From Candidatus Neomarinimicrobiota bacterium (GTDB taxonomy: Bacteria > Fidelibacterota > SORT01), in NCBI GenBank assembly GCA_022573815.1, contig JACZTG010000007.1, positions 1-64,000 of the forward strand: DNA of 64,000 bases. Direction: 5' to 3'. The stretch's first letter is position 1. Each line of letters starts with the position of its first letter. The notes under the pieces are model-generated. The model saw nothing but the letters and a program-made list of their open reading frames with translations, did not search any database and was not told the origin of the DNA. The position numbers and the translations under genes are program-made. This document shows, piece by piece, positions 1 to 64,000 of this stretch.

Positions 1-1
1 C

Positions 2-163
2 CAAACGAAAAAAATTCCAGTTATAATATTTTCCAATCTGTCGCAAAAAGAAGAAATTGAAAAAGGGTTAAAATTAGGCGCCAAAGATTTCATCATTAAA
101 ACAAGCGTTACCCCGACTGAGTTGGCTGCAAAAGTTAAAGAGTATTTAAAATCTGCTAAATAA
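2..163 (+). CDS. Response regulator receiver domain, C-terminal part (5' truncated by window)
   Basis: The open frame enters from the window edge and ends at TAA 161-163, giving the last 53 residues of a CheY-like receiver domain. Visible are the beta-4 region with the conserved Ser of the switch (PVIIFSNLS), the alpha-4 segment GLKLGAKDFIIK with the conserved Lys, and helix alpha-5. No output domain follows, so it is a receiver-only protein. It lies 3 bp upstream of a second receiver gene with the same layout, so the two are a tandem pair. The style (Lys-rich, stand-alone REC) resembles Patescibacteria rather than the rest of the window. The N-terminus with the phospho-acceptor Asp is outside the window. 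Confidence 0.8.
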   Translation, partial: QTKKIPVIIFSNLSQKEEIEKGLKLGAKDFIIKTSVTPTELAAKVKEYLKSAK

Positions 164-166
164 AGT

Positions 167-553
167 ATGGCCAAAAAGAGAGCAAAGATTTTAGTGGTTG
201 ACGATGAAAATTTTTTGCGTAATTTTTGGGAAACTAAACTTGACCCAACCGTCTATGAAGTGATCAAGGCGGCTAACGGTCTTCAAGGCATTGCTGTGAC
301 TAAAGCGAGGTTGCCAGATTTGATTTTACTTGATATTATAATGCCAGGAGTAAGTGGCTTTAAAGTTTTGCAAGAACTTAAAAAAAACCCTAAAACTAAA
401 GGAATTCCGATTATTATGCTTTCCAATATTGGAAAAGAAGATGAAGTGAAAAAAGCCTTGAAGTTAGGGGCGATAGACTATATCATTAAGTCAGATGTTA
501 TTCCTCAAGAGGTTGAGGAAAAGATAAGGCAGTATTTAAAAAAGAAAATTTAA
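167..553 (+). CDS. Stand-alone response regulator receiver (CheY-like) protein
   Basis: A complete 128-residue receiver domain with no output domain. It has the acidic pocket (VVDDE, residues about 10-14), the phospho-acceptor Asp in LILLDIIMPG (about 52-60), the switch Ser in IIMLSNIG and the conserved Lys in YIIKSD. Family knowledge: such proteins accept phosphate from a histidine kinase and act through protein contacts. It starts with ATG 3 bp after the stop of the preceding receiver gene, to which it is clearly similar, so the two are likely a co-transcribed duplication. No cognate kinase is visible in this short block. Sequence style is Patescibacteria-like (inference), unlike the genes from 2.2 kb onward. 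Confidence 0.85.
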   Translation: MAKKRAKILVVDDENFLRNFWETKLDPTVYEVIKAANGLQGIAVTKARLPDLILLDIIMPGVSGFKVLQELKKNPKTKGIPIIMLSNIGKEDEVKKALKLGAIDYIIKSDVIPQEVEEKIRQYLKKKI

Positions 554-597
554 ATAAATTGTTTATAAAACAAGATTAAACTTAATTTATATTATAT

Positions 598-819
598 ATG
601 TCAATTCCCTACGTAGATAAAAAGGTTTGTATCGGTTGCGGAACCTGTGAAGCAATTTGCCCACAAGTTTTTAAAGTTAACGATGAAGCCTTGGCAGATG
701 TTATTGAAGCAGATTTTGAAGCTCATAAAGAAGCGATTGATGAAGCAATTGAAGCTTGTCCGGTTGACTGCATCAGTTGGAAAGAAGGGGCTAAGCCAGA
801 TCTTCCAGCCGAAGCGTAA
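598..819 (+). CDS. Ferredoxin, single [4Fe-4S] type
   Basis: A 73-residue ferredoxin. It has the cluster motif CIGCGTCEAICP near residues 11-22 and a distal ACPVDCI near residues 53-59 that supplies the last ligand. The acidic middle segment and short length match monocluster bacterial and archaeal ferredoxins that carry electrons in the cytoplasm. No partner oxidoreductase is adjacent. It follows the two receiver genes on the same strand and shares their style, so I place it in the same foreign-looking block. The sequence after its stop changes character within about 50 bp. Confidence 0.85.
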   Translation: MSIPYVDKKVCIGCGTCEAICPQVFKVNDEALADVIEADFEAHKEAIDEAIEACPVDCISWKEGAKPDLPAEA

Positions 820-872
820 ATTCAACCAGCCCAAGCATAATCCGCAAGAAAAAAAGAAAAAAATAGAATGTA

Positions 873-1034
873 TTATTTCAGTTTCCCGATTCTATACATC
901 CCTGTTTTGCATTCAGGGCATGTACCCTTTACTGCATCCCTACCGTTCTTCATCTTAACGGCTTTGGGTTCTACCATATTACGTTTTGATCTACACTTTA
1001 CGCAATATGCCTCCACTGTCTGTGTGATTGACAT
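873..1034 (-). CDS. Small zinc-ribbon protein (DUF5679-like, archaeal type)
   Basis: A 53-residue protein if translation starts at ATG 1032-1034 (MSITQTVEAYCVKC); an upstream in-frame ATG at 1085 would add 17 residues of less typical sequence. Two CxxC knuckles, CVKC and CPEC, about 24 residues apart form a treble-clef or zinc-ribbon site, with a basic stretch PKAVKMKNGR between them. From memory this pattern matches the DUF5679 family common in marine Thaumarchaeota. Its function is unknown; small zinc ribbons often bind nucleic acid or translation factors. Together with the next membrane ORF it suggests that 0.87-1.8 kb is archaeal DNA. Confidence 0.65.
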   Translation of the reverse strand: MSITQTVEAYCVKCRSKRNMVEPKAVKMKNGRDAVKGTCPECKTGMYRIGKLK

Positions 1035-1188
1035 GCCTAATTCTTTGTGACTAGGCATAAAAGAACTATGACTGTAACTAGGCACACCATTTGGTCAACA
1101 CTGGTCAATCATTTTCTTATCCGATGTACGTGATCAGTCCAAAGAAAACAGTGGATATTCTTAAAAATCACAACAAACTAGTCAGAGA

Positions 1189-1497
1189 ATGGCTGAGGAA
1201 CCAAAGAAAAGAACATCACGATTAACCAAAGTCATCAGAATTATGGCAATGATTATGATAATGTTGTCTGTATCATTCATAATTCTATACATTGCAGGGG
1301 CTAACGTACTGGACTGTGAGGAAACAATCAGGGTATTCATACTATATCAGGATGAATATGGATACACTGATGAGGCAATGAAAATCTATGATGCTTGGCT
1401 GAACAAGTGTGGATATATGCTAGATGAACAGGAACACAAAGCACTCAATGTTGAACTCTATGAAAACTATGACAAATGGAAAAAATGGAATCCTTAA
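1189..1497 (+). CDS. Small single-pass membrane protein, unknown function (archaeal-like)
   Basis: A 102-residue protein with a Lys/Arg-rich cytoplasmic start (about residues 1-17) and one strong transmembrane helix (about 18-38, IMAMIMIMLSVSFIILYIAG). A hydrophilic, acidic extracellular tail rich in Tyr, Asp and Glu follows. Two cysteines in the tail (CEE and NKCGY) could form a disulfide. I do not recognise a named family; composition and tail style recall small membrane proteins of Nitrosopumilus-type Thaumarchaeota (inference). Only weak translation signals precede the ATG, as is common in archaea. Another frame, 1124-1225, overlaps its 5' end and is discussed among the rejected items. 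Confidence 0.5.
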   Translation: MAEEPKKRTSRLTKVIRIMAMIMIMLSVSFIILYIAGANVLDCEETIRVFILYQDEYGYTDEAMKIYDAWLNKCGYMLDEQEHKALNVELYENYDKWKKWNP

Positions 1498-1659
1498 TCA
1501 ATTGGTCAGCGTAGATCAACCTACTAGATGAAATATTATTTTCTTCCCATTTTAAATTATATGATAAAGAATAGTAGAAAAAATATTATCATCAAAAAGA
1601 GCAAGGTGAAAATATGAGAAGGACACTCAGTTTCAAAACTAAGAATTTTAGGTGCAATT

Positions 1660-1776
1660 ATGGTTCTACTGGGAATCACAATACTATTCATTATTCTAAA
1701 CCCTATATCCTACTTTCAGCATTATACTTCGAGGGGGTTGTCTGTATCTATCAAGGGTCTGTTTAACGAATTGTAA
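1660..1776 (+). CDS. Very small membrane protein, possibly frameshifted at the 5' end
   Basis: From ATG 1660 this frame encodes 38 residues. Nearly all of the first half is one hydrophobic helix (MVLLGITILFIILNPISYF) followed by a short polar tail ending at TAA 1774-1776. The same frame reads back through SKLRILGAI to a TGA near 1615. An ATG at 1614 in another frame would join it if one base near 1631-1633 were removed. So either the protein starts at 1660, or the gene is longer and broken by an indel. It lies in the archaeal-like block with 1189-1497. No family is recognised. Confidence 0.3.
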   Translation: MVLLGITILFIILNPISYFQHYTSRGLSVSIKGLFNEL

Positions 1777-2235
1777 TACTCTATATCCAAAATCTTTTTA
1801 ATGATAAGATAAATATTCACATTTTTATAATCCAAAACGGAGAGGGTGACCAGCCCTCATTCTTTGGTTCACATCTTATGTTACTATTAGAATGTTTCTA
1901 AGATACAGTGATTCTGCCCATATGTCAATAAAATGAGTTAAACAGTGGAGTCTCAAAGAGAACCTCCTGAAGTTTTGATTTACGATTTTGAGTATCTTAA
2001 AAACGACCGTTTATTAAACACTTCACCACTGTCTCAAAAGCTAATTGTCAGAAACTCTCGTTTCATGAGTTTTGGCACTGCGAATTGTGTGTCATAACCA
2101 ACGTTTATGGGACAGGTTTAAGGACTTTCGGTATGGGTCGACTTTTGGAGTCGGATTAACCTGCGCAAAACTTTGAATTATATTTTTATTAACTGGAAGT
2201 TTTGTAAATCTTGATTAAATCAAACGAGCAATCAG
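1777..2235. other. Gene-free stretch with a structured hairpin; probable junction region
   Basis: No convincing gene is seen on either strand. The left part is AT-rich and holds an archaeal TATA-like run (tttttataat near 1823-1833). Near the right end, CAGGTT (2113-2118) and AACCTG (2158-2163) form an outer stem. Inside it is a perfect 5-bp stem, CGACT 2139-2143 with AGTCG 2149-2153, around a 5-base loop. This could be part of a structured RNA, but I cannot assign it. From 2236 on, the sequence is clearly of the bacterial type that fills the rest of the window, so any boundary between the two sources probably lies here. Confidence 0.4.
2113..2163. other. Nested inverted repeat, possible structured RNA
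   Basis: Outer arms CAGGTT (2113-2118) / AACCTG (2158-2163) enclose the perfect 5-bp stem CGACT / AGTCG at 2139-2153. The inner hairpin with loop TTTTGGA read across a 4-bp stem looks like an anticodon arm, but no T-arm or acceptor follows. Unassigned. Confidence 0.3.
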
Positions 2236-2820
2236 CTAATATGCCCAACCGTAACGTGTGAAATGATTGACATAAAATACGATGGTCTGATTCGACTCAT
2301 CAACGGTATAAGTGGTTACTTCACCGCCTGTGCCGTCTTCCTGGATCCAGTAGATCTCTATCATATAGGGATCGCCGTCAAATCCGAGAGCGCCATAGTT
2401 CATTGTTACTTTTACGTCTACATTGAAGGTCATGCTGGGCAAAAACTCAACCTCTGCCGAGCAGGGGTTCTGGTTGTCCATACATGTAACTTCTACTGTG
2501 ATCTTGGTGTTATCGTCTACCGCTCCTGCCGGTATCTCTACGATATTACCAAATGTCTTGTTTCCGCCAACCGTGCCGCCTGCAGTGACAGTAATAGTCT
2601 TGCCTGCAACTGTTGACGCGTTTAGCGATGTCATTTGCTTCCATGAAGCGGCACTCCACTTCAGGAAGTTGACGTCTGCCAGTGATCTTGCTTCACCTGT
2701 AATCGGCGCTGATGCTTTTGCTGCTTCAGGCGCAGTTGTTGCCGCATAGTCGCATGCTACTGAAAACAACAATGCAACAGCCATTAAAGGTAGAAGCAAT
2801 CCACGCGTACGTGCTTTCAT
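2236..2820 (-). CDS. Small lipoprotein with ZU5-like beta domain
   Basis: I start it at ATG 2818-2820 (MKARTRGLLLPLMAV), which has a GGGGG Shine-Dalgarno 8 bases upstream; the longer frame has no such signal. The 194-residue product has a lipobox (FSVAC, Cys about residue 22), so it should be a secreted lipoprotein. A beta-rich domain follows with the hallmark IPAGAVDDNTKITVEV and later VEFLPSMTFN, which resembles ZU5-like modules. It ends in TRYGWAY. The neighbouring gene 2944-3204 has a near-identical signal peptide and the same C-terminal TRYGWA motif, so the two are paralogues. Function unknown. Confidence 0.75.
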   Translation of the reverse strand: MKARTRGLLLPLMAVALLFSVACDYAATTAPEAAKASAPITGEARSLADVNFLKWSAASWKQMTSLNASTVAGKTITVTAGGTVGGNKTFGNIVEIPAGAVDDNTKITVEVTCMDNQNPCSAEVEFLPSMTFNVDVKVTMNYGALGFDGDPYMIEIYWIQEDGTGGEVTTYTVDESNQTIVFYVNHFTRYGWAY

Positions 2821-2943
2821 TGGATTTCCCCCTGTTTTGTTAGATTTAAAAATAATATGATTTGTTCTCCCAAACATTATGCGGTTAAGATACTATTTTT
2901 AGAATTCTTGACCGTGATTGGTGTCACTAAAGCTGGAAATCAA

Positions 2944-3204
2944 CTAAAATGCCCACCCGTAACGTGTATTTTGATTGTTGTTACCACCGACCGAAGAAGT
3001 TCCGTCATCAGTTGAACTCTTCTTGCCGCCTTTTTTGGCAAATGAATCGTTATTTGAATCAATATCATTGGCTGGTGATGCATCTAATGTAGATTGTGCT
3101 TCTATTGGTTCCGGTGCTGTTACTGATGCGTAGTCACATCCTATTGAGAACAACAGTGCGAACGCTAATAAAGGTAAAAGCACTTTGTTTGTTCTTGATT
3201 TCAT
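2944..3204 (-). CDS. Small lipoprotein, shortened paralogue of the neighbouring one
   Basis: Starting at ATG 3202-3204, preceded by GAGGG, this encodes 86 residues. The signal peptide MKSRTNKVLLPLLAFALLF with lipobox SIGC and the next residues DYASVTAPEP match the paralogue at 2236-2820 almost position by position, and both end in TRYGWA plus an aromatic residue. The beta domain between these ends is missing and replaced by a low-complexity Asp/Ser/Asn/Gly linker. It looks like an internally deleted copy or a minimal version carrying only the two conserved ends. A strong promoter lies upstream (3284-3312), so it is probably expressed. Confidence 0.65.
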   Translation of the reverse strand: MKSRTNKVLLPLLAFALLFSIGCDYASVTAPEPIEAQSTLDASPANDIDSNNDSFAKKGGKKSSTDDGTSSVGGNNNQNTRYGWAF

Positions 3205-3283
3205 TGGGTTTCCCTCGGTTTCTGTCTGATTATTTAGTATGTTGTTTAAGTCTTTATACACTATATGCTCGATTTGCACGGTT

Positions 3284-3312
3284 AATATAGTATAATCTAT
3301 ATGCTTTGTCAA
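3284..3312 (-). promoter_or_regulatory. Sigma-70-type promoter for the 2944-3204 lipoprotein
   Basis: On the minus strand, TTGACA (3312-3307) is separated by exactly 17 bases from TATATT (3289-3284). This is a perfect -35 and a five-of-six -10. The predicted start falls about 70 bases before the ATG at 3204. Confidence 0.65.
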
Positions 3313-3427
3313 GGTTTTTTTAATATTATTTTAATATATGTATATTTCGGAAGAAATCTATGGAGTTAATATATTGAATATATAGAACTTAGAGTTATTA
3401 AGTTTTTTTAAATAAATTATATTAATT

Positions 3428-3449
3428 ATCTGATTAGGGTCAATCAGAT
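3428..3449. repeat. Perfect 8-bp inverted repeat, possible weak terminator
   Basis: ATCTGATT (3428-3435) and AATCAGAT (3442-3449) flank a 6-base loop. It lies about 55 bases beyond the stop of the minus-strand cyclase-domain gene (3502-4380). The following minus-strand sequence is AT-rich but lacks a clean T run, so termination is only a possibility. Confidence 0.35.
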
Positions 3450-3501
3450 GATATTAGTATGATAACTTACTGATAATAAAATAATTAGGTGCGTTTATCA
3501 A

Positions 3502-4380
3502 TTAAAACTGCCATCTAACGCTGAACGGCTTTTTAATCACTGAAAATTTCAATTCGTAATAGGAATGTTCTCTATTATGCTTATCGTGAGCCCTTTTTTC
3601 AGAACTGAAGCTTACTTTAATGCTTTCCGGGGCTAATAGTTCTTTTGCCTTGAACCGTTCCTTCACAGAAGAAGAGACGATAACCTGATAACCCTTAGCG
3701 AAGGAAGCAAGTCGTTGCGCATCGTTAATTCCGGGACCGAGAACGTTCCAATGGCTATTAATATCACGAAAATCAAAGCAAGTGCCTATATTTACACCAT
3801 ATCTGCATCGAATAAGGTTAGAGCTCTGTCCAAAATCCCGGTTATATCGTTCAAATTGGGTCTGCACCTTAAATATACATTGAAGAAGTTGGGGAATGGC
3901 GTTTGTTGCCAGCACTATTATAGTACCGTCTCCGATAGAAATCTTATGCTCAACATCAAATTCTTCTATAGCGTAGTTCAGTTCACATTGATAACGCACA
4001 AGTAAATTTAACTGATCGTTTACCGGAAGATGAGAAAACTCTACGAGATCAATAAGAAAAGCGGCTTTTTCCTTTAAAGTTCTTTTATGCTGCTCGTATT
4101 CATCAGAATTTAAAAATTCCTGGACTAACTCACCGTCAGGAATAGATATTAATGATTCAACTCCCTCATTAGAGTGCAAAGCAAAAGTTATTGTGGACAA
4201 ATCATCATTCTTTTCCTGAAAATAACTGGATATAAGAAAGCCGGCTCTTAGCTGTTTCCGGAGTGTTTGCAGCTTCTCCTCGTCAACGGGAAGTGATATT
4301 GGTGGAAATGGAGTATCTTTCATCATATGAAATTTTAAGTTTGTATCTTGAATCAAAGATAATTTCGGCTTTATTGCCAA
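3502..4380 (-). CDS. Stand-alone class III nucleotidyl cyclase-like protein
   Basis: A 292-residue soluble protein; its second half is a divergent adenylate/guanylate cyclase homology domain. Key residues are present: the first metal Asp in FLIDLVEFSHL (Asp111), the second in IGDG (Asp151), and the transition-state Asn219 and Arg223 in GINDAQRLASFA, followed by a YQVIVSSSV strand. The usual substrate-lysine position before GDG is not clearly conserved, so base specificity cannot be read. The first 100 residues match nothing I know. There is no membrane segment or recognised sensor domain. No Shine-Dalgarno is obvious before the ATG. It stands alone between divergent neighbours. Catalytic activity is plausible but unproven. 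Confidence 0.6.
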   Translation of the reverse strand: MAIKPKLSLIQDTNLKFHMMKDTPFPPISLPVDEEKLQTLRKQLRAGFLISSYFQEKNDDLSTITFALHSNEGVESLISIPDGELVQEFLNSDEYEQHKRTLKEKAAFLIDLVEFSHLPVNDQLNLLVRYQCELNYAIEEFDVEHKISIGDGTIIVLATNAIPQLLQCIFKVQTQFERYNRDFGQSSNLIRCRYGVNIGTCFDFRDINSHWNVLGPGINDAQRLASFAKGYQVIVSSSVKERFKAKELLAPESIKVSFSSEKRAHDKHNREHSYYELKFSVIKKPFSVRWQF

Positions 4381-4548
4381 TCAAGATGTTTTTTAATTAT
4401 AATATTTGTAATCGCATTTTATATAAAACCCTTAAAATAGTTAAGTTCACCCGAAATATTATCTTGATAAATAACTGAGATTGGTTTAGGTTTATTTTAG
4501 GACGAAAAAATTGAGAAAATATTAAATCAAGAAGGAGCCTGAAATAAT

Positions 4549-5226
4549 ATGAATGATACTAAACTATTGGCGGATATAGACCAAGAAATCATGGAAAGAG
4601 ACCTTTTAAAACATCCATTTTATCAGGCATGGTCTGAGGGCGCCCTTTCGATCGAATCGTTACGCGGATACGCAATTCAATATTATCAGTTTGTTAATAT
4701 GTTCCCGCGTTTATTAAGCGCTGTCCACTCCAACTGTGAGGATTTAGTTACCAGGCAATCAATTCTTGAAAATCTTGCTGAAGAAGAAAATTTTGAAAAG
4801 CCACATCCTGTGCTCTGGTTGAACTTCGCCAAGGCTTTATCGTTATCCACAGAAGAAATAACCAATTCCAAATCTCTTGAAGAGACTGAAAAGGCTATGG
4901 AAATATTAACTGATATTTGCAGGAATAGACACTATCTCGCAGGTTCGGCGGCACTTTATGCTTATGAATCTCGAGTACCCGAAATAGCAGGTATCAAGAT
5001 AGATGGTCTGAAAAAATACTATGGGATTGACGGGGAAAAGGGTTTAGAATATTTTACGCTCCATAAAGAGGTGGACATTCTGCACGCAGAAATATGGCGA
5101 AATGTCATTTCAAGCGAAGAATTGAGCGAGGATGTGAGAAATGAAATTATGGATAGTGTGAGAGAAGCTATGTCCGCATATAATATGATTCTTGATGGAG
5201 TACAGAGAGAATACGCCTCGGCATAG
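4549..5226 (+). CDS. CADD-family di-metal enzyme, probable self-sacrificing pABA synthase
   Basis: A 225-residue all-helical protein of the haem-oxygenase-like di-iron fold (PqqC/TenA relatives), closest in sequence to Chlamydia CADD. Relative to CADD numbering (as I recall it) there is a constant offset of two. Metal ligands Glu79, His86, Glu140, His172, Asp176 and His179 are all present. So are the residues tied to p-aminobenzoate formation: Tyr25 (HPFYQAW), Tyr139 (YAYES) and Lys150 (AGIKIDGLK). Family knowledge: CADD makes pABA for folate from its own tyrosine, bypassing PabA/B/C. The ATG is preceded by AAGGAG at good spacing. No folate gene is adjacent, so the role is inferred from the residues. 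Confidence 0.8.
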   Translation: MNDTKLLADIDQEIMERDLLKHPFYQAWSEGALSIESLRGYAIQYYQFVNMFPRLLSAVHSNCEDLVTRQSILENLAEEENFEKPHPVLWLNFAKALSLSTEEITNSKSLEETEKAMEILTDICRNRHYLAGSAALYAYESRVPEIAGIKIDGLKKYYGIDGEKGLEYFTLHKEVDILHAEIWRNVISSEELSEDVRNEIMDSVREAMSAYNMILDGVQREYASA

Positions 5227-5289
5227 TACTGTCCGATCAAAAGCCGTTTTCGAGAAGTAATAGTTGTGCAAAATTGGTATATATTTCGT

Positions 5290-5307
5290 ATTTAATTAGT
5301 CTGCTGA
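5290..5307. repeat. 18-base repeat, copy 1 (upstream of haem-binding lipoprotein)
   Basis: The 18 bases starting ATTTAATTAGTCTG and ending CTGA are identical to 7130-7147. Both copies lie in upstream regions of plus-strand genes and have the same orientation. This suggests a shared regulatory site, though chance cannot be excluded. Confidence 0.4.
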
Positions 5308-5465
5308 TTATCGTAGATAGGAATTGATTTTTCTAATATTTGAGAAAATCGGCCGTAAAATATCGCCTAAGCTTGAATTCGAATCAGGTTTATCTATAAT
5401 ACAAATTCAGTAATATCAGCTATTTATAGCAACTAATATAGTTCTCTTCATTCACGTTAATTTAT

Positions 5466-5481
5466 TGGCACACAAATTGTA
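5466..5481 (+). promoter_or_regulatory. Possible sigma-54 (-24/-12) promoter
   Basis: TGGCAC followed after five bases by TTGTA gives the GG and G-T elements at the correct separation (ten bases between GG and GT). The -12 GC is GT here. It lies about 45 bases before the lipoprotein ATG at 5527. Confidence 0.3.
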
Positions 5482-5526
5482 CTATTAAAGACGTAAGTAT
5501 GAATGATGACAGAAATGAGGTTAAAA

Positions 5527-6678
5527 ATGAAAAATAAAATAATAAATATCATATTAATAGTGACAATGGGATTATGGTTTGCTGCATGCAGCGAAGATGA
5601 GGCAAAGATAACCGGACCGACTTACGATGATAATGCTCTTGTTTCAATGAGCGTAACTTCTGCTCCGACAATGGATGGTAATGTGGATGCCTTATGGGCT
5701 GACGCACGGACTCTTACGTTCGAAAACGTAGTTGTCCCAAACTACTCCTTTTTCTGGAGTGATTATGTGGGCGATACATATAATGTAACGGCAAAATCCG
5801 TGTATACTGATACAGACATTTACTTTCTTTTCCAATGGACAGGGGATGCGTCTGAATCACTTCAACGCGAATCATGGTACTTTAATTCAACCGCAAATAG
5901 TTGGATGCAAATGCCAAAGAAAGAGCCGGATGAATATGGTGTAAATCCTGCGTATGAAGATAAGTTCGCGGTCATCTGGAACAATAATAACACTATCACA
6001 AATTTTAATTCTCAGGGTTGTGGAGTTATTTGCCATGGTGAGTATATGGCGACAAACGCTGATGGTGAATTGGGTGATACGTGGCATTGGAAACGAGTTA
6101 GAACAGGTCCAACCAACCTGTTAGACGATAAATACATAGAATTTTCGACCGGAAACGGCAGAAAATCCGATCCCAAAACGAGCGGAGGATACAAGAATAA
6201 CAAGCAAACGCTGGAAGTGATAACCGCATTAGGCGATACGTTAACATACACTGTCCCAAAATATTGGATACCGGGTCGCACTGATTATCATTGGATTCTT
6301 GATACAGAGATCGCAGCCGGAACAGCGAAGCTGATAGTCTCCATTGATACCACAACAATGGCGCTCAGCGATGAAGACGGCAACGGATTATCACCCGGTG
6401 ATTTTTCTCTTACTTCAAATATCCTCCTGCCGAGCGTATATGTATCAGCGTTCGTAGGCGACAGGGGCGATGTTGCGGCTTATCATAATTATTCCGGTGG
6501 GAAATGGAATCTGGAATTGAAGAGAAAGTTGGTAACAGGGAATAACCTAACGGACATTCAATTCGATGATCTGGATGATGAATATTACTTCTCCATTGCA
6601 GTTTTTGACGGAGCGGCGATAGCGCACGCAATTCCCGGAGGAATGATAGGGTACACATATAAGCTTCAGTTCGAATAA
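5527..6678 (+). CDS. Ethylbenzene-dehydrogenase-like haem-binding lipoprotein
   Basis: I start at ATG 5527 (MKNKIINIILIV), preceded by GAGG; an earlier in-frame ATG at 5503 gives eight more residues with no better signal. The 383-residue product has a lipobox (WFAAC, Cys about 21). The mature part opens with MDGNVDALWADA and YTDTDIYFLFQW, typical of the EB_dh haem-binding fold of DMSO-reductase-family gamma subunits and related cytochromes. A haem-attachment-like CGVICH (Cys165, Cys169, His170) has three residues between the cysteines instead of two, which also occurs in this family. It is probably an envelope electron-transfer or haem protein. No partner molybdoenzyme is nearby. A strong terminator follows. 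Confidence 0.7.
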   Translation: MKNKIINIILIVTMGLWFAACSEDEAKITGPTYDDNALVSMSVTSAPTMDGNVDALWADARTLTFENVVVPNYSFFWSDYVGDTYNVTAKSVYTDTDIYFLFQWTGDASESLQRESWYFNSTANSWMQMPKKEPDEYGVNPAYEDKFAVIWNNNNTITNFNSQGCGVICHGEYMATNADGELGDTWHWKRVRTGPTNLLDDKYIEFSTGNGRKSDPKTSGGYKNNKQTLEVITALGDTLTYTVPKYWIPGRTDYHWILDTEIAAGTAKLIVSIDTTTMALSDEDGNGLSPGDFSLTSNILLPSVYVSAFVGDRGDVAAYHNYSGGKWNLELKRKLVTGNNLTDIQFDDLDDEYYFSIAVFDGAAIAHAIPGGMIGYTYKLQFE

Positions 6679-6706
6679 CCTCGAAAACAACAAACCAGAA
6701 AAATAA

Positions 6707-6737
6707 GGCGGGCTATATTATAGCCCGCCTCTCATTT
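6707..6737 (+). terminator. Rho-independent terminator after the haem-binding lipoprotein
   Basis: GGCGGGCTA (6707-6715) pairs perfectly with TAGCCCGCC (6721-6729) around a 5-base loop and is followed by tctcatttt. It may also serve the convergent minus-strand gene ending at 6768. Confidence 0.85.
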
Positions 6738-6767
6738 TCAGAAATATATTCTTAAATATCTAACTAA

Positions 6768-7028
6768 TCATTCCGGATCAAGAGATTGGGTTTCGTCAAT
6801 AAAATTTTTTAAAATCTCAATTGCCTTTTCAGTGGACTCTTTTATATCAGAAGCGGTTTCGCTAACGGCTTCAATGTCAGTACTGTCTTCCAAGATTAAC
6901 TCGGCTCCGGTTAATATTGGGAAAAGAGTATTATTCAGGTCGTGAGCAGTTTGCCTCGCAAGCTTAAGATAAGCTTTAAAGATCTTTTCCGAACCAAATT
7001 GTTCGGCGGTATGATCAAATTTACTCAA
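6768..7028 (-). CDS. Lone histidine-kinase dimerisation/phosphoacceptor (DHp) domain protein
   Basis: An 86-residue, all-helical protein. Residues 22-45 form an H-box, TAHDLNNTLFPILTGAELI. It has the phospho-acceptor-type His29 and the Asp-x-Asn-Asn context seen in hybrid sensor kinases that use the AHDFNN variant. A second helix of matching length (about 55-83) completes the two-helix hairpin. No ATP-binding catalytic domain and no receiver domain are present or adjacent, and the gene ends in a clean stop. It could act as a phosphotransfer protein, as a dominant partner for a full kinase, or be a remnant. The start codon follows an AT-rich leader. Confidence 0.6.
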   Translation of the reverse strand: MSKFDHTAEQFGSEKIFKAYLKLARQTAHDLNNTLFPILTGAELILEDSTDIEAVSETASDIKESTEKAIEILKNFIDETQSLDPE

Positions 7029-7129
7029 TATTATATATTTGCATAATAATCGCCTTTCATAAAAATATAAGAAATAGAAAATATGTAATCAACAATCTGA
7101 ATTATTTAGTGCAAATTAAATTTATAATG

Positions 7130-7147
7130 ATTTAATTAGTCTGCTGA
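7130..7147. repeat. 18-base repeat, copy 2 (upstream of terC-like gene)
   Basis: Identical over 18 bases to 5290-5307 and in the same orientation. It lies 87-104 bases before the GTG start of the TerC-family gene. No other copy was noticed in the window. Confidence 0.4.
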
Positions 7148-7233
7148 ATTGAAAGTAGTTTTAACAGATACCTTTGAGAAATCAAATATTCCTGTTGGAA
7201 TGCGGAATAACATTTATAATTAAGGAACGGTAA

Positions 7234-8184
7234 GTGACGCACAGTTTATCATGGTGGGTAGGTTTTAACGTCCTAATATTGGTTCTAATAGCCCTTGACC
7301 TTGGCGTATTCCATCGTAAATCCAAAGAAATTTCTGTTAAGGCTGCTCTCTATTGGAGCTTAGGCTGGGTCGTCACTTCTTTGACATTTAATGTTGGAGT
7401 ATATTATTGGTTCGGCTATCAATCCGCTCTTGAATTTCTTACAGGGTATCTCATCGAAAAGTCGTTAAGTGTGGACAATATTTTTGTCTTCGCCATATTA
7501 TTCAATTACTTCGGGGTGAAAAAAAGATACCAGCATAAGGTTCTATACTGGGGTATTCTCGGCGCTCTTGTAATGAGGGGCGCTCTCATTGCAGTTGGGG
7601 CGGTACTCATCAGCAATTTTCATTGGGTCATATATATTCTTGGAGTATTTTTAGTGTATACCGGAATAAAAATGGCAATACAGGAGGGAATAAGCGTTCA
7701 CCCCGAGAGGAATCCGGTAATAAAATTGGCGAAAAAATTCTTACCTATGACTAAAGATTATCATGAAGACAAGTTTATTGTAAAAATTGACGGAAAAAGA
7801 TTTTTTACGCCATTATTAATTGTACTTCTTGTGGTGGAAGTGACAGATCTCGCATTTGCGGTGGATTCCATTCCTGCAATTTTCGCCATAACTAATGATT
7901 CCTTTATTGTTTACACTTCAAATGTATTTGCAATTCTTGGCTTGAGAGCTCTGTATTTTGCTTTATCCGGTGTTCTCGAAATGTTTCACTATCTTAAATA
8001 TGGGCTTGGATTTGTATTATCGTTCGTGGGAGTCAAGATGATTCTTTCAGACATTTATGAAATTCCGATACCGGTCGCTCTGGGCGTTGTTGCCTTGATA
8101 TTAACCGTCTCGATTGTTGCCTCAATTATGAAACCTCCCAAAATTGCCGCCGAAAGTGAAATTGAGCCGCCCTCAGCTGAATAA
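7234..8184 (+). CDS. TerC/Alx family integral membrane protein
   Basis: A 316-residue polytopic membrane protein with about nine predicted helices. The family signatures are clear: ALDLGVFHRK near residue 21, FLTGYLIEKSLSVDNIFVF near 68-86, and VEVTDLAFAVDSIPAIFAIT near 202-221, carrying the buried Asp/Glu residues of the TerC fold. TerC/Alx proteins are linked to manganese export and to tellurite resistance or secreted metalloprotein metallation. The start is GTG with AAGGAA upstream. It is followed after 23 bp by a second metal-transporter-like gene and then an HMA protein, suggesting a metal-homeostasis operon. I see no yybP-ykoY-type manganese riboswitch in the leader. Confidence 0.9.
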   Translation: MTHSLSWWVGFNVLILVLIALDLGVFHRKSKEISVKAALYWSLGWVVTSLTFNVGVYYWFGYQSALEFLTGYLIEKSLSVDNIFVFAILFNYFGVKKRYQHKVLYWGILGALVMRGALIAVGAVLISNFHWVIYILGVFLVYTGIKMAIQEGISVHPERNPVIKLAKKFLPMTKDYHEDKFIVKIDGKRFFTPLLIVLLVVEVTDLAFAVDSIPAIFAITNDSFIVYTSNVFAILGLRALYFALSGVLEMFHYLKYGLGFVLSFVGVKMILSDIYEIPIPVALGVVALILTVSIVASIMKPPKIAAESEIEPPSAE

Positions 8185-8207
8185 GCAACTCTGAATATGA
8201 TTTAAAA

Positions 8208-8828
8208 ATGATTCAACTATTTATCGGAAGTTTGGTACTGAGCGCGATACATGCGTCTATTCCCAATCATTGGCTGCCCTTAGTAGCAATCAGTAAATCA
8301 GAAAACTGGTCAAGACGGGAAACACTCACAGCCACTGCGATAGCGGGATTTGCTCATACGGCAAGCACTATTCTAATTGGCATTGCTATTGGTTTATTAG
8401 GATTTAGACTTTCGGAGGCCTATGAATCAACTTTTAGAATAATAGTACCATTTATACTTTTTGGGTTGGGAGCATTGTATATAATTTCAGGCTTAAAGCA
8501 ATCTCATGCCCACAGTCACGGTGTAGAAAATATTTCCGTAAAAAACAGTAAAACCGCAATTATTATTTCTCTCAGCACTGCAATGTTTTTCTCGCCTTGC
8601 GTTGAAATAGAAGTTTATTATCTTTCGGCGGCATTATACGGATGGACGGGAATAATTACGGTTTCACTTGTTTATCTTATAGTAAGCATACTCGGAATGA
8701 TTCTGTTGGTTGACCTTGGATTGAAGGGAGCAGCGAGACTTAACTGGCATTTTTTAGAACATAACGAAAAAACCGTTACAGGCGTAGTTTTGATACTTTT
8801 GGGAATTCTTGCTTATTTCGTATATTGA
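8208..8828 (+). CDS. Polytopic metal-transporter-like membrane protein (UreH/TauE-like)
   Basis: A 206-residue protein with about six hydrophobic helices. The N-terminus HASIPNHWLPLVAI and the central His-rich loop SHAHSHG, followed by a second-half motif MFFSPCVEIEVYYL, match small heavy-metal or nickel transporter-like membrane proteins related to UreH/DsbD-type families. The His and Cys residues placed in or next to helices would suit transition-metal handling. It sits between the TerC homologue and a secreted HMA protein on the same strand with short gaps. The substrate cannot be read from sequence. Confidence 0.7.
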   Translation: MIQLFIGSLVLSAIHASIPNHWLPLVAISKSENWSRRETLTATAIAGFAHTASTILIGIAIGLLGFRLSEAYESTFRIIVPFILFGLGALYIISGLKQSHAHSHGVENISVKNSKTAIIISLSTAMFFSPCVEIEVYYLSAALYGWTGIITVSLVYLIVSILGMILLVDLGLKGAARLNWHFLEHNEKTVTGVVLILLGILAYFVY

Positions 8829-8863
8829 CGTTATCTTAGTCGCTGCCGGAAAAGGAGAGTATT

Positions 8864-9199
8864 ATGAGTAAAATTAAATTAGTTGTCCTTTCTATATTTA
8901 TTATTGGTATCGGCATTCATTCAAATCAATTACTCGCTTCGGGAAAAGGTGATAGCGATATTGAGACTACAGTTATTAAAATAGAAGGTATGAGCTGCAG
9001 CTTTTGCGCAAAGACGGCTGAAAAGTCAATGACATCTGCCGAAGGTGTTGAATCCGTTAAACTCGATCTTGACTCCGGTTTAGCTACTGTTACCTACGAC
9101 AAGCAAAAAACAAATCCTGAAAAAATTGCCTCTACCGTGAAAAAAGATACCCGTTTTGACAGCGAAGTAGTTACTGCGGAGAGTAAAGAAACAAAATAA
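8864..9199 (+). CDS. Exported heavy-metal-associated (HMA) domain protein, MerP/CopZ-like
   Basis: A 111-residue protein with a signal peptide (about residues 1-26, ending NQLLASG). A single HMA domain follows, whose metal loop is GMSCSFC (Cys45 and Cys48). The rest has the expected beta-alpha-beta pattern, VESVKLDLDSGLATVTYD, and a short charged tail. HMA domains bind soft metals such as Cu(I) or Hg(II) and pass them to transporters; the export signal places this one in the periplasm like MerP. It has a strong Shine-Dalgarno (AAGGAGAG) and is the last gene of the trio before a bidirectional terminator. Confidence 0.85.
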   Translation: MSKIKLVVLSIFIIGIGIHSNQLLASGKGDSDIETTVIKIEGMSCSFCAKTAEKSMTSAEGVESVKLDLDSGLATVTYDKQKTNPEKIASTVKKDTRFDSEVVTAESKETK

Positions 9200-9228
9200 C
9201 ACTGTTTCTCTAACTGACAGGTTTTAAG

Positions 9229-9261
9229 ATATAAGCCCAGCAGAGTATGCCGGGCTTATAT
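9229..9261. terminator. Bidirectional terminator between the HMA gene and ppdK
   Basis: ATATAAGCCC (9229-9238) pairs with GGGCTTATAT (9252-9261). A- and T-rich flanks on both sides suit termination of the two convergent genes. Confidence 0.75.
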
Positions 9262-9265
9262 TATT

Positions 9266-11986
9266 TCATTTATTCTCTTTTAAGACAGCTTGTGCCGCTG
9301 CAAGTCGAGCTACTGGAACTCGATAAGGAGAACAAGATACATAATTAAAACCAAGGCTGTGGCAGAATTCAACGGATAACGGATCACCGCCATGTTCACC
9401 GCATATACCGATCTTTAGATCAGGTCGCGTTGAGCGTCCCTTTTCCACACCAATCTTAATCAGTTCACCCACACCGTCGAAGTCTATTGTCTGAAATACA
9501 TCTCGCTCATAAATTTTCTTCTTTTCATATTCACCAAGAAACGTTCCCGCATCATCACGACTGAATCCGAATGCCATCTGAGTGAGGTCGTTGGTTCCGT
9601 AAGAGAAAAAATCCGCTTCTTTTGCGATCTGGTCGGCGGTCAGGCACGCCCTTGGAAGTTCAATCATTGTTCCTATCATATAATCCAATTCAATATCGCT
9701 ATCGGATAGAATTTTATCTGCCACTTCTTTAACCACGGCTTTCTGGTCTCGTAGTTCTTTCCAATGTCCCACCAGCGGTATCATTATTTCAGGTTTTACG
9801 TCTATTCCTGATTTCTTAACCTCTACGGCGGCTTCTATGATGGCACGAGCTTGCATCGCCGTAATTTCGGGGTATGTAAGCCCCAAACGGCATCCTCTAT
9901 GCCCAAGCATCGGGTTTGTTTCATGCAAAGAATTTACCTTAGCCTGAAGATGTTCGTAACTGACTCCCATTTTTTCCGCAAGATCACGGATATCCTTTTC
10001 ATCGTGCGGCAGGAACTCGTGAAGCGGCGGATCAAGCGTTCTGATTGTTACAGGCAATCCATTCATCGCTTTATAAATGCCGATAAAGTCCTCCTTCTGC
10101 ATAGGGAGCAATTTATCAAGAGCTTTTTCTCTGCCTGCTAAATCATCCGCAAGGATCATCTCCCGCACGGCGTCTATCCTATCGCCTTCAAAGAACATAT
10201 GCTCGGTCCGGCAAAGTCCTATACCCTCGGCGCCGAATGCGACAGCTACTTCAGCATCATGTGGTGTGTCGGCATTAGTACGAACATTAAGTTTTCTCAC
10301 ATCGTCAGCCCACTTCATCAATTTTTCAAATTTTTGGAATATAAGAGATTCTTCCGGTTTCATACTCTTTGTGGCGAGAATCTGAACTATCTCAGACGGA
10401 CTGGTCTTTATGACACCGAGAATCACGTCGCCTGTATTACCGTCGATGGAAATTTCATCGCCTTCTTTGACCACCGTTCCATCAACACTAAATTGTTTTT
10501 TAGAATAATCAACGGTGATTGCGCCGCATCCAGCCACACAACATTTCCCCATACCTCTTGCAACTATTGCGGCGTGTGAAGTCATACCACCTCTGGCAGT
10601 TAAGATTCCTTCGGCGGCATACATCCCTGAAATATCCTCAGGGGAGGTTTCTGTGCGGGTTAAAATAGTTTTTACTCCCTGCTCTTTGAGCCTAACAGCT
10701 TCAGCCGCTGTGAATACCACCTTACCCGAGGCTGCTCCCGGACCGGCGTTTAGCCCGCGAGCGAGAACTCTATTGTCGGTTTTTGCCTGAGCCAGGTCAT
10801 TGATGTCAAAAATGGGGAAGAGAAGCTGGTTAAGTTGTTCAGGATCGACTCTGAGCAATGCTTCTTCCTTTGTAATCAGACCTTCTTCCACCATATCCAC
10901 TGCGATATTGAGAGCTGCCAGAGCCGTCCTTTTCCCCATGCGGGTCTGAAGCATCCAAATTTTACCTTCTTGAATTGTGAACTCGATATCCTGGGTATCC
11001 CGATAATGAGTTTCCAGTTTGTTTCGTATATCGTTGAGGTCTGAATAAAGTTCAGGCATTATGCTTTCTAACGTTATCTGCGAATCGTCGGATTTTATCT
11101 CTTCGTTGATAGGTTGTGGAGTCCTGATACCCGCAACTACATCCTCACCCTGAGCGTTAACGAGATATTCCCCGTAAAATATATTATTGCCCGTGGCGGG
11201 ATCACGGGTGAATGCTACGCCCGTAGCGGATGAATCGCCCATATTGCCAAAAACCATCGCCTGTACGTTTACGGCTGTTCCCCAATGGTCAGGAATATGA
11301 TTTATTCTCCGATATTCGATAGCTCTCGGCAGGTTCCACGACTTGAAAACTGCGTTGATAGAACCCCAAAGCTGATCCATAGGATCTTCCGGAAATGGAC
11401 TGGCGGTGTCGGTTTTAATTAGCTGGCGATAGCTGTCGACGAGTTCTTTCAGGTCATCCGTGGTAAGGTCTGTGTCCATCTCCGTTCCACGGTCATTTTT
11501 CATTTTTTCAATAAGATGCTCAAATTTACTGGGTTCCACACCAAGGACAACGTTTCCATACATATACAGAAACCTGCGGAAAGAATCCCAGGCAGTCCTT
11601 TCATTTCCGGTTTTTTTCACGAATCCTGCAAGAGTGCCTTCGTTCATTCCGAGATTCAACACCGTATCCATCATTCCGGGCATCGATTGCCTTGATCCTG
11701 AACGCACGGACAAGAGAAGCGGATTATCCGCGTCACCGTATTTGGTACCCATAATTTCTTCGACTTTTTTCAAATGCTCCAGCACCTCAGAATTAAATCC
11801 ATCAGGCAACGATTCATCATGTTCCATAAAGTAAACGCATGCTTCTGTAGATAATGTAAATCCCGGCGGAACGGGAATACCCAAATTACTCATTTCTGCT
11901 AAATTTGCTCCTTTTCCACCAAGCAGATTTTTCATTTCACTGGCGCCTTCAGATTTGCCGCTCCCAAAAGAATAAACATATTTCAT
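9266..11986 (-). CDS. ppdK: Pyruvate, phosphate dikinase
   Basis: A 906-residue enzyme interconverting pyruvate + ATP + Pi and PEP + AMP + PPi. Domains in order are an N-terminal ATP-grasp nucleotide-binding domain (KNLLGGKGANLAEM; LSVRSGSRQSMPGMMDTVLN near 90-112), the phosphohistidine swivel domain (GGMTSHAAIVARGMG, His about 471) and the C-terminal PEP/pyruvate TIM barrel. The barrel ends in GICGEHGGDP with the catalytic Cys. Length matches the bacterial family. I take ATG 11984-11986 as start because AGGA lies 8 bases before it; a TTG codon directly upstream adds one residue. It is monocistronic. In a heterotroph it usually serves gluconeogenesis or PPi-linked glycolysis. Confidence 0.97.
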   Translation of the reverse strand: MKYVYSFGSGKSEGASEMKNLLGGKGANLAEMSNLGIPVPPGFTLSTEACVYFMEHDESLPDGFNSEVLEHLKKVEEIMGTKYGDADNPLLLSVRSGSRQSMPGMMDTVLNLGMNEGTLAGFVKKTGNERTAWDSFRRFLYMYGNVVLGVEPSKFEHLIEKMKNDRGTEMDTDLTTDDLKELVDSYRQLIKTDTASPFPEDPMDQLWGSINAVFKSWNLPRAIEYRRINHIPDHWGTAVNVQAMVFGNMGDSSATGVAFTRDPATGNNIFYGEYLVNAQGEDVVAGIRTPQPINEEIKSDDSQITLESIMPELYSDLNDIRNKLETHYRDTQDIEFTIQEGKIWMLQTRMGKRTALAALNIAVDMVEEGLITKEEALLRVDPEQLNQLLFPIFDINDLAQAKTDNRVLARGLNAGPGAASGKVVFTAAEAVRLKEQGVKTILTRTETSPEDISGMYAAEGILTARGGMTSHAAIVARGMGKCCVAGCGAITVDYSKKQFSVDGTVVKEGDEISIDGNTGDVILGVIKTSPSEIVQILATKSMKPEESLIFQKFEKLMKWADDVRKLNVRTNADTPHDAEVAVAFGAEGIGLCRTEHMFFEGDRIDAVREMILADDLAGREKALDKLLPMQKEDFIGIYKAMNGLPVTIRTLDPPLHEFLPHDEKDIRDLAEKMGVSYEHLQAKVNSLHETNPMLGHRGCRLGLTYPEITAMQARAIIEAAVEVKKSGIDVKPEIMIPLVGHWKELRDQKAVVKEVADKILSDSDIELDYMIGTMIELPRACLTADQIAKEADFFSYGTNDLTQMAFGFSRDDAGTFLGEYEKKKIYERDVFQTIDFDGVGELIKIGVEKGRSTRPDLKIGICGEHGGDPLSVEFCHSLGFNYVSCSPYRVPVARLAAAQAVLKENK

Positions 11987-12167
11987 CAATTAAGTCCTGT
12001 TTTAAATTTTCTTATATTAAACTCGCCTGAAATTTTATTTTCATAAATTTCGATGCGAAAGATAGGCACTGCTGGTTCTAAATGCAATCTGTCTATGCGA
12101 TAATTCTACTAATATGGATTACTATATTTCAGGCGGGAAGGGATGAGGGTGAATTTTAAGGATATTT

Positions 12168-12203
12168 GAAAACGGGATAGAATCAGACATCTATCCCGTT
12201 TTC
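12168..12203. terminator. Terminator after the outer-membrane-type gene
   Basis: GAAAACGGGATAG (12168-12180) and CTATCCCGTTTTC (12191-12203) form a perfect 13-bp stem with a 10-base loop, 13 bases beyond the stop of the minus-strand gene 12216-13124. The built-in A/T arms make it symmetrical. Confidence 0.85.
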
Positions 12204-12215
12204 AAAATAAATCAC

Positions 12216-13124
12216 TTAGGACCTTACTTCATCTAATATCCTTATTAATGGAAGATTAACATTCAGACCAATTTTCACCTGAATGTCTGATAGTTCTGTT
12301 TGGGAATAATAATATCTCATTGCCGTATCAAGAGAAATAAAATCGTGCATAAAATATCTAAGTCCCCATAATACCAGCATATCCTCTCTCAAACTTATAG
12401 ACGGCGTCCTGGCATCCAAGTGTAATCTTGGAACGGTAGTTACGTCGAATATCATCATTGTGGATGAATTTACCATATTCGTAAATCCAATAAATCCTCC
12501 TGTCCTGACTCTTGAACGTTCTTTAGTATCAAAGAATGAATTTGAATCAAAAAACGAAAGGGATAAGTTCCTGTACCTAAAATCTGATATAATCGGTCCA
12601 AAATGAAAGGTTGCGTTTTTATACTTTATAGTGCTGATAAAATAAAAAGATGCGAAGCGGGTTTCAAATCCGGCAGTGCGAAGATTTGCACCAGATAATA
12701 AGCCATCTGCTGCTATATAAATTCTGTTACTTTCCTGCCCTGCCCAATTTGAACTACGAACCAACCCGGAAAAAGACATTGAAATTGATTTACCGAAATT
12801 CACATTTGGAATCACCGCGATTTTCAGAGATTTAGTATCCAATGTAGTGCCGCTGGGGAATATATTGGTGAAAAGTACCTGCTGCGAAATCGCCAACTCC
12901 CCGACTCCGCCAAGACCCAATCTGAAATGACTTCTTCCGCTACCCCTGCTATCTACTCCAAACACTCCTCCACCCGATACATTTAGAGAAGCAGATTCTA
13001 ACATCGAAGCAGTTGGTGATATGAACAAGCGTTGAAGCTTTGCTATATTATTATCTTCTGCCACTGCTTCTACATTAAAAAAAATGAATAATATTGATGT
13101 AGCTAAGACTGAACGGACAATCAT
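12216..13124 (-). CDS. Exported beta-barrel-like protein, unknown function
   Basis: I start at ATG 13122-13124 (MIVRSVLATSILFIF), preceded by GGGAGGA; an upstream in-frame codon would add five residues that include the ribosome-binding site. The 302-residue product has a signal peptide ending near VEAVAED, then alternating hydrophobic/polar strands typical of outer-membrane barrels (for example GSGRSHFRLGLGGVGELAIS). It ends in a strand without a terminal aromatic residue. I recognise no specific family. It is monocistronic, with a strong terminator. A structural role or porin-like function is possible but unsupported. Confidence 0.65.
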   Translation of the reverse strand: MIVRSVLATSILFIFFNVEAVAEDNNIAKLQRLFISPTASMLESASLNVSGGGVFGVDSRGSGRSHFRLGLGGVGELAISQQVLFTNIFPSGTTLDTKSLKIAVIPNVNFGKSISMSFSGLVRSSNWAGQESNRIYIAADGLLSGANLRTAGFETRFASFYFISTIKYKNATFHFGPIISDFRYRNLSLSFFDSNSFFDTKERSRVRTGGFIGFTNMVNSSTMMIFDVTTVPRLHLDARTPSISLREDMLVLWGLRYFMHDFISLDTAMRYYYSQTELSDIQVKIGLNVNLPLIRILDEVRS

Positions 13125-13217
13125 AAGATTTCCTCCCAACTTTTGATTTCAACTAATATATCTTAAAAAAGTAGTACTGATTTAACTACTGAATCATCCT
13201 CTTAGTTCCATATCGAA

Positions 13218-14618
13218 TTAAGAATGTTCCTTTAATAAAAAGAGAAAGTATAGAGCGGATGATAGGGCAAGCCCCGGAAAGATAGGCTCAATAGCGAAGG
13301 GATATAAAGGTTCTGCCTGTGAGCCGTTTAAATAACCTAAGGTCAGTTGAATTGCAGCGGCTGTAAAGGAGAGCAGCATAAGCCAGAATGTGGAACGTCC
13401 ATTCAATTGAAAACGAGGGAAATAACTCGTCACAACAGGGATAAGCAAAGCGGGAATAAACAGGCTTCCAAATGTGTACCATATACCAACGACACTCGGC
13501 AGGAAATACGCAATTGTCAGAGCGATGAAAAACGTGGCTATAACTCCAAAACGTAAATAATAAATATCAATATTGAGTGGAACATTTTTTCCGAGCCTAC
13601 CAATAATATCTTTGCTAATAGTGACTCCAGATATGAGGGCGAGACTATCAATAGTTGACATTATTGTTGAGAGTAAACCGATGAAGAATATGCCCTTTAT
13701 AAAAGGGGGTAACAAAAGTTCAGCCAGGAGAGGATAAGCTTGTAAGGGTTCAATACCGGGTAAAACCGCTCTGGCATAGAGACCCGCGCTAACAGTCATT
13801 AGATCGAAGAGGAACCAAAACGCTATAGAAATAAAAATTCCTTTTCGCGCTGTTGACGAGTTTTTAGCCGCTGCGCACCGCTGATGGAAAGAAGGGTCAA
13901 CGATCGTCCAGAGTGCGATGAAAAACCATACAATAATATAGGAAAATGATTTGCCGCCACTTAATGTCATATGCTCTGACGGAAGCGTAGAGGTCAAAAA
14001 TTCTATTCCGCCATATTCATTAATAGCGAACGGCAGCAACAAACCGAACCCAAAAAACATAAAAACGAATTGGAGTTTGTCAGTGGCAACGATCGCGTGA
14101 AACCCGCCTGAAAAAACGTATGCCATTGAAAACAGCGCGCCGATAAGAATAGAGAGACCTAAACTCCACCCGAACAGTAGATTTAGTAATACACCGAGCA
14201 TCAGCACGTGTGCAGCAGGTGAGGAAATAATGAAAATCAGCAGACCGCCGAATAAACCGGAGGCTTTCCCAAAGTTTTCGTAAAGCATTTCAGGGACTGT
14301 GAGCGAATTACCTTCGCGTATTCTTTTGGATAGAAAAACAGCAAAAATTGCAGCAAAAAGATAGTATGGAAGCCCAAATATAAGCCAGGTTGATAATCCG
14401 TTTTGATAAGAATATTCACCAATCCCGAGAATCCCCCCGTACCATGTCGCCACAAGTGTTGCAACGAATCCGGGAATTGTCAGCCGTCTTCCGGCTAAAA
14501 AATAACTTTCGGCAGTATCGTTCTTTTTTTTACCGGCCCGAATCCCCAAAAAAATAACTAAGCAGAAATAGCCGGCGATAATAAACAGATCTATCGAGCT
14601 GAATGTTATGCTATTCAA
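13218..14618 (-). CDS. Sodium:solute symporter (SSS family), probable thiamine or precursor transporter
   Basis: A 466-residue permease with about 13 transmembrane helices and the SSS-family start IIAGYFCLVIFLGIRAGKKK, then ESYFLAGRRLTIPGFVATLV. The conserved helix FIIVWF..DPSFHQRCAAAK, and GLLSTIMSTIDSLALISG with the sodium-site Ser/Asp region, are also present. Its start overlaps the end of the thiamine pyrophosphokinase gene by 8 bp, and both lie downstream of a TPP riboswitch. Family knowledge: THI-box-regulated SSS permeases (ThiV) are proposed thiamine transporters. In Bacteroidetes the equivalent operon position is held by PnuT. Substrate is inferred from context, not from residues. 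Confidence 0.8.
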   Translation of the reverse strand: MNSITFSSIDLFIIAGYFCLVIFLGIRAGKKKNDTAESYFLAGRRLTIPGFVATLVATWYGGILGIGEYSYQNGLSTWLIFGLPYYLFAAIFAVFLSKRIREGNSLTVPEMLYENFGKASGLFGGLLIFIISSPAAHVLMLGVLLNLLFGWSLGLSILIGALFSMAYVFSGGFHAIVATDKLQFVFMFFGFGLLLPFAINEYGGIEFLTSTLPSEHMTLSGGKSFSYIIVWFFIALWTIVDPSFHQRCAAAKNSSTARKGIFISIAFWFLFDLMTVSAGLYARAVLPGIEPLQAYPLLAELLLPPFIKGIFFIGLLSTIMSTIDSLALISGVTISKDIIGRLGKNVPLNIDIYYLRFGVIATFFIALTIAYFLPSVVGIWYTFGSLFIPALLIPVVTSYFPRFQLNGRSTFWLMLLSFTAAAIQLTLGYLNGSQAEPLYPFAIEPIFPGLALSSALYFLFLLKEHS

Positions 14619-15267
14619 GTAAAGGCGATCCGTCGTTCATTTCGAATAGCCTGAATAAAAACGCGCCATCTCCCTCAATGTCTAAAATCACCGGTGAACT
14701 CATTACTTCGTTACTTACTCCGAATGGGCTGAAATCATACGATTCTCCGTTAAGTTCCCATTTCAATCCTTGAGATGTTATTGATGAAATGCCGCTCATA
14801 ACCATCAGAGATATTTTTCTGCCTATTGGAGATTCAAATGTGAATGATTTTCTAATATAATCAACTTCAGCAAAAGTATTGAGTATGGAAATTTCAACGA
14901 TTGGCGCATATATCTTCAGCAAGCTGAAACTCGCCATAGTATGATCGGACCTGTTGCCCGTTACTCCTAAAAATATTATTCTGTCTATACCGATAGATAT
15001 TTCATGGTCTACAGCTTTCATTAAGTCGGTAGTTTGCTCGCTTGTATCCTTTAAGAATTCGATGTCATTATATTTTTTTTGAGTAACGGGGAGCAGAGAA
15101 TCCATATCCCCTATAATCAAATCAGGAGTGAAGCCTGTTGAAACTAAATGATTTGCGCCTCCGTCAGCGCATATAATTCTATCGGCAGATTTAAGAACAC
15201 CAGTTATCCTTTCCGAGGCAGTAAAATCTCCGTTGGCGATAATAACCGATATCTTTTTATCTGTCAC
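14611..15267 (-). CDS. thiN: Thiamine pyrophosphokinase
   Basis: A 218-residue enzyme transferring pyrophosphate from ATP to thiamine to make TPP. Signatures are all present in the N-terminal catalytic domain: ANGDF, ICADGGANHL (about residues 32-41), DLIIGDMDSL (about 49-58), EQTTDLMKA (about 78-86) and GVTGNRSDHTMA (about 102-113). The C-terminal beta domain contributes thiamine binding. It overlaps the TonB-receptor stop by 4 bp and the symporter start by 8 bp, so the three genes are tightly coupled. Placement after a TPP riboswitch means the operon is expressed when TPP is scarce. Confidence 0.93.
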   Translation of the reverse strand: MTDKKISVIIANGDFTASERITGVLKSADRIICADGGANHLVSTGFTPDLIIGDMDSLLPVTQKKYNDIEFLKDTSEQTTDLMKAVDHEISIGIDRIIFLGVTGNRSDHTMASFSLLKIYAPIVEISILNTFAEVDYIRKSFTFESPIGRKISLMVMSGISSITSQGLKWELNGESYDFSPFGVSNEVMSSPVILDIEGDGAFLFRLFEMNDGSPLLE

Positions 15268-17687
15268 AATTTGATAACCAGAGTTAAATATGCGTTCCTG
15301 AGCGCTGCCGGAATGAAAAAACCTATTCCACTATCCACTGCGCCATGTGTTTCATATTTTCTGTTGAAGAGGTTATTAACGTTTAACTGCAATGAAAGGG
15401 GAATTTTGGAGTCAGTGCCGGAAAAATCATAGTTAACAGAAAAATCTGTCACCCGGTAACTATTAATAGATAAATCATCGGACTCTGAATTATCCAGATA
15501 TTGTTTTCCCACGAATCTCACGTAAACAGAAGAGCTGAACTGTTTTTTTCTCTGACCAAATTTAAAACCGCCAAGATATGAGGGAAACCCTCCAATTTTA
15601 TTACCTGAACGGTCAATGGGAAACCTGTCGTCAGAGAAAAAATTACCTACTTCATTATATGAAACGAAATAATTATCGTTAAGACTGAAATTTCCTGACA
15701 GATAATATCCGGCGCTGAAATTCATTGAGGCATCAAATTCTATTCCTCTGTGAATGGATTTATCAGCGTTAAAATAAACAGGTAAACCAATTTCATCTAC
15801 CTGTCCGGTAGGAACAATTTCGTTTCTGAAATCCATCCAGAAAAGATTTGTCTTAAGATATGCTGTTGAAGTGCGCCATGTGCTCCCTAACTCGTAATCA
15901 TATAACGTTTCTTCGGTTACTAATGGAGTATCGAAGTCGAGACTGTTATCAGCGTTGACTCTGAATAACGGCAATATAAACGGATTATCGGCATCATAGA
16001 TGTCCGCATCTCTCGGCTCACGTTTCGCAATCGAAAAATTTACGAAGATAGACAATTCGTCATTAAGAATTCGATTAATGCCGATACGTGGAGAAAGAAA
16101 AGTATAATTCAGATTATATTCATAATTATTTTGAAAAGCGCCTACAACTTCCTGATCAAAATGATTCCTCAAATGCTGAAATTGGAAATCAAGCATCAAT
16201 TCGGTGAGCTCGTTGAGACCATAAACTCCATGGGCGTAAACGGTGGAGGATGATTTATCCGCCTTGTAGCCGTAATATCTGTTATCGGGAAGAGACTGAT
16301 TACTTTCTTTTGTCCACACGACTTCGCCCCAATGATCGGAATTGAAAAAACTGAATTCTCCTCCTACCGAAAGAGACCAATTCTCCTTTGTAAGCGTAAC
16401 ACGAGGCAGCCATCCCCATTGAGATTTGTCCACAATCTGTTTACGGACAAGATCGGAAGGATTTTTGTCATTGAGATTATATTGGAAGGGATTTCCGCTT
16501 GATTTGTAATCCTGAAAGAATCCGTCTCCCTTGATATGGAACAGCGTATTTTCTATTCTCAATTCATCAGACGCTTTATAATCATTCAAAATTTGATAAT
16601 GACTTTGAAGGAAATCATCAACCTGATTCTCAAAAAAACCATTATGATCCGCAGGCGAATAATAGTTTGCACGACGACTCTTTTCATCAGCCAGCTCATC
16701 TTTCGTGATGCCGAACCATGCGAATTTCGCGACTAATGGTCCGCCGAAAATATTTACGGTGGTGCTCATATCTTTGTCATAGCGTGTGCCGGAAAGGAAG
16801 TACGACCAGGCATCCACGCCGGAATCTCTTCGGTAGCCATCTGTTTCTACTTTCGAAAACCTTCCATAGGCAGAGTAATTATTATTAACTATTCCGGTGC
16901 CGTAAGAAAAATTCAATCTGCGAGTATTATAATCACCCCATGTGCCAGAAAAGTTCATTCCCGGTTCCACGCCTAAACCTTTAGTCTGAATATTTACGGA
17001 GCCTCCGATTGCGGCAGTTCCATAAAGCGAATTTCCTACTCCTCTTTGTACCTGAACATCACGCACATTCGCCGAAAGATCCGCGATGTCATAAAAATAA
17101 GTTACGTGATCTTCCGGATCGTTCAACGGAACATTGTTCAGAGTGACGGCAACCCGGGTCGGATCGAACCCTCTAATTTTGATTTCAGAATATCCCATCC
17201 CGTTGCCGGTCATTGAATATGAATAAAGACTGGGAACTTCGTTAAGAAGCAGAGGAAGTTCCTGAGATGAATATTTTTCTGATAATGTTTTAGAATCAAT
17301 ATTGCTGAATGCGATTGGCGTCTTGCCGCTGATAGCTCTTGAAGCAGTTATCAATACCTTTTCGCCGGGCAAAATTATAGGAGTTAACGAAAACGATAGA
17401 AACGTCTTATCAGGCATGACGCTGATTTTGAGTTTTTTAACTCCGTATCCTATAACACCGGCGCTGATAGTGTATTCGCCAACAGGTACGTTTGGAATGA
17501 CGAAATCGCCATTCTCATCTGTGGCGGCTCCTAAGAATGTGCCCTCCACGAGGACATTAGCTCCAACTATGGGTGTGTCGTTTTCCGAGTTTAATACGCT
17601 GCCGTTGATATCACCTGTGAGTTGTCCTATTGATACTTTCGGGAACGTGATTATGATTATAGATAATAGAATTGCGAGTTTTTTCAT
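15264..17687 (-). CDS. TonB-dependent receptor of the thiamine operon
   Basis: An 807-residue outer-membrane receptor. It has a signal peptide (residues 1-21, ending VSIGQ), then a carboxypeptidase-regulatory-like beta-sandwich (about 22-105, GSVLNSENDTPIVGANVLVEG). A plug domain follows (about 110-235, LLLNEVPSLYSYS, IKIRGFDPTRVAVTLNNVPL, QRGVGNSLYGTAAIGG), then a 22-strand barrel ending in AYLTLVIKL. The start ATG lies 4 bases after GGAGGGAGG, which is also the 3' end of the riboswitch. As the first gene under the TPP riboswitch and ahead of thiamine pyrophosphokinase, it most likely imports thiamine or a thiamine precursor across the outer membrane. Confidence 0.92.
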   Translation of the reverse strand: MKKLAILLSIIIITFPKVSIGQLTGDINGSVLNSENDTPIVGANVLVEGTFLGAATDENGDFVIPNVPVGEYTISAGVIGYGVKKLKISVMPDKTFLSFSLTPIILPGEKVLITASRAISGKTPIAFSNIDSKTLSEKYSSQELPLLLNEVPSLYSYSMTGNGMGYSEIKIRGFDPTRVAVTLNNVPLNDPEDHVTYFYDIADLSANVRDVQVQRGVGNSLYGTAAIGGSVNIQTKGLGVEPGMNFSGTWGDYNTRRLNFSYGTGIVNNNYSAYGRFSKVETDGYRRDSGVDAWSYFLSGTRYDKDMSTTVNIFGGPLVAKFAWFGITKDELADEKSRRANYYSPADHNGFFENQVDDFLQSHYQILNDYKASDELRIENTLFHIKGDGFFQDYKSSGNPFQYNLNDKNPSDLVRKQIVDKSQWGWLPRVTLTKENWSLSVGGEFSFFNSDHWGEVVWTKESNQSLPDNRYYGYKADKSSSTVYAHGVYGLNELTELMLDFQFQHLRNHFDQEVVGAFQNNYEYNLNYTFLSPRIGINRILNDELSIFVNFSIAKREPRDADIYDADNPFILPLFRVNADNSLDFDTPLVTEETLYDYELGSTWRTSTAYLKTNLFWMDFRNEIVPTGQVDEIGLPVYFNADKSIHRGIEFDASMNFSAGYYLSGNFSLNDNYFVSYNEVGNFFSDDRFPIDRSGNKIGGFPSYLGGFKFGQRKKQFSSSVYVRFVGKQYLDNSESDDLSINSYRVTDFSVNYDFSGTDSKIPLSLQLNVNNLFNRKYETHGAVDSGIGFFIPAALRNAYLTLVIKL

Positions 17688-17691
17688 TATA

Positions 17692-17772
17692 CCTCCCTCC
17701 GCTGGTATTATCCAGATCAGGTTTAAAGGGTATGTTCTCAGGCGAATTAGGCAAATCCGTCACCCCTGTGTC
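17692..17772 (-). ncRNA. TPP riboswitch (THI element)
   Basis: On the minus strand the leader of the TonB receptor contains the conserved THI-box parts in order: CAGGGGTGAC, the CTGAGA motif (in CGCCTGAGAACAT), ACCCTTT, and ACCTGATCTGGATAATACC followed by AGCGGAGGGA. These form the pyrimidine- and pyrophosphate-sensing arms of the TPP aptamer. The aptamer's 3' end contains GGAGGGAGG, the Shine-Dalgarno of the receptor 4 bases before its ATG. Ligand binding should therefore hide the ribosome-binding site (translation control, inference). No separate terminator hairpin lies between aptamer and gene. Confidence 0.95.
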
Positions 17773-17780
17773 ATATTTAC

Positions 17781-17809
17781 AGTATAATATTAATTATTGC
17801 GAAGAGCAA
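17781..17809 (-). promoter_or_regulatory. Likely promoter of the thiamine operon
   Basis: On the minus strand TTGCTC (17809-17804) is followed after 17 bases by TATACT (17786-17781), placing the transcript start just ahead of the TPP aptamer. The -10 matches five of six positions and the -35 only three. The -35 overlaps a hairpin, ATTATTGC with GCAATAAT. Confidence 0.5.
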
Positions 17810-17860
17810 TAATTGAGAGGTTTTTTTGTGGGAAAAGAGTTAAGGAAAGGTTATTAAATA

Positions 17861-18220
17861 TCAGTGATTATAAACGAAAGTAATAACCTCGGGCGTGAGC
17901 TTGAAAAACATAATTAATCCGTAAGCGGTCCAGAGAGCAATTTTAGCCCAGTTCTTTTTCTCCGTTTTCGGTTCTAATGAAATTCCTTCACCGCCGGCTT
18001 CACCTTCATCTTTTTGCGTGCGACCATATTCCATATAATATGCCGCACCTAACAGCAATATAGTTGCCGTAACATTGTAAGGCCTGTTTTCGGCAAACCA
18101 TGGACCTATATTAAATCCGGCAAGACCTATTACATTAAGCGTCGCCGGACCGACGCAGCATAGTGTTGACATAAAACCTGTACCGATTGCAGCGAACGAT
18201 GCGAGAATACTCCAAATCAA
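17861..18220 (-). CDS. MerT-like mercuric/metal transport membrane protein
   Basis: A 119-residue membrane protein with about three helices. The first helix carries a Cys pair, MSTLCCVGPATLNVIG (Cys21-Cys22), the hallmark of MerT/MerF-type inner-membrane metal uptake proteins. A second helix (ATILLLGAAYYMEY), an acidic Gly/Glu-rich cytoplasmic loop and a third helix follow. In MerT a second Cys pair lies in the loop; here it is absent, so the function may differ. No merA, merP or MerR regulator is adjacent, though an exported HMA protein lies at 8864-9199. Substrate uncertain. Confidence 0.65.
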   Translation of the reverse strand: MIWSILASFAAIGTGFMSTLCCVGPATLNVIGLAGFNIGPWFAENRPYNVTATILLLGAAYYMEYGRTQKDEGEAGGEGISLEPKTEKKNWAKIALWTAYGLIMFFKLTPEVITFVYNH

Positions 18221-18244
18221 AATTATTTACTCCACATATATAGA

Positions 18245-19159
18245 TTATTTTATTAATTCAAATTGAGGCGGATCAGTGCTGATCTTGGCCATTGCCCCGA
18301 AAGGAAGCGTTACTCTTCTGTTGATATGTCCATACGCGAGATTCATCAGGACAGGGAAATCATAATCTTCAAGTGTTGAATCAAGTATTTCCTTTAGAGA
18401 TTCAACAGAATCTTTATCATTTGGGAAACAGTCCTCGAATTTTCCGAGAACCAAGCCCGAAATCTGATCAAACACACCCTGAAATTTCAAATGATGGAAG
18501 TGCCTGTCTAATCTACCTGGATTTTCACCGATGTCTTCCAATACCAAAATAGCTCCTTTAAGGTTCGGCATATAAGATGTACCCAAAAACGGAAGTAAAA
18601 CTGTAAGCGTACCTCCAATTATAAATCCCTCCGCATTCCCTTTCCGATAAGCAATCAGAGGTTGTTTTGAAGGATTAGGAATCTTAGGATAGCCCATAAG
18701 TGTTCGCCAGAGCATTTCTTCCGAAAATAGATTGAAATTTTCGCCCATATCACTTGCTACCATTGGACCGGAGTAAGTAATTAAATTGGATTTCGCCAGA
18801 ATAGAGCAAGACAACGCGGATATATCGCTGTATCCCACCAATATTTTCGGGTCTGAGCGAAACAAATCATAATTAAGATCGGGCAATATTCTATGTATTC
18901 CATATCCGCCTCTGACGCAAAAAAGAGCTTTCACTTCCGGGTCAGCCCAGAAATCGTGTAAGGAATCTATCCGTTCTTCTTTAGTACCAGCCATATTTCC
19001 GTTCGCATTTGATAGATTATTGGCAATTTTTACTATAAACCCCTTATCCGTAAGATAGGCAAGACCTTCTTCAACTTTATCTTTCTGTGCAGCTGAACAG
19101 GGAGCAATAACAGCGATAGTATCTCCAATTTTGAGAGGAGGAGGGAATTTATAATTCAA
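18245..19159 (-). CDS. ldcA: LD-carboxypeptidase, peptidase family S66
   Basis: A 304-residue serine peptidase of the S66 family, which trims the terminal D-Ala of murein tetrapeptides during recycling in the cytoplasm. The N-terminal domain has IAVIAPCSA and CVRGGYG (about residues 82-88). The nucleophile Ser is in LVGYSDIS (about 105-112). The Glu of the Ser-Glu-His triad lies in LVLEDIGENPGRLDR, and the His in LAYGHINRRVTLPFG near the C-terminus. Length fits the family. It is 24 bp upstream of the MerT-like gene on the same strand, but I see no functional link. Confidence 0.92.
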   Translation of the reverse strand: MNYKFPPPLKIGDTIAVIAPCSAAQKDKVEEGLAYLTDKGFIVKIANNLSNANGNMAGTKEERIDSLHDFWADPEVKALFCVRGGYGIHRILPDLNYDLFRSDPKILVGYSDISALSCSILAKSNLITYSGPMVASDMGENFNLFSEEMLWRTLMGYPKIPNPSKQPLIAYRKGNAEGFIIGGTLTVLLPFLGTSYMPNLKGAILVLEDIGENPGRLDRHFHHLKFQGVFDQISGLVLGKFEDCFPNDKDSVESLKEILDSTLEDYDFPVLMNLAYGHINRRVTLPFGAMAKISTDPPQFELIK

Positions 19160-19305
19160 ATAGCACCATTTGTATACTTACAATAATAGTGAGGAAAATA
19201 ACTTGGAAGAAATATAATCTCAACAGAAATCGTCTTGCACGTAGAAGATAAAGGTTTTACTTTTGGAAGTAATTCTGTTTGCTGTAACAACAATTTGGAG
19301 GGAAG

Positions 19306-19950
19306 ATGATAAATATCGTATGGCTTGGTCTGATTGTAATCGGCATTAGCGTGGCGATAATTAATTCTATAGTGAACGGTGATCTTGAGCCTCTACGGGA
19401 AATTACGGCAGCGGCATTTAATATGTCTAAAACATCCATTGAACTTGCAATTGGATTGATTGGTCTTATGATGCTCTGGCTTGGTCTTATGAAGTTGGCA
19501 GAAGAATCCGGCTTGATAAATATCATTGCGAAGCTTCTTAGACCAATAATGGTACGCCTTTTTCCTGATGTTCCGGCTGATCATCCGGCAATGGGCGCAA
19601 TGATAATGAATATTTCAGCGAATATGCTTGGTTTGGCAAACGCCGCGACTCCACTGGGGCTAAAAGCGATGTTAGAACTCCAAAAATTAAATAAAAATGA
19701 AGAAACGGCAACTAATGCGATGGTGACTTTTTTAGCTCTGAACTCTTCAAGTGTTACGATAATACCATCAACGATTATAGGAATCCGTGTAGCCACAGGT
19801 TCGGCTGACCCCGCGCGCGTTATCGGAACCATACTATTTGCTACAACCTGCTCAACAATCGTAGCGATTACTTTAGCGATGCTGCTGTCCAAAATGAAAC
19901 GATTTCGCCTGGCAAACGCGATTTCTGAACCGAATGAACAAAAAGCCTAA
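19306..19950 (+). CDS. spmA: Spore maturation protein A-like (nucleoside-recognition/Gate domain) membrane protein
   Basis: A 214-residue membrane protein with the Gate/nucleoside-recognition domain: MSKTSIELAIGLIGLMMLWLG near 45-65, then ADHPAMGAMIMNISANMLGLANAATPLGL, then FLALNSSSVTIIPSTIIG. It pairs with spmB 12 bp downstream. In Bacillus these act in spore-core dehydration. In non-sporulating bacteria the pair is widespread and its transport role is undefined. The start ATG follows GGAGGGAAG. The gene is the first of a plus-strand run spmA-spmB-NUDIX-DUF302. Confidence 0.9.
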   Translation: MINIVWLGLIVIGISVAIINSIVNGDLEPLREITAAAFNMSKTSIELAIGLIGLMMLWLGLMKLAEESGLINIIAKLLRPIMVRLFPDVPADHPAMGAMIMNISANMLGLANAATPLGLKAMLELQKLNKNEETATNAMVTFLALNSSSVTIIPSTIIGIRVATGSADPARVIGTILFATTCSTIVAITLAMLLSKMKRFRLANAISEPNEQKA

Positions 19951-19962
19951 GGGGAGGGGATA

Positions 19963-20499
19963 ATGTTCCAAAGTATCATTGAAGGAATATCAGCTGTTGC
20001 TATACCATTAATAATATTACTTATTCCTCTTTACGCATATTTTAAAAAAATAAAGGTCTACGAGGTATTTGTGGACGGGGCTAAAGAAGGTTTCAATGTT
20101 GCTGTAAGGATAATGCCGTTTCTGGTGGCGATATTGGTATCGGTAGGAATATTCAGAGCTTCGGGAGCTTTGAGCTACCTGACTGTTTTGCTGGGTCCGA
20201 TAACAAACTTAATAGGGATGCCCCCGGAGACCATACCAATGGCATTTATGATGCCGCTTTCAGGAAGCGGAGCAATCGGAGTTATGAGCGATCTGCTTAA
20301 TACTTACGGACCGGATTCTTTTATCGGACTCGTGACTTCAAGTATGATGGGTTCCACAGAAACAACGTTTTATATCCTCGCTGTTTATTTAGGTTCTGTT
20401 GGTATAAAAAACGGAAGACACGCGCTTCCCGCTGCGCTTGGCGGAAATGTCGCCGGAATTCTGGCTGCCGTTTTCATAAGTAATATTGTGTTTAGATAA
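19963..20499 (+). CDS. spmB: Spore maturation protein B-like (Gate domain) membrane protein
   Basis: A 178-residue partner of SpmA with four to five helices. It has the Gate-domain pattern VDGAKEGFNVAVRIMPFLVA and then MAFMMPLSGSGAIGVMSDLL and SSMMGSTETTFYILAVYLG, which carry the conserved polar residues of this family. The 12-bp gap and shared strand with spmA indicate co-transcription and probably a two-subunit membrane complex. The Shine-Dalgarno is GGGGAGGGG. Role outside sporulation unknown. Confidence 0.9.
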   Translation: MFQSIIEGISAVAIPLIILLIPLYAYFKKIKVYEVFVDGAKEGFNVAVRIMPFLVAILVSVGIFRASGALSYLTVLLGPITNLIGMPPETIPMAFMMPLSGSGAIGVMSDLLNTYGPDSFIGLVTSSMMGSTETTFYILAVYLGSVGIKNGRHALPAALGGNVAGILAAVFISNIVFR

Positions 20500-20507
20500 T
20501 TTTTAGT

Positions 20508-21023
20508 ATGATAAATAAATTTAAATATTGTCCCTACTGCGGGCATGACGAAATCGAACTGAGTCAAATAGACGGGCGGAAAAGAGAAAAATGTCCAAAT
20601 TGCGGTAGAGTGTTTTATAAGAACCCTGTTCCATCCGTAGTCGGTATTTCATTCAACGATAAAAAGGAAATTCTTCTTGTAAAGCGGGGAGTGGAACCCG
20701 ATATTGGTTCATGGTGTCTACCGGGGGGATTCATTGAAATGGGTGAGACCTCGGAGCAGGCTGTTAAAAGAGAGCTGCTTGAGGAGACCGGAGTAAACGT
20801 CAACCCCGGAGAAATTATTACGGTAGATACTACAATAGGTGGATTTTACGGGGATGTTGTAGTAATCGCTTATAAGATAGAAATTCGGAAAGGACAGGAT
20901 TTTATACCGGGTGACGATGCTCTTGAAGTACAGTATTATCCGAAAGAAAAATTACCGAAGCTAACATTCAGAAGCCATGAGCAGATTATTGACACGGCTT
21001 ATACGATGTTAGAGAATAGTTAA
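20508..21023 (+). CDS. NUDIX hydrolase with N-terminal zinc ribbon
   Basis: A 171-residue protein. Residues about 8-30 form a zinc ribbon (YCPYCG, then KCPNCG), as in NudC-type NADH pyrophosphatases and related NUDIX proteins. A complete NUDIX box follows, starting GGFIEMGETSEQAVKREL and continuing LEETGV, preceded by GSWCLP. Such enzymes cleave nucleoside diphosphates linked to another group (NADH, ADP-ribose, oxidised nucleotides). The short total length argues against full NudC and for a house-cleaning or ADP-ribose-type enzyme. It begins 8 bp after spmB. Confidence 0.88.
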   Translation: MINKFKYCPYCGHDEIELSQIDGRKREKCPNCGRVFYKNPVPSVVGISFNDKKEILLVKRGVEPDIGSWCLPGGFIEMGETSEQAVKRELLEETGVNVNPGEIITVDTTIGGFYGDVVVIAYKIEIRKGQDFIPGDDALEVQYYPKEKLPKLTFRSHEQIIDTAYTMLENS

Positions 21024-21050
21024 AGTTTAAAAAGAAGGGAGTTTGAAACG

Positions 21051-21437
21051 ATGGAGTACTATATGACAAAAACTGTGGATATGTCATACGATGATGCAAT
21101 TGAAAAAGTCAGTGAAGAGCTGAAAAAAGTGGGATTCGGAATTCTCACAACCATAGACGTAAAAAGTACCTTGAAAAATAAATTAGATGTGGATTTTCAG
21201 AAATATATGATATTGGGCGCATGTAATCCAAGTCTTGCGCATAGCGCACTTCAAGCGGAGATTGAAATAGGTCTTTTGCTTCCGTGTAATGTGATAGTTT
21301 ATGAGGAAGATGACAAGACCGTAGTATCGTTTCTTAATCCGGAAATAATGGTAAATGTGGCAGAGGATTCGGAGGCATTGACTGAAGTATCTTCAAAAGC
21401 GAAGGAACTTCTGACAGAAGTGTACAATAACATTTAG
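21051..21437 (+). CDS. DUF302 family protein
   Basis: A 128-residue soluble protein made of the DUF302 fold. It has a helix near residues 14-28 (YDDAIEKVSEELKKVGFGIL), then ILTTIDVKSTLKNKL, YMILGACNPSLAHSALQAE, LLLPCNVIVYEEDDKTVVSF and LNPEIMV. The Cys in GACNP and the one in LLPCNV are typical of the family, whose members occur beside sulfur and heavy-metal genes. Its biochemical role is unknown. The ATG follows AAGGGAG; a second ATG four codons on is an alternative. It is the last gene of the spmA run and is convergent with the subtilase. Confidence 0.85.
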   Translation: MEYYMTKTVDMSYDDAIEKVSEELKKVGFGILTTIDVKSTLKNKLDVDFQKYMILGACNPSLAHSALQAEIEIGLLLPCNVIVYEEDDKTVVSFLNPEIMVNVAEDSEALTEVSSKAKELLTEVYNNI

Positions 21438-21440
21438 AAA

Positions 21441-23276
21441 TTATTTAAGCACAACAAATTTTTTCGAAAAAGTCCTGCTATTTAATATTAATTTCATAAA
21501 ATATATTCCTGAGGCAACCTTATGTCCTGAATCGGTTTTATGGAGCCAGGATTCCGTATAGGGTGTAAATCTTGGAAGCAATATTCCCTCGTTTACGGTG
21601 GCTATTTTTTGGCCCAAGATGTTATATATTAGAAGACGAAAATCCACTCCGTTGCGAAATTCGGGATTGTCGGGGATTGCAAACCGCAGTGTTGATATAC
21701 CGGAATACGATGGATTCGGGAATACATTTTGAACCGAAATAATTGTTCCAAATGTAGAATCACATCTCGTTAATCCGCTGAAGTTAATTGCCGCCAAAAC
21801 ATCAATAAGTCCCCAACCGATTTCGTTATTCGGGAATCCGGAGTTGTCGGCAGTGCTCTTCAGAGCGTTTTTTACATCCGCAGGCGACCAACAAGGATTG
21901 GCTTCAATGACCAGCGCAGCAGCGCCTGCTGCTAAAGGCGTGGAAAGAGAAGTACCGTTAGAAACTCCGAAACTCGAATCGTTTGAGCTTGAAGCCGATG
22001 AAACTAAAACTCCTCTTGCGACAACATCAGGTTTGATCCTTCCATCAGCGGTCGGTCCACGCGAGCTAAAGGGTGCAGGAAAACCGGAGGAGGTAACCGC
22101 TCCAACGGCTATAACATCATCACCATCGGCAGGCATCCAAAGAGAAGTGGCTTTCGGACCCTCATTTGCCATTGCCGTAACGACTATAATTCCTTTCGAA
22201 ACGGCTAAATCAGCAGCAATTGTAATCAAGCCGGTATTTCCGTCAAGGTCAGAAACTGAATAATCATCGTCTGTTCCGTCGAAATCCAGGTAAGCCAAAG
22301 ATGAGCTGATTACGTCAGCGCCGAGTTGTTCTACCCACTCAGCGGCGGCTATCCAATTGTCCTCCTCCATTTTTGTTTCAGAGGCGATATTTTCGGTTTT
22401 CGCAAGGATGAAACTTGCGCCGTATGCAGCTCCTATAAGAGTACCCTCCTGAAAACCGCCTACGGCCGACCATGTGCTTGTACCGTGCCAATGATCGTTT
22501 TCCGAGCCCTCATCCTGTACATTGTTATCTCCGCCCACAAAATCTTTTTGGACAATGAGCCTGCCGGAATCAAAAATGTGGCTAAAAGCATTATGAGAGA
22601 GCAGGAATCCACTGTCAAACATCGCAATAATAATATTTTTGCCCGTATAACCCGCATTGTGGGCTTCAACAACATTTATCTGATTAAGCTGGTCGAACGA
22701 AATTCCGTAATCCAACATCACGGATGAGGAATTCTTCCTGAAATGAATTTCACGTTCGAGATTAATTTTTTGAATAGAATGGCTTAACCGCTGAAGAGGC
22801 TGAATGCGGGATATAAATTGGAGCTGATTTAATCTTTCAAGGTTTGCTATCGGCAGCTCCACGCTTACCGCATTAAACCATCTGCTCACCTGCCTGATTT
22901 TAGAAATATGAGTCGATATTTCTTTCAAATACGAAGGTTCAACGGGTAAATCAGTGAAATCAAATGTTCTGTTCGGTTTTTTTCGTTTAGAAAGGCTCAA
23001 ACTGTTTCTGTTAAATTCGTAATCACGAAGCTTTTCGTTTAGGGTTCTGTTATCTCTGATTCCCTTATCGGTGAAAAACAACCAAACGGTGATTGATTCC
23101 TTATTATTCGAAACATACTTATTTAGAGAAACGTTTGAATCAGACAAATTTTTAGCACGACCGAGTTCTTTTTGTACATAAGCGAACGATGAGCTTTTTT
23201 GGCCGTAAGAAAAATCATTGAAATAGAGAAACAGGAGGCACCAAATGAAAAGGACACCAAGGCGGGATCCATTCAA
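21441..23276 (-). CDS. Secreted subtilisin-like protease (S8) with type IX-secretion-like C-terminal domain
   Basis: A 611-residue protease. It has a signal peptide (about 1-26, ending FSYGQ), a propeptide region (about 30-180) and a subtilase domain. Catalytic Asp221 is in AMFDSG, His264 in DHWHGTS, oxyanion Asn371 in AMANEGP and Ser443 in NGTSLSTP. The last 80 residues have PNPSYSGISTLRFAIP, LIYNILGQKIATV and GIYFMKLILNSRTFSKKFVV, the pattern of the type A sorting domain that directs cargo through PorSS/T9SS. It overlaps the upstream tryptophanase gene by 4 bp. It is probably a cell-surface or released protease feeding on environmental protein. Confidence 0.9.
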   Translation of the reverse strand: MNGSRLGVLFIWCLLFLYFNDFSYGQKSSSFAYVQKELGRAKNLSDSNVSLNKYVSNNKESITVWLFFTDKGIRDNRTLNEKLRDYEFNRNSLSLSKRKKPNRTFDFTDLPVEPSYLKEISTHISKIRQVSRWFNAVSVELPIANLERLNQLQFISRIQPLQRLSHSIQKINLEREIHFRKNSSSVMLDYGISFDQLNQINVVEAHNAGYTGKNIIIAMFDSGFLLSHNAFSHIFDSGRLIVQKDFVGGDNNVQDEGSENDHWHGTSTWSAVGGFQEGTLIGAAYGASFILAKTENIASETKMEEDNWIAAAEWVEQLGADVISSSLAYLDFDGTDDDYSVSDLDGNTGLITIAADLAVSKGIIVVTAMANEGPKATSLWMPADGDDVIAVGAVTSSGFPAPFSSRGPTADGRIKPDVVARGVLVSSASSSNDSSFGVSNGTSLSTPLAAGAAALVIEANPCWSPADVKNALKSTADNSGFPNNEIGWGLIDVLAAINFSGLTRCDSTFGTIISVQNVFPNPSYSGISTLRFAIPDNPEFRNGVDFRLLIYNILGQKIATVNEGILLPRFTPYTESWLHKTDSGHKVASGIYFMKLILNSRTFSKKFVVLK

Positions 23277-24652
23277 TCTTGGACTTCCTCGAGCCGGGCG
23301 GTGAAATGTCTCAATACCGGAGCTTCATAAGTAATTTTCAAGCCTTTTATTTTATCTCGATTCTTGAATAAACTTATCAAAGACTCGGCAACATAGTTCA
23401 TTTGCATATTAGTATAAACTCTCCTCGGAATCGCAAGTCGTACGAGTTCAAGATCGGGATAAATCGTTTCGCCGGTTTCCGAGTCCGGATGAGCAAACAT
23501 AAGACTCCCGATTTCCACGGATCTCACGCCCGCCTCCATATAAAGGGCAGCAGTCAAAGCTTGAGCGGGGAATTGGTCCCGAGGAATGTGCGGCAGGAAA
23601 CCGAGAGCGTCTATATAAATTGCGTGTCCCCCCGGCGGCAGGACAATGGGAATTCCCTTATCGGTCAACATTTCACCAAGATTTTTCACCTGATTAATTC
23701 TAAAAGAAAGATAATCTTCGTCTGTAACTTCTTCCAATCCTATCGCCATCGCCTCCAAATCTCTTCCGGCAAGTCCTCCGTATGTGGGAAATCCCTCAAC
23801 GAGTATGAGAAGATTTGTTATTTGCTCCTTTATTTCTTTTGAGTTTAACGCTACAAATCCGCCGATGTTCACCAGCCCGTCTTTTTTAGCGCTCATAGTG
23901 CATCCGTCGGCGTATGAAAAGGTCTCTTGGGCGATTTCGCGAATAGGACGGTCGGCAAATCCTTCTTCTCTTATTTTAATGAAATAAGAGTTTTCTGCGA
24001 ACCGACAAGCGTCGAGAAAAAACGGAATATCATATTTGTGGAGCAATTCGGAAGTTTCCTTTATATTTTTCATACTTACAGGCTGCCCCCCGCCGGAGTT
24101 ATTTGTTACCGTAAGCATTCCAAGGGGAATCTTATCCTTACCGTGTTCCTTTAATAGGTCCTCCAATTTATCAAGGTCGATATTCCCTTTAAAGGGATGC
24201 AAATTAGACGGTTCTTTCGCTTCGCTGATAACCAAATCCACAGCGATTCCTTTGTTCTTTTCAACGTTTGCTCTTGTGGTGTCAAAGTGACTGTTGTTCG
24301 GAATAAAATCTCCTTCCTTCACTACTGAAGAAAAAAGTAAATTCTCCGCCATTCGACCTTGATGAGTAGGAATTACATAACTGAATCCTGTTAACTCCTG
24401 AACAACTTTCTCAAAATGAAAGAAATTCTTACTGCCTGCGTAGGATTCATCTCCTATCATTAATCCCGCCCACTGCTTGTCGGACATAGCGCTTGTCCCG
24501 CTGTCTGTCAACAGATCAATATAAATACTATCCGCCGGAAGATAAAAAACGTTATATCCTACTTCTTTGATTAGTTTTTTTCGTTCTTCAAGAGATGTGT
24601 GCTTAATCGGCTCCACAACTTTAATTCTGAACGGTTCGGCGGGATATTTCAT
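23273..24652 (-). CDS. tnaA: Tryptophanase (tryptophan indole-lyase)
   Basis: A 459-residue PLP enzyme splitting tryptophan into indole, pyruvate and ammonia. The PLP lysine is in TMSAKKDGLVNIGG (about residue 255). It can be separated from tyrosine phenol-lyase by three specificity positions known from the E. coli enzyme. The Asp in HFDTTR (Thr in the phenol-lyase), the hydrophobic residue in VEIGS (Arg in the phenol-lyase) and the His in VLRHFTARL (Phe there) all agree with tryptophanase. No tnaC-like leader peptide or TnaB permease is adjacent. Its stop overlaps the start of the secreted subtilase, so the two may be co-translated. Confidence 0.92.
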   Translation of the reverse strand: MKYPAEPFRIKVVEPIKHTSLEERKKLIKEVGYNVFYLPADSIYIDLLTDSGTSAMSDKQWAGLMIGDESYAGSKNFFHFEKVVQELTGFSYVIPTHQGRMAENLLFSSVVKEGDFIPNNSHFDTTRANVEKNKGIAVDLVISEAKEPSNLHPFKGNIDLDKLEDLLKEHGKDKIPLGMLTVTNNSGGGQPVSMKNIKETSELLHKYDIPFFLDACRFAENSYFIKIREEGFADRPIREIAQETFSYADGCTMSAKKDGLVNIGGFVALNSKEIKEQITNLLILVEGFPTYGGLAGRDLEAMAIGLEEVTDEDYLSFRINQVKNLGEMLTDKGIPIVLPPGGHAIYIDALGFLPHIPRDQFPAQALTAALYMEAGVRSVEIGSLMFAHPDSETGETIYPDLELVRLAIPRRVYTNMQMNYVAESLISLFKNRDKIKGLKITYEAPVLRHFTARLEEVQD

Positions 24653-24742
24653 AATGCTATACTCCCAAAAATAAGTTAAGACTAAATTAAATTATCTCAG
24701 CGAAAGAAGAAAATCTATAGCGAGAATAATGGAATCCGCCGA

Positions 24743-25741
<999 letters not shown>

Positions 25742-25772
25742 TCAAAATTATCTGTTACAATCATACTTCAAA

Positions 25773-26027
25773 TTAAGATTCGTAAACGCTAACGTGTTTT
25801 TTGTTGTTTCTCTTGGTTTCGTATTTGACGAATCCATCAATAAGCGCAAACAGAGAGTCATCGTTTGCTCTTTTAACATTATTCCCCGCGGCAAATTTAG
25901 TGCCTCGTTGTTTTAATATGATGCTGCCGGCCGTGATTTTTTGACCGCCGTAAACTTTAACCCCCAGCCTTTGAGCATTGCTATCCCGACCGTTTTTTGA
26001 ACTGCCTACACCTTTTTTATGTGCCAT
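25773..26027 (-). CDS. rpmA: 50S ribosomal protein L27
   Basis: An 84-residue protein with the L27 signature: [22 protein letters not shown] at the N-terminus, then [21 protein letters not shown] and [20 protein letters not shown]27 lies at the peptidyl-transferase centre of the large subunit. No N-terminal cleavage extension of the Firmicutes type is present. It starts 12 bp after rplU and ends the rng-rplU-rpmA operon. Confidence 0.97.
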
Positions 26028-26039
26028 TGAATATCCCGC

Positions 26040-26402
26040 CTATTCCTGTTCAACTTTAGATTCGGTCTTGGCTTTGGATTTAGCGCCAGAGCCATTTGAA
26101 ATATCGTCAATCCTAATCCAAGTCAATTCTTGCCTATGACCCCTTTTGACTTTATAGCCTTTTCTACGTTTCTTTTTCAGCATGGTAATTTTCTTGTCTT
26201 TACCCTGCTTTAAAATTGTGGCGCTTACTTTAGCCTTTGAAACAGAAGGAGTACCGACAACAGATTTATCTCCGTTGCCGAGCATCAAAACTTCATCGAA
26301 ATCTATTTTGCTGCCCGGATTACCTTCAACTTTTTGCACTGCTATCTCATCGCCAACGACGACTTTATGTTGAAAACCTTTTATAACTACAACTGCATAC
26401 AT
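26040..26402 (-). CDS. rplU: 50S ribosomal protein L21
   Basis: A 120-residue L21 with the typical start MYAVVVIKGFQHKVVVGDEI, then EVLMLGNGD and the basic RNA-binding tail KKKRRKGYKVKRGHRQELTWIRI. The C-terminus carries about 20 extra Lys/Glu/Ser-rich residues beyond the usual ~103-residue length, likely disordered. It sits between rng and rpmA. I found no L21 leader-type structure in the 74-base gap upstream. Confidence 0.96.
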   Translation of the reverse strand: MYAVVVIKGFQHKVVVGDEIAVQKVEGNPGSKIDFDEVLMLGNGDKSVVGTPSVSKAKVSATILKQGKDKKITMLKKKRRKGYKVKRGHRQELTWIRIDDISNGSGAKSKAKTESKVEQE

Positions 26403-26476
26403 ATGTTAATTTATAACCTCTTTTTAATTCCCATTCCTACAATAGCTTACTATTTTAATGAGGGGTGAATTTACAG

Positions 26477-28102
26477 TCAAGACATATATTTTTCTGTTAT
26501 ATCTTCGCCTGATTTTTTAGAAAATATTTTGAAATCGTTCATGCTCAATTCAGAGTCCTCCCGCACCTCAATTTTTACCCAGTATTTCCACATAAGCCGT
26601 CGAATTGATTCCTTGCTGTCTTCGGAAAAATGAAAAGCAACCTCGGGATGCAGATAGAATATAAGCCTTCTTTCCATTTTCACCGATTTCATTCTTTTTA
26701 TCCAACGTTCAATCTTGTTTATAAGAGTGTCTTTGGAAATGACTCTACCCAGCCCGTTACAAACAGGACAAACATCACTGACTCTGTAAAGAAGCCCCGG
26801 ACCTATCCGCTGACGCGTCATCTGCATCAAGCCGAGTTCTGATAGTTCATATATCTTGTTGCGAGCTCTGTCTCTTACCATTTCCTTGCGCATTAAATGG
26901 TATATAGCTTTTCTGTTTTTTTGATCTTCCATATCAATGAAGTCGATTACTATCAAGCCGCCAATATCTCGAAGACGAAGTTGTCTTGCAATTTCGGGCA
27001 CGGATTCCATATTTATTTTAAAAGAATTCTGTTCATGTCCTTTCTTTCCCTGATAGCGTCCTGAGTTGATATCCACGGTAACCAACGCTTCAGTATGATC
27101 GATTAAAATATAGCCTCCGCTCTTAAGCCAAACTTTGCGGTGTTGAGTCTTATCTAATTCTTTTTCGATGTTATATTTGTCAAATATCGGAATGTGCTCG
27201 TTGTAAAATTCAAGCTTTTCCAAAAGTTGCGGTGACACATTTTTGAGGTAGGAACCTATCTTGCGATATAATTTTCTGGAATCTACCACCACTCTTTCCA
27301 CGTCAGCAGTTAGAAGGTCCCTGATGACGCTGAATGCCATTTCTAAATCTTTGAATACAAGAAATGGAGGTTCGTGTTTTTTAATTTCCTTCTCCACTTC
27401 TTTCCATTGGTTCATTAGATTTTTAAAATCATTTTCAATGGCGTCATGTGACTTGTCCATTGCGGCAGTGCGTAATATTAATCCAAAATCATCGGGACGG
27501 AGTTCTTTTGCTATTTTCTGAAGCCTTCTCTTTTCCTTAAAATTCGAGATCTTTCGGGAGATACCTATCTGCCTGTCGTTAGGCACAAGAACGATGAATC
27601 GTCCTGCGAGGGAAATATGCGTTGTGACCCTTGGGCCTTTATCGTAAATGGGTTCTTTGGTGATTTGGACAATTATCTCCTGTCCCGGTTTCGGCATCCA
27701 TTCACCGCGGACTTTCTTCCCTCTCTTATTGGGTTCCTTCTCTTTATCATAGTCGGATTCAAAAATGTCCATAAAATCGTGCACAGAATCATTAATGTCC
27801 GAAAAATGTAGAAATCCGTCGTGATCAAAGCCGATATCGATAAATGCCGCGCGCATTCCGGGATTTACCCGGGCGACTTTCCCTTTGTAGATATCGCCCA
27901 CCATTCGCGTGTTTTCCGGGCGTTCGAGTAATATTTCCGCGAGAACGTCATTTTCTGTTATTGCTATGCGAGTCTCATTTCGAGATTCGTTAATTATTAT
28001 TTCTCTTTTAACGTGTTTTTTAGGTTTATACTGCTGCGCGGAGCGCCCACGTTTAAACGATTTCTTCTTATTTTCTTCTGTTAAAGCCATATCCTTTTCC
28101 AT
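26477..28102 (-). CDS. rng: Ribonuclease E/G family endoribonuclease
   Basis: A 541-residue RNase G-type enzyme (no long RNase E scaffold tail) that processes rRNA and degrades mRNA. It has an N-terminal basic extension, an S1 domain (VGDIYKGKVARVNPGMRAAF), an RNase H-like and 5'-sensor region (GPRVTTHISLAGRFIVLVP), and the DNase I-like catalytic core. The metal-binding residues are in ITVDINSGRYQG-like TVDINSGRYQGKKG and GLIVIDFIDM. A zinc-link CPVCNGLGRV follows near residue 443. The first ATG has AAGGA 8 bases upstream. It heads the operon rng-rplU-rpmA, an arrangement common in bacteria. Confidence 0.94.
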   Translation of the reverse strand: MEKDMALTEENKKKSFKRGRSAQQYKPKKHVKREIIINESRNETRIAITENDVLAEILLERPENTRMVGDIYKGKVARVNPGMRAAFIDIGFDHDGFLHFSDINDSVHDFMDIFESDYDKEKEPNKRGKKVRGEWMPKPGQEIIVQITKEPIYDKGPRVTTHISLAGRFIVLVPNDRQIGISRKISNFKEKRRLQKIAKELRPDDFGLILRTAAMDKSHDAIENDFKNLMNQWKEVEKEIKKHEPPFLVFKDLEMAFSVIRDLLTADVERVVVDSRKLYRKIGSYLKNVSPQLLEKLEFYNEHIPIFDKYNIEKELDKTQHRKVWLKSGGYILIDHTEALVTVDINSGRYQGKKGHEQNSFKINMESVPEIARQLRLRDIGGLIVIDFIDMEDQKNRKAIYHLMRKEMVRDRARNKIYELSELGLMQMTRQRIGPGLLYRVSDVCPVCNGLGRVISKDTLINKIERWIKRMKSVKMERRLIFYLHPEVAFHFSEDSKESIRRLMWKYWVKIEVREDSELSMNDFKIFSKKSGEDITEKYMS

Positions 28103-28275
28103 TTATCCTTAAGCTTCGTTAAGGTAATTATCTTATAAGTGCAATGCAATTTAATTATTAATTTGAGGAATGAATTCCAATTCCTCAGAGCGATAAATGT
28201 CAAATGAAGATAAAATCGGGAATAAGAAATTAATCGGACAGAATATTCACCGGTTGTAAAACTCTGAACCTAAAA

Positions 28276-28998
28276 TTAATCTGATTTAAAAATCCAGGTA
28301 CCTTCTGTTCGTTCAGATTGTTTATTAATATTCATAAATACAATCTTGAGCTTGCCTGATGCAGGTATCCAGCTCTTACCATCAAATTTTTTCTTTGGCA
28401 AAAGCAGGGCAAACTGAACTTCCTTTATTTGCGCTCTACGCCATCTTTCTTTGACGGGATAGTGTCCATTCTTGATTAAGGTCTTCTCTTCCGAGACTTT
28501 TTTAGGTTCAAATTGGTTTTCATCTTCATCTTGAACAAATATCACCCATTTCTCAGGGTTAACATAGTTTTCTGCGAATGTAGTCCTCATATATATCCAG
28601 ATTAAATCATATTCATCTAACTTGTAGTGATCACGGTAATTTGCAAGGAAAGTGTCTCTTTCGGATTCTGTTAACCCGCCGAGTTTGGAGTAATAGTCTC
28701 CGGATTCACTGATCACTTCGTCATCAATGATTGTTGCGCTGATTTGAAGAGGAAATGACGGTTGCAGTGGGGGAGGTCCTCCCGGTCTGCCAATTCCTTT
28801 AAAAAATGCGTCTCCGCCTGTCATCCGAACGCCGGCTCCAAAAACGATAGTATTCTTGGAAATTGCGTCAATATATGAAGAAGCATCCGATTTGAATACA
28901 AATTTACCGGCTGCGGATGATTGACCGTAAGAGACTGTACCTTGAAAAATAATAAGAATAACAACAGCTGTTATTCTTCCTGATACAGTATTTATCAT
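28276..28998 (-). CDS. Exported protein of unknown function (pair, second gene)
   Basis: A 240-residue protein with an N-terminal signal peptide (about 1-25, ending TVSYGQ). The mature part begins with a Phe/Ser-rich strand, then a Gly/Pro-rich loop (GIGRPGGPPPLQPS). A charged region ending in an all-beta segment follows, with FALLLPKKKFDGKSWIPASG and KIVFMNIN. I recognise no family. It overlaps the upstream lipoprotein gene by 4 bp, so the two are co-expressed and probably work together in the envelope. Both contain a GIGRP peptide inside a loop. Confidence 0.55.
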   Translation of the reverse strand: MINTVSGRITAVVILIIFQGTVSYGQSSAAGKFVFKSDASSYIDAISKNTIVFGAGVRMTGGDAFFKGIGRPGGPPPLQPSFPLQISATIIDDEVISESGDYYSKLGGLTESERDTFLANYRDHYKLDEYDLIWIYMRTTFAENYVNPEKWVIFVQDEDENQFEPKKVSEEKTLIKNGHYPVKERWRRAQIKEVQFALLLPKKKFDGKSWIPASGKLKIVFMNINKQSERTEGTWIFKSD

Positions 28999-29810
28999 GG
29001 GGTTTTATCCGATGTGGCCAATGTTATGTTCAGCCAATGAATTTCAGATGACTTCTTAATTTGAGCTCTTCCGATATTCGACCTTCCGGTAGTCTGTAAA
29101 GGTCTCCCAATACCGGGGGATACAAGCGACTGTGGAGTTTGAGGACGAGAACGAAAGATATTAGAACCGGGTAAAATCTCAAATCCAACTATCAATTCAG
29201 CCCCGGGACCATCCGGCGCGCCTAATATTTCTTTTCCATTCGCGTTAAGCGGAATAATAAAGTCCAAAATAATCTGTTTATCGGTGAGTTTTCGACTGAT
29301 AGAAAAACCGCGTGTTCCGTCAGGCTCAATTAAATCAATGCTCCCGGAATCAGGGTTGAAATAAAGTATCTTTGATTCAGAAGTTTTGAGATAATTGGAA
29401 ACCCTGACTTTTTGGGTATCAGAAAGAATACTCTTAAAACCGCCCCATCCTGTTATGGAGGAGAATTGGCTTTTGAGAAATGGGTGCGTTATTTTTCTGA
29501 CTGGAAACTGAAATCCGGTTTTTTTTGAATGAGAACCGTCAGAGTTAAGCCAAAGGTTGAGAATCGATTGTGCGTATTTTCTGTTTGTAGAGTCGGCTGT
29601 TATAATTACCTGAAAATACAAAAATTTGTTGTTGTTTGCCGCTCTGAATTCGAGATTTTTATAAACTTCTAATAATTGCAGAGATGAAGTATCATAGCTT
29701 GTTTCACTCATGTATGAGGATGGCAACGGCGCTGTTGTACAGCCGGAAAGTGTGGCCAAAGCTACAGTGGAAATAAATAACAACACTATCTTGTGTGTGA
29801 AACTTTTCAT
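28995..29810 (-). CDS. Lipoprotein of unknown function (pair, first gene)
   Basis: A 271-residue lipoprotein. The signal sequence MKSFTHKIVLLFISTVALAT is followed by lipobox LSGC (Cys about 24). The mature protein has beta-rich segments (FRAANNNKFLYFQVIITAD; ILNLWLNSDGSHSKKTGFQ) that resemble the opening of domains describing carbohydrate- or haem-binding beta sandwiches, but I cannot name one. The C-terminal part has a low-complexity GIGRPLQTTGRSNIGRAQ loop. It overlaps the next gene by 4 bp. An AT-rich divergent region separates it from the 3D-domain gene. Confidence 0.55.
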   Translation of the reverse strand: MKSFTHKIVLLFISTVALATLSGCTTAPLPSSYMSETSYDTSSLQLLEVYKNLEFRAANNNKFLYFQVIITADSTNRKYAQSILNLWLNSDGSHSKKTGFQFPVRKITHPFLKSQFSSITGWGGFKSILSDTQKVRVSNYLKTSESKILYFNPDSGSIDLIEPDGTRGFSISRKLTDKQIILDFIIPLNANGKEILGAPDGPGAELIVGFEILPGSNIFRSRPQTPQSLVSPGIGRPLQTTGRSNIGRAQIKKSSEIHWLNITLATSDKTP

Positions 29811-29958
29811 TGGGGAAAGTTATCGGTGGAATGAGTAATAGTCAAGTTAGATTGAAATAGAACTGAAATAATGATGAAAATAAAAAAGATGAACGAGATA
29901 AGGAATATAATATTTTACTTGGAATTTAGAATAGTTGAATCCATATTATACCATATAT

Positions 29959-29993
29959 TGTATATCCGTAGTAATATATACTATGGATATGCA
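29959..29993. repeat. Imperfect inverted repeat in the divergent intergenic region
   Basis: TATATCCGTAGTA (29961-29973) and TACTATGGATATG (29979-29991) form a 13-base dyad with one G:T-type exception around a 5-base spacer. It is placed between the divergent lipoprotein (start 29810) and the 3D-domain gene (start 30078). It could be an operator. Confidence 0.35.
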
Positions 29994-30077
29994 AATATCT
30001 CTAAATAAACTAAGTTTACTCTGAATGAAAATTTATAGAGATAACTTGGTAGCGTGAAATTGTGAATGAGGGAGAGG

Positions 30078-30626
30078 ATGATAAATAGAACGGCGTTCTT
30101 TGGAGCTCTAACTGTTTTTCTGATTACAGGTTCAGGTATGAAGTTTAGCGTTGATTACAACGCCACAAGGGAACTAAATACACTTCAAGAAGAAAATCGA
30201 GAACTTCTCTCTAATCTGGTTAAGATAGAAAAGACACTAATCTGGCTGGGGAAGGAACAAAAGCGAAATCCTTATAAAGGATTAACCCGAGTAGTTTCCA
30301 CAGCATATAACTCAGATATTGACCAGACGGATTCGACACCCTTTATCACTGCAAGCGGTGAGCGGGTGGGAGAAGGAACAATTGCTTTGAGCAGAGATAT
30401 GATCCGGGCTGAAAATGCGTTTATGGCGAAAATGGGTTACAATAATGCAGCTACAATCAGCTTTGGTGATACAATTGATATTGTTTATGTGAGAAGAATG
30501 GTGGTTCATGACACAATGAACAGGCGATATAGTGAGAGGGCAGATATTTGGATGAACTCTGAAAGTGATGCCAGAATGTGGGGTGTAAGAGATGTCTTTA
30601 TTATTCCGGTCGGAATGAATAATTAA
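30078..30626 (+). CDS. 3D-domain (double-psi beta-barrel) exported protein
   Basis: I start at ATG 30078 (MINRTAFFGALTVFL), with GAGGG five bases upstream; an ATG at 30066 adds four residues and lacks a Shine-Dalgarno. The 182-residue product has an N-terminal hydrophobic signal or anchor, a coiled coil (about 25-60, LNTLQEENRELLSNLVKIEK) and a C-terminal 3D domain. That domain has STAYNSDIDQTDSTPFITASG split by variable sequence, then DTMNRRYSERADIWM with the conserved Asp residues of lytic-transglycosylase-like MltA/3D folds. It probably acts on peptidoglycan, though activity is unproven. A terminator follows. Confidence 0.75.
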   Translation: MINRTAFFGALTVFLITGSGMKFSVDYNATRELNTLQEENRELLSNLVKIEKTLIWLGKEQKRNPYKGLTRVVSTAYNSDIDQTDSTPFITASGERVGEGTIALSRDMIRAENAFMAKMGYNNAATISFGDTIDIVYVRRMVVHDTMNRRYSERADIWMNSESDARMWGVRDVFIIPVGMNN

Positions 30627-30653
30627 GATTACAAATTAAGAAGCATTAATGTG

Positions 30654-30680
30654 ACCGGCAGTTACTGCCGGTCTTTTTAT
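30654..30680. terminator. Terminator between the 3D-domain gene and the selenoprotein gene
   Basis: ACCGGCAG (30654-30661) pairs with CTGCCGGT (30665-30672) over a 3-base loop, followed by CTTTTTAT on the plus strand. The minus-strand gene ends at 30677, within it. Confidence 0.85.
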
Positions 30681-31288
30681 TTCGAAGATTTTTTATTTTG
30701 TTTTAGGAGTTCACCAAATTCATATCCAAGCGATCCTGAAGTGGCAATGACGGTTCTACCCTTTTCGACGAGAGGACCGGGAATTTTATCCCACTTTGCA
30801 TCCTTGTCATAAAGAAAAAACATATCCCATGCTACAGATGCGTTAACGTCGGGAACAATATTCTTTTTGAAAAAAGTGCCGCTGATACGGGTTTGATCCC
30901 AGAAATGATGTACCCTTAAGTCAGGAAGGAGAGCTACTGCCCCTGGAACAGCCAACCTTGAGTCTCCACGTATAACAGGCATCCACACAGCATAAATTTC
31001 AAAATCAGCATCGGGATATTTATCGAGAATATTTTTTTGTACCCACCGGGCACCACGAGCGCAGACTGGTCACGTGGGTGAAAATAGTAAAAAAAGTCTG
31101 ATTTTACCGGTGTCTTTATTAAATAACTTTTCCAGGGTATTAATGCTTTTAAGATCATTGAATCGCGCTTCACGATATTGCGTCGAGACAGGAGGAGCTG
31201 CAATCGAATCGACCGAGAAAAGCAAAATTGAAACGATCAGCAGGAAATATTTATTTTTTATGTTTAGCGTTTTCACAATAATGTCCAA
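30677..31288 (-). CDS. Thioredoxin-like selenoprotein, UGA-encoded Sec in a UxxC motif
   Basis: A single 204-codon frame runs from ATG 31286-31288 to the stop at 30677, interrupted only by an in-frame TGA at 31070-31072. Reading TGA as selenocysteine gives FSPT-U-PVCARGARWVQ, a UxxC redox motif (Sec73, Cys76) directly after a hydrophobic beta strand (KIRLFLLF). This is where a thioredoxin fold carries CxxC. A signal peptide (about 1-30, ending SIAAP) places it in the periplasm. Sequence after the TGA (YPDADFEIYAVWMPVI, then VHHFWDQTRISGTFF) stays protein-like and agrees with a family of exported proteins I recall with Cys or Sec at this site. It is likely a thiol oxidoreductase. Conventional annotation would call two broken genes. 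Confidence 0.8.
31041..31079 (-). promoter_or_regulatory. Candidate bacterial SECIS hairpin at the Sec codon
   Basis: On the minus strand ACCCAC (31079-31074), just before the TGA, pairs with GTGGGT (31046-31041). Inside, ACCA (31070-31067) pairs with TGGT (31055-31052) around a loop containing GTCTGC. The apical stem-loop position, within 20-30 bases after the TGA, is where bacterial SelB-binding elements lie. Confidence 0.5.
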
Positions 31289-31413
31289 AGGTATTATAAT
31301 TTTATGAGTCCTGAAAACTATCTGTGAATGCGAAACAAGTCAAGCGGTATATTGACTTGAATGAACATATCTTTAAGCGGCTGCTCAGGTGAATATGCAA
31401 AAGGAATAATAAC

Positions 31414-31443
31414 TTGCAATTAAATGATGCATTGAATTATATT
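31414..31443 (+). promoter_or_regulatory. Promoter of the Rrf2-mrp-sufT operon
   Basis: TTGCAA (31414-31419), an 18-base spacer, then TATATT (31438-31443). The transcript would start inside the palindrome at 31449-31467, which lies just downstream. Confidence 0.5.
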
Positions 31444-31448
31444 TAGAA

Positions 31449-31467
31449 TCGGACAATTGTTGTCCGA
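31449..31467. promoter_or_regulatory. Perfect palindromic operator, likely bound by the Rrf2 regulator
   Basis: TCGGACAA (31449-31456), spacer TTG, TTGTCCGA (31460-31467): an exact 8-bp dyad just after the -10 box and 23 bases before the Rrf2 start codon. Rrf2/IscR proteins bind such dyads as dimers, so autorepression is the natural reading. Confidence 0.65.
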
Positions 31468-31489
31468 ATTAAAAAGGCGATTGGATATA

Positions 31490-31927
31490 ATGGAATTTAC
31501 TTCAAAAAGTGAACACGCAATTCATGGTTTATACTATCTGTCGAACAAGCCGATTGACGAGGTAATTTATGTGAGTGAAATTGCGCGCGAACAAAACGTG
31601 TCAGAGAGCTATCTTGCCAAGATATTTCAGTCACTCGCAAAAGCGGACCTCGTAAAATCATATCGCGGATCCAAAGGTGGTTATACCCTGACTCGAAAAC
31701 CTCAAGATATAAACCTCAAGGAAGTAATTGAGGCAGTAGAAGGGATAGTCCCTATATTTAATTGCAGCGGAGTAAAATCTAGTTGTTCGGTCAGCATTCA
31801 TTGTATGATTCAAGAAACATTCAGTGAAGCTGAAGCGAAAATGTTTGAGGTATTAGAAGGAGTTACTATGCAAGGTATCTCCGAACAACTTCAGGGTCAG
31901 AGTATAGTAATCGATAACAACTATTAG
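31490..31927 (+). CDS. Rrf2-family Fe-S-type transcriptional regulator
   Basis: A 145-residue regulator starting at ATG 31490 (MEFTSKSEHAIHGL); a TTG start 33 bases earlier would run through the operator palindrome and is unlikely. The winged helix has VSEIAREQNVSESYLAKIFQ and SYRGSKGGYTLTR. Three cysteines, NCSGVKSSCSVSIHC (spacing six then five), match the cluster-binding loop of IscR/NsrR-like members with slightly unusual spacing. It probably senses Fe-S or redox state and controls the downstream mrp and sufT genes, 27 bp away, plus itself through the 31449-31467 dyad. Confidence 0.85.
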   Translation: MEFTSKSEHAIHGLYYLSNKPIDEVIYVSEIAREQNVSESYLAKIFQSLAKADLVKSYRGSKGGYTLTRKPQDINLKEVIEAVEGIVPIFNCSGVKSSCSVSIHCMIQETFSEAEAKMFEVLEGVTMQGISEQLQGQSIVIDNNY

Positions 31928-31954
31928 TCCAATTTCAATATTGAATAGGTTAAA

Positions 31955-33034
31955 ATGAATAAAGAGAAAGCATTAGAAATATTAAAAGGGATTAAATATC
32001 CCGGTTTCAGCAGGGATGTAGTTTCATTTGGAGTGGTCAAAGACGTAGAGATTGAAGGTAGCAATGCCGTTATCTCGGTGAATATTACTACAAATGACAG
32101 TGAGAAAAAACAAGATATAATAGATTCAATCAAAAACGCTCTTGTAGAATCAGGTGAAATAAAAGACGTTCAATTCAATGAATCAGAGGCAATAAAGCGC
32201 CAAACGACACCGCAACAGCAGGATCAATGGGCAGGACAAGCCTTAATAAGCGGAGTAAAACATACGATAGCTGTTGCCAGCGGAAAGGGTGGCGTTGGAA
32301 AATCGACCGTAGCCTCCAATCTGGCTGTTTCACTTTCATTAATCGGGTATAAAGTAGGGCTTCTCGATTGCGATGTTTATGGACCGAGCGTGCCGACCAT
32401 TATGGGAATCAAGGAGAAACCCGGAATAGGTGAAAATAGAAAGATTATTCCGATAGAAAAGCATGGAATCAAACTTATGTCACTGGGGTTATTATTGGAC
32501 GACGATTCTCCGGTTATCTGGAGAGGACCTATAGTGGCGAAATTAATAAGCCAATTTGTAGATGATATAACATGGGGTGAGCTAGATTTCCTCGTGCTGG
32601 ATCTGCCTCCGGGTACAGGGGATGTCCAGCTCACTCTTGCCCAAAAGGTAAAACTTACAGGTGCTGTCATAGTAACAACACCGCAAGATTTAGCGCTGCT
32701 TGATGCGGACAAAGGTGCGGCGATGTTCCGCCAGGTGAATGCGCCGGTATTGGGTATAGTGGAAAATATGAGTGGATTTCAATGTCCACATTGTAATGAG
32801 CAGACTGATATATTCGGAAGCGGAGGAGGCGAAAGAGAGGCGCTGAAACTGCAAGTGCCGTTTCTTGGGAAGATACCTTTAGAGCCGGGGGTGCGGAAAA
32901 GCGGCGATGATGGTGTACCCATATCTCTTTCAGATAAGGAATCCGCGTCAGCTCAGGCGTTTATGTATTTAGCGAAGAAAATCGAAAACTCTGTAGAAGT
33001 AAAAGAAAACAATGCTGTCCTTGAGACGGCATAA
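31955..33034 (+). CDS. mrp: Mrp/ApbC iron-sulfur cluster carrier ATPase
   Basis: A 359-residue P-loop ATPase with an N-terminal DUF59/MIP18 domain (about 1-75, ALEILKGIKYPGFSRDVVSFG). The ATPase domain has the deviant Walker A in ASGKGGVGKSTVASNLAV (about 108-125), LDCDVYGPSVPTIMG, WGELDFLVLDLPPGTGDVQL and the cluster-binding CPHC (about 277). It carries and delivers [4Fe-4S] clusters to apo-proteins in the cytoplasm. It lies between the Rrf2 regulator and SufT on one strand, which supports an Fe-S assembly operon. Confidence 0.93.
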   Translation: MNKEKALEILKGIKYPGFSRDVVSFGVVKDVEIEGSNAVISVNITTNDSEKKQDIIDSIKNALVESGEIKDVQFNESEAIKRQTTPQQQDQWAGQALISGVKHTIAVASGKGGVGKSTVASNLAVSLSLIGYKVGLLDCDVYGPSVPTIMGIKEKPGIGENRKIIPIEKHGIKLMSLGLLLDDDSPVIWRGPIVAKLISQFVDDITWGELDFLVLDLPPGTGDVQLTLAQKVKLTGAVIVTTPQDLALLDADKGAAMFRQVNAPVLGIVENMSGFQCPHCNEQTDIFGSGGGEREALKLQVPFLGKIPLEPGVRKSGDDGVPISLSDKESASAQAFMYLAKKIENSVEVKENNAVLETA

Positions 33035-33055
33035 AAATATGATTGGAGGAATGAT

Positions 33056-33352
33056 ATGTTAGTCGAAGCCGATATACTTGATGCGTTGAAAGATTGTTAC
33101 GATCCGGAGATTCCTGTAAATATAGTTGATTTAGGTCTTGTCTATGATGTGGATATAGAAAAAAAATATGTATTGATTACAATGACTCTTACGGGACAAG
33201 GGTGCCCTATGAGCGCTCAAATATCTTCGGATGTAACCGGCAGATTGCGGGCATTGGATGGTGTGGAAGAAGCCGGAGTCAACATAGTATGGGATCCGCC
33301 ATGGAACCCCTCAATGATGAGCGACGCAGCGAGGGAAAAATTGGGATTCTGA
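33056..33352 (+). CDS. sufT: SufT-like DUF59 Fe-S maturation protein
   Basis: A 98-residue MIP18/DUF59 protein with the signature CYDPEIPVNIVDLGLVYDV (residues 14-32), the reactive Cys in GQGCPMS (about 52) and WDPPWNPSMMSDAAREKLGF at the C-terminus. These are the hallmarks of SufT/PaaD-like proteins that help mature Fe-S enzymes. It lies 21 bp after mrp with a GGAGG ribosome-binding site and is followed by a terminator, closing the operon. Confidence 0.92.
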   Translation: MLVEADILDALKDCYDPEIPVNIVDLGLVYDVDIEKKYVLITMTLTGQGCPMSAQISSDVTGRLRALDGVEEAGVNIVWDPPWNPSMMSDAAREKLGF

Positions 33353-33379
33353 GCATCAGATGATCAAATAGCAGTTTAG

Positions 33380-33411
33380 AGCCCCGGATTTATTCCGGGG
33401 CTTTATGTTTT
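33380..33411 (+). terminator. Terminator of the Fe-S assembly operon
   Basis: AGCCCCGG (33380-33387) pairs with CCGGGGCT (33395-33402) over a 7-base loop, followed by TTATGTTTT, 27 bases after the sufT stop. Confidence 0.85.
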
Positions 33412-33453
33412 ATACTCTTTGACTAATCTTAACTAATTAATTATATTTTCACC

Positions 33454-33714
33454 ATGAAGTTTACACCTGACGTGGAATTGGACACATTAGGATTAATATG
33501 TCCGTATCCTATCATAGAAACATCAAAGCTCATCAAGCAGATTGATGATGGGAGTCTGTTGGCGATTAGCGCCGATGATAGAGCTATTCTTTTGGATATG
33601 CCGGCCTGGTGCCACAGTAATGGTCATGAATATCTTGGACACGAAGATTTGAACAATAAGAAAGGATATATCGTATACGTTCGAAAAAGGAACAAAATCG
33701 TTTCTGAGGATTAA
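33454..33714 (+). CDS. TusA-family sulfur carrier protein
   Basis: An 86-residue protein with the TusA fold: DTLGLICPYPIIETSKLI at the N-terminus, holding the CPxP motif with sulfur-carrying Cys16. ISADDRAILLDMPAWCHSNGH follows, with a second Cys near 53, typical of the SirA/TusA/YeeD group. Such proteins relay persulfide sulfur for tRNA thiolation, molybdenum cofactor or sulfur oxidation. It is a single gene after the Fe-S operon terminator. The mnmA and cysteine desulfurase genes of the same window (50.8-53.0 kb) are possible partners. Confidence 0.85.
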   Translation: MKFTPDVELDTLGLICPYPIIETSKLIKQIDDGSLLAISADDRAILLDMPAWCHSNGHEYLGHEDLNNKKGYIVYVRKRNKIVSED

Positions 33715-33822
33715 ATAACATAGCATGGACTTGACAGACAAAGAACATACTCTATTACGGTTGACATTGAAATTTATGATAAGTAAAATAGTAGGCTGAA
33801 GTTAAATAGGATTTTTGAACCA

Positions 33823-34605
33823 TTGAAAGCCCCGAATACAAAAGACGGTCTCATACAAGATAAACTGAAGGCATTAGGCGATCTACCGCGTCATATTGCG
33901 ATTATTATGGATGGAAACGGCAGATGGGCTAAATCGCGCGGACTTCCCCGATTTGCAGGACACAGGGAGGGAATAAAGTCGGTCAAAGAAATAGTTGAGG
34001 CTTGCGGTCAATTGGGAGTGGAAAATCTTACACTTTTCACATTTTCTGAAGAAAACTGGCAGCGTCCAAGAAGAGAAGTTTCCGCATTAATGAAACTTCT
34101 TCTGCGTACAATACGTCGAGAATTAACAGACTTGATGGAGAACGACGTAGTAATTTCAACGATCGGTAAATTAGATGACCTGCCTTCTGACGCTGCAAAA
34201 GAAATGAGAAGAGCCACTGAATCGACTAAGAACAATAATGGATTGAAGTTACATCTCGCATTATCATATGGCTCTCGAAGCGAGATAGTTAATGCGGTCA
34301 GAAATATAACGGAAGCTGTCCAAAAGGGAACTATCAAGATTGGTGATATAAATGAAAAAATGTTTGCCGACTTCCTGTATACTAAAGATATACCTGATCC
34401 GGACTTGCTTATCAGGACAAGCGGTGAAGCGCGGATCAGTAATTTCCTGTTGTGGCAGCTCGCATATACGGAGTTATACATAACAGATACTCATTGGCCT
34501 GATTTCAGGAGGACGCAGCTGTATGATGCGATAACTGATTATTTCGGTCGCGAGAGAAGATTTGGATTGGTAAGCGAGCAACTACAAGAATTAAAAGAGG
34601 TATGA
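33823..34605 (+). CDS. uppS: Undecaprenyl diphosphate synthase (cis-prenyltransferase)
   Basis: A 260-residue cis-prenyltransferase that builds the C55 carrier for peptidoglycan and LPS. Signatures are HIAIIMDGNGRWAKSRGLPR (about 24-43; catalytic Asp in MDGN), GHREGIKSV, TLFTFSEENWQRP, and near the C-terminus DLLIRTSGEARISNFLLWQ. The start appears to be TTG 33823, with a weak AGG upstream, since no in-frame ATG fits before the DGNGR motif. It overlaps bamA by 4 bp (ATGA) and heads the long envelope operon ending with rseP at 45097. Confidence 0.95.
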   Translation: MKAPNTKDGLIQDKLKALGDLPRHIAIIMDGNGRWAKSRGLPRFAGHREGIKSVKEIVEACGQLGVENLTLFTFSEENWQRPRREVSALMKLLLRTIRRELTDLMENDVVISTIGKLDDLPSDAAKEMRRATESTKNNNGLKLHLALSYGSRSEIVNAVRNITEAVQKGTIKIGDINEKMFADFLYTKDIPDPDLLIRTSGEARISNFLLWQLAYTELYITDTHWPDFRRTQLYDAITDYFGRERRFGLVSEQLQELKEV

Positions 34606-37019
34606 AAGAGTTTATGAAATCGAATGCGGGAACGAGTAGTACAGATTGTGGAAATAGAAATATATTATCAGGATTGAAGCTATTTGCGCTTCTCTTAATT
34701 CTTCTATATGCTGTTTCTCCGATTCAAGCTCAGGAAAAAGTTAAGATATTCAATGTTGATGTGATGGGTAATAAAGGTGCTTCTGCGAATGTCATCATCA
34801 GAAATTCAGGGCTTGTTGCAGGAAAATCAATATCGGGTGATGATATCAAAGATGCTATTACTCGTTTATGGGCAATGAAAATATTTGCCGATGTCCAAAT
34901 TTCAATTGAAAAGCAGGTGAGTGAAGGACTATTCCTTCTGATAAAGGTAGAAGAGTATCCCAAAATTGATAAATACGAGCTCAAGGGGAATAAAAAACTT
35001 AATGATGATAAATTGGAGGATGCGGTAACTTTCTTCAGGGGTCAGCGAATTACTCCTCATATGGAGATAAGAACAATTCGTGCATTAAAAGAGATATATC
35101 ATAAGAAGGGTTATTTACTCGTTGAAATAAGCACCGAGCGCATTCCGGCTGAAAAAGAAGATTATATAATTGTCAGGTTTAATATAAATGAAGGTTCGAA
35201 GGTTAAAATCCGTGGAATAAAGTTCAAGGGCGCAGAAAATTTCTCGGAAAGCAAACTGAAAAAACAGCTGAAAAAAACTAGGGAAAAAGGGACTCTACGC
35301 TTCTGGAGATCCGGGAATTTCGATAAGGAAGAATATGAAGCAGACAAAAAAAATCTAATTCAATTCTATAAGAATAATGGCTTTAGAGATGCTGAAATAT
35401 TGAAGGATTCTTTATATTACGATGAAAAAAGAGAAAAGCTTTACTTGGATATAACGATACGAGAAGGTAAACGATATACGCTTGGAAAATTAACTTTTAA
35501 AAATAACAAATTATTCACAGAGGATGAATTGTCAATAGCATTGGGATTGAAAGAAGGAGATGATTACAGCGCTGAGAATATAGATTTTGCAGTATTTGAC
35601 AGACTAACCGGCATTTATATGGATAAGGGAAATCTATATGTAAATATTGATCCGAAACAAAGTCCGGTAGGAGACGATGTTGTAGATATAGAATTTGTTA
35701 TAGATGAAAATCAGAAAGTTTTCGTTAGAAATATCAATATTTATGGAAATACCAAGACTAAGGAAAAAGTCATTCGGCGAGAAATGAAGATATTCCCCGG
35801 CGATGTATTCAGCAGATCGAAATTAATGCGGAGTCAAAGGGAAATATTCATCTTAAACTATTTCTCGAATGTTATTCCTAACATTAGGCCTGTTGATGAA
35901 GACCAGATTGATATTGAGCTGTCGGTAGAGGAGAAACAGACCGATAGAGCAAATGCCTCAGCCGGATTCTCACAAAGGGACGGAGCTATCGGCTCAATAG
36001 GCGTGGATTTCAATAATTTCATCGGCAATGGACAGGTTCTTTCATTCAGTTGGCAATTTGGCAGCGTGTTCAGATCATTTTCCATTGGATTTACCGAACC
36101 TTGGCTGTTCGACACACCTACATTGGCTGGTTTTCGAGTATTTTCCACAAGAAGAAGAGGAGTGTTTTTCCCGCTTGACCAATCAGAAATCGGAGGGTCT
36201 GTGAATTTAGGGAGAAGATTCAGATGGCCGGATGATTATTTTCGTGGCAACGCATCATTCCGATTTGCCAAGAGAAAATTTGACAACATCACTGACAGGG
36301 GAATATTGGATCAATTAGTGCCACCCTCAAGAAGCGCTGGAATAAGCGATGACGAAATTGGAAATGTGGTAATTGAAACTCAGCAGAGAAGATTGACATT
36401 TGTATTAACAAGAGATAGCAGAGACAGACCCGAATTTCCGACGCAGGGATCCGTGTTCACCCTCGTTTCGCAAATTTCAGGTGGTCCCATCGGGGGAGAC
36501 GAAGATTTTTTCAAATCTATCTTCAGTGTGGATTGGTACACCCCATTATTCTGGAAATTTGTATTATTGAACAGATATAAATACGGCGCGATTAGGACGT
36601 TCAGTTCGGATGCGTTCATCCCATTTGATGAATTCTTCTTTATGGGTGGCAGTGGCTTGACAATTGGAGAGCCATTGCGAGGTTATGATGACCGGACAGT
36701 AGGTCCTCCGAGTCCTACTTCAAGCGTATTCGCTCTTGGCGGTAAAGTATTATCAAAGTTTTCTATTGAATTAAGATTTCCAATTGCCCCGAACCCTGTC
36801 ATATTCGGGCTGTTGTTTTACGAGGGAGGCAATACCTGGATTGACATAAAATCAGCGAATATATTCGATTTACGGAAATCGGCGGGCTTTGGGATGAGAA
36901 TGTTTATGCCGCTTGTCGGTCTTATCGGATTTGATTTAGGATTCGGTTTTGATGATCTTTCTGTTCCGGGCGTAAGAGAAGGCTGGAAGGTACATTTCCA
37001 ATTTGGAAGACAATTTTAA
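34602..37019 (+). CDS. bamA: Outer-membrane protein assembly factor BamA (Omp85)
   Basis: An 805-residue Omp85 protein. It has a cytoplasmic-basic start and signal peptide (cleavage about residue 43, SPIQAQ). Five POTRA repeats follow (about 48-445; for example VKIFNVDVMGNKGAS, YELKGNKKLNDDKLEDA, VRNINIYGNTKTKEKVIRRE). A 16-strand barrel (about 450-805) has the conserved RGY-like GEPLRGYDDR and ends FQFGRQF with the terminal Phe of outer-membrane proteins. It inserts beta-barrel proteins. It is translationally coupled to uppS and followed by two Skp-like chaperones. Confidence 0.96.
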   Translation: MKEFMKSNAGTSSTDCGNRNILSGLKLFALLLILLYAVSPIQAQEKVKIFNVDVMGNKGASANVIIRNSGLVAGKSISGDDIKDAITRLWAMKIFADVQISIEKQVSEGLFLLIKVEEYPKIDKYELKGNKKLNDDKLEDAVTFFRGQRITPHMEIRTIRALKEIYHKKGYLLVEISTERIPAEKEDYIIVRFNINEGSKVKIRGIKFKGAENFSESKLKKQLKKTREKGTLRFWRSGNFDKEEYEADKKNLIQFYKNNGFRDAEILKDSLYYDEKREKLYLDITIREGKRYTLGKLTFKNNKLFTEDELSIALGLKEGDDYSAENIDFAVFDRLTGIYMDKGNLYVNIDPKQSPVGDDVVDIEFVIDENQKVFVRNINIYGNTKTKEKVIRREMKIFPGDVFSRSKLMRSQREIFILNYFSNVIPNIRPVDEDQIDIELSVEEKQTDRANASAGFSQRDGAIGSIGVDFNNFIGNGQVLSFSWQFGSVFRSFSIGFTEPWLFDTPTLAGFRVFSTRRRGVFFPLDQSEIGGSVNLGRRFRWPDDYFRGNASFRFAKRKFDNITDRGILDQLVPPSRSAGISDDEIGNVVIETQQRRLTFVLTRDSRDRPEFPTQGSVFTLVSQISGGPIGGDEDFFKSIFSVDWYTPLFWKFVLLNRYKYGAIRTFSSDAFIPFDEFFFMGGSGLTIGEPLRGYDDRTVGPPSPTSSVFALGGKVLSKFSIELRFPIAPNPVIFGLLFYEGGNTWIDIKSANIFDLRKSAGFGMRMFMPLVGLIGFDLGFGFDDLSVPGVREGWKVHFQFGRQF

Positions 37020-37047
37020 AAGTATTTATAATTAGGGAGATAAGATA

Positions 37048-37557
37048 TTGAACAAGATGAAGATTATTCCGGTGTTGCTGATAATGATGAGCGTGGAAGC
37101 ATATTCCCAACAGGTGAAAATCGGCTATGTTGACAAAGTAAAAGTGCTCACAGAATTAGATAGCTGGAAAGATGCGGACAAGCGTCTGATGAAAATGAAA
37201 GAAGATGCGGAATATGAACTGATTGGTATGACAACTGAAGCCGATAGCCTTAATAAAGTATTACAGAATCAAATGATGCTTACCGACGCAATGAGAACTC
37301 AAATTCAGAGTCGAATAGTAAAACTGTCGCAAGATTATCAAAGAGTAGGTGTCACCCGCCAGCAGGAGCTGATTCAGACTGAAAATTCATTAAAATCGCC
37401 AATCTTAAAAGCATTCGATGAAATAGTAAGAGACCTCGGTATAAAAGAAGATTTTACATTTATCTATGATAATACCATAAACAGTATAATGTTTGCATCC
37501 GGAGGAAGAGATTTAACCGAGCAGGTGTTGTTTGAACTTCGAAAGAATTATAAATAA
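37048..37557 (+). CDS. Skp/OmpH-family periplasmic chaperone, copy 1
   Basis: A 169-residue protein beginning at TTG 37048 with GGGAGA upstream. It has a signal peptide (about 1-19, ending VEAYSQ), then the OmpH start VKIGYVDKVKVLTEL and a long helical hairpin (about 45-130, MKEDAEYELIGMTTEADSL and TQIQSRIVKLSQ). A closing beta segment includes FTFIYDNTINSIMFASGG. Skp trimers hold unfolded outer-membrane proteins and deliver them to BamA. It lies between bamA and a second Skp-like gene, matching the usual bamA-skp order. Confidence 0.88.
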   Translation: MNKMKIIPVLLIMMSVEAYSQQVKIGYVDKVKVLTELDSWKDADKRLMKMKEDAEYELIGMTTEADSLNKVLQNQMMLTDAMRTQIQSRIVKLSQDYQRVGVTRQQELIQTENSLKSPILKAFDEIVRDLGIKEDFTFIYDNTINSIMFASGGRDLTEQVLFELRKNYK

Positions 37558-37560
37558 TAA

Positions 37561-38109
37561 ATGCCGATGAAAAAATATAATAAAGTTCTTTTAGTATTCG
37601 TAACTATTTTCTTCTTCTCCGACCTGACCTACGCTCAAGGAAAAATAGGTTATATTGACAGTGAGCTGATATTCGAGCGTTTTGAAGAATTTAAATTTGC
37701 GCGCCAGAAATTTGAGCAGGATGCGGCAAATGCGGAAAAAGATCTTCAGAAATTGTGGGCGCAGCTAGACAGTCTGCAAATCGAAAGAGAAAAAGGGAGA
37801 TTTACATGGAGCAGGTCCCGATTAGCCGATAAGGACAGCGAGATAGCGGCAAAGCAAAATATTATTCGAATGTCTACTGAAAATATATTTGGTCCGGGTG
37901 GAACAATATATAAATCCCAGCGCCAAATATCACAAAAAGCGATGGATGATATAATCATCGCATTATCTGAAATTGCGGCTGAAGAGGGGTATGATATGGT
38001 ACTGGACGCGGCTCGGGGCAGCATACCTTTTAAGAAATCTGAAGACAACCTTACCGATAAAGTGGTTGAAAGGTTGAGAACCGGAATTGGCAAGACAGGT
38101 GGGAATTAG
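37561..38109 (+). CDS. Skp/OmpH-family periplasmic chaperone, copy 2
   Basis: A 182-residue paralogue of the preceding gene, 3 bp downstream. It has a signal peptide ending LTYAQ, the OmpH start GKIGYIDSELIFERFEEF, then a Glu/Lys/Gln-rich coiled coil (about 40-130, AANAEKDLQKLWAQLDSL). The terminal YDMVLDAARGSIPFKKSEDN closes the small beta domain. Tandem skp genes occur in the Bacteroidetes/FCB group and may form mixed trimers or serve different clients (inference). lpxD follows after 5 bp. Confidence 0.88.
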   Translation: MPMKKYNKVLLVFVTIFFFSDLTYAQGKIGYIDSELIFERFEEFKFARQKFEQDAANAEKDLQKLWAQLDSLQIEREKGRFTWSRSRLADKDSEIAAKQNIIRMSTENIFGPGGTIYKSQRQISQKAMDDIIIALSEIAAEEGYDMVLDAARGSIPFKKSEDNLTDKVVERLRTGIGKTGGN

Positions 38110-38114
38110 TAAAT

Positions 38115-39152
38115 ATGTCTATAAACCTTTCGGAGCTGAGCGATCTTCTCCAAGGGACTCTTATCGGGAAAGGGTCGATAAGCATTGATGGGATTGCCGA
38201 GATAAAATCTGCTGTTTCGGGACAGATAACATTTATAGCGGGTAAGAAATATGAAGCACAGCTTGCTGAATCTAAAGCATCTGCGGTTATTATTTCTTAT
38301 GAAATGGATTCTCCTTCAATCCCGGCAATTCTTGTATCTGACATCCAGTTGGCTAAGGCGAAAACATTACAATATTTTAATCCCTCTGAAGATGTGGAGG
38401 CTCATATTGACACAAAAGCCATAATTGATGAAGATGCCGTTATAGGAGACGGATGCTATGTGGGCGCGGGATCTGTAATAAAGAGCGGAGCCGTTTTGGG
38501 GAATAAATGCAACATTATGGAAAATGTGTTCATAGACTCGGGCGTCAGACTTGGAGATGAGTGTGTAATAAATCCGGGTGTTGTATTATCATATAAAGTT
38601 ACAATCGGTAACAGGGTTAATATTGGAAGCGGAACGGTAATCGGTGGAGAGGGATTTGGATATCTTCCGGACGGAAACATTATTATGAAAGTTCCGCAAG
38701 TAGGGAATGTTGTCGTTGAAGATGATGTCTCCATTGGAGCGAACTGTTGTGTTGATAGAGGAACTATGGGTACGACGCTGATTCGGAAGGGAGCCAAACT
38801 CGATAATCTGATCCAAATCGGCCACAACGTGGAAATCGGGGAAAATACTATTATGGCAGCTTTCGCAGGAATCTCAGGAAGCACTGTAGTCGGCAGCGGA
38901 GTACTGATGGGTGGGCAGGTAGGGATAATAGGACATGTTAAAATTGGAGACGGAGTTAAAATAGCGGCGAAATCAGGCATAATGAAATCATTTCCTAAAG
39001 GAGTAACTATTTCAGGAATACCCGCTCGTCCTCATAAGGAAAATTTGAGTAAAGACGCAAATATTGGCAGAGTTCCGAAGTTGTCAAAACGAATAAAAGA
39101 GTTGGAACAGGAAGTTGACAATTTAAAAAATAGGCTTAACAAGAATGAGTGA
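38115..39152 (+). CDS. lpxD: UDP-3-O-(3-hydroxyacyl)glucosamine N-acyltransferase
   Basis: A 345-residue lipid A enzyme adding the N-linked hydroxyacyl chain. It has an N-terminal uridine-binding domain (about 1-100, SGQITFIAGKKYEAQLAES), a left-handed beta-helix of hexapeptide repeats (about 105-290), and the catalytic His in LIQIGHNVEIGENTIM. IDRG-like CVDRGTMGTT and a C-terminal coil follow ([20 protein letters not shown]). It overlaps lpxC-fabZ by 8 bp, and the three Lpx genes are consecutive, giving the first steps of lipid A synthesis. Confidence 0.96.
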   Translation: MSINLSELSDLLQGTLIGKGSISIDGIAEIKSAVSGQITFIAGKKYEAQLAESKASAVIISYEMDSPSIPAILVSDIQLAKAKTLQYFNPSEDVEAHIDTKAIIDEDAVIGDGCYVGAGSVIKSGAVLGNKCNIMENVFIDSGVRLGDECVINPGVVLSYKVTIGNRVNIGSGTVIGGEGFGYLPDGNIIMKVPQVGNVVVEDDVSIGANCCVDRGTMGTTLIRKGAKLDNLIQIGHNVEIGENTIMAAFAGISGSTVVGSGVLMGGQVGIIGHVKIGDGVKIAAKSGIMKSFPKGVTISGIPARPHKENLSKDANIGRVPKLSKRIKELEQEVDNLKNRLNKNE

Positions 39153-40545
39153 TTATCAAAGAACTATCTCAAATCCGGTACATTTTTCCGGAATAGGTTT
39201 GCACACGGGATTAAAAAGCAGAGTTACGTTTAGACCGGCTCCGGTTAATCATGGAATTAGATTTGTACGGACGGATATGGAAAATAGCCCGGAAGTTATT
39301 CCCCATATTAAAAACGTTGTAGACCTCCAGCGCGGGACAAGCATTGAGCAGAAGGGAGTCCGCATCCATACGGTGGAACATGTCTTGAGTGCATTAGCGG
39401 GGCTGCAAATTGATAATGTCTATGTTGAGCTGACAAATAAAGAACCTCCGGTTGGAGACGGTAGCGCTAAACCATTCGTTGATGTGTTGCTGAAAGCCGG
39501 TATTGTAGAACAATCAGCGCTACGGGAATATCTTTACATAGATGAGCCTATAACTGTAGTCCAGCCAAACCGCGATGCCGAGATAGTGGTATTACCATCA
39601 GACGAATTCAGAGTAACATTTCTTGTCGATTACGAAAATTCCGCAATTGGAAAGAAATATACTTCTATGTACTCGCTCGAAAAAGAATATGTGAAAGAGT
39701 TCGCCCCGGCGAGAACATTTTGCTTTCTTCATGAAGTGGAGGAATTGCACAAGGCAGGTCTTATAAGGGGTGGGAATTTAAATAATGCCATAGTAATTGT
39801 CGATAGAAAGCTCCACAAAAAAGACATTGAGTCATTAAAAAAACTTTTGAGCATTAAAGGAAAAGTTAGTGTGCCAAGCTCGGGCATACTTAACGGGAAA
39901 AGATTGAGATTTGAGAACGAACCCGTGAGGCACAAAACGCTCGATCTTATCGGGGACCTGGCACTTCTCGGCGTTCCGATAAAAGCACATGTCCTTGCCG
40001 CTCGAAGTGGGCACGAAGCGAATATCGAATTGGTGAAGAAACTTTTCAAGTATCAGGAAAAGAAAAAACTTGCAGCAAAGTTCCAATCGAGCAGCAAGAG
40101 CGGAGAAATAATTGATATACGGGCCATTGAGAAAATCCTACCGCACCGCTACCCGTTCCTTCTCATAGATCGCATTATTGATATAACTCCCGGAAAAAAA
40201 GTTGTCGCTATCAAATCAGTCACAAGAAACGAACCTTTTTTCAATGGACATTTTCCTGATCGTCCTATATTTCCGGGTGTCTTGATTGTTGAGGCGATGG
40301 CTCAAGCAGGAGGTTTTCTCTTATTAAATTACGATGAAAATCCCAGTGGGAAACTCGTTTACTTTACCGGAATAGATAATGCCAAATTCAGAAAACCGGT
40401 GATTCCGGGAGACCAAATGAGACTTGAGGTCGAGGTGATCAAAATGTACAAATCCACAACTAAAATGAAAGGGAAGGCTTACGTCGAAGGCAAAGTGGTG
40501 GCATCAGCTGAAATGACCGCTATTATTGTTGACGCTGAAAAGTAA
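39145..40545 (+). CDS. lpxC-fabZ: Fused LpxC deacetylase and FabZ dehydratase
   Basis: A 466-residue bifunctional protein. Residues about 1-300 are LpxC, the zinc deacetylase committing lipid A synthesis. Zinc ligands are His in [13 protein letters not shown], His and Asp in [14 protein letters not shown]; catalytic HEAN appears in [10 protein letters not shown]. Residues about 320-466 are FabZ, the 3-hydroxyacyl-ACP dehydratase, with [13 protein letters not shown], the catalytic His in [20 protein letters not shown] and the helical Glu. The fusion links lipid A and fatty acid synthesis from the shared hydroxyacyl-ACP pool and is a known trait of the Bacteroidetes/FCB group. It lies between lpxD and lpxA. 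Confidence 0.96.
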
Positions 40546-40547
40546 CG

Positions 40548-41330
40548 ATGTCTGTAGAAGTACACCCAACCGCCATAGTTCATAAGAACGCCGAATTAGG
40601 TGATGGGGTCATTGTAGGCCCTTTCACCGTTATAGAAAAAAACACGGTCGTAGGGAAGGGTACCAAAATATCCTCTCATGTCTCTATAGCCGATGGTTGT
40701 CGAATTGGAGAAAATTGTATTATCCATAAAGGTGCCGTATTGGCATCTGTGCCGCAGGATCTAAAGTTTGAAGGAGAGGAGACGATCCTGGAGGTTGGAA
40801 ATGGCACAACGATAAGGGAATTCGTAACGGTGAATAGAGGCACTTCAGCCTCAGGAAAGACCGTAATAGGAAAAAACACGTTGATTATGGCGTATGTCCA
40901 TATTGCTCATGATTGTTTAATAGGAGATAATGTTATAATAGCGAATTCAGTAAATATGGGCGGCCACGTCGAGATTGAGGATAATGTTACCGTTGGAGGT
41001 ATGGTGCCGATACATCAGTTTGTTAAGATAGGAACATTTGCGTTTATCGGCGGCGGGTATAGGGTTCCAAAGGACGTGCCTCCATATGTTCTTGCCGCAG
41101 GAGAGCCGTTGGTATATAGAACATTGAACCTTATCGGATTAAAACGTAGTGGTTTTTCCCGCGACGCAATATCAAAATTATCCAAGGGTTACAAATTGAT
41201 CTATAATAAGAAAACTTCTTTGGAAGAAGGTCTTTCGCAGTTGAAGAGCAATGGCGAACTGACAACGGAATTGCAAAAGGCAGTAGATTTTTTTGAGAGT
41301 TCATCCCGTGGCATTATCGGTTCGGAATAA
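40548..41330 (+). CDS. lpxA: Acyl-ACP--UDP-N-acetylglucosamine O-acyltransferase
   Basis: A 260-residue first enzyme of lipid A synthesis. Left-handed beta-helix repeats span residues about 1-190, starting VHPTAIVHKNAELGDGVIVG. The catalytic His is in MAYVHIAHDCLIGDN (about 124), and substrate-binding motifs include RGTSASGKTVIGKNTLI and PIHQFVKIGTFAFIGGGYRV. The helical C-terminal domain has LNLIGLKRSGFS. It is two bases downstream of lpxC-fabZ. The next gene begins inside its 3' end. Confidence 0.96.
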   Translation: MSVEVHPTAIVHKNAELGDGVIVGPFTVIEKNTVVGKGTKISSHVSIADGCRIGENCIIHKGAVLASVPQDLKFEGEETILEVGNGTTIREFVTVNRGTSASGKTVIGKNTLIMAYVHIAHDCLIGDNVIIANSVNMGGHVEIEDNVTVGGMVPIHQFVKIGTFAFIGGGYRVPKDVPPYVLAAGEPLVYRTLNLIGLKRSGFSRDAISKLSKGYKLIYNKKTSLEEGLSQLKSNGELTTELQKAVDFFESSSRGIIGSE

Positions 41331-42129
41331 TTGGCGACTGCTGTCTAAAGGCAGCTCATCCGGTGCATATAATATGGCGCTTGATTATGCGCTCACTCAG
41401 GCAGGTGATGAAAATAACATATTGCGATTATATGGATGGAACCCTCGTGCTATTTCCATCGGATTCCATCAATCCCCATACATTGTTGACATAGAACGGT
41501 GCAAGAAGGATGGAATAGATATTGTGAGAAGACCAACGGGCGGCAGGGCGATTCTCCACGACAATGAAGTTACGTATTCACTTATATTGCGGGGCGGCGA
41601 ATTTAATTTTGAAGAAGTATATTCTAAAGTTCATCTCGCAATAGCGGCAGCTATATTAAAATTAGGTATTGAGGTTAATTTAGTTGATACAAAACCGTCT
41701 AAAGGACAATTGAACCCGGGTTCGGGAAAAAGCACCTGCTTTACTTCAGCGGCAAAAACAGAATTGGAATACAAAGGTAGAAAGATAGTTGGCAGCGCAG
41801 GAAGGCAATACAAAGAAGCGCTTCTTATTCACGGTTCGATATTATTAGGAAGCGAGCATAAGGATATAATTAATTACCTGCACCTGCCGGATAAAAAACG
41901 AAATATTGTAAGATCGGCTCTGGCTTCAAAAACTTCCGATCTTACCACGATATTAGGTAGGCGGGTAGATGCCGAAAAAATGGTTGAGAATTTGATAAAA
42001 TCGTTTTCAAATATATTTCAAGCCAAATTTAAAGAATACTTCCTGTCCGAAGAAACAGTGGATAAAACCCGGGAGTATCATAACAAATTTGATCTGTTGT
42101 ATGAATCGTCCAACGCAGAAGCTGCATGA
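41293..42129 (+). CDS. Lipoate--protein ligase A / octanoyltransferase family protein
   Basis: A 278-residue BPL/LplA-LipM-fold enzyme. Signatures are WRLLSKGSSSGAYNMALDYAL, LRLYGWNPRAISIGFHQ, RRPTGGRAILHDNEVTYSLI and the active Lys in GRKIVGSAGRQYKEALLIHG with LLIHGSILL. A Cys in GKSTCFTSA lies where LipM-type octanoyltransferases carry their catalytic Cys, so transfer from octanoyl-ACP is an alternative to ATP-driven ligation. The start is uncertain: TTG 41293 (used here) or GTG 41308, both overlapping lpxA. Its place in an envelope operon is odd. It overlaps the next gene by 4 bp. Confidence 0.88.
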   Translation: MRVHPVALSVRNNWRLLSKGSSSGAYNMALDYALTQAGDENNILRLYGWNPRAISIGFHQSPYIVDIERCKKDGIDIVRRPTGGRAILHDNEVTYSLILRGGEFNFEEVYSKVHLAIAAAILKLGIEVNLVDTKPSKGQLNPGSGKSTCFTSAAKTELEYKGRKIVGSAGRQYKEALLIHGSILLGSEHKDIINYLHLPDKKRNIVRSALASKTSDLTTILGRRVDAEKMVENLIKSFSNIFQAKFKEYFLSEETVDKTREYHNKFDLLYESSNAEAA

Positions 42130-42869
42130 AGTGGCGTTCGATTTTAACAGGCGTAATTTTACTGATTAGTTCTAATATCGGCGCTCAGGATCTTGATTTA
42201 AATTCTCAATCTGATGCGTTTTTCAGGTCTAAAGTTGACCCGTTAGCGAAAATGTTACCCCTGATAATGGGTGGATTCTTCTCGGGAGATGTGGGTTTTT
42301 TATCTTTGGGTCAATTCCGGTTAAGCGTCCATAATGCGCTGAACCTACCATCTGATAAGCTTTCTGTGGGAGCTATGGAAGGGGTAACTCAATTTAATCT
42401 CCCCATATTTTATGCGGCGCTTGGGATTGATCCGCGCGTCGAACTATCGGGGAAATTTGCAACCGGGAATATTGGAAATCGAGCAGTGATTATTACCGGA
42501 TATGGGATTAGATATTTGATATTTTCGGATGAAAGCGGAAATAATGCGCTTTCGTTCGGGACTATGGTGAACGCATTGCGAGGTCCTGAAGATTTCAGAC
42601 TGTGGGATATGACCGTTCAGTTCGAGTACTTGAGATTATGGAAATCGAGATCAATGAAAGCTTCAATAGGAGCGGATTTTTCGGAAATGCGAATAGCCGT
42701 AGAAGCCGGAAAAAATCTCCTTTTGGCCAAAAATGAGAACATTGAACGTACAAAAATCTGGCTTGGATTAGGTTTTGTGCAAAATATCGGATCGGCTCCA
42801 TTTATATTCCTGCAAATCCAACAAGGGGATGCGCGGCGAATAAATTTTGGATTCGGTATGAGGTTCTAA
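42126..42869 (+). CDS. Exported outer-membrane-like protein, unknown function
   Basis: A 247-residue protein with a signal peptide (about 1-20, ending NIGAQ), followed by beta-strand-like segments, for example DVGFLSLGQFRLSVHNAL and MWDMTVQFEYLRLW-type WDMTVQFEYLRLW. A closing RINFGFGMRF ends in Phe like BamA substrates. I recognise no family. It is coupled to the lipoate-ligase-family gene by a 4-bp overlap and to dxr by a 2-bp gap, so it is expressed with the envelope operon and is probably a small beta-barrel. Confidence 0.6.
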   Translation: MKWRSILTGVILLISSNIGAQDLDLNSQSDAFFRSKVDPLAKMLPLIMGGFFSGDVGFLSLGQFRLSVHNALNLPSDKLSVGAMEGVTQFNLPIFYAALGIDPRVELSGKFATGNIGNRAVIITGYGIRYLIFSDESGNNALSFGTMVNALRGPEDFRLWDMTVQFEYLRLWKSRSMKASIGADFSEMRIAVEAGKNLLLAKNENIERTKIWLGLGFVQNIGSAPFIFLQIQQGDARRINFGFGMRF

Positions 42870-42871
42870 CG

Positions 42872-44020
42872 ATGGAAAAATCTCTCTCGGTTCTCGGTTC
42901 GACAGGTTCCATTGGAGTAAATACCCTTAAAGTAGTGGAAGCATTAAGCGAGACCATCAGCGTACGTTACCTTGCAGCCGGTCGGCAGTGGGAAAAATTA
43001 GCCGGGCAAGCGAAGAAATTCGGAGCAAAAGCGGTAGCGATAGTTGATGAGAATGCCGCAAAACCTCTCAAAGATGCTCTCGGAAGCAGCATCGAAGTCC
43101 TCTCGGGAAGAGCGGGAGTATCCGAACTTGCGTCCCGCGATGATGTGGATATAGTCTTAAACGGTATTGTCGGCAGCGCGGGATTGGAACCTACCTATAG
43201 AGCGGCGGAAGCCGGCAGGACTATTGCCCTTTCCAATAAGGAAAGCCTGGTGATGGGCGGAGAATTGATTCGGAATCTAATGGAGAAAACGGGAGCCAAG
43301 CTTTATCCCGTTGACAGCGAGCATTCTGCCATATGGCAATGCCTTGTTGGTGAAGATATCAAGAGTGTAAAAAAATTGATTCTGACAGCTTCAGGTGGTC
43401 CGTTCAGAGAAAAACCGATTGACGAATTTAAAGATATAACTGTTGAAGAGGCATTGGCGCACCCTAACTGGAAGATGGGGAAGAAGGTTACAATAGATTC
43501 TGCTACTCTTATGAACAAAGGGCTTGAGGTAATTGAGGCATATTGGCTTTTTAACATCCCGCAGGATCGGATTGATATTGTAATTCATCCGCAATCAATT
43601 ATACATTCAATGGTTGAATTTCGGGATGGATCGGTGAAAGCGCAAATGGGACTGCCGGATATGAAGTTACCGATTCAATATGCGCTGACCTATCCCGAAA
43701 GAAATGCAATGGCATGGGAACAAACGGACTTTAGCGCCGTAGCTACACTGACGTTTGAGGAACCGGATTTTCAAAAGTTTCCCTGTCCCATATTGGCATT
43801 TAAAGCGTTAGAATCGGGTGGTACGGCATCCGCGGTGCTAAACGTTGCCAACGAAACAGCAGTGAATCTGTTTCTTGAGGAAAGGATAAAATTCACGGAC
43901 ATAGCCGGTCTGATTGAGAAGACTATGGAATCAACAGAGATAATAAATAATCCGACATTAGAAGAAATTCTTGATATAGAGGAACGCATTAGTGAGAAGA
44001 TCCGAAGTGACCGGACTTAA
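42872..44020 (+). CDS. dxr: 1-deoxy-D-xylulose 5-phosphate reductoisomerase
   Basis: A 382-residue NADPH enzyme of the MEP isoprenoid pathway. It has the Rossmann start LSVLGSTGSIGVNTLKVVE, SNKESLVMGG, and the metal/substrate motif PVDSEHSAIWQCL. LTASGGPF, ALAHPNWKMGKKVTIDSATL and VIEAYWLFNIP follow. It feeds IPP/DMAPP to UppS in the same operon, linking carbon supply to the undecaprenyl carrier. It is followed by rseP after 18 bp. The other MEP enzymes are not in the window. Confidence 0.96.
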   Translation: MEKSLSVLGSTGSIGVNTLKVVEALSETISVRYLAAGRQWEKLAGQAKKFGAKAVAIVDENAAKPLKDALGSSIEVLSGRAGVSELASRDDVDIVLNGIVGSAGLEPTYRAAEAGRTIALSNKESLVMGGELIRNLMEKTGAKLYPVDSEHSAIWQCLVGEDIKSVKKLILTASGGPFREKPIDEFKDITVEEALAHPNWKMGKKVTIDSATLMNKGLEVIEAYWLFNIPQDRIDIVIHPQSIIHSMVEFRDGSVKAQMGLPDMKLPIQYALTYPERNAMAWEQTDFSAVATLTFEEPDFQKFPCPILAFKALESGGTASAVLNVANETAVNLFLEERIKFTDIAGLIEKTMESTEIINNPTLEEILDIEERISEKIRSDRT

Positions 44021-44038
44021 TCAAATAAAGAGGTAAAT

Positions 44039-45097
44039 TTGTTAACGACGATAATAGCAACAGGAGTAGTTCTCGGAATATTAATTCTTATACACGAATT
44101 AGGGCATTTTCTTGCCGCGAAGATTTCAGGAGTTAGAGTAGAGCGATTTTCCTTAGGGTTTCCTCCAAGACTTGCCGGAATAAAAATAGGAGACACGGAC
44201 TACTGTATTTCATCGATTCCTTTGGGAGGCTACGTAAAACTCTCAGGAATGATCGATGAATCGATGGACGAAGAAAATATTAAGGGTGAACCGTGGGAGT
44301 TTATGTCAAAAAGCCCCCTTCAGAAGATTTTCATAATATCTGCGGGAGTGATTATGAATATAATTCTCGCTATAATAATTTTTGCTATCCTCACATTTGC
44401 ATCCGGCATAGGAGAAGTAGATCAAACTACAGTAATCAGTTCAGTTAGGGATGATTATCCGGCAGGAGCTGCAGGTATGCAGGCTGGAGACAAAATTCTC
44501 TCAATTGACGGAAATGAAATAAACAGCTGGGATGAGTTGACCGACTATATACATTCCCGCCCAGATCTTGAAATTGAAGTTGCATGGCTGAGGGACGAGG
44601 CTATATATACCGAAAAAATCACAACCCGTTCAGATATGGTTCCGGTGGATGGTGCGATTAAAGAACTTGGTATGATAGGCATAGGACCGACCATTAATGT
44701 CAGGGATGCCGGTTTGATGGAATCAATTGGCAGCGGATTTACCAGGACTTACTTTTGGGGGAAATTTACTCTTTTATCTATAAAGATGTTAGTATCCGGG
44801 GAGCAGTCATTTAAAGCTGTGGGAGGACCGATATTCATTGCCCAACTTGCCGGACAATCCGCAAGAGCAGGTATGGATAGCCTGTTTCAGCTCATAGCGA
44901 TATTAAGTATTAATCTTGCTATATTGAATATACTACCGATCCCTGCGTTTGATGGAGGACATTTAATTGTAATATTGATAGAATGGGTAAAAGATAGACC
45001 TCTTTCAATCAAAATAAAGATGGCAATTCAGCAAGTTGGATTCGCATTGTTCCTTGTAATGGCTGCCCTTGTGATTTACAATGATCTTTCCAGATAG
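44039..45097 (+). CDS. rseP: Site-2 intramembrane zinc protease RseP
   Basis: A 352-residue site-2 protease cleaving transmembrane anti-sigma factors and signal-peptide remnants. The zinc motif is ILIHELGHFLAAK (HExxH about residue 19). The first helix and GVRVERFSLGFPPRL follow, then a second helix (IFIISAGVIMNIILAIIIF), a single PDZ domain (about 145-210, AAGMQAGDKILSIDGNEINS) and the C-terminal zinc ligand in NILPIPAFDGGHL. It starts at TTG 44039 with AAGAGG upstream. It closes the envelope operon with bamA, a pairing also seen in E. coli. Confidence 0.95.
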   Translation: MLTTIIATGVVLGILILIHELGHFLAAKISGVRVERFSLGFPPRLAGIKIGDTDYCISSIPLGGYVKLSGMIDESMDEENIKGEPWEFMSKSPLQKIFIISAGVIMNIILAIIIFAILTFASGIGEVDQTTVISSVRDDYPAGAAGMQAGDKILSIDGNEINSWDELTDYIHSRPDLEIEVAWLRDEAIYTEKITTRSDMVPVDGAIKELGMIGIGPTINVRDAGLMESIGSGFTRTYFWGKFTLLSIKMLVSGEQSFKAVGGPIFIAQLAGQSARAGMDSLFQLIAILSINLAILNILPIPAFDGGHLIVILIEWVKDRPLSIKIKMAIQQVGFALFLVMAALVIYNDLSR

Positions 45098-45135
45098 AGC
45101 AGAACCGGTAATTTTAGAACGTCTATCAGCTGATT

Positions 45136-45591
45136 CTATAATCCGCCGAAAGTTTTACTGAGTATCTCTTTGAGCATCCTTCTTTCTCTCACGGATAAGA
45201 TGGATTCTAATTGGTCGGTAATTATTCTCTCAATCTGAGGAATTATTTTATCAGAGAGATTTCGCCCCTTATGAGTAAGAATTACTTTGTGAAATCGTTT
45301 GTCTTCTATCACGGTTTCACGAGATAGGAAGTCTTTTTCCACCATCCTTACCAGAACACCTGTAGTATTTCCCTTACTCCATTGTAACTTTTCGGTAATT
45401 TCTTTTTGGGTGAGTCCTTCGGGATTAACCCAGAGCAACGCTAAAGCCTCATATTGTGGTAAGGTGAGATTAAATCGTTTGTACTGCTTGGCAAGCTTGA
45501 TTTGCATTGCGGACTCAATTCGAGAAATATTTTTCCATGATAACAGGGAATCATTTAAATTTCTTCTTACTTGATTTTTAAATAGTTTCAT
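45136..45591 (-). CDS. MarR-family transcriptional regulator
   Basis: A 151-residue winged-helix regulator. It has a helical dimerisation start (about 1-35), then NLTLPQYEALALLWV, the recognition helix region LTQKEITEKLQWSKGNTTGVLVRM, and the wing DKRFHKVILTHKGR. MarR dimers bind palindromes and release them on ligand or redox signals. A strong promoter (45606-45633) with an overlapping dyad lies just upstream, consistent with autorepression. The divergent YjbQ-SixA-PAP2 genes begin 123 bp away and could be co-regulated. Confidence 0.88.
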   Translation of the reverse strand: MKLFKNQVRRNLNDSLLSWKNISRIESAMQIKLAKQYKRFNLTLPQYEALALLWVNPEGLTQKEITEKLQWSKGNTTGVLVRMVEKDFLSRETVIEDKRFHKVILTHKGRNLSDKIIPQIERIITDQLESILSVRERRMLKEILSKTFGGL

Positions 45592-45600
45592 AATTTAGTG

Positions 45601-45614
45601 GTTTAAGTATAAAC
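45601..45614. promoter_or_regulatory. Dyad GTTTAagtaTAAAC, likely MarR operator
   Basis: The inverted repeat GTTTA / TAAAC with a 4-base spacer covers the -10 box of the marR promoter and begins 9 bases before its start codon. Binding there would block transcription. Confidence 0.45.
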
Positions 45615-45633
45615 TATTATTTTTGGTTGTCAA
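45606..45633 (-). promoter_or_regulatory. Promoter of the MarR gene
   Basis: On the minus strand a perfect TTGACA (45633-45628) is followed after 16 bases by TATACT (45611-45606). The -10 lies inside the dyad at 45601-45614. Confidence 0.65.
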
Positions 45634-45714
45634 GTAAAAAGTCTTTCAATTTACTGAATTTTCTCTTACCGTATCATCAGTAATAATTATTCAGCATAGC
45701 ATTTAGGAGCGAAA

Positions 45715-46134
45715 ATGAAATTTCTCACAGAAAAGTTTGTTTTCAATATCCCTTCACGACGCGGATATGTTAATATTACATCTAAAGTAGAAAACCTTGT
45801 GAGATTGTCAGGAGTGAAGGAAGGGCTCGTACTCTGCAACGCTATGCACATTACTGCGTCTGTTTATATAAACGATGATGAATCAGGATTACTTGAAGAC
45901 TACGAAAAATGGCTGGAAATAATTGCGCCACACGAACCTGTCAATAATTACAAACATAACCGTACCGGAGAAGATAATGCCGATGCGCATCTTAAACGAC
46001 AGATTATGGGCAGAGAAGTTACTGTAGCAATCACTAACAGTAAATTGGATTTAGGCCCATGGGAACAGATATTTTATGCGGAGTTCGATGGGAAAAGGCA
46101 AAAAAGAGTATTAATCAAGATAATCGGTGAATAA
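45715..46134 (+). CDS. YjbQ / UPF0047 family protein
   Basis: A 139-residue protein of the YjbQ family with its signature [21 protein letters not shown] (His about residue 44), then [22 protein letters not shown] with conserved His/Asn/Asp residues. [18 protein letters not shown] follows near the C-terminus. Some members have thiamine-phosphate synthase activity in vitro; the physiological role is unsettled. It is the first gene of the plus-strand group YjbQ-SixA-PAP2 and has GGAGCG 7 bases upstream. Confidence 0.92.
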
Positions 46135-46146
46135 GGGCATGCAAAG

Positions 46147-46608
46147 ATGAGATTATACTTACTGCGACATGGAGAGGTGGCGGAGAACAATGACGGCGGA
46201 GAATCCACTCTAAGTGAATGGGGAAAATTTGAAGTAGGTAAAACCGGAACAGAGATTGCTGCACGCATTGACCGCTTGGATATTATTTTTCATAGTAAAA
46301 AATTAAGAGCTAAACAAACTGCTGAGGTAATCCAGTCAACAATGAAATTTAATACTACAGTTCCATTGAACGAAATGGAAGGATTAAATCCAAACGATTC
46401 CGCAGCTGAGATTGCAAAGTGGGCAGGTGAAATACAGAATGATATTATGCTTGTGGGTCATTTGCCGTTTATGGATAAATTAGCAGTATTGCTACTCAAG
46501 GAATCAGCGGAAAAACATTCAATATCCTTTGGAATTGCTTGCGTTGCATGCTTGGAACGGGGTAACTCAGGTGATTGGTTTCTGATGTGGTTTTTCAATC
46601 CGAAATAA
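46147..46608 (+). CDS. SixA-like histidine phosphatase
   Basis: A 153-residue histidine phosphatase. The catalytic motif is MRLYLLRHGEVAE (RHG; His about 8). IIFHSKKLRAKQTAEVIQ holds the second Arg, and the second His is in IMLVGHLPFMDKLAVLLL. The short length and loss of mutase-specific loops match SixA-type protein phosphohistidine phosphatases, which dephosphorylate HPt domains or phosphotransferase proteins. It lies 12 bp after the YjbQ gene. Confidence 0.88.
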   Translation: MRLYLLRHGEVAENNDGGESTLSEWGKFEVGKTGTEIAARIDRLDIIFHSKKLRAKQTAEVIQSTMKFNTTVPLNEMEGLNPNDSAAEIAKWAGEIQNDIMLVGHLPFMDKLAVLLLKESAEKHSISFGIACVACLERGNSGDWFLMWFFNPK

Positions 46609-46627
46609 TCAATTTGATTAAATTGTT

Positions 46628-47176
46628 TTGGATTTCTTACACACCATTGATATCGCTATATTTAATTTTCTAAACGGGACTCTTTCTAATCCTGTTTTTG
46701 ATTTTATTATGCCTATTATTACGGAACAGAATATATGGGGGATTCCTATCGCACTGGCGGCTGTTACGGGAATTATAATCGGCGATAAAAAAACAAAGTT
46801 TATAATGTTAGGAGTTATTTTAGCAGTCGGATTGGGCGATCATATATCCAGCGGTATTATCAAACCTTTAGTAGGTCAATTGAGACCGTGTAAAGAATTG
46901 GCGGAATTGAATTTAAGAATTAATTGTGGCGGTAAATTCGGATTCATATCAGGTCACGCTACCGGGACGATGATAATGGCTACCTGGTTTGGTTATCATT
47001 ACAAAAAGTGGATGCCATATTTTATAGCATTTGCGTTAGTCGTTTCATTTTCAAGAATATATGTAGGTGTACACTGGCCCTCTGACGTTTTGGGTGGGAT
47101 AATCTTAGGATTTGCGGTGAGCAGAGGCTTCATTTATGTTTGGAATAAATATTTAGTTCGAAAAATTGGTGGTTAA
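46628..47176 (+). CDS. PAP2-family membrane phosphatase
   Basis: A 182-residue polytopic protein with the three PAP2 motifs: KPLVGQLRPC (K-x6-RP), GFISGHATGTMI (PSGH-like SGH) and SRIYVGVHWPSDVLGG (SR-x5-H-x3-D). Such enzymes remove phosphate from lipid phosphates such as undecaprenyl pyrophosphate, phosphatidylglycerol phosphate or phosphatidate, at the outer face of the inner membrane. The start is TTG 46628, with no clear Shine-Dalgarno. It follows the SixA-like gene by 20 bp. Confidence 0.9.
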   Translation: MDFLHTIDIAIFNFLNGTLSNPVFDFIMPIITEQNIWGIPIALAAVTGIIIGDKKTKFIMLGVILAVGLGDHISSGIIKPLVGQLRPCKELAELNLRINCGGKFGFISGHATGTMIMATWFGYHYKKWMPYFIAFALVVSFSRIYVGVHWPSDVLGGIILGFAVSRGFIYVWNKYLVRKIGG

Positions 47177-47292
47177 TTCCTTTATTATCAATAGTATATT
47201 TTCCTTGTGATTACTTTTAAGTGATACTATATTTTGTCGAAGCAGCAAAACCATTTAATAAATATTGATTTAATGAGTAGTGGGAGAGTGAA

Positions 47293-47469
47293 ATGATAGG
47301 AAAAAACCCTATGGCATTTGGAATTCTTCTGGGATTAGGCGGATTATTCGTTCTCTACACCTGGTGGGGAGATAAAACAGGTTTTGGCGTTTACGGTATG
47401 GCGATGGGATTCTTTTCACTTGCTATCGGATTGTGGAATATTTTGGAAGCAACGAAGAAAACAGAGTGA
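47293..47469 (+). CDS. Small two-helix membrane protein (58 residues)
   Basis: An ATG at 47293 with GGGAGAG six bases upstream opens a 58-residue frame to TGA 47467-47469. The product has two hydrophobic helices (MAFGILLGLGGLFVLYTWWG and GVYGMAMGFFSLAIGLWNIL) and a short Lys-rich tail, a clean small-membrane-protein design. I recognise no family. It is followed by a good terminator, so it forms its own or the terminal gene of the PAP2 group. Confidence 0.6.
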   Translation: MIGKNPMAFGILLGLGGLFVLYTWWGDKTGFGVYGMAMGFFSLAIGLWNILEATKKTE

Positions 47470-47515
47470 TCTTTAATCGAACGCGATAAACGGGTTCAAC
47501 GCAACATCAGTAGTT

Positions 47516-47543
47516 ACCGCAGAACAGCTATCTGCGGTTTTTT
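47516..47543 (+). terminator. Terminator after the small membrane protein
   Basis: ACCGCAGA (47516-47523) pairs perfectly with TCTGCGGT (47531-47538) over a 7-base loop and is followed by TTTTTAT. Confidence 0.85.
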
Positions 47544-47561
47544 ATTTCCGTCAACATTTAG

Positions 47562-48566
47562 TTATGAAGATATTAGTTTTATCAGGTCCACAGCACGATT
47601 ACAATATCCCGCTTCATTATCAAACCATCCGATGATTTTTACGAAGTCAGGTTTCAGTACTTTCGTTAAGGGCGCATCGAATATGGCAGAAGAAGTGTCC
47701 CCAACGATATCAGCAGAGACAAGCGGCGATTCTTCATATTTTAAAACACCCTTCATATAGCCCTCGGCCGCTATTTTCATCACATTTTGTATATCTTCCA
47801 ATGTTACATCTGTAGCAATATCCAAAGCTAAGTCAACGAGAGAGCCGGCAGGAACTGGAACACGATAAGCTATTCCGTCAAGCTTCCCCTTAAGTCGCGG
47901 GATAATTTGTTCGACAGTTTGCACGGCCCACGTAGTTGTGGGGATTATGGAAAGTGCCGCGGATCGTGCTCGTCGCATATCCTCATGCGGATAATCAAGG
48001 AGACTTTGATCAAGAGTGTATGCGTGGACTGTTGTTATAAAACCTCCTTTGATGGTAAAACTATCTTCCATTACCTTACATAATACAGCAGCCGAGTTGG
48101 TTGTGCCGGATGCATTTAGTATAATTTTTTCATCACCGGTAAGAATATCGTGATTCACACCAAAAACTATGGTAGCGTCAACAGGATCGGTACTAGGTGT
48201 CGTCAGGAGAACCTTTTTCGCTCCGGAATTTATATGTATATCCAAAAATTCTCTGTTTCTGGCAATTCCGGTTGATTCAATTAGAACATCAATTCCATAG
48301 TCGCCCCATGGAAGGTTTCCTTCTTCTTCACGAAGTGAAAGGACTGGAATACTTTGTCCGTCCACAATGATATTTTTATCATCGTGAGATATTTCGCCAT
48401 CATAAATACCATGGATTGAATCATATTTCAAAACAGTTGAAAGGCTGAACGCATCAGCTCTATCGTTAATTACCACAAATTCAATATCGGCGTTCCGAAG
48501 TTTTGCCGCTCTGAATATAGTTCTTCCTAATCTGCCAAATCCGTTTATAGCTACTCTTGTTGCCAA
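47562..48566 (-). CDS. GAPDH-family protein lacking the catalytic cysteine
   Basis: A 334-residue protein with the full GAPDH architecture: NAD domain start RVAINGFGRLGRTIFRAA, then VVINDRADAFSLSTVLKYDS, and the C-terminal GWFDNEAGYCNRAVDLI. In the active-site motif, normally S-C-T-T-N-C, the sequence is NASGTTNSAAVL. Gly154 (codon GGC) replaces the catalytic Cys and Ser158 replaces the second Cys. The active His181 (TTVHAYT) and substrate Arg in AYRVPVPAGS remain. Without the thiol, normal phosphorylating oxidation cannot proceed, so it may be a pseudoenzyme, a regulator or an enzyme with other chemistry. It is monocistronic. Confidence 0.9.
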   Translation of the reverse strand: MATRVAINGFGRLGRTIFRAAKLRNADIEFVVINDRADAFSLSTVLKYDSIHGIYDGEISHDDKNIIVDGQSIPVLSLREEEGNLPWGDYGIDVLIESTGIARNREFLDIHINSGAKKVLLTTPSTDPVDATIVFGVNHDILTGDEKIILNASGTTNSAAVLCKVMEDSFTIKGGFITTVHAYTLDQSLLDYPHEDMRRARSAALSIIPTTTWAVQTVEQIIPRLKGKLDGIAYRVPVPAGSLVDLALDIATDVTLEDIQNVMKIAAEGYMKGVLKYEESPLVSADIVGDTSSAIFDAPLTKVLKPDFVKIIGWFDNEAGYCNRAVDLIKLISS

Positions 48567-48627
48567 TCCAGTCTCCTTGTTATTATATTTTTTCTGTAGA
48601 TTAAAGTAAAATTATTAGAGTCTAACA

Positions 48628-48954
48628 TCAAGCCTCAGCCACAGGGTCTGAGCTTGATGGAGGAGGGAACTCCGACCCGCCATCACTTTTAGGCTGGTGC
48701 ATAGTGATACTTCCATATTGATTCTCATAACGTCTAATATTTTCCTGTAACGCATTCAAAAAAGCTTTTGCGTGCATCGGAGCAATTATTATTCTTGATT
48801 GAACATTAGCTTTGGGAACGCCCGGTACTACCCTACAAAAATCAAACACAAATTCAGCCGGTGAATGAGTAATAAGAGCTAAATTTGCGTACTCTCCGTC
48901 TGCTTTTTCCTGTGGAAGTTCGATTGACAGTTGTCTTTTATTTTCCTTATTCAT
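48628..48954 (-). CDS. DUF3467 family protein
   Basis: A 108-residue protein with the family pattern LSIELPQEKADGEYANLALI, HSPAEFVFDFCRVVPGVPKA and VQSRIIIAPMHAKAFLNALQ. A disordered Pro/Ser-rich tail follows (about 88-108). DUF3467 proteins are small, widespread and uncharacterised. It lies alone between gap-like 47562-48566 and panC on the same strand. Confidence 0.85.
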   Translation of the reverse strand: MNKENKRQLSIELPQEKADGEYANLALITHSPAEFVFDFCRVVPGVPKANVQSRIIIAPMHAKAFLNALQENIRRYENQYGSITMHQPKSDGGSEFPPPSSSDPVAEA

Positions 48955-49084
48955 TTCTGCCTCAAATATGATTGATAAATAGTAATCGCCTATTTGGCAG
49001 CCTAACTTATCATTATTCTATTTGTATATCAAGCCAAAAGCAGGTTATTATCTCAGAAATGGCTGGAAATAGTTGCGAAAAAGG

Positions 49085-49936
49085 TTATACGGCCGCACCG
49101 AGTAAAATATTGTCAATGAGTCGCGTTTTATCGAATAGAACCGCGATAACAATAAGCGCGCCATTCTCAGTTGATTTCAGCGGTAAAAGAGTTTTTTCGT
49201 CCACAATAGCTGCGTAATCTATGGTCGCGAGATCCGCATTTTTAAATTCAGAAAGTATATTTTGATGCAGTTTAACCGCGTCAAACTCTCCATTTTTGTG
49301 GTTTTTTTCGGCTGATCGTAACGATTTATATATTATGGCTGCCTGACTGCGGGCTTCGGTAGATAAATATGTATTACGAGAACTCATTGCGAGTCCGTCA
49401 TTCTCCCGTATGGTGGGACAGACAATTATTTTTATATCGAAATTTAAGTCTTCAACCATCTTTTTGATTATCAATGCTTGTTGTGCGTCCTTCTGACCAA
49501 AAAATGCTAATTTAGGGTTTATTACATTAAAAAATTTATTGACGATAGTCGTTACACCCTTGAAATGGGACGCTCTCGATTCGCCCTCTAAAATGTCACT
49601 TAGGTCTTTTACAACTGTAAAAGTGCTAAAGCCATTGGGATATATATCCTCTGCCGATGGATTGAAAATCAGTTTAACTCCCAACTCCCGGGCGAGATCT
49701 TCGTCACGGGCAAAGTCCCTTGGATAGCTTGCAAGGTCTTCTGATGGGGCAAATTGAGTAGGATTAACGAAGATGCTAACGATAGTTTCATCAGTAGATT
49801 CGAGCGATTTACGGATTAAACTTAAATGTCCGTCGTGAAGAGCGCCCATAGTAGGAACAAACCCGATATTTACCCCATTACTCCTGAGAGAGTTAGAGTA
49901 AGATTGCATCTCAGCGACAGATCTGATAATCCTCAT
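49085..49936 (-). CDS. panC: Pantothenate synthetase
   Basis: A 283-residue ligase joining pantoate and beta-alanine with ATP. It has VNIGFVPTMGALHDGHLSLI (HIGH-like HDGH), SIFVNPTQFAPSEDLASYPR, FFGQKDAQQALIIKKMV and the KMSKS-like MSSRNTYLS region. It is downstream of and overlaps panB by 4 bp, so hydroxymethylation and condensation steps of pantothenate and CoA synthesis are co-translated. panD and panE are not in the window. Confidence 0.96.
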   Translation of the reverse strand: MRIIRSVAEMQSYSNSLRSNGVNIGFVPTMGALHDGHLSLIRKSLESTDETIVSIFVNPTQFAPSEDLASYPRDFARDEDLARELGVKLIFNPSAEDIYPNGFSTFTVVKDLSDILEGESRASHFKGVTTIVNKFFNVINPKLAFFGQKDAQQALIIKKMVEDLNFDIKIIVCPTIRENDGLAMSSRNTYLSTEARSQAAIIYKSLRSAEKNHKNGEFDAVKLHQNILSEFKNADLATIDYAAIVDEKTLLPLKSTENGALIVIAVLFDKTRLIDNILLGAAV

Positions 49937-50742
49937 TCGTAAGATTCAGCGCTGCTGGGATAGCTCCCATTCTTCACATCCACACAGAATTTTTTCACAG
50001 CGTCGGAAATGGTTTTTCCTACTTGAGCATAACGCCTGACAAATTTAGGTTCAAATCCGGCGTAGTTCCCGATGAGGTCGTTTATTACGAGAATTTGTCC
50101 ATCGCAATGCGAACCTGCGCCGATTCCAATTGTGGGAATTTGAATGGCGTTTGTTATGTCCGTAGCGGTTTTGGTCTTAGTCGCTTCAATGACAATTGCG
50201 AACGCACCCGCATTCTGAAGAGCAATGGCATCTTCGATAAGCTCATCGTGTGAAACGGAAGTTTTTCCCATTACCTTATACCCACCGAACTCATTTACTG
50301 ATTGAGGTGTCATACCAATATGACCGAACACAGGTATCCCTGAATCCACGAGCGCCTTTACAGTATCGGCAGACCTCTTCCCACCCTCTATTTTAACACC
50401 GTCAGCCTGTCCTTCCTGCATAAAACGCGCAGCGTTTATTTTTGCGGTAGGAATATCAGATTGATATGATCCGAACGGCATATCTCCGATTAACATCGCT
50501 TTAGGACTCGCCCTCGAAACCCAGCGCGTAATGAAAACCATCTCATCCATCGTAATCGGTAGAGTGGTTTCATGACCCGCTATAACCATTGCGGCTGAGT
50601 CCCCGACAAGTATGAGGTCAACACCCGCGTCATCAAGCAGGAGAGCGGTGGAATAATCGTATGCTGTGAGGCAGACGATCTTTTCCCCGTTTTTTTTCAT
50701 CCGGTGCAGCGTTTCAACGGTTACTTTCTTTCTTTTGGCCAT
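49933..50742 (-). CDS. panB: 3-methyl-2-oxobutanoate hydroxymethyltransferase
   Basis: A 269-residue TIM-barrel enzyme transferring a hydroxymethyl group from methylene-tetrahydrofolate to ketoisovalerate, the first pantothenate step. Signatures are KIVCLTAYDYSTALLLDDAG, LILVGDSAAMVIAGHETTL, DMPFGSYQ, GADGVKIEGG-like ADGVKIEGG, and IPTIGIGAGSHCDGQILVIND. Its folate requirement links it to the CADD-type pABA enzyme at 4.5 kb only generally. It lies 12 bp after mnmA. Confidence 0.96.
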   Translation of the reverse strand: MAKRKKVTVETLHRMKKNGEKIVCLTAYDYSTALLLDDAGVDLILVGDSAAMVIAGHETTLPITMDEMVFITRWVSRASPKAMLIGDMPFGSYQSDIPTAKINAARFMQEGQADGVKIEGGKRSADTVKALVDSGIPVFGHIGMTPQSVNEFGGYKVMGKTSVSHDELIEDAIALQNAGAFAIVIEATKTKTATDITNAIQIPTIGIGAGSHCDGQILVINDLIGNYAGFEPKFVRRYAQVGKTISDAVKKFCVDVKNGSYPSSAESYE

Positions 50743-50754
50743 TAGATAATCTTC

Positions 50755-51852
50755 TTATTGTGTTGCATTGATGACGCCTCCCCCGATTAAACGGTCAGAA
50801 TCATAGAAAACTGCCGATTGTCCGGGCGTAACAGCTTCCACAGGGCTTTTAAATTCGACGCTCCATTCGCCATCGGATTTCTTCCGAACCATCGCTTCAT
50901 TACCTTTGTCATGGTATCTGATTTTAACGTTAGCGTTAAATTTATCACCATCTCTTGTATTATCAATAATATTTACATCCGCGAGTGAGAATTCTGTGGA
51001 CATAAGCTCCTCTTTCGACCCGACTCTGATGGTGTTATCCATTGAATTGATCTCAGTGACATAAGCGGGTTCGCCCAGTGCGATTCCGAGTCCCTTTCGC
51101 TGTCCGATAGTGTAATTGGTATAGCCTTGATGAATCCCAAGAACATTTCCTTCCGTGTCGAGAATATCGCCGTCCGGTACAAGCTCCTCGATGCCTTCAA
51201 CATTTTCTCGAATGTACCGTCTGTAATCGTTATCGGGAATAAAGCATATTTCAAAGGATTCAGGAGTTTTAGAAGTGCGTAGTTTCGCCTGTTCAGCCTT
51301 CAATCGAACTTCAGGTTTGCTAAGTTCGCCAAGCGGGAACAACGTTTTTTCAAGCTCGGACTGCTTAAGTCCCCATAGCGCGTAAGTTTGATCTTTATCT
51401 GAATCAATGCCCATTCGAAGTTCGGCAGCGGATTTGGAATCTGCACGATGAATTCGGGCATAATGACCGGTAGCAACAAAGTCCGCATCAAATACTTCTG
51501 CTTTTTCGAGGAGTGTCTCCCACCTGACGAGAGAATTGCATCGGACGCAAGGATTTGGAGTATTACCACGTAAGTATTCGGATTTGAAATTATCTATTAC
51601 TTTTTCGTGGAAAAAATCAGATACATCAAAAACGTAGTGAGGAATCTCCAACTGAGCCGCCACCATTCGAGCGTTCTCGATAGAGCCGAGCGAACAACAG
51701 GAACTTTCCGAACTGAGATTTCCTCCTGCACTTTCAAATTCCCAGTTCTTCATAGTCACGCCGATTACGTCATAACCCTGCTCTATGAGAATTAATGCCG
51801 CCACTGAACTGTCAACTCCGCCGCTTAACGCCATTATGACTTTCTTGTTCAT
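50755..51852 (-). CDS. mnmA: tRNA-specific 2-thiouridylase
   Basis: A 365-residue enzyme installing sulfur at position 2 of wobble uridine 34. It has the PP-loop MALSGGVDSSVAALIL and the first catalytic Cys in NTPNPCVRCNSLVRW (about 105). ADFVATGHYARI follows, then the second Cys in ESFEICFIPDNDYRRYI, and the C-terminal beta-barrel. It overlaps the cysteine desulfurase gene by 4 bp, so its sulfur donor is made from the same transcript. The TusA-like protein at 33.5 kb may help in relay. Confidence 0.96.
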   Translation of the reverse strand: MNKKVIMALSGGVDSSVAALILIEQGYDVIGVTMKNWEFESAGGNLSSESSCCSLGSIENARMVAAQLEIPHYVFDVSDFFHEKVIDNFKSEYLRGNTPNPCVRCNSLVRWETLLEKAEVFDADFVATGHYARIHRADSKSAAELRMGIDSDKDQTYALWGLKQSELEKTLFPLGELSKPEVRLKAEQAKLRTSKTPESFEICFIPDNDYRRYIRENVEGIEELVPDGDILDTEGNVLGIHQGYTNYTIGQRKGLGIALGEPAYVTEINSMDNTIRVGSKEELMSTEFSLADVNIIDNTRDGDKFNANVKIRYHDKGNEAMVRKKSDGEWSVEFKSPVEAVTPGQSAVFYDSDRLIGGGVINATQ

Positions 51853-53024
51853 TGCGCTGCAATCTGAGGCGTTGTTTTTCGGAGTCTTATGACCTGCTCC
51901 TTAATAGCTTGAACCACAAGTTCCACATCTTCCTCGTTGTTTTCTCTGCCGAAAGTTATCCGCACTGTTCCAATTGCCTCTTCGTCGTTTAATCCGATAG
52001 CTTTTAATACGCTGGAAATTTTTACCGCGCCTGAAGAACAAGCTGCGCCTGCTGAGGCTGAAATCCCCTGAGTATCAAGGTTCATTAAAAGCGCTTCTCC
52101 GTCGATCCTTTCAAAAGTGAGAGAGAGATGACCGGGAATACGATGAGTCGGATGTCCGTTTAGGCTCACACCACCGACTTTTTCGGAAAGGAGTTCAAAT
52201 AAATTTTTTGCCATATTTTTCACAGACAGGGAATCCGACTTCAACCGTTCGGCGCGAAGCGCGGCTGCTTTGCCGAAGCCGACGATGCCCGGAACGTTTT
52301 CCGTTCCACCTCTTCTGTCACGCTCCTGATGACCGCCGAACATAATCTGGTCAATCCCAACGCCCGAGCGGACGTAAAGAGCTCCGATTCCTTTAGGACC
52401 GTAAATTTTGTGGGACGAAACACTTGCCAGATCCACATCCAATTCTTTCAGGTCAATGGGTACTTTACCGTACGATTGCACAATATCCGTGTGTATCAAT
52501 ACTCCGGCTTCTTTTGCTATACCGGCGAATTTGTGAATAAGGTTAATAGTGCCGATCTCATTATTGGAATGCATAAGAGAAATAAGGATGGTCTCAGGAG
52601 TTATTTCCGCTTCAAGGTCGTGTGGATGGATGCTCCCGTTCCGGTCTGTAAAAAGGTACGTAATTTTAAATCCTTCTTTTTCCAACACTTTGCAACTGTC
52701 TAAAATAGCGGGATGTTCTGTTTCAGCCGTTATGATATGATTGCCCTTATCCTTCAGCGAATGGGCGATGCCAATTAGTGCCCAATTGTCCGCTTCAGTT
52801 CCGCCACTTGTAAAATGTATTTCGTCAGGAGATGAGTTCATCAGTCCGGCCACTCTCTCCCTGGCTTCCTCTATGAGAAACTTAGCGTTTCTGCCGTCCG
52901 CATGAGTACTGGAAGGATTGCCCCAGCCTTCGCTCATAGCATGGCTCATAGCAGCTATAACCTCAGCGTCAACAGGTGTTGTAGCGCTGTGGTCGAGATA
53001 TATATGTTTATTCGGTTTCATCAT
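51849..53024 (-). CDS. iscS: Cysteine desulfurase (NifS/IscS type)
   Basis: A 391-residue PLP enzyme that strips sulfur from cysteine. It has HIYLDHSATTPVDAEVIAAM at the N-terminus, HFTSGGTEADNWA, SLMHSNNEIGTI and the PLP Lys in SVSSHKIYGPKGIGALYV. The catalytic Cys lies in the loop SASAGAACSSGAVKIS (about 329). Two Met codons start the gene and the second is an alternative. Its stop overlaps the mnmA start, so it probably supplies persulfide for tRNA thiolation and perhaps Fe-S clusters. Confidence 0.95.
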   Translation of the reverse strand: MMKPNKHIYLDHSATTPVDAEVIAAMSHAMSEGWGNPSSTHADGRNAKFLIEEARERVAGLMNSSPDEIHFTSGGTEADNWALIGIAHSLKDKGNHIITAETEHPAILDSCKVLEKEGFKITYLFTDRNGSIHPHDLEAEITPETILISLMHSNNEIGTINLIHKFAGIAKEAGVLIHTDIVQSYGKVPIDLKELDVDLASVSSHKIYGPKGIGALYVRSGVGIDQIMFGGHQERDRRGGTENVPGIVGFGKAAALRAERLKSDSLSVKNMAKNLFELLSEKVGGVSLNGHPTHRIPGHLSLTFERIDGEALLMNLDTQGISASAGAACSSGAVKISSVLKAIGLNDEEAIGTVRITFGRENNEEDVELVVQAIKEQVIRLRKTTPQIAAQ

Positions 53025-53112
53025 TAATTCTCAGCCAAGCAATTTATGAATTCGTTATATCAGATGCAAGAATGGGAGGGGTATTAAGGATCATTAAAAT
53101 CCGTACTTATTT

Positions 53113-54036
53113 TTACTTTGGAGAATCATCCGTTTTTTTAAGAACCATAACGGGACAATTTGCTCTATGCACAACCTTGTTTACCGTACTTCCCATAAGG
53201 AGCCGCTCCAAACCGCTCTTACCCAGCGAAGGAATGATAATGAGGTCAATGCCTTCTTCGTCAGCGTATTCAATTATTTTCCTTCCCGGTCTCCCGTGAA
53301 CTACTCTTGTATAAACTTCAATGCCTTCCAGCGGAGCGTTTGATGTGAACTCGTGAAGGGCTTTTTCAGCATAATCGAGCTGGCTATCTAAAAAATCTTC
53401 TTCCGAACCGTCACCCTCATTTGTATAACCTGAGAGGTCAATAGGCTCTGCTACGTGAAGCAGCGTCAGGATAGCTCCGTAGCTTCTTGCCATTTCTGCG
53501 GCTCTCCATAATGCGTTGACTGATGTAGCGCTAAAATCAACGGGAAGCAAAATGGAACGGTAGTTTGGATACGGATTTTCCTTGCCGTCACTTCCACATC
53601 GAACCGTCATAGTAGGACAATCAGAAAGTCTGATTATCTTTTCCGCCACGCTTCCCATAATGAGCCGCCTGATGCCTGTTCTTCCATGCGTCCCCATGAC
53701 TATCAAATCCGACTTATGCTCGGCAGCATAATTAATAATTTCATTCGTAGGCGAAATACCTCTCCTGAGCACCTTTTCTATTAAAACGGGAGTTTCAATC
53801 ATTCCTTCTTTCGTATGGAGCATCTCTTCGGCGGATGTCATAATCTGGTCATAAGATTTGGAATCCTCGGAAAATACCGATTCGATTTTCCCTCTGTCGC
53901 TTTCATGCACGGTAACGACATGCAGCATTGTCACCGCGCCCTGAAAACGCTCAGCGATAGTAATTGCCTGATATAGGGCGGCATTAGCGCAGGGCGAAAA
54001 ATCGGTAGGCAAAAGTATTTTCCTAAAATTGCTCAC
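53113..54036 (-). CDS. Universal stress protein with two UspA domains
   Basis: A 307-residue protein made of two tandem UspA domains (about 1-145 and 155-300). Each starts with a KILLPTDFS-type strand (KILLPTDFSPCANAALYQAI; RSILLPVDFSATSVNALWRA) and ends with the nucleotide-binding pattern GTHGRTGIRRLIMGSVAEKI or PSLGKSGLERLLMGSTVNKV. Both ATP-binding Gly motifs look intact in the first copy and partly altered in the second. It overlaps the upstream exported gene by 4 bp. It probably helps stress survival through adenine-nucleotide binding. Confidence 0.9.
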   Translation of the reverse strand: MSNFRKILLPTDFSPCANAALYQAITIAERFQGAVTMLHVVTVHESDRGKIESVFSEDSKSYDQIMTSAEEMLHTKEGMIETPVLIEKVLRRGISPTNEIINYAAEHKSDLIVMGTHGRTGIRRLIMGSVAEKIIRLSDCPTMTVRCGSDGKENPYPNYRSILLPVDFSATSVNALWRAAEMARSYGAILTLLHVAEPIDLSGYTNEGDGSEEDFLDSQLDYAEKALHEFTSNAPLEGIEVYTRVVHGRPGRKIIEYADEEGIDLIIIPSLGKSGLERLLMGSTVNKVVHRANCPVMVLKKTDDSPK

Positions 54037-54923
54037 TTAGTTTCCCATCGGTCTAATATACCATTTTTAAATCTAATTCTGACAGATGGAGTTCTGTCAT
54101 AGTGCCAAATTTCTATCAGGTCATCTTTCTCTTTATGGTTGGCAAAAGATATGGGTTTGCCCCACGAGAGAAGCACTGCTTCGCGGGACATTTTCTTGGT
54201 AATAGCTTCATTTTCGATATTTAACCAAAGTTTCTCTTTCCACTCGGGATGAGTCAGTCTCGGATTTACTTTATGAAAAACATTTTCTATAAACTGCGGA
54301 GGTGATTCAGGCGATAGATTCAATTCGGAAAAATTCATATTAATAAAAACTCTTCTTCCATCGGGTTCAATGAATGTAAGTCTGATAGGTTTCCAGGCGT
54401 CATTGCTCCACTCGATATTCCAAAGGAACAGAGGCTCGAGATTTGTGACTGCCTGAGGTATTTCGTAGGCAAGAACGGAATCAAAAGTATAAAACATAGA
54501 GCGGTTATTCCAGAGAATAGCGCCGGTTAGTTTCATAGCTTTTTTGAAATCCTTAATGAAGCCGACATCGGGAAGGTGACCGTCAAAGCTCATGGCGTAG
54601 AGCGTCGTGTCGGAATCAACAATGTCCACAGTAACGAAATACGGATCAAACTGGTCGTCTCTTTTCAGGTCAACAATAATTCCCTTTCTGCCGTAAACCT
54701 GCGATGGAGAAGGATTTATATTTTTAATCGGAGAAAGCGACCAAGATTTATAAGGCTCCTTAATTGAAGAAGTATCAATAGGGAGAAAAAATATTTCTTC
54801 ACCAAGCCACTCAGAAACATTATTGTCGAAAGTCGAATTTTGGGAATAGGCGCTGGAGAAATTAAAAAGCATCAGAATTATCAGAACCATCCTAAAAATT
54901 TGAGAATTATTCGATTGTATCAT
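54033..54923 (-). CDS. Exported protein with BamE/SmpA-like C-terminal segment
   Basis: A 296-residue protein with a signal peptide (about 1-28, ending SAYSQN). The central part (about 30-220) is beta-rich and unrecognised. The last 65 residues, with KMSREAVLLSWGKPISFAN, IEIWHYDRTPSVRIRFKNG and ILDRWETK, follow the layout of BamE/SmpA modules. In these a short helix carries Gly-Lys-Pro before a beta-hairpin ending in a charged tail. It overlaps genes on both sides (4 bp and 17 bp), so it is expressed with the stress protein and phosphatase. Envelope-associated function is likely but undefined. Confidence 0.6.
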   Translation of the reverse strand: MIQSNNSQIFRMVLIILMLFNFSSAYSQNSTFDNNVSEWLGEEIFFLPIDTSSIKEPYKSWSLSPIKNINPSPSQVYGRKGIIVDLKRDDQFDPYFVTVDIVDSDTTLYAMSFDGHLPDVGFIKDFKKAMKLTGAILWNNRSMFYTFDSVLAYEIPQAVTNLEPLFLWNIEWSNDAWKPIRLTFIEPDGRRVFINMNFSELNLSPESPPQFIENVFHKVNPRLTHPEWKEKLWLNIENEAITKKMSREAVLLSWGKPISFANHKEKDDLIEIWHYDRTPSVRIRFKNGILDRWETK

Positions 54924-55521
54924 CAGATGCAGCTAAGTGTTTCGTATCGTTAAGAATAATAGCTCTGGTTTCCATAGAGCCCATAACTTCCAACCGATTT
55001 ATACAGGCGTTGCTCTGACCTATTTCCCAGATTTCCGCGAGTGGCATGGGAAGCAGCATATCGAGTAATATAGTATTGAGACCTCCATGCCCCATAATTA
55101 GAATATTCCCTCTCTGGTGTCCGTTCGTAAGATCTAAAAGGATAGGTTTTACTCTAATTTGTATATCCAGAATAGATTCGCCACCTTCAGGTTTATATTC
55201 CAAGTGAGACAAGCCGCTTTTCTCCTGAGCCTTAAAATATTCATCCCAGCTCTTGCCCTCCAGAATTCCTAAATTTCGTTCACGCAAGCTACTTTCCGGT
55301 ACAAGCACTGCGCCAATCAGGTCGCTGATGATTAAGGCTGTATCGATTGCTCTGTCCAAATCAGACGAGTGAATTGCAGTTATGTCCTTATTCCGCAAAG
55401 CCTCGCCGAGTAATCGTGCCTGCTCAAAACCTTTTTCGTTGAGATTTCCGGGAGTTCTTCCTTGAAGTATTCCACTTACGTTTTCTTTTGTTTGTCCGTG
55501 GCGAGTAATGTATAGATGCAT
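54907..55521 (-). CDS. Phosphoglycerate-mutase-family histidine phosphatase
   Basis: A 204-residue histidine phosphatase of the CobC/GpmB group. It starts MHLYITRHGQTKENVSGILQ with the catalytic His, followed by HSSDLDRAIDTALIISD, the acid residue in ESSLRERNLGILEGKSW, and the second His in ILIMGHGGLNTILLDML. The substrate is not set by sequence; cofactor-dependent mutase, alpha-ribazole phosphatase and general phosphatase activities all occur in the family. It is the first gene of the minus-strand group running toward 53.1 kb. Confidence 0.88.
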   Translation of the reverse strand: MHLYITRHGQTKENVSGILQGRTPGNLNEKGFEQARLLGEALRNKDITAIHSSDLDRAIDTALIISDLIGAVLVPESSLRERNLGILEGKSWDEYFKAQEKSGLSHLEYKPEGGESILDIQIRVKPILLDLTNGHQRGNILIMGHGGLNTILLDMLLPMPLAEIWEIGQSNACINRLEVMGSMETRAIILNDTKHLAASDDTIE

Positions 55522-55891
55522 TATTTATTCCTGATAGAAAGTTAATTTATAATCATTTTATTAAATAAAAAAGCTGGACTTAGCTATAATAGCATCTAAT
55601 GGAAATAAATTCAGTCATCAGGAATTGAGGATTTTTATCTTGACAACAGAATAAATAAATGTAAATTAAAAGCGCTACAGAACTTTGTTTCAACTAACTG
55701 CAAAAAAATTCATAAACAATATCTAAGCGGGAAACAATAAACATAGACGAAAATAGGATAGACTGAATTAGGAACACCTGCCGAAAGACTTAACAAATTT
55801 TTTAAAACATTTTAAATGTTATCTAAAACGCAAAAACTTTTCTGAGTGGCGTTCGAACAATCGAAACTAAATTTTAAAAGGATAGGAATTA
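55522..55891. other. AT-rich divergent intergenic region with the rho promoter
   Basis: About 370 bases with no gene I can support. It contains a promoter with a perfect -35 for rho (55640-55667), leaving a long leader of roughly 220 bases before the rho ATG. A long leader is usual where rho is autoregulated by its own termination. No riboswitch motif was recognised. Confidence 0.5.
55640..55667 (+). promoter_or_regulatory. Probable rho promoter
   Basis: TTGACA (55640-55645), a 16-base spacer and TAAATT (55662-55667). The -35 is perfect; the -10 matches four of six. Confidence 0.5.
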
Positions 55892-57151
55892 ATGGGAATT
55901 GATATAAAAAAACTTCAAACGATGAAAATATCGGAGCTTTCCAAAATTGCGTTAGAGCTGGAGCTACCGGAGGCTTCGAGTAAGAAAAAACAGGAAATTA
56001 TATTCGGAATACTTGAAGCTAAATCCGATAAAGAAAGCCAAATACATTCAAAAGGTGTCCTGGAGATATTGCCGGACGGATATGGATTTTTGCGATCAGT
56101 AGATTACAATTATCTTCCCGGACCTGACGATGTTTACATATCACCTTCACAAATAAAGAGATTTAGCCTTAAAACCGGAGATACGGTTTCCGGGCAGATA
56201 AGACCGCCTAAAGATAACGAGCGATTTTTTGCGTTGCTTAAAGTTGAAAAGGTCAATGACGAAGATCCCGAAAAATCGAGGGAAATAGTCTTATTCGATA
56301 ACTTAACCCCTCTTTATCCCGACGAAAAAATTGATCTTGAGTGCGAACCGAACGGATATTCAATGCGAATTATGAACTTGCTTACTCCTATAGGCAAGGG
56401 TCAGCGTGGACTTATCGTGGCTCAGCCGAAGACAGGCAAAACGATTTTGCTTCAAAAAATCGCTAACAGCATAACGCGCAATCATCCTGAAATAATATTG
56501 ATTGTGCTGCTTATAGACGAGCGCCCTGAAGAGGTAACAGATATGCAGCGTTCGGTGGATGCAGAAGTGGTTTCATCAACATTTGACGAACCGCCGGAAA
56601 GGCACGTCCAGGTTGCCGAGATGGTTCTTGAAAAATCCCGCCGACTCGTTGAGTACGGCAAGGATGTTGTCATACTTCTCGATAGTATAACACGCCTTGC
56701 AAGAGCGCATAATACGGTTGTTCCTCACAGCGGGAAGATTCTTTCCGGTGGTGTGGATTCAAATGCTCTCCACAGACCTAAACGATTTTTCGGAGCTGCG
56801 AGAAATGTCGAAGAAGGGGGAAGTCTTACGATTATAGCAACTGCATTGATTGACACGGGAAGCAGGATGGATGATGTAATATTTGAAGAGTTTAAGGGAA
56901 CAGGAAACATGGAACTTGTTCTCGATCGCAGGCTCAGCGACAGAAGGATATATCCTTCCATTGAGCTAAACCGTTCCAGTACACGAAAGGAAGAGCTTCT
57001 CCTGTCCAAAGAAGAGCTGAACAGGCTGTGGATATTGAGGAAATTCTTAAGCGATCTTAACCCGGTGGAGGGAATGGAATTTCTTTTACAAAGGATGAAA
57101 CGTACTAAGAGTAATAAAGAATTTCTTGCCTCTATGAGTGATTGGAACTAA
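55892..57151 (+). CDS. rho: Transcription termination factor Rho
   Basis: A 419-residue hexameric RNA helicase ending transcripts. It has the N-terminal helix bundle (about 1-45) and the RNA-binding cold-shock-like domain ([34 protein letters not shown]). The ATPase core has Walker A in [15 protein letters not shown] (about 178), Walker B in [17 protein letters not shown], the Q/R loops and [20 protein letters not shown]. No insertion domain is present. The ATG follows AAGGATAGG. The long leader upstream suits autoregulation. Confidence 0.97.
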
Positions 57152-57244
57152 TATAAGCAGAATTCCCCCTGATATTTAGGGACTTCCATATTACATAATT
57201 CGGTGCCGGAAATATACGCCGAGGCTTTTAAGGGGGCCTTATCG

Positions 57245-57901
57245 ATGAAATCAATTCATATCGATATTATTAGAATCAACATAGGTGCGTCAAGTAAAAT
57301 TTCGAGCCATCACTTTAGGGCATTTATGCTTAAAAGATTTGCCGACAGCGATTTAGCAAGATTATCTGAGGGATATGCGGAAAAAGTAAAACAAATTCCA
57401 TTGATCCAATATAAAATAATTGATGATAGTCCGTTTATTTATGCTATGGAAAAAGGAGTAGAAGCAGTAAAAAAAATTCTTCCTGATCTTACGGAGCTTT
57501 ATTTAGGGCATAAAAATTACCCCGTCAAAGAAATTAACGAAGAGGAATCGGACGCTGAAATAGGTATGAGCCAAAAGCGCAGAAAATATTTTTTTGAAAC
57601 TCCCTGGCTCGCTTTCAGCGAATTGGATTATAGTGAGTTTAAGTATCTCTATCAGGAGGAGCGTTCAGCGGCACTTTCAAAAATGCTTATCAGAAATATA
57701 CTCGGAATTGCGAGAGCATTCGAGTGCGAAATAGATTCAAGAATCAAGGTTAAGCATTCTCTAAAAGAAATCCCTTCATTCAAACTCGGCACAACGTTAC
57801 CCGGATTTGTAGGAGAATTTGAAACAAATTTTCAGATTCCGATTCATCTTGGGTTAGGAAATATGTCTGACAGAGGTTTCGGAAGCGTAAAATTAAAGTA
57901 A
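57245..57901 (+). CDS. Cas6-like (Cas6b-type) CRISPR RNA endonuclease family protein, solitary
   Basis: I start at ATG 57245 (MKSIHIDIIRINIG), with AGGGGG nine bases upstream; a GTG at 57203 would add 14 residues. The 218-residue product has the family layout. A first RAMP-like strand is followed by SSHHFRAFMLKRF and LIQYKIIDDSPFIYAMEKG, then FFETPWLAFSELDY and MLIRNILGIARAF. It ends in GFVGEFETNFQIP and the Gly-rich loop LGLGNMSDRGFGSVKLK. From memory this matches Cas6/Cas6b endoribonucleases, which cut CRISPR repeats. Here there is no CRISPR array or other cas gene within the window, and the neighbours are rho and an aminotransferase, so it may serve distant arrays or another RNA. Confidence 0.7.
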   Translation: MKSIHIDIIRINIGASSKISSHHFRAFMLKRFADSDLARLSEGYAEKVKQIPLIQYKIIDDSPFIYAMEKGVEAVKKILPDLTELYLGHKNYPVKEINEEESDAEIGMSQKRRKYFFETPWLAFSELDYSEFKYLYQEERSAALSKMLIRNILGIARAFECEIDSRIKVKHSLKEIPSFKLGTTLPGFVGEFETNFQIPIHLGLGNMSDRGFGSVKLK

Positions 57902-57970
57902 AAGTCAAGTGATTCTTCTTGCGGTGAGGGGTATAAAAACTTATATTCACCAGCTGTAAGGTAACGGAAA

Positions 57971-59161
57971 ATGATAAAACTATCAGACAGAATAAATAAT
58001 ATTCAGCCGTCGAAAACTATGGCTGTAATGGCGATGGCGGCGGATTTAAAGTCGCAAGGTGTTGATCTTATTGATTTAGGCGCCGGTGAACCGGATTTTC
58101 CAACTCCTGAGCATATTAGAAACTTAGCCAGAGATGCAATGGAAGCGGGCTACACCAAATATACTAAAGTAGATGGAATTGTTGAACTCAAAGAAGCTAT
58201 ATCTGCGAAGTTTGAACGAGATAATTCCCTGAAATATTCTCTGGACGAAATAATCGTCACGGGAGGAGCAAAACAGGCAATCTATAATGGTATTATGGCG
58301 ACTATTAATCCCGGCGATGAAGTGATTATTCCGGCTCCATATTGGGTATCATTTCCGGAAATCGTGAAAATGGCGGACGGGGTTCCCGTGATTGCGGAGC
58401 TTGACACGACCAATGGCTGTCGGAGTACAAAGGAAGCGTTTGAGAGCTATGTAACAGATAAAACAACCGCTGTAATATTGAATTCACCTTCAAATCCTGT
58501 CGGTTCGTTGCTTGATGACGATTTTATCGAAGATGTTATTGAAGCTGCACAAAAGCATAACTTGCTTATCATTTCAGACGAAACCTATGAGCGTATAACA
58601 TTCGACAAGGAATATAAAAGTATCGCCTCATATGAGGGAGCATTTGATTTAACATTGACGGTAAACTCAATGTCAAAAACATATTCGATGACAGGCTGGA
58701 GAATCGGCTTTGCGGGAGGTGCGAAGAATTTGATCAAAGCAATGAGCAAAATACAATCGCAAAGTACGTCAAACGCAAACTCTATAGCTCAAAAGGCTTC
58801 CGAGGGAGCTCTAAACGGAGACCAATCTGTCGTTGAATCAATGAAAAACACCTATATGGAAAGACGAGACTTAATTTACAAGGGTCTGAGCGAACTTTCG
58901 GGAGTGGAAGTAATAAAACCCGAAGGAACTTTTTTCATATTTCCCGATATCAGCTCGTATTTCGGGAAGTCCGCTAACGGAAAAGTAATTAATAACTCAA
59001 CAGATTTTTCAGAATTTTTAGTAGAACAGGCAAAAGTGGTAGTCATTCCCGGTGTGGCATTCGGTTCGGACAACAATATACGAATTTCATTTGCTTCACC
59101 GAAAAAAGTATTGACCGAAGGCGTCGCGCGAATAAGTGATGCTCTTAACTTATTGAAGTAA
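57971..59161 (+). CDS. Aspartate aminotransferase-like PLP enzyme (class I)
   Basis: A 396-residue fold-type I aminotransferase. It has LSDRINNIQPSKTMAVMAMA, the IDLGAGEPDFPTPEHI start, YTKVDGIVELKEAI and VTGGAKQAIYN. Substrate and PLP residues appear in LNSPSNPVGSLL and ISDETYERI, the PLP Lys in SMSKTYSMTGWRIG (about 237), and the substrate Arg near NNIRISFASPKKV at the end. This is the Thermus-type aspartate/prephenate aminotransferase group; aspartate use is most likely. It follows the Cas6-like gene and precedes rpmE on the same strand. Confidence 0.92.
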   Translation: MIKLSDRINNIQPSKTMAVMAMAADLKSQGVDLIDLGAGEPDFPTPEHIRNLARDAMEAGYTKYTKVDGIVELKEAISAKFERDNSLKYSLDEIIVTGGAKQAIYNGIMATINPGDEVIIPAPYWVSFPEIVKMADGVPVIAELDTTNGCRSTKEAFESYVTDKTTAVILNSPSNPVGSLLDDDFIEDVIEAAQKHNLLIISDETYERITFDKEYKSIASYEGAFDLTLTVNSMSKTYSMTGWRIGFAGGAKNLIKAMSKIQSQSTSNANSIAQKASEGALNGDQSVVESMKNTYMERRDLIYKGLSELSGVEVIKPEGTFFIFPDISSYFGKSANGKVINNSTDFSEFLVEQAKVVVIPGVAFGSDNNIRISFASPKKVLTEGVARISDALNLLK

Positions 59162-59176
59162 TTACGGAGGAAGAAA

Positions 59177-59392
59177 TTGAAAAAAGATATACATCCGGAA
59201 TATAAATTGCAGACAGTAACGTGCGCTTGCGGAAATAGTTTTCAGACCCGCTCAACTGCCAACGATTTACACGTTGAAATCTGTTCTGAATGTCATCCGT
59301 TCTTTACAGGAAAACAGAAATTAGTTGACTCCGCAGGTAGAGTCGAAAAATTCCGACGGAAATATGGCATAAAAGAAGAAACAGAAGCTTAA
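59177..59392 (+). CDS. rpmE: 50S ribosomal protein L31, zinc-binding type
   Basis: A 71-residue L31 starting at TTG 59177 with GGAGGA upstream. It has [20 protein letters not shown], then [20 protein letters not shown] and [11 protein letters not shown]. The CxC and CxxC pairs make the zinc site, marking the C+ form that is replaced under zinc shortage in many bacteria. A terminator follows after 21 bases. Confidence 0.96.
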
Positions 59393-59413
59393 GAGAAAAA
59401 ATCATTATAATCG

Positions 59414-59446
59414 GGCGCCGGAATAGTTTATTTCGGCGCCTCTTTT
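59414..59446 (+). terminator. Terminator after rpmE
   Basis: GGCGCCG (59414-59420) pairs with CGGCGCC (59434-59440), extended by A-T pairs into the loop, and is followed by TCTTTT. Confidence 0.85.
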
Positions 59447-59457
59447 GATATAATAAA

Positions 59458-60411
59458 ATGGAAAAAAAGAAAAAAATACTCGTCGGTGGACAAGCGGTAA
59501 TTGAAGGCGTGATGATGCGCGCTCCCGGCGCTTACTCTACCGCTGTCCGGAGAGAAAACGGAGAAATAGAGGTAGAACGGCACGAATTCACATCAATATT
59601 GGAAAGACGAAAAAAGCTGAATATACCTGTATTAAGAGGTATGATAGCGCTATTCGAAATGATGAAAATCGGTTTCGCAACGTTGCAGTGGTCAGCAGAT
59701 AAAAATATGGAGGACTTGGAGCCGGATAAAGAAAATAAAGCGCCCGGCAAGCTTGCAAAAGCAGGTACTCTTCTGTTTGCCTTATCACTCGGGCTGGGGA
59801 TATTTTTTATTCTTCCGCTGTTTCTGACTACAAAATTTTTTAATGTGGAAAAAGAAGCAATGGAATTCAATCTGGTTTCAGGTTCCATAAGGATCACACT
59901 CTTTCTGGTCTATATCGGTCTGATATCTTTGGTGAGTGACATCAAAAGACTATTTATGTATCATGGAGCAGAGCATAAGATGATTTTTGCGTTCGAAGCG
60001 GGATGTGAACTATTGCCATCTGAAGCGATGCCGTTTACGAGGTTTCACCCGAGATGCGGAACAAGTTTTTTGCTCATTGTGATGATAGTTTCCATTATAG
60101 TTTTTGGGATAATAGATACGGTTTTACTCGGTTATATCGGCAGAATTAACCTTGGAATGCGCTTACTTACACATTTACCGTTTATTCCTTTTGTGGCAGG
60201 AGTTGGATTTGAAGCGATTAAGCTTTCCGGCAAGTACGGCAGCACAAAGATAGGCAGAATAATAATAGCGCCGGGTCTGTGGCTCCAAAGGCTTACTACT
60301 AAAGAACCGGATGAATCACAATTAGAAGTTGCGGCGGCTGCGCTTAAATCCGCTCTCGGAGATAAATATGATGAATTCGTCGGTAATAAATTTGAGGCGG
60401 ACGCTGTATAA
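59458..60411 (+). CDS. DUF1385 family membrane protein
   Basis: A 317-residue membrane protein with the DUF1385 hallmark [20 protein letters not shown] at the N-terminus. [20 protein letters not shown] follows, then helices near 105-125 and 135-160, the motif [14 protein letters not shown] and [19 protein letters not shown]. Function is unknown; the family is widespread and in many phyla, as here, lies next to prfA and prmC. The stop overlaps the prfA start by one base. No clear Shine-Dalgarno precedes the ATG. Confidence 0.9.
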
Positions 60412-61490
60412 TGAGCTCGGTTCAAAATTTAGAACAAGTGTTAGAGAGATATGATGAATTATCAACTCTTCTGAGCGACCCGGCAGTGATGGCTGACAAC
60501 AAACGATATCGCGACCTGGCAAAGGAGCATAGTGAAATTGCGCCAATTGCTAAAAAGGCTGAAGAAATCACAAAGCTCCGTAAGAAGATATTGGAAGACG
60601 AAGAAATTATCGAGGGAAAAGATGAGGAGCTGATAGAGCTGGCGACGGATGAACTCAAGGAATTAAACGGCTACCTAAAACCTCTCGAGGACGAAATTCG
60701 AGAACTCCTTTTACCGAAAGATCCTGATGACAACAAGCGTGCAGTATTGGAAATACGGGCGGGTACCGGAGGCGACGAAGCGGCGATTTTCGCGGCTGAC
60801 CTATACCGGATGTATACGAGATATCTTGAAAGAAAGGGCACCAAAATTGAAGTCCTTTCAAGCAGTCCAACTAATATGGGTGGATTTAAGGAAGTGATAT
60901 TTTCTGTATTGGAGGACAATTCATACGGTGACCTCAAATTCGAAAGTGGAGTCCATCGTGTTCAGAGAGTGCCTGCGACAGAAACAAGCGGGCGTATTCA
61001 TACTTCTGCCGCGTCTGTGGCCGTACTTCCGGAGGCAGACGAAGTGGATGTGGAGATAAAACCCAACGAAATAAAGGTAGATGTATTCAGGTCTTCAGGT
61101 CCGGGTGGGCAGAGTGTCAACACTACTGACTCGGCGGTCAGAATAACTCACATTCCCACAGGGCTGGTAGTTTCGTGTCAGGATGAAAAATCCCAGCACA
61201 AGAATAAAGCTAAGGCGTTAAAGGTTTTGAGGTCTCGTTTACAGGAATTAATGAAAGAGGAGCAAGATAGCGAAATTGCTGCCGAACGGCGTTTGCTGGT
61301 AGGGAGCGGTGACAGAAGCGCAAAGGTGAGAACATATAACTTTCCGCAAAACCGGGTTACGGATCACAGGATAAATTTGACTCTTTATAGCTTAACTGAA
61401 ATTATGGATGGTGATTTAGATGAGCTTATAGAGACCAACAAACGGGAAATGCGCGAGAGATTAATTCAAGAATTAGAGAAAGATAAATAA
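60411..61490 (+). CDS. prfA: Peptide chain release factor 1
   Basis: A 359-residue release factor. The PAT-type codon-recognition motif lies in [14 protein letters not shown], specific for UAA and UAG. The catalytic GGQ is in [20 protein letters not shown] (about residue 232), with the helical N-terminal domain before it. RF1 does not read UGA, which fits with UGA serving as Sec codon at 31.07 kb. It shares one base with both neighbours, DUF1385 and prmC; PrmC methylates the GGQ glutamine. Confidence 0.97.
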
Positions 61491-62371
61491 TGCCTATGAC
61501 GGATGCCCGACAAAAATGGAATATAAAGGAAATATTAGATTACTCGGAGGACTATTTAAAATCCAAGGGAATCGAGTCTCCCAGAGTCGAAGCAGAATGG
61601 CTTCTTTCGCACGCTTTAGGCAACAGAAGAATTGATCTATACCTCCAGTTTGACCGACTACTTTCATCTTCCGAATCAACACATTTTAAATCTTTACTAA
61701 AAGAGCGACTTGACCATAAGCCACTTCAGTACATCACCGGTGAGACAGAATTCATGGGGTTTTCATTACTGGTTGATGAAAATGTTTTAATCCCCCGCCC
61801 GGAGACAGAACAATTAGTGGAGAAAGCAATTGAGTTGCTTCAGAATGTGAACACGGCTCCGCTTAAAGTTCTTGATGTAGGAACAGGGAGTGGAAATATC
61901 GCCATCGCAATTGCTAAATTTTTACCCTCAGTTGAAGTTACCGCAATTGACATTAGCGAAGCAGCAATAAAGATAGCCAAAGAAAACGCCGAAAAAAATG
62001 GTGTAAGTGACAGCATCAAACTCCTGGTATATGATTTTAATTCCGATGGTTTCCCCGATGAAAAGTATGATATGGTAATTTCCAATCCACCGTATATTTC
62101 GATGTCAGATATGAATAATTTGCAGGATGAGGTCAAGAAATGGGAACCGGAAGCTGCATTAACTGATTATTCTGACGGCATCAAAATGATAGAAAAAGTT
62201 ATAAATTTAGCCGCGAATTCAATTCAAAAAGGGGGGTATATTCTTATTGAGATTGGTGGGAATGAGCAGAAAAAGAGAGTGCAGAAATTGCTTTTGAATG
62301 CCGGTTTTTTGAACGTTTCTGTGGAATCGGATTACAATTCGCACGCGCGATTTGCCTTCGCGGAGCGGTAA
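61490..62371 (+). CDS. prmC: Peptide chain release factor N5-glutamine methyltransferase
   Basis: A 293-residue SAM methyltransferase that modifies the GGQ Gln of release factors. It has a helical N-terminal domain (about 1-85) ending PLQYITGETEFMGFSLLVD, then RPETEQLVEKAI, the SAM loop VLDVGTGSGNIAIAIAKFLP and the catalytic NPPY in MVISNPPYISMSD (about 200). The start overlaps the prfA stop by one base, the expected pairing. A TTG-started prenyltransferase follows 13 bp on. Confidence 0.96.
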   Translation: MPMTDARQKWNIKEILDYSEDYLKSKGIESPRVEAEWLLSHALGNRRIDLYLQFDRLLSSSESTHFKSLLKERLDHKPLQYITGETEFMGFSLLVDENVLIPRPETEQLVEKAIELLQNVNTAPLKVLDVGTGSGNIAIAIAKFLPSVEVTAIDISEAAIKIAKENAEKNGVSDSIKLLVYDFNSDGFPDEKYDMVISNPPYISMSDMNNLQDEVKKWEPEAALTDYSDGIKMIEKVINLAANSIQKGGYILIEIGGNEQKKRVQKLLLNAGFLNVSVESDYNSHARFAFAER

Positions 62372-62384
62372 TAAAGGAAAAGGC

Positions 62385-63227
62385 TTGAGCAGGAAAGAAA
62401 TAAAAGGATACATTAACCTGATTCGACCGCACAATGCCGCCATAGGCGGTTTTTCTGTTTTTATCGGAGCATTTTTAACTGGAAGCTTGGAACCTGTTTA
62501 TCCTCTTATCGCCGCCTGCGTCAGCGGGTTATTACTGACGGCGGCAGCGAACACGATAAACGATTATTATGACGTGGAATCTGATAGAATCAATAAGCCG
62601 GAGCGACCGATACCCGCCGGTCAGGTAACTAAAACATCTGCCAGAAAAATAGCTATGATGCTATACATTTGTGGAATTGCAGCCGGTGCGCTCGTTAATC
62701 AGACGGCACTGATAATAGCAGTAATCGCAGCTATGCTAACGTATATTTATTCCGCCCGCTTGAAGCGCACTTCATTTTGGGGAAACCTTTTGGTAGCGTT
62801 GCTCACCTCATTGGCATTCATATATGGCGGAGTAGCAGTCGGAAGGGTAAAAGAATCATTGATTCCGGCGCTGTTTTCATTTTTTTTCCACTTCGGACGG
62901 GAGGTACTAAAAGACATAGAAGATATGGAAGGAGATGCCAAATTAGGCTTAAAAACATTCCCCTTGAAGTACGGAATCGAACCTTCTCTCAAACTTGCGG
63001 GATTTTCTTTCGGAATTTTAATCATTCTGACATTTTTACCTTTCCTTTATGAAATCTACAATCTAATTTATTTTATTGTGGTTTTACTCGGTGTTGACCT
63101 TTTGTTGGTTTACACCATGATATCCGCCCGGAGAAATTCTGGAAGTGCGAACCTGAAAAGATTGATTACGCTATTGAAATTTGACATGCTTATAGGGTTA
63201 TTTTCCATGTATCTCGGTATAGCATGA
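62385..63227 (+). CDS. UbiA-family prenyltransferase, geranylgeranylglycerol-phosphate type
   Basis: I start at TTG 62385 (LSRKEIKGYINL read as Met first), with AAGGA six bases upstream; a TTG at 62352 would run inside prmC. The 280-residue protein has eight to nine helices and both Asp-rich motifs: NDYYDVESDRINKPERPIPAG (two parts: NDYYDVESD and RPIPAG) and REVLKDIEDMEGDA. This pattern matches the GGGP geranylgeranyltransferase branch of UbiA, which makes archaeal-type ether lipids and is found in FCB bacteria. Menaquinone (MenA-like) or haem-related prenylation are alternatives. It overlaps dnaE by 4 bp. Confidence 0.8.
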   Translation: MSRKEIKGYINLIRPHNAAIGGFSVFIGAFLTGSLEPVYPLIAACVSGLLLTAAANTINDYYDVESDRINKPERPIPAGQVTKTSARKIAMMLYICGIAAGALVNQTALIIAVIAAMLTYIYSARLKRTSFWGNLLVALLTSLAFIYGGVAVGRVKESLIPALFSFFFHFGREVLKDIEDMEGDAKLGLKTFPLKYGIEPSLKLAGFSFGILIILTFLPFLYEIYNLIYFIVVLLGVDLLLVYTMISARRNSGSANLKRLITLLKFDMLIGLFSMYLGIA

Positions 63228-64000
63228 GCAGTTTCGTTCATCTCCACAACCACTCAGATTACAGCTTACTTGACGGCGCTTGCAAAATTCATTCGTTAGT
63301 TGACGCAGCCGCAGAATTTGATATGCCCGCAGTTGCTCTCACTGATCATGGAAATATGTTCGGTGCGATAGAATTTTATAAATACGCCAAATCGAAGGGG
63401 ATTAAACCTTTAGTGGGAATGGAGGCGTATATCGCCCCGCGCACCAGGCATGAAAAATCTTCCACACCCGGAAGAAGAGAAAAAACATCTTTTCATATTC
63501 TGCTGATCGCGGAGAATAAAACGGGTTACAATAACCTTATGAAGCTCTCCAGTTTGGCTTATTTAGAAGGTTTTTACTATAAGCCGAGAATAGACAAGGA
63601 AATTTTAAGAGAATACAGTGAGGGGTTAATTTGTTCTTCCGGCTGCCTCAACGGCGAATTGAATTATTATCTTTTAAAAGGTGATAATGATGCCGCTCTC
63701 GCAGTAGCGGAGGAATATAAATCCATTTTTAACGGGAATTACTATTTGGAAATTCAGAATCACGGGATGCCGGAAGATGAAATCATCCTGACCGAAGTCC
63801 CGAAAATTGCCGAGAAACTTAATATCCCGCTTATTGGGAGCAACGATTGTCATTATCTCCGAAAAAATCATGCGGAAGCGCATGACGTATTGCTATGCCT
63901 CCAAACAGGGAAAACTCTTGAGGATACAGACCGGCTGAAGTATAGCTCCGATAATTTTTATTTCAAAGACCCTGATGAAATGTCCGCTCTCTTTGAGAAT
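63224..64000 (+). CDS. dnaE: DNA polymerase III alpha subunit, N-terminal part (3' truncated by window)
   Basis: The frame opens at ATG 63224 (overlapping the UbiA stop as ATGA) and stays open to the window end, giving 259 residues. It has the PHP domain: FVHLHNHSDYSLLDGACKIH, then AVALTDHGNMFGAIEFYKYA, KPLVGMEAYIAPR, LICSSGCLNGELNYYL and IGSNDCHYLRKNHAEAHDVL. All metal-binding His/Asp residues of an active-type PHP appear present, suggesting intrinsic proofreading exonuclease or pyrophosphatase activity. The polymerase domains lie beyond 64000. Confidence 0.95.
   Translation, partial: MSSFVHLHNHSDYSLLDGACKIHSLVDAAAEFDMPAVALTDHGNMFGAIEFYKYAKSKGIKPLVGMEAYIAPRTRHEKSSTPGRREKTSFHILLIAENKTGYNNLMKLSSLAYLEGFYYKPRIDKEILREYSEGLICSSGCLNGELNYYLLKGDNDAALAVAEEYKSIFNGNYYLEIQNHGMPEDEIILTEVPKIAEKLNIPLIGSNDCHYLRKNHAEAHDVLLCLQTGKTLEDTDRLKYSSDNFYFKDPDEMSALFEN

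Follow-up and report, generated by a model that had tools for sequence, protein, structure and literature searches.

The minus-strand frame at positions 30677-31288 of the window (the whole 64-kb stretch of DNA analysed here) very probably encodes an exported thioredoxin-fold selenoprotein of an apparently uncatalogued family, with selenocysteine (Sec) inserted at an in-frame UGA under the direction of a hairpin. The first-pass annotation had read this frame as an unannotated selenoprotein, a reading now supported by the Sec machinery of the genome, by homologues with TGA or TGY at the same codon and by a structure model. The frame holds 204 codons with a single TGA at 31070-31072 and ends in TAA; on re-reading, its extent and the residues around the TGA (KIRLFLLF, SPT-U-PVC and ARGARWVQ) were as first described. 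It had also been foreseen that gene callers would split the frame, and the mechanical ORF list gives two ORFs, 31070-31288 (72 amino acids) and 30677-30988 (103 amino acids). Frames with a single TGA, more than 70 codons before it and more than 110 after it occur twice in the 64-kb window; the second overlaps a called gene by 97%, and the selenoprotein frame alone is free of such an overlap. The window genome (2.39 Mb, 96% complete) and those of its nearest relatives are draft assemblies from uncultured bacteria.

The start of the gene is likelier to be the GTG at 31276 than the alternative TTG at 31288, since a GGA lies upstream of the former at a spacing of about 7 nt and a signal-peptide-like stretch follows it. 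The coding sequence would then span 30677-31276 on the minus strand (199 residues plus the stop, as against 203 residues from the TTG) and Sec would be residue 69; purifying selection before as well as after the TGA and homologues in three phyla support this coding sequence. The signal-peptide-like N terminus (MKTLNIKNKYFLLIVSILLFSVDSIAA, 31196-31276, minus strand) was recognised by reading the sequence, and lipobox-like ends (LAGC, VAGC, LTAC) are found in several relatives. An inverted repeat (GACCGGCAG-TTA-CTGCCGGTC, 30653-30673) lies between the selenoprotein gene and a convergent gene. Its T-run is on the plus strand, so that it suits the convergent plus-strand gene as a terminator-like element, and read on the selenoprotein strand it forms a hairpin that no U tract follows. 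Of the earlier claim that the frame reaches a normal stop beside a terminator, the TAA stop thus stands and the terminator for this gene does not.

The structure was predicted with AlphaFold using 36 family members (pLDDT 89, about 98 in the core). The confident model agrees with the earlier reading of a thioredoxin fold in which the TGA occupies the first position of CxxC, with the UxxC motif placed at the start of the helix that follows the first core strand. The best PDB matches found by Foldseek were TlpA/ResA/DsbE-like oxidoreductases and GPX (TMt of about 0.5-0.6, E 3.4e-6, probability 1.00). Four features do not vary among the 36 aligned members, namely the Sec/Cys and the second Cys of the motif, the proline of SPT and a Trp-Asp pair. 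The window family is like the TlpA/ResA/DsbE-type extracytoplasmic thioredoxins in predicted fold, order of strands and helices, active-site position and probable export, but differs from them in having no sequence match at the Pfam cut-offs and in its invariant Trp-Asp before strand 4, as against the usual cis-proline of the TlpA fold (a placement inferred from strand order). The window protein itself had no match in the Pfam or NCBIfam profiles, including the TlpA/AhpC-TSA and thioredoxin Pfam families, and the best Pfam score among the 36 members was with PF00085 (E 5.8e-4).

A single-sequence scan of genome contigs found no homologue; an alignment-based search of genome contigs gave five loci, including TGA forms in Chloroflexota- and Acidobacteria-labelled MAGs, and no member was found among the viral contigs or plasmids searched. 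The family was present in 47 of 396 genomes of the Acidobacteria-labelled phylum and in 9 of 400 of the Chloroflexota-labelled phylum, mostly in the TGA form; about an eighth of the genomes sampled from the former phylum carry this selenoprotein family, which standard gene calling cuts in two. Identity to the window protein was 71% in G001, 69% in G002 and about 47% in one further Neomarinimicrobiota homologue. Sixty-eight distinct loci were read, most of them UxxC, with 12 CxxC and two UxxU. The two UxxU members (L114, 4144-4515, and L129, 57-431, both on the minus strand) have TGA at both positions of the motif, SPT-U-PK-U. One copy (L145, 148-596, in G826) extends over two frames, through a frameshift or an assembly error, and one genome (G402) holds three paralogues (L097, L149 and L150), two with Sec and one with Cys.

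A TGA or a Cys codon stands at the Sec column in 67 of 67 tree members, and the comparison with homologues called for in the first-pass annotation came out as 55 U and 12 C at this very column. The homologues do not end at the UGA codon: they have either TGA with a frame conserved beyond it or TGY. The Cys forms are scattered over the tree, which was built with the Sec column masked and implies at least 9 Sec/Cys switches; exchange at the UGA codon is thereby reconstructed as having happened repeatedly. These many natural Sec/Cys pairs, together with the two UxxU members, make it possible to ask what advantage selenium confers on an exported thioredoxin fold. Among three genomes of the window's family, pN/pS was 0.16-0.24 downstream of the TGA, as against 0.32-0.40 upstream, values of which only the contrast is meant since synonymous sites are near saturation.

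The window genome was checked for Sec machinery, as had been proposed, and tRNA-Sec, selA, selB and selD are all present; of the refuting outcomes named beforehand, neither a lack of this machinery nor homologues ending at the UGA codon was observed. The tRNA-Sec scores 64.5 bits (cut-off of 47 bits) and has the anticodon TCA/UCA; selA (545 bits) and selB (359 bits), both above cut-off, are side by side on one contig (C1). The selD gene, also above cut-off, carries its own in-frame TGA in STSGG-U-ACK (L022, about 1180-2211) and is thus itself a selenoprotein gene, with a hairpin that satisfies the published bacterial SECIS rules (PMC13188914). Since 176 of the 244 genomes from the window's phylum have selA, the machinery by itself is weak evidence. 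Both MAGs in which homologues were first reached outside the phylum, one Chloroflexota- and one Acidobacteria-labelled, have tRNA-Sec. Within the Acidobacteria-labelled phylum, selA was present in 34 of 37 genomes with the TGA form versus 209 of 349 genomes without the family gene; it was not found in three TGA-form genomes (G512, G350 and G386), which is assumed to reflect MAG incompleteness. One genome with the Cys form and long contigs (G575) is without selA.

Bacterial SECIS elements are described as having a stem of 4-16 bp, a loop of 3-9 nt with a G in its first two positions, a distance of 16-37 nt from the UGA and an MFE of -7.5 or lower (PMC13188914). A candidate of this type, GUGCCC-GGU-GGGUAC, lies at 31039-31053 on the minus strand, with a 6-bp stem and a GGU loop 22 nt after the UGA, and agrees with these rules with a borderline energy (about -8.3 kcal/mol with flanking bases as dangling ends, -6.9 bare). 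It is at the weak end of its family, the same stretch has another possible fold at -9.1, a strict automatic SECIS filter missed it, and the Rfam search gave no SECIS match. As MFE z-scores of single hairpins proved uninformative here, covariation was used instead. In the 16 sequences of the window's clade, 94.8% of cells are paired between columns 20-25 and 29-34, with a GGU-type loop. Most hairpin columns encode conserved residues and carry little information; the informative pair is that of columns 21 and 33 (third bases of codons, for Gly and Val in the window), which is CG in 10 sequences, UA in 4 and GC in 2, with none broken. This covariation was reached in 0 of 500 shuffles, and its normalised mutual information is 1.0 against 0.53 for the next best pair. 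Because relatedness inflates shuffle tests, the argument relies on how many kinds of pair are seen across phyla. In a sister clade (13 sequences) an 8-bp hairpin is found, in which five pairs have both of their bases replaced; its stem (columns 13-20/24-31) was tried for the window's clade and does not fit there. The Cys forms mostly keep few pairs (2-5 of 8 and 1-5 of 6).

Two other explanations of the interrupted frame were weighed. The gene may be dead or falsely broken, either because TGA arose by mutation from a Cys codon or because a base was misread. Such an account would draw on the split of the frame by a TGA one base away from TGC or TGT and on the draft state of the nearest genomes, but conservation strongly disfavours it, and it is considered highly improbable. 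The same TGA codon is present in five other Neomarinimicrobiota genomes (G001, G002, G051, G134 and G129) and in dozens elsewhere; that so many separate assemblies share it, among them two of the same family as the window, leaves little likelihood of a sequencing error. The purifying selection after the TGA and the Sec machinery in the genome also count against a pseudogene. The codon could otherwise be read as another amino acid without selenium, namely as Cys by a tRNA-Cys with a UCA anticodon or as Trp by a near-cognate tRNA. UGA suppressor tRNAs of such kinds occur in some bacteria, and the Cys found in homologues without TGA would suit this decoding; against it stand tRNA-Sec, SelA, SelB and SelD in the genome, and SECIS-type hairpins, which show covariation among the TGA forms and have for the most part disappeared from the Cys forms. 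Of 53 long ORFs, moreover, 13 have UGA as their stop, which speaks against a code change across the genome, and decoding without selenium is judged very unlikely too. The remark in the first-pass annotation that RF1 in the window does not read UGA carries no evidential weight here, since it is RF2 that recognises UGA. The selenoprotein assignment of the window gene, drawn from sequence comparison, has high confidence.

For this selenoprotein the following mechanism is proposed. The hairpin just 3' of the UGA would direct SelB and Sec-tRNA(UCA) to insert Sec at residue 69, which would give the active site S-P-T-Sec-P-V-Cys. Outside the cytoplasm, the selenolate would attack either a disulfide or a thiol-bound soft metal, and the Cys at the third position past Sec would resolve the intermediate. 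From the fold, the leader and the lipobox-like ends that relatives show, we infer export and selenol/thiol-disulfide exchange, and the protein is most likely an extracytoplasmic selenol/thiol-disulfide oxidoreductase, as judged from the sequence and the model.

As of 2026, 119 prokaryotic selenoprotein families or subfamilies have been catalogued (PMC13188914), and the window family appears not to be recognisable among them. None of the catalogued families that have NCBIfam or Pfam models matches the window protein, the sequence comparison covering these modelled families. Among the new families of deep-Sep, as far as the available part of that source goes, there is no thioredoxin-like UxxC protein. 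SaoT (NF040730), listed with other Sao and mercury-related selenoproteins (PMC13188914), is likewise thioredoxin-like with UxxC/CxxC, but the family falls far below its NCBIfam cut-off, with an E value no better than 0.17, reached by two of the eight members compared. UxxC and the thioredoxin-like character are also shared with the Sargasso Sea "thiol-disulfide isomerase-like" selenoprotein (PMC1088965), which is possibly of the same family as the window protein; it is one of the cd02966 entries (PMC13188914), and the window protein has no match in Pfam.

In a subset of distant relatives, merT, merA or merR adjoins the family gene. A MerT at or above the PF02411 cut-off adjoins it in several loci, including the Sec forms L091, L101 and L104; in L094 a Sec copy lies between MerA and MerR; and L096 (5149-8588) holds a cluster of merR, a MerT-thioredoxin fusion in the Cys form, a MerP-like gene and a merA whose product is a true MerA by the TIGR02053 cut-off. 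The flavoprotein of L093 was rejected as a MerA, being a PRK06370-type oxidoreductase. The fusion has a likeness in NF045683 (MerT/CopZ fusion-like heavy metal transport selenoprotein), which also joins MerT to a second domain; this profile gives the MerT half of L096 a weak score (38.7 of 375 bits), and the fused domain in L096 belongs to the thioredoxin-fold family rather than being CopZ. The fusion offers a testable tie between selenoproteins and mer loci.

Within 2.5 kb of the family gene (308 kb in total) 6 loci have MerT, 5 have MerA and 11 have MerR, versus 1, 0 and 3 at 2.5-7.5 kb (438 kb in total); this density is a lead and not a proof, since the Mer queries came from three of the counted loci, one counted MerA (L093) is not a true one and the thresholds were set by the authors. 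A mercury role is thereby suggested for the mer-linked branches. Extended to the whole family and the window member, it would have the selenol/thiol pair take Hg(II) for MerT-type transport or strip Hg from thiols. This concerns function only and is compatible with the selenoprotein explanation. The fusion, the Sec forms beside MerT or between merA and merR, and the greater density of mer genes nearby speak for it, but it remains unlikely for the family as a whole: most loci, including all six from Neomarinimicrobiota, have no nearby mer gene, the reference Mer sequences came from counted loci, and the MerT-like ORF of the window lies 12.5 kb from the selenoprotein gene and below the Pfam cut-off. 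That ORF (17861-18220, minus strand) encodes a small membrane protein with STLCCVGP (PF02411, E 7.6e-4), beside which no further mer genes were seen. A narrower proposal, somewhat less doubtful and still tentative, is that of an unrecognised multi-phylum family of exported thioredoxin-fold selenoproteins (UxxC, CxxC, double-Sec UxxU) whose members in part of their range began in, or were recruited to, mercury detoxification, and there use the affinity of Se for Hg(II) to pass the metal to or from MerT.

On its other side, the selenoprotein gene is divergent from an Rrf2-family regulator gene (31457-31927, plus strand, likely ATG at 31490; TIGR00738, 115.8 bits against a cut-off of 73.3). An Rrf2 regulator adjoins the selenoprotein gene in three genera (those of the window, L087 and L088), in which synteny with Mrp/SufT-type genes (named by eye) is conserved as well. 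A palindrome, TCGGACAA-N3-TTGTCCGA (31449-31467), found once in the window with 0 expected, precedes the Rrf2 gene; it is exact in G001, has one base changed in G002, and is likely a candidate operator of the Rrf2 regulator.
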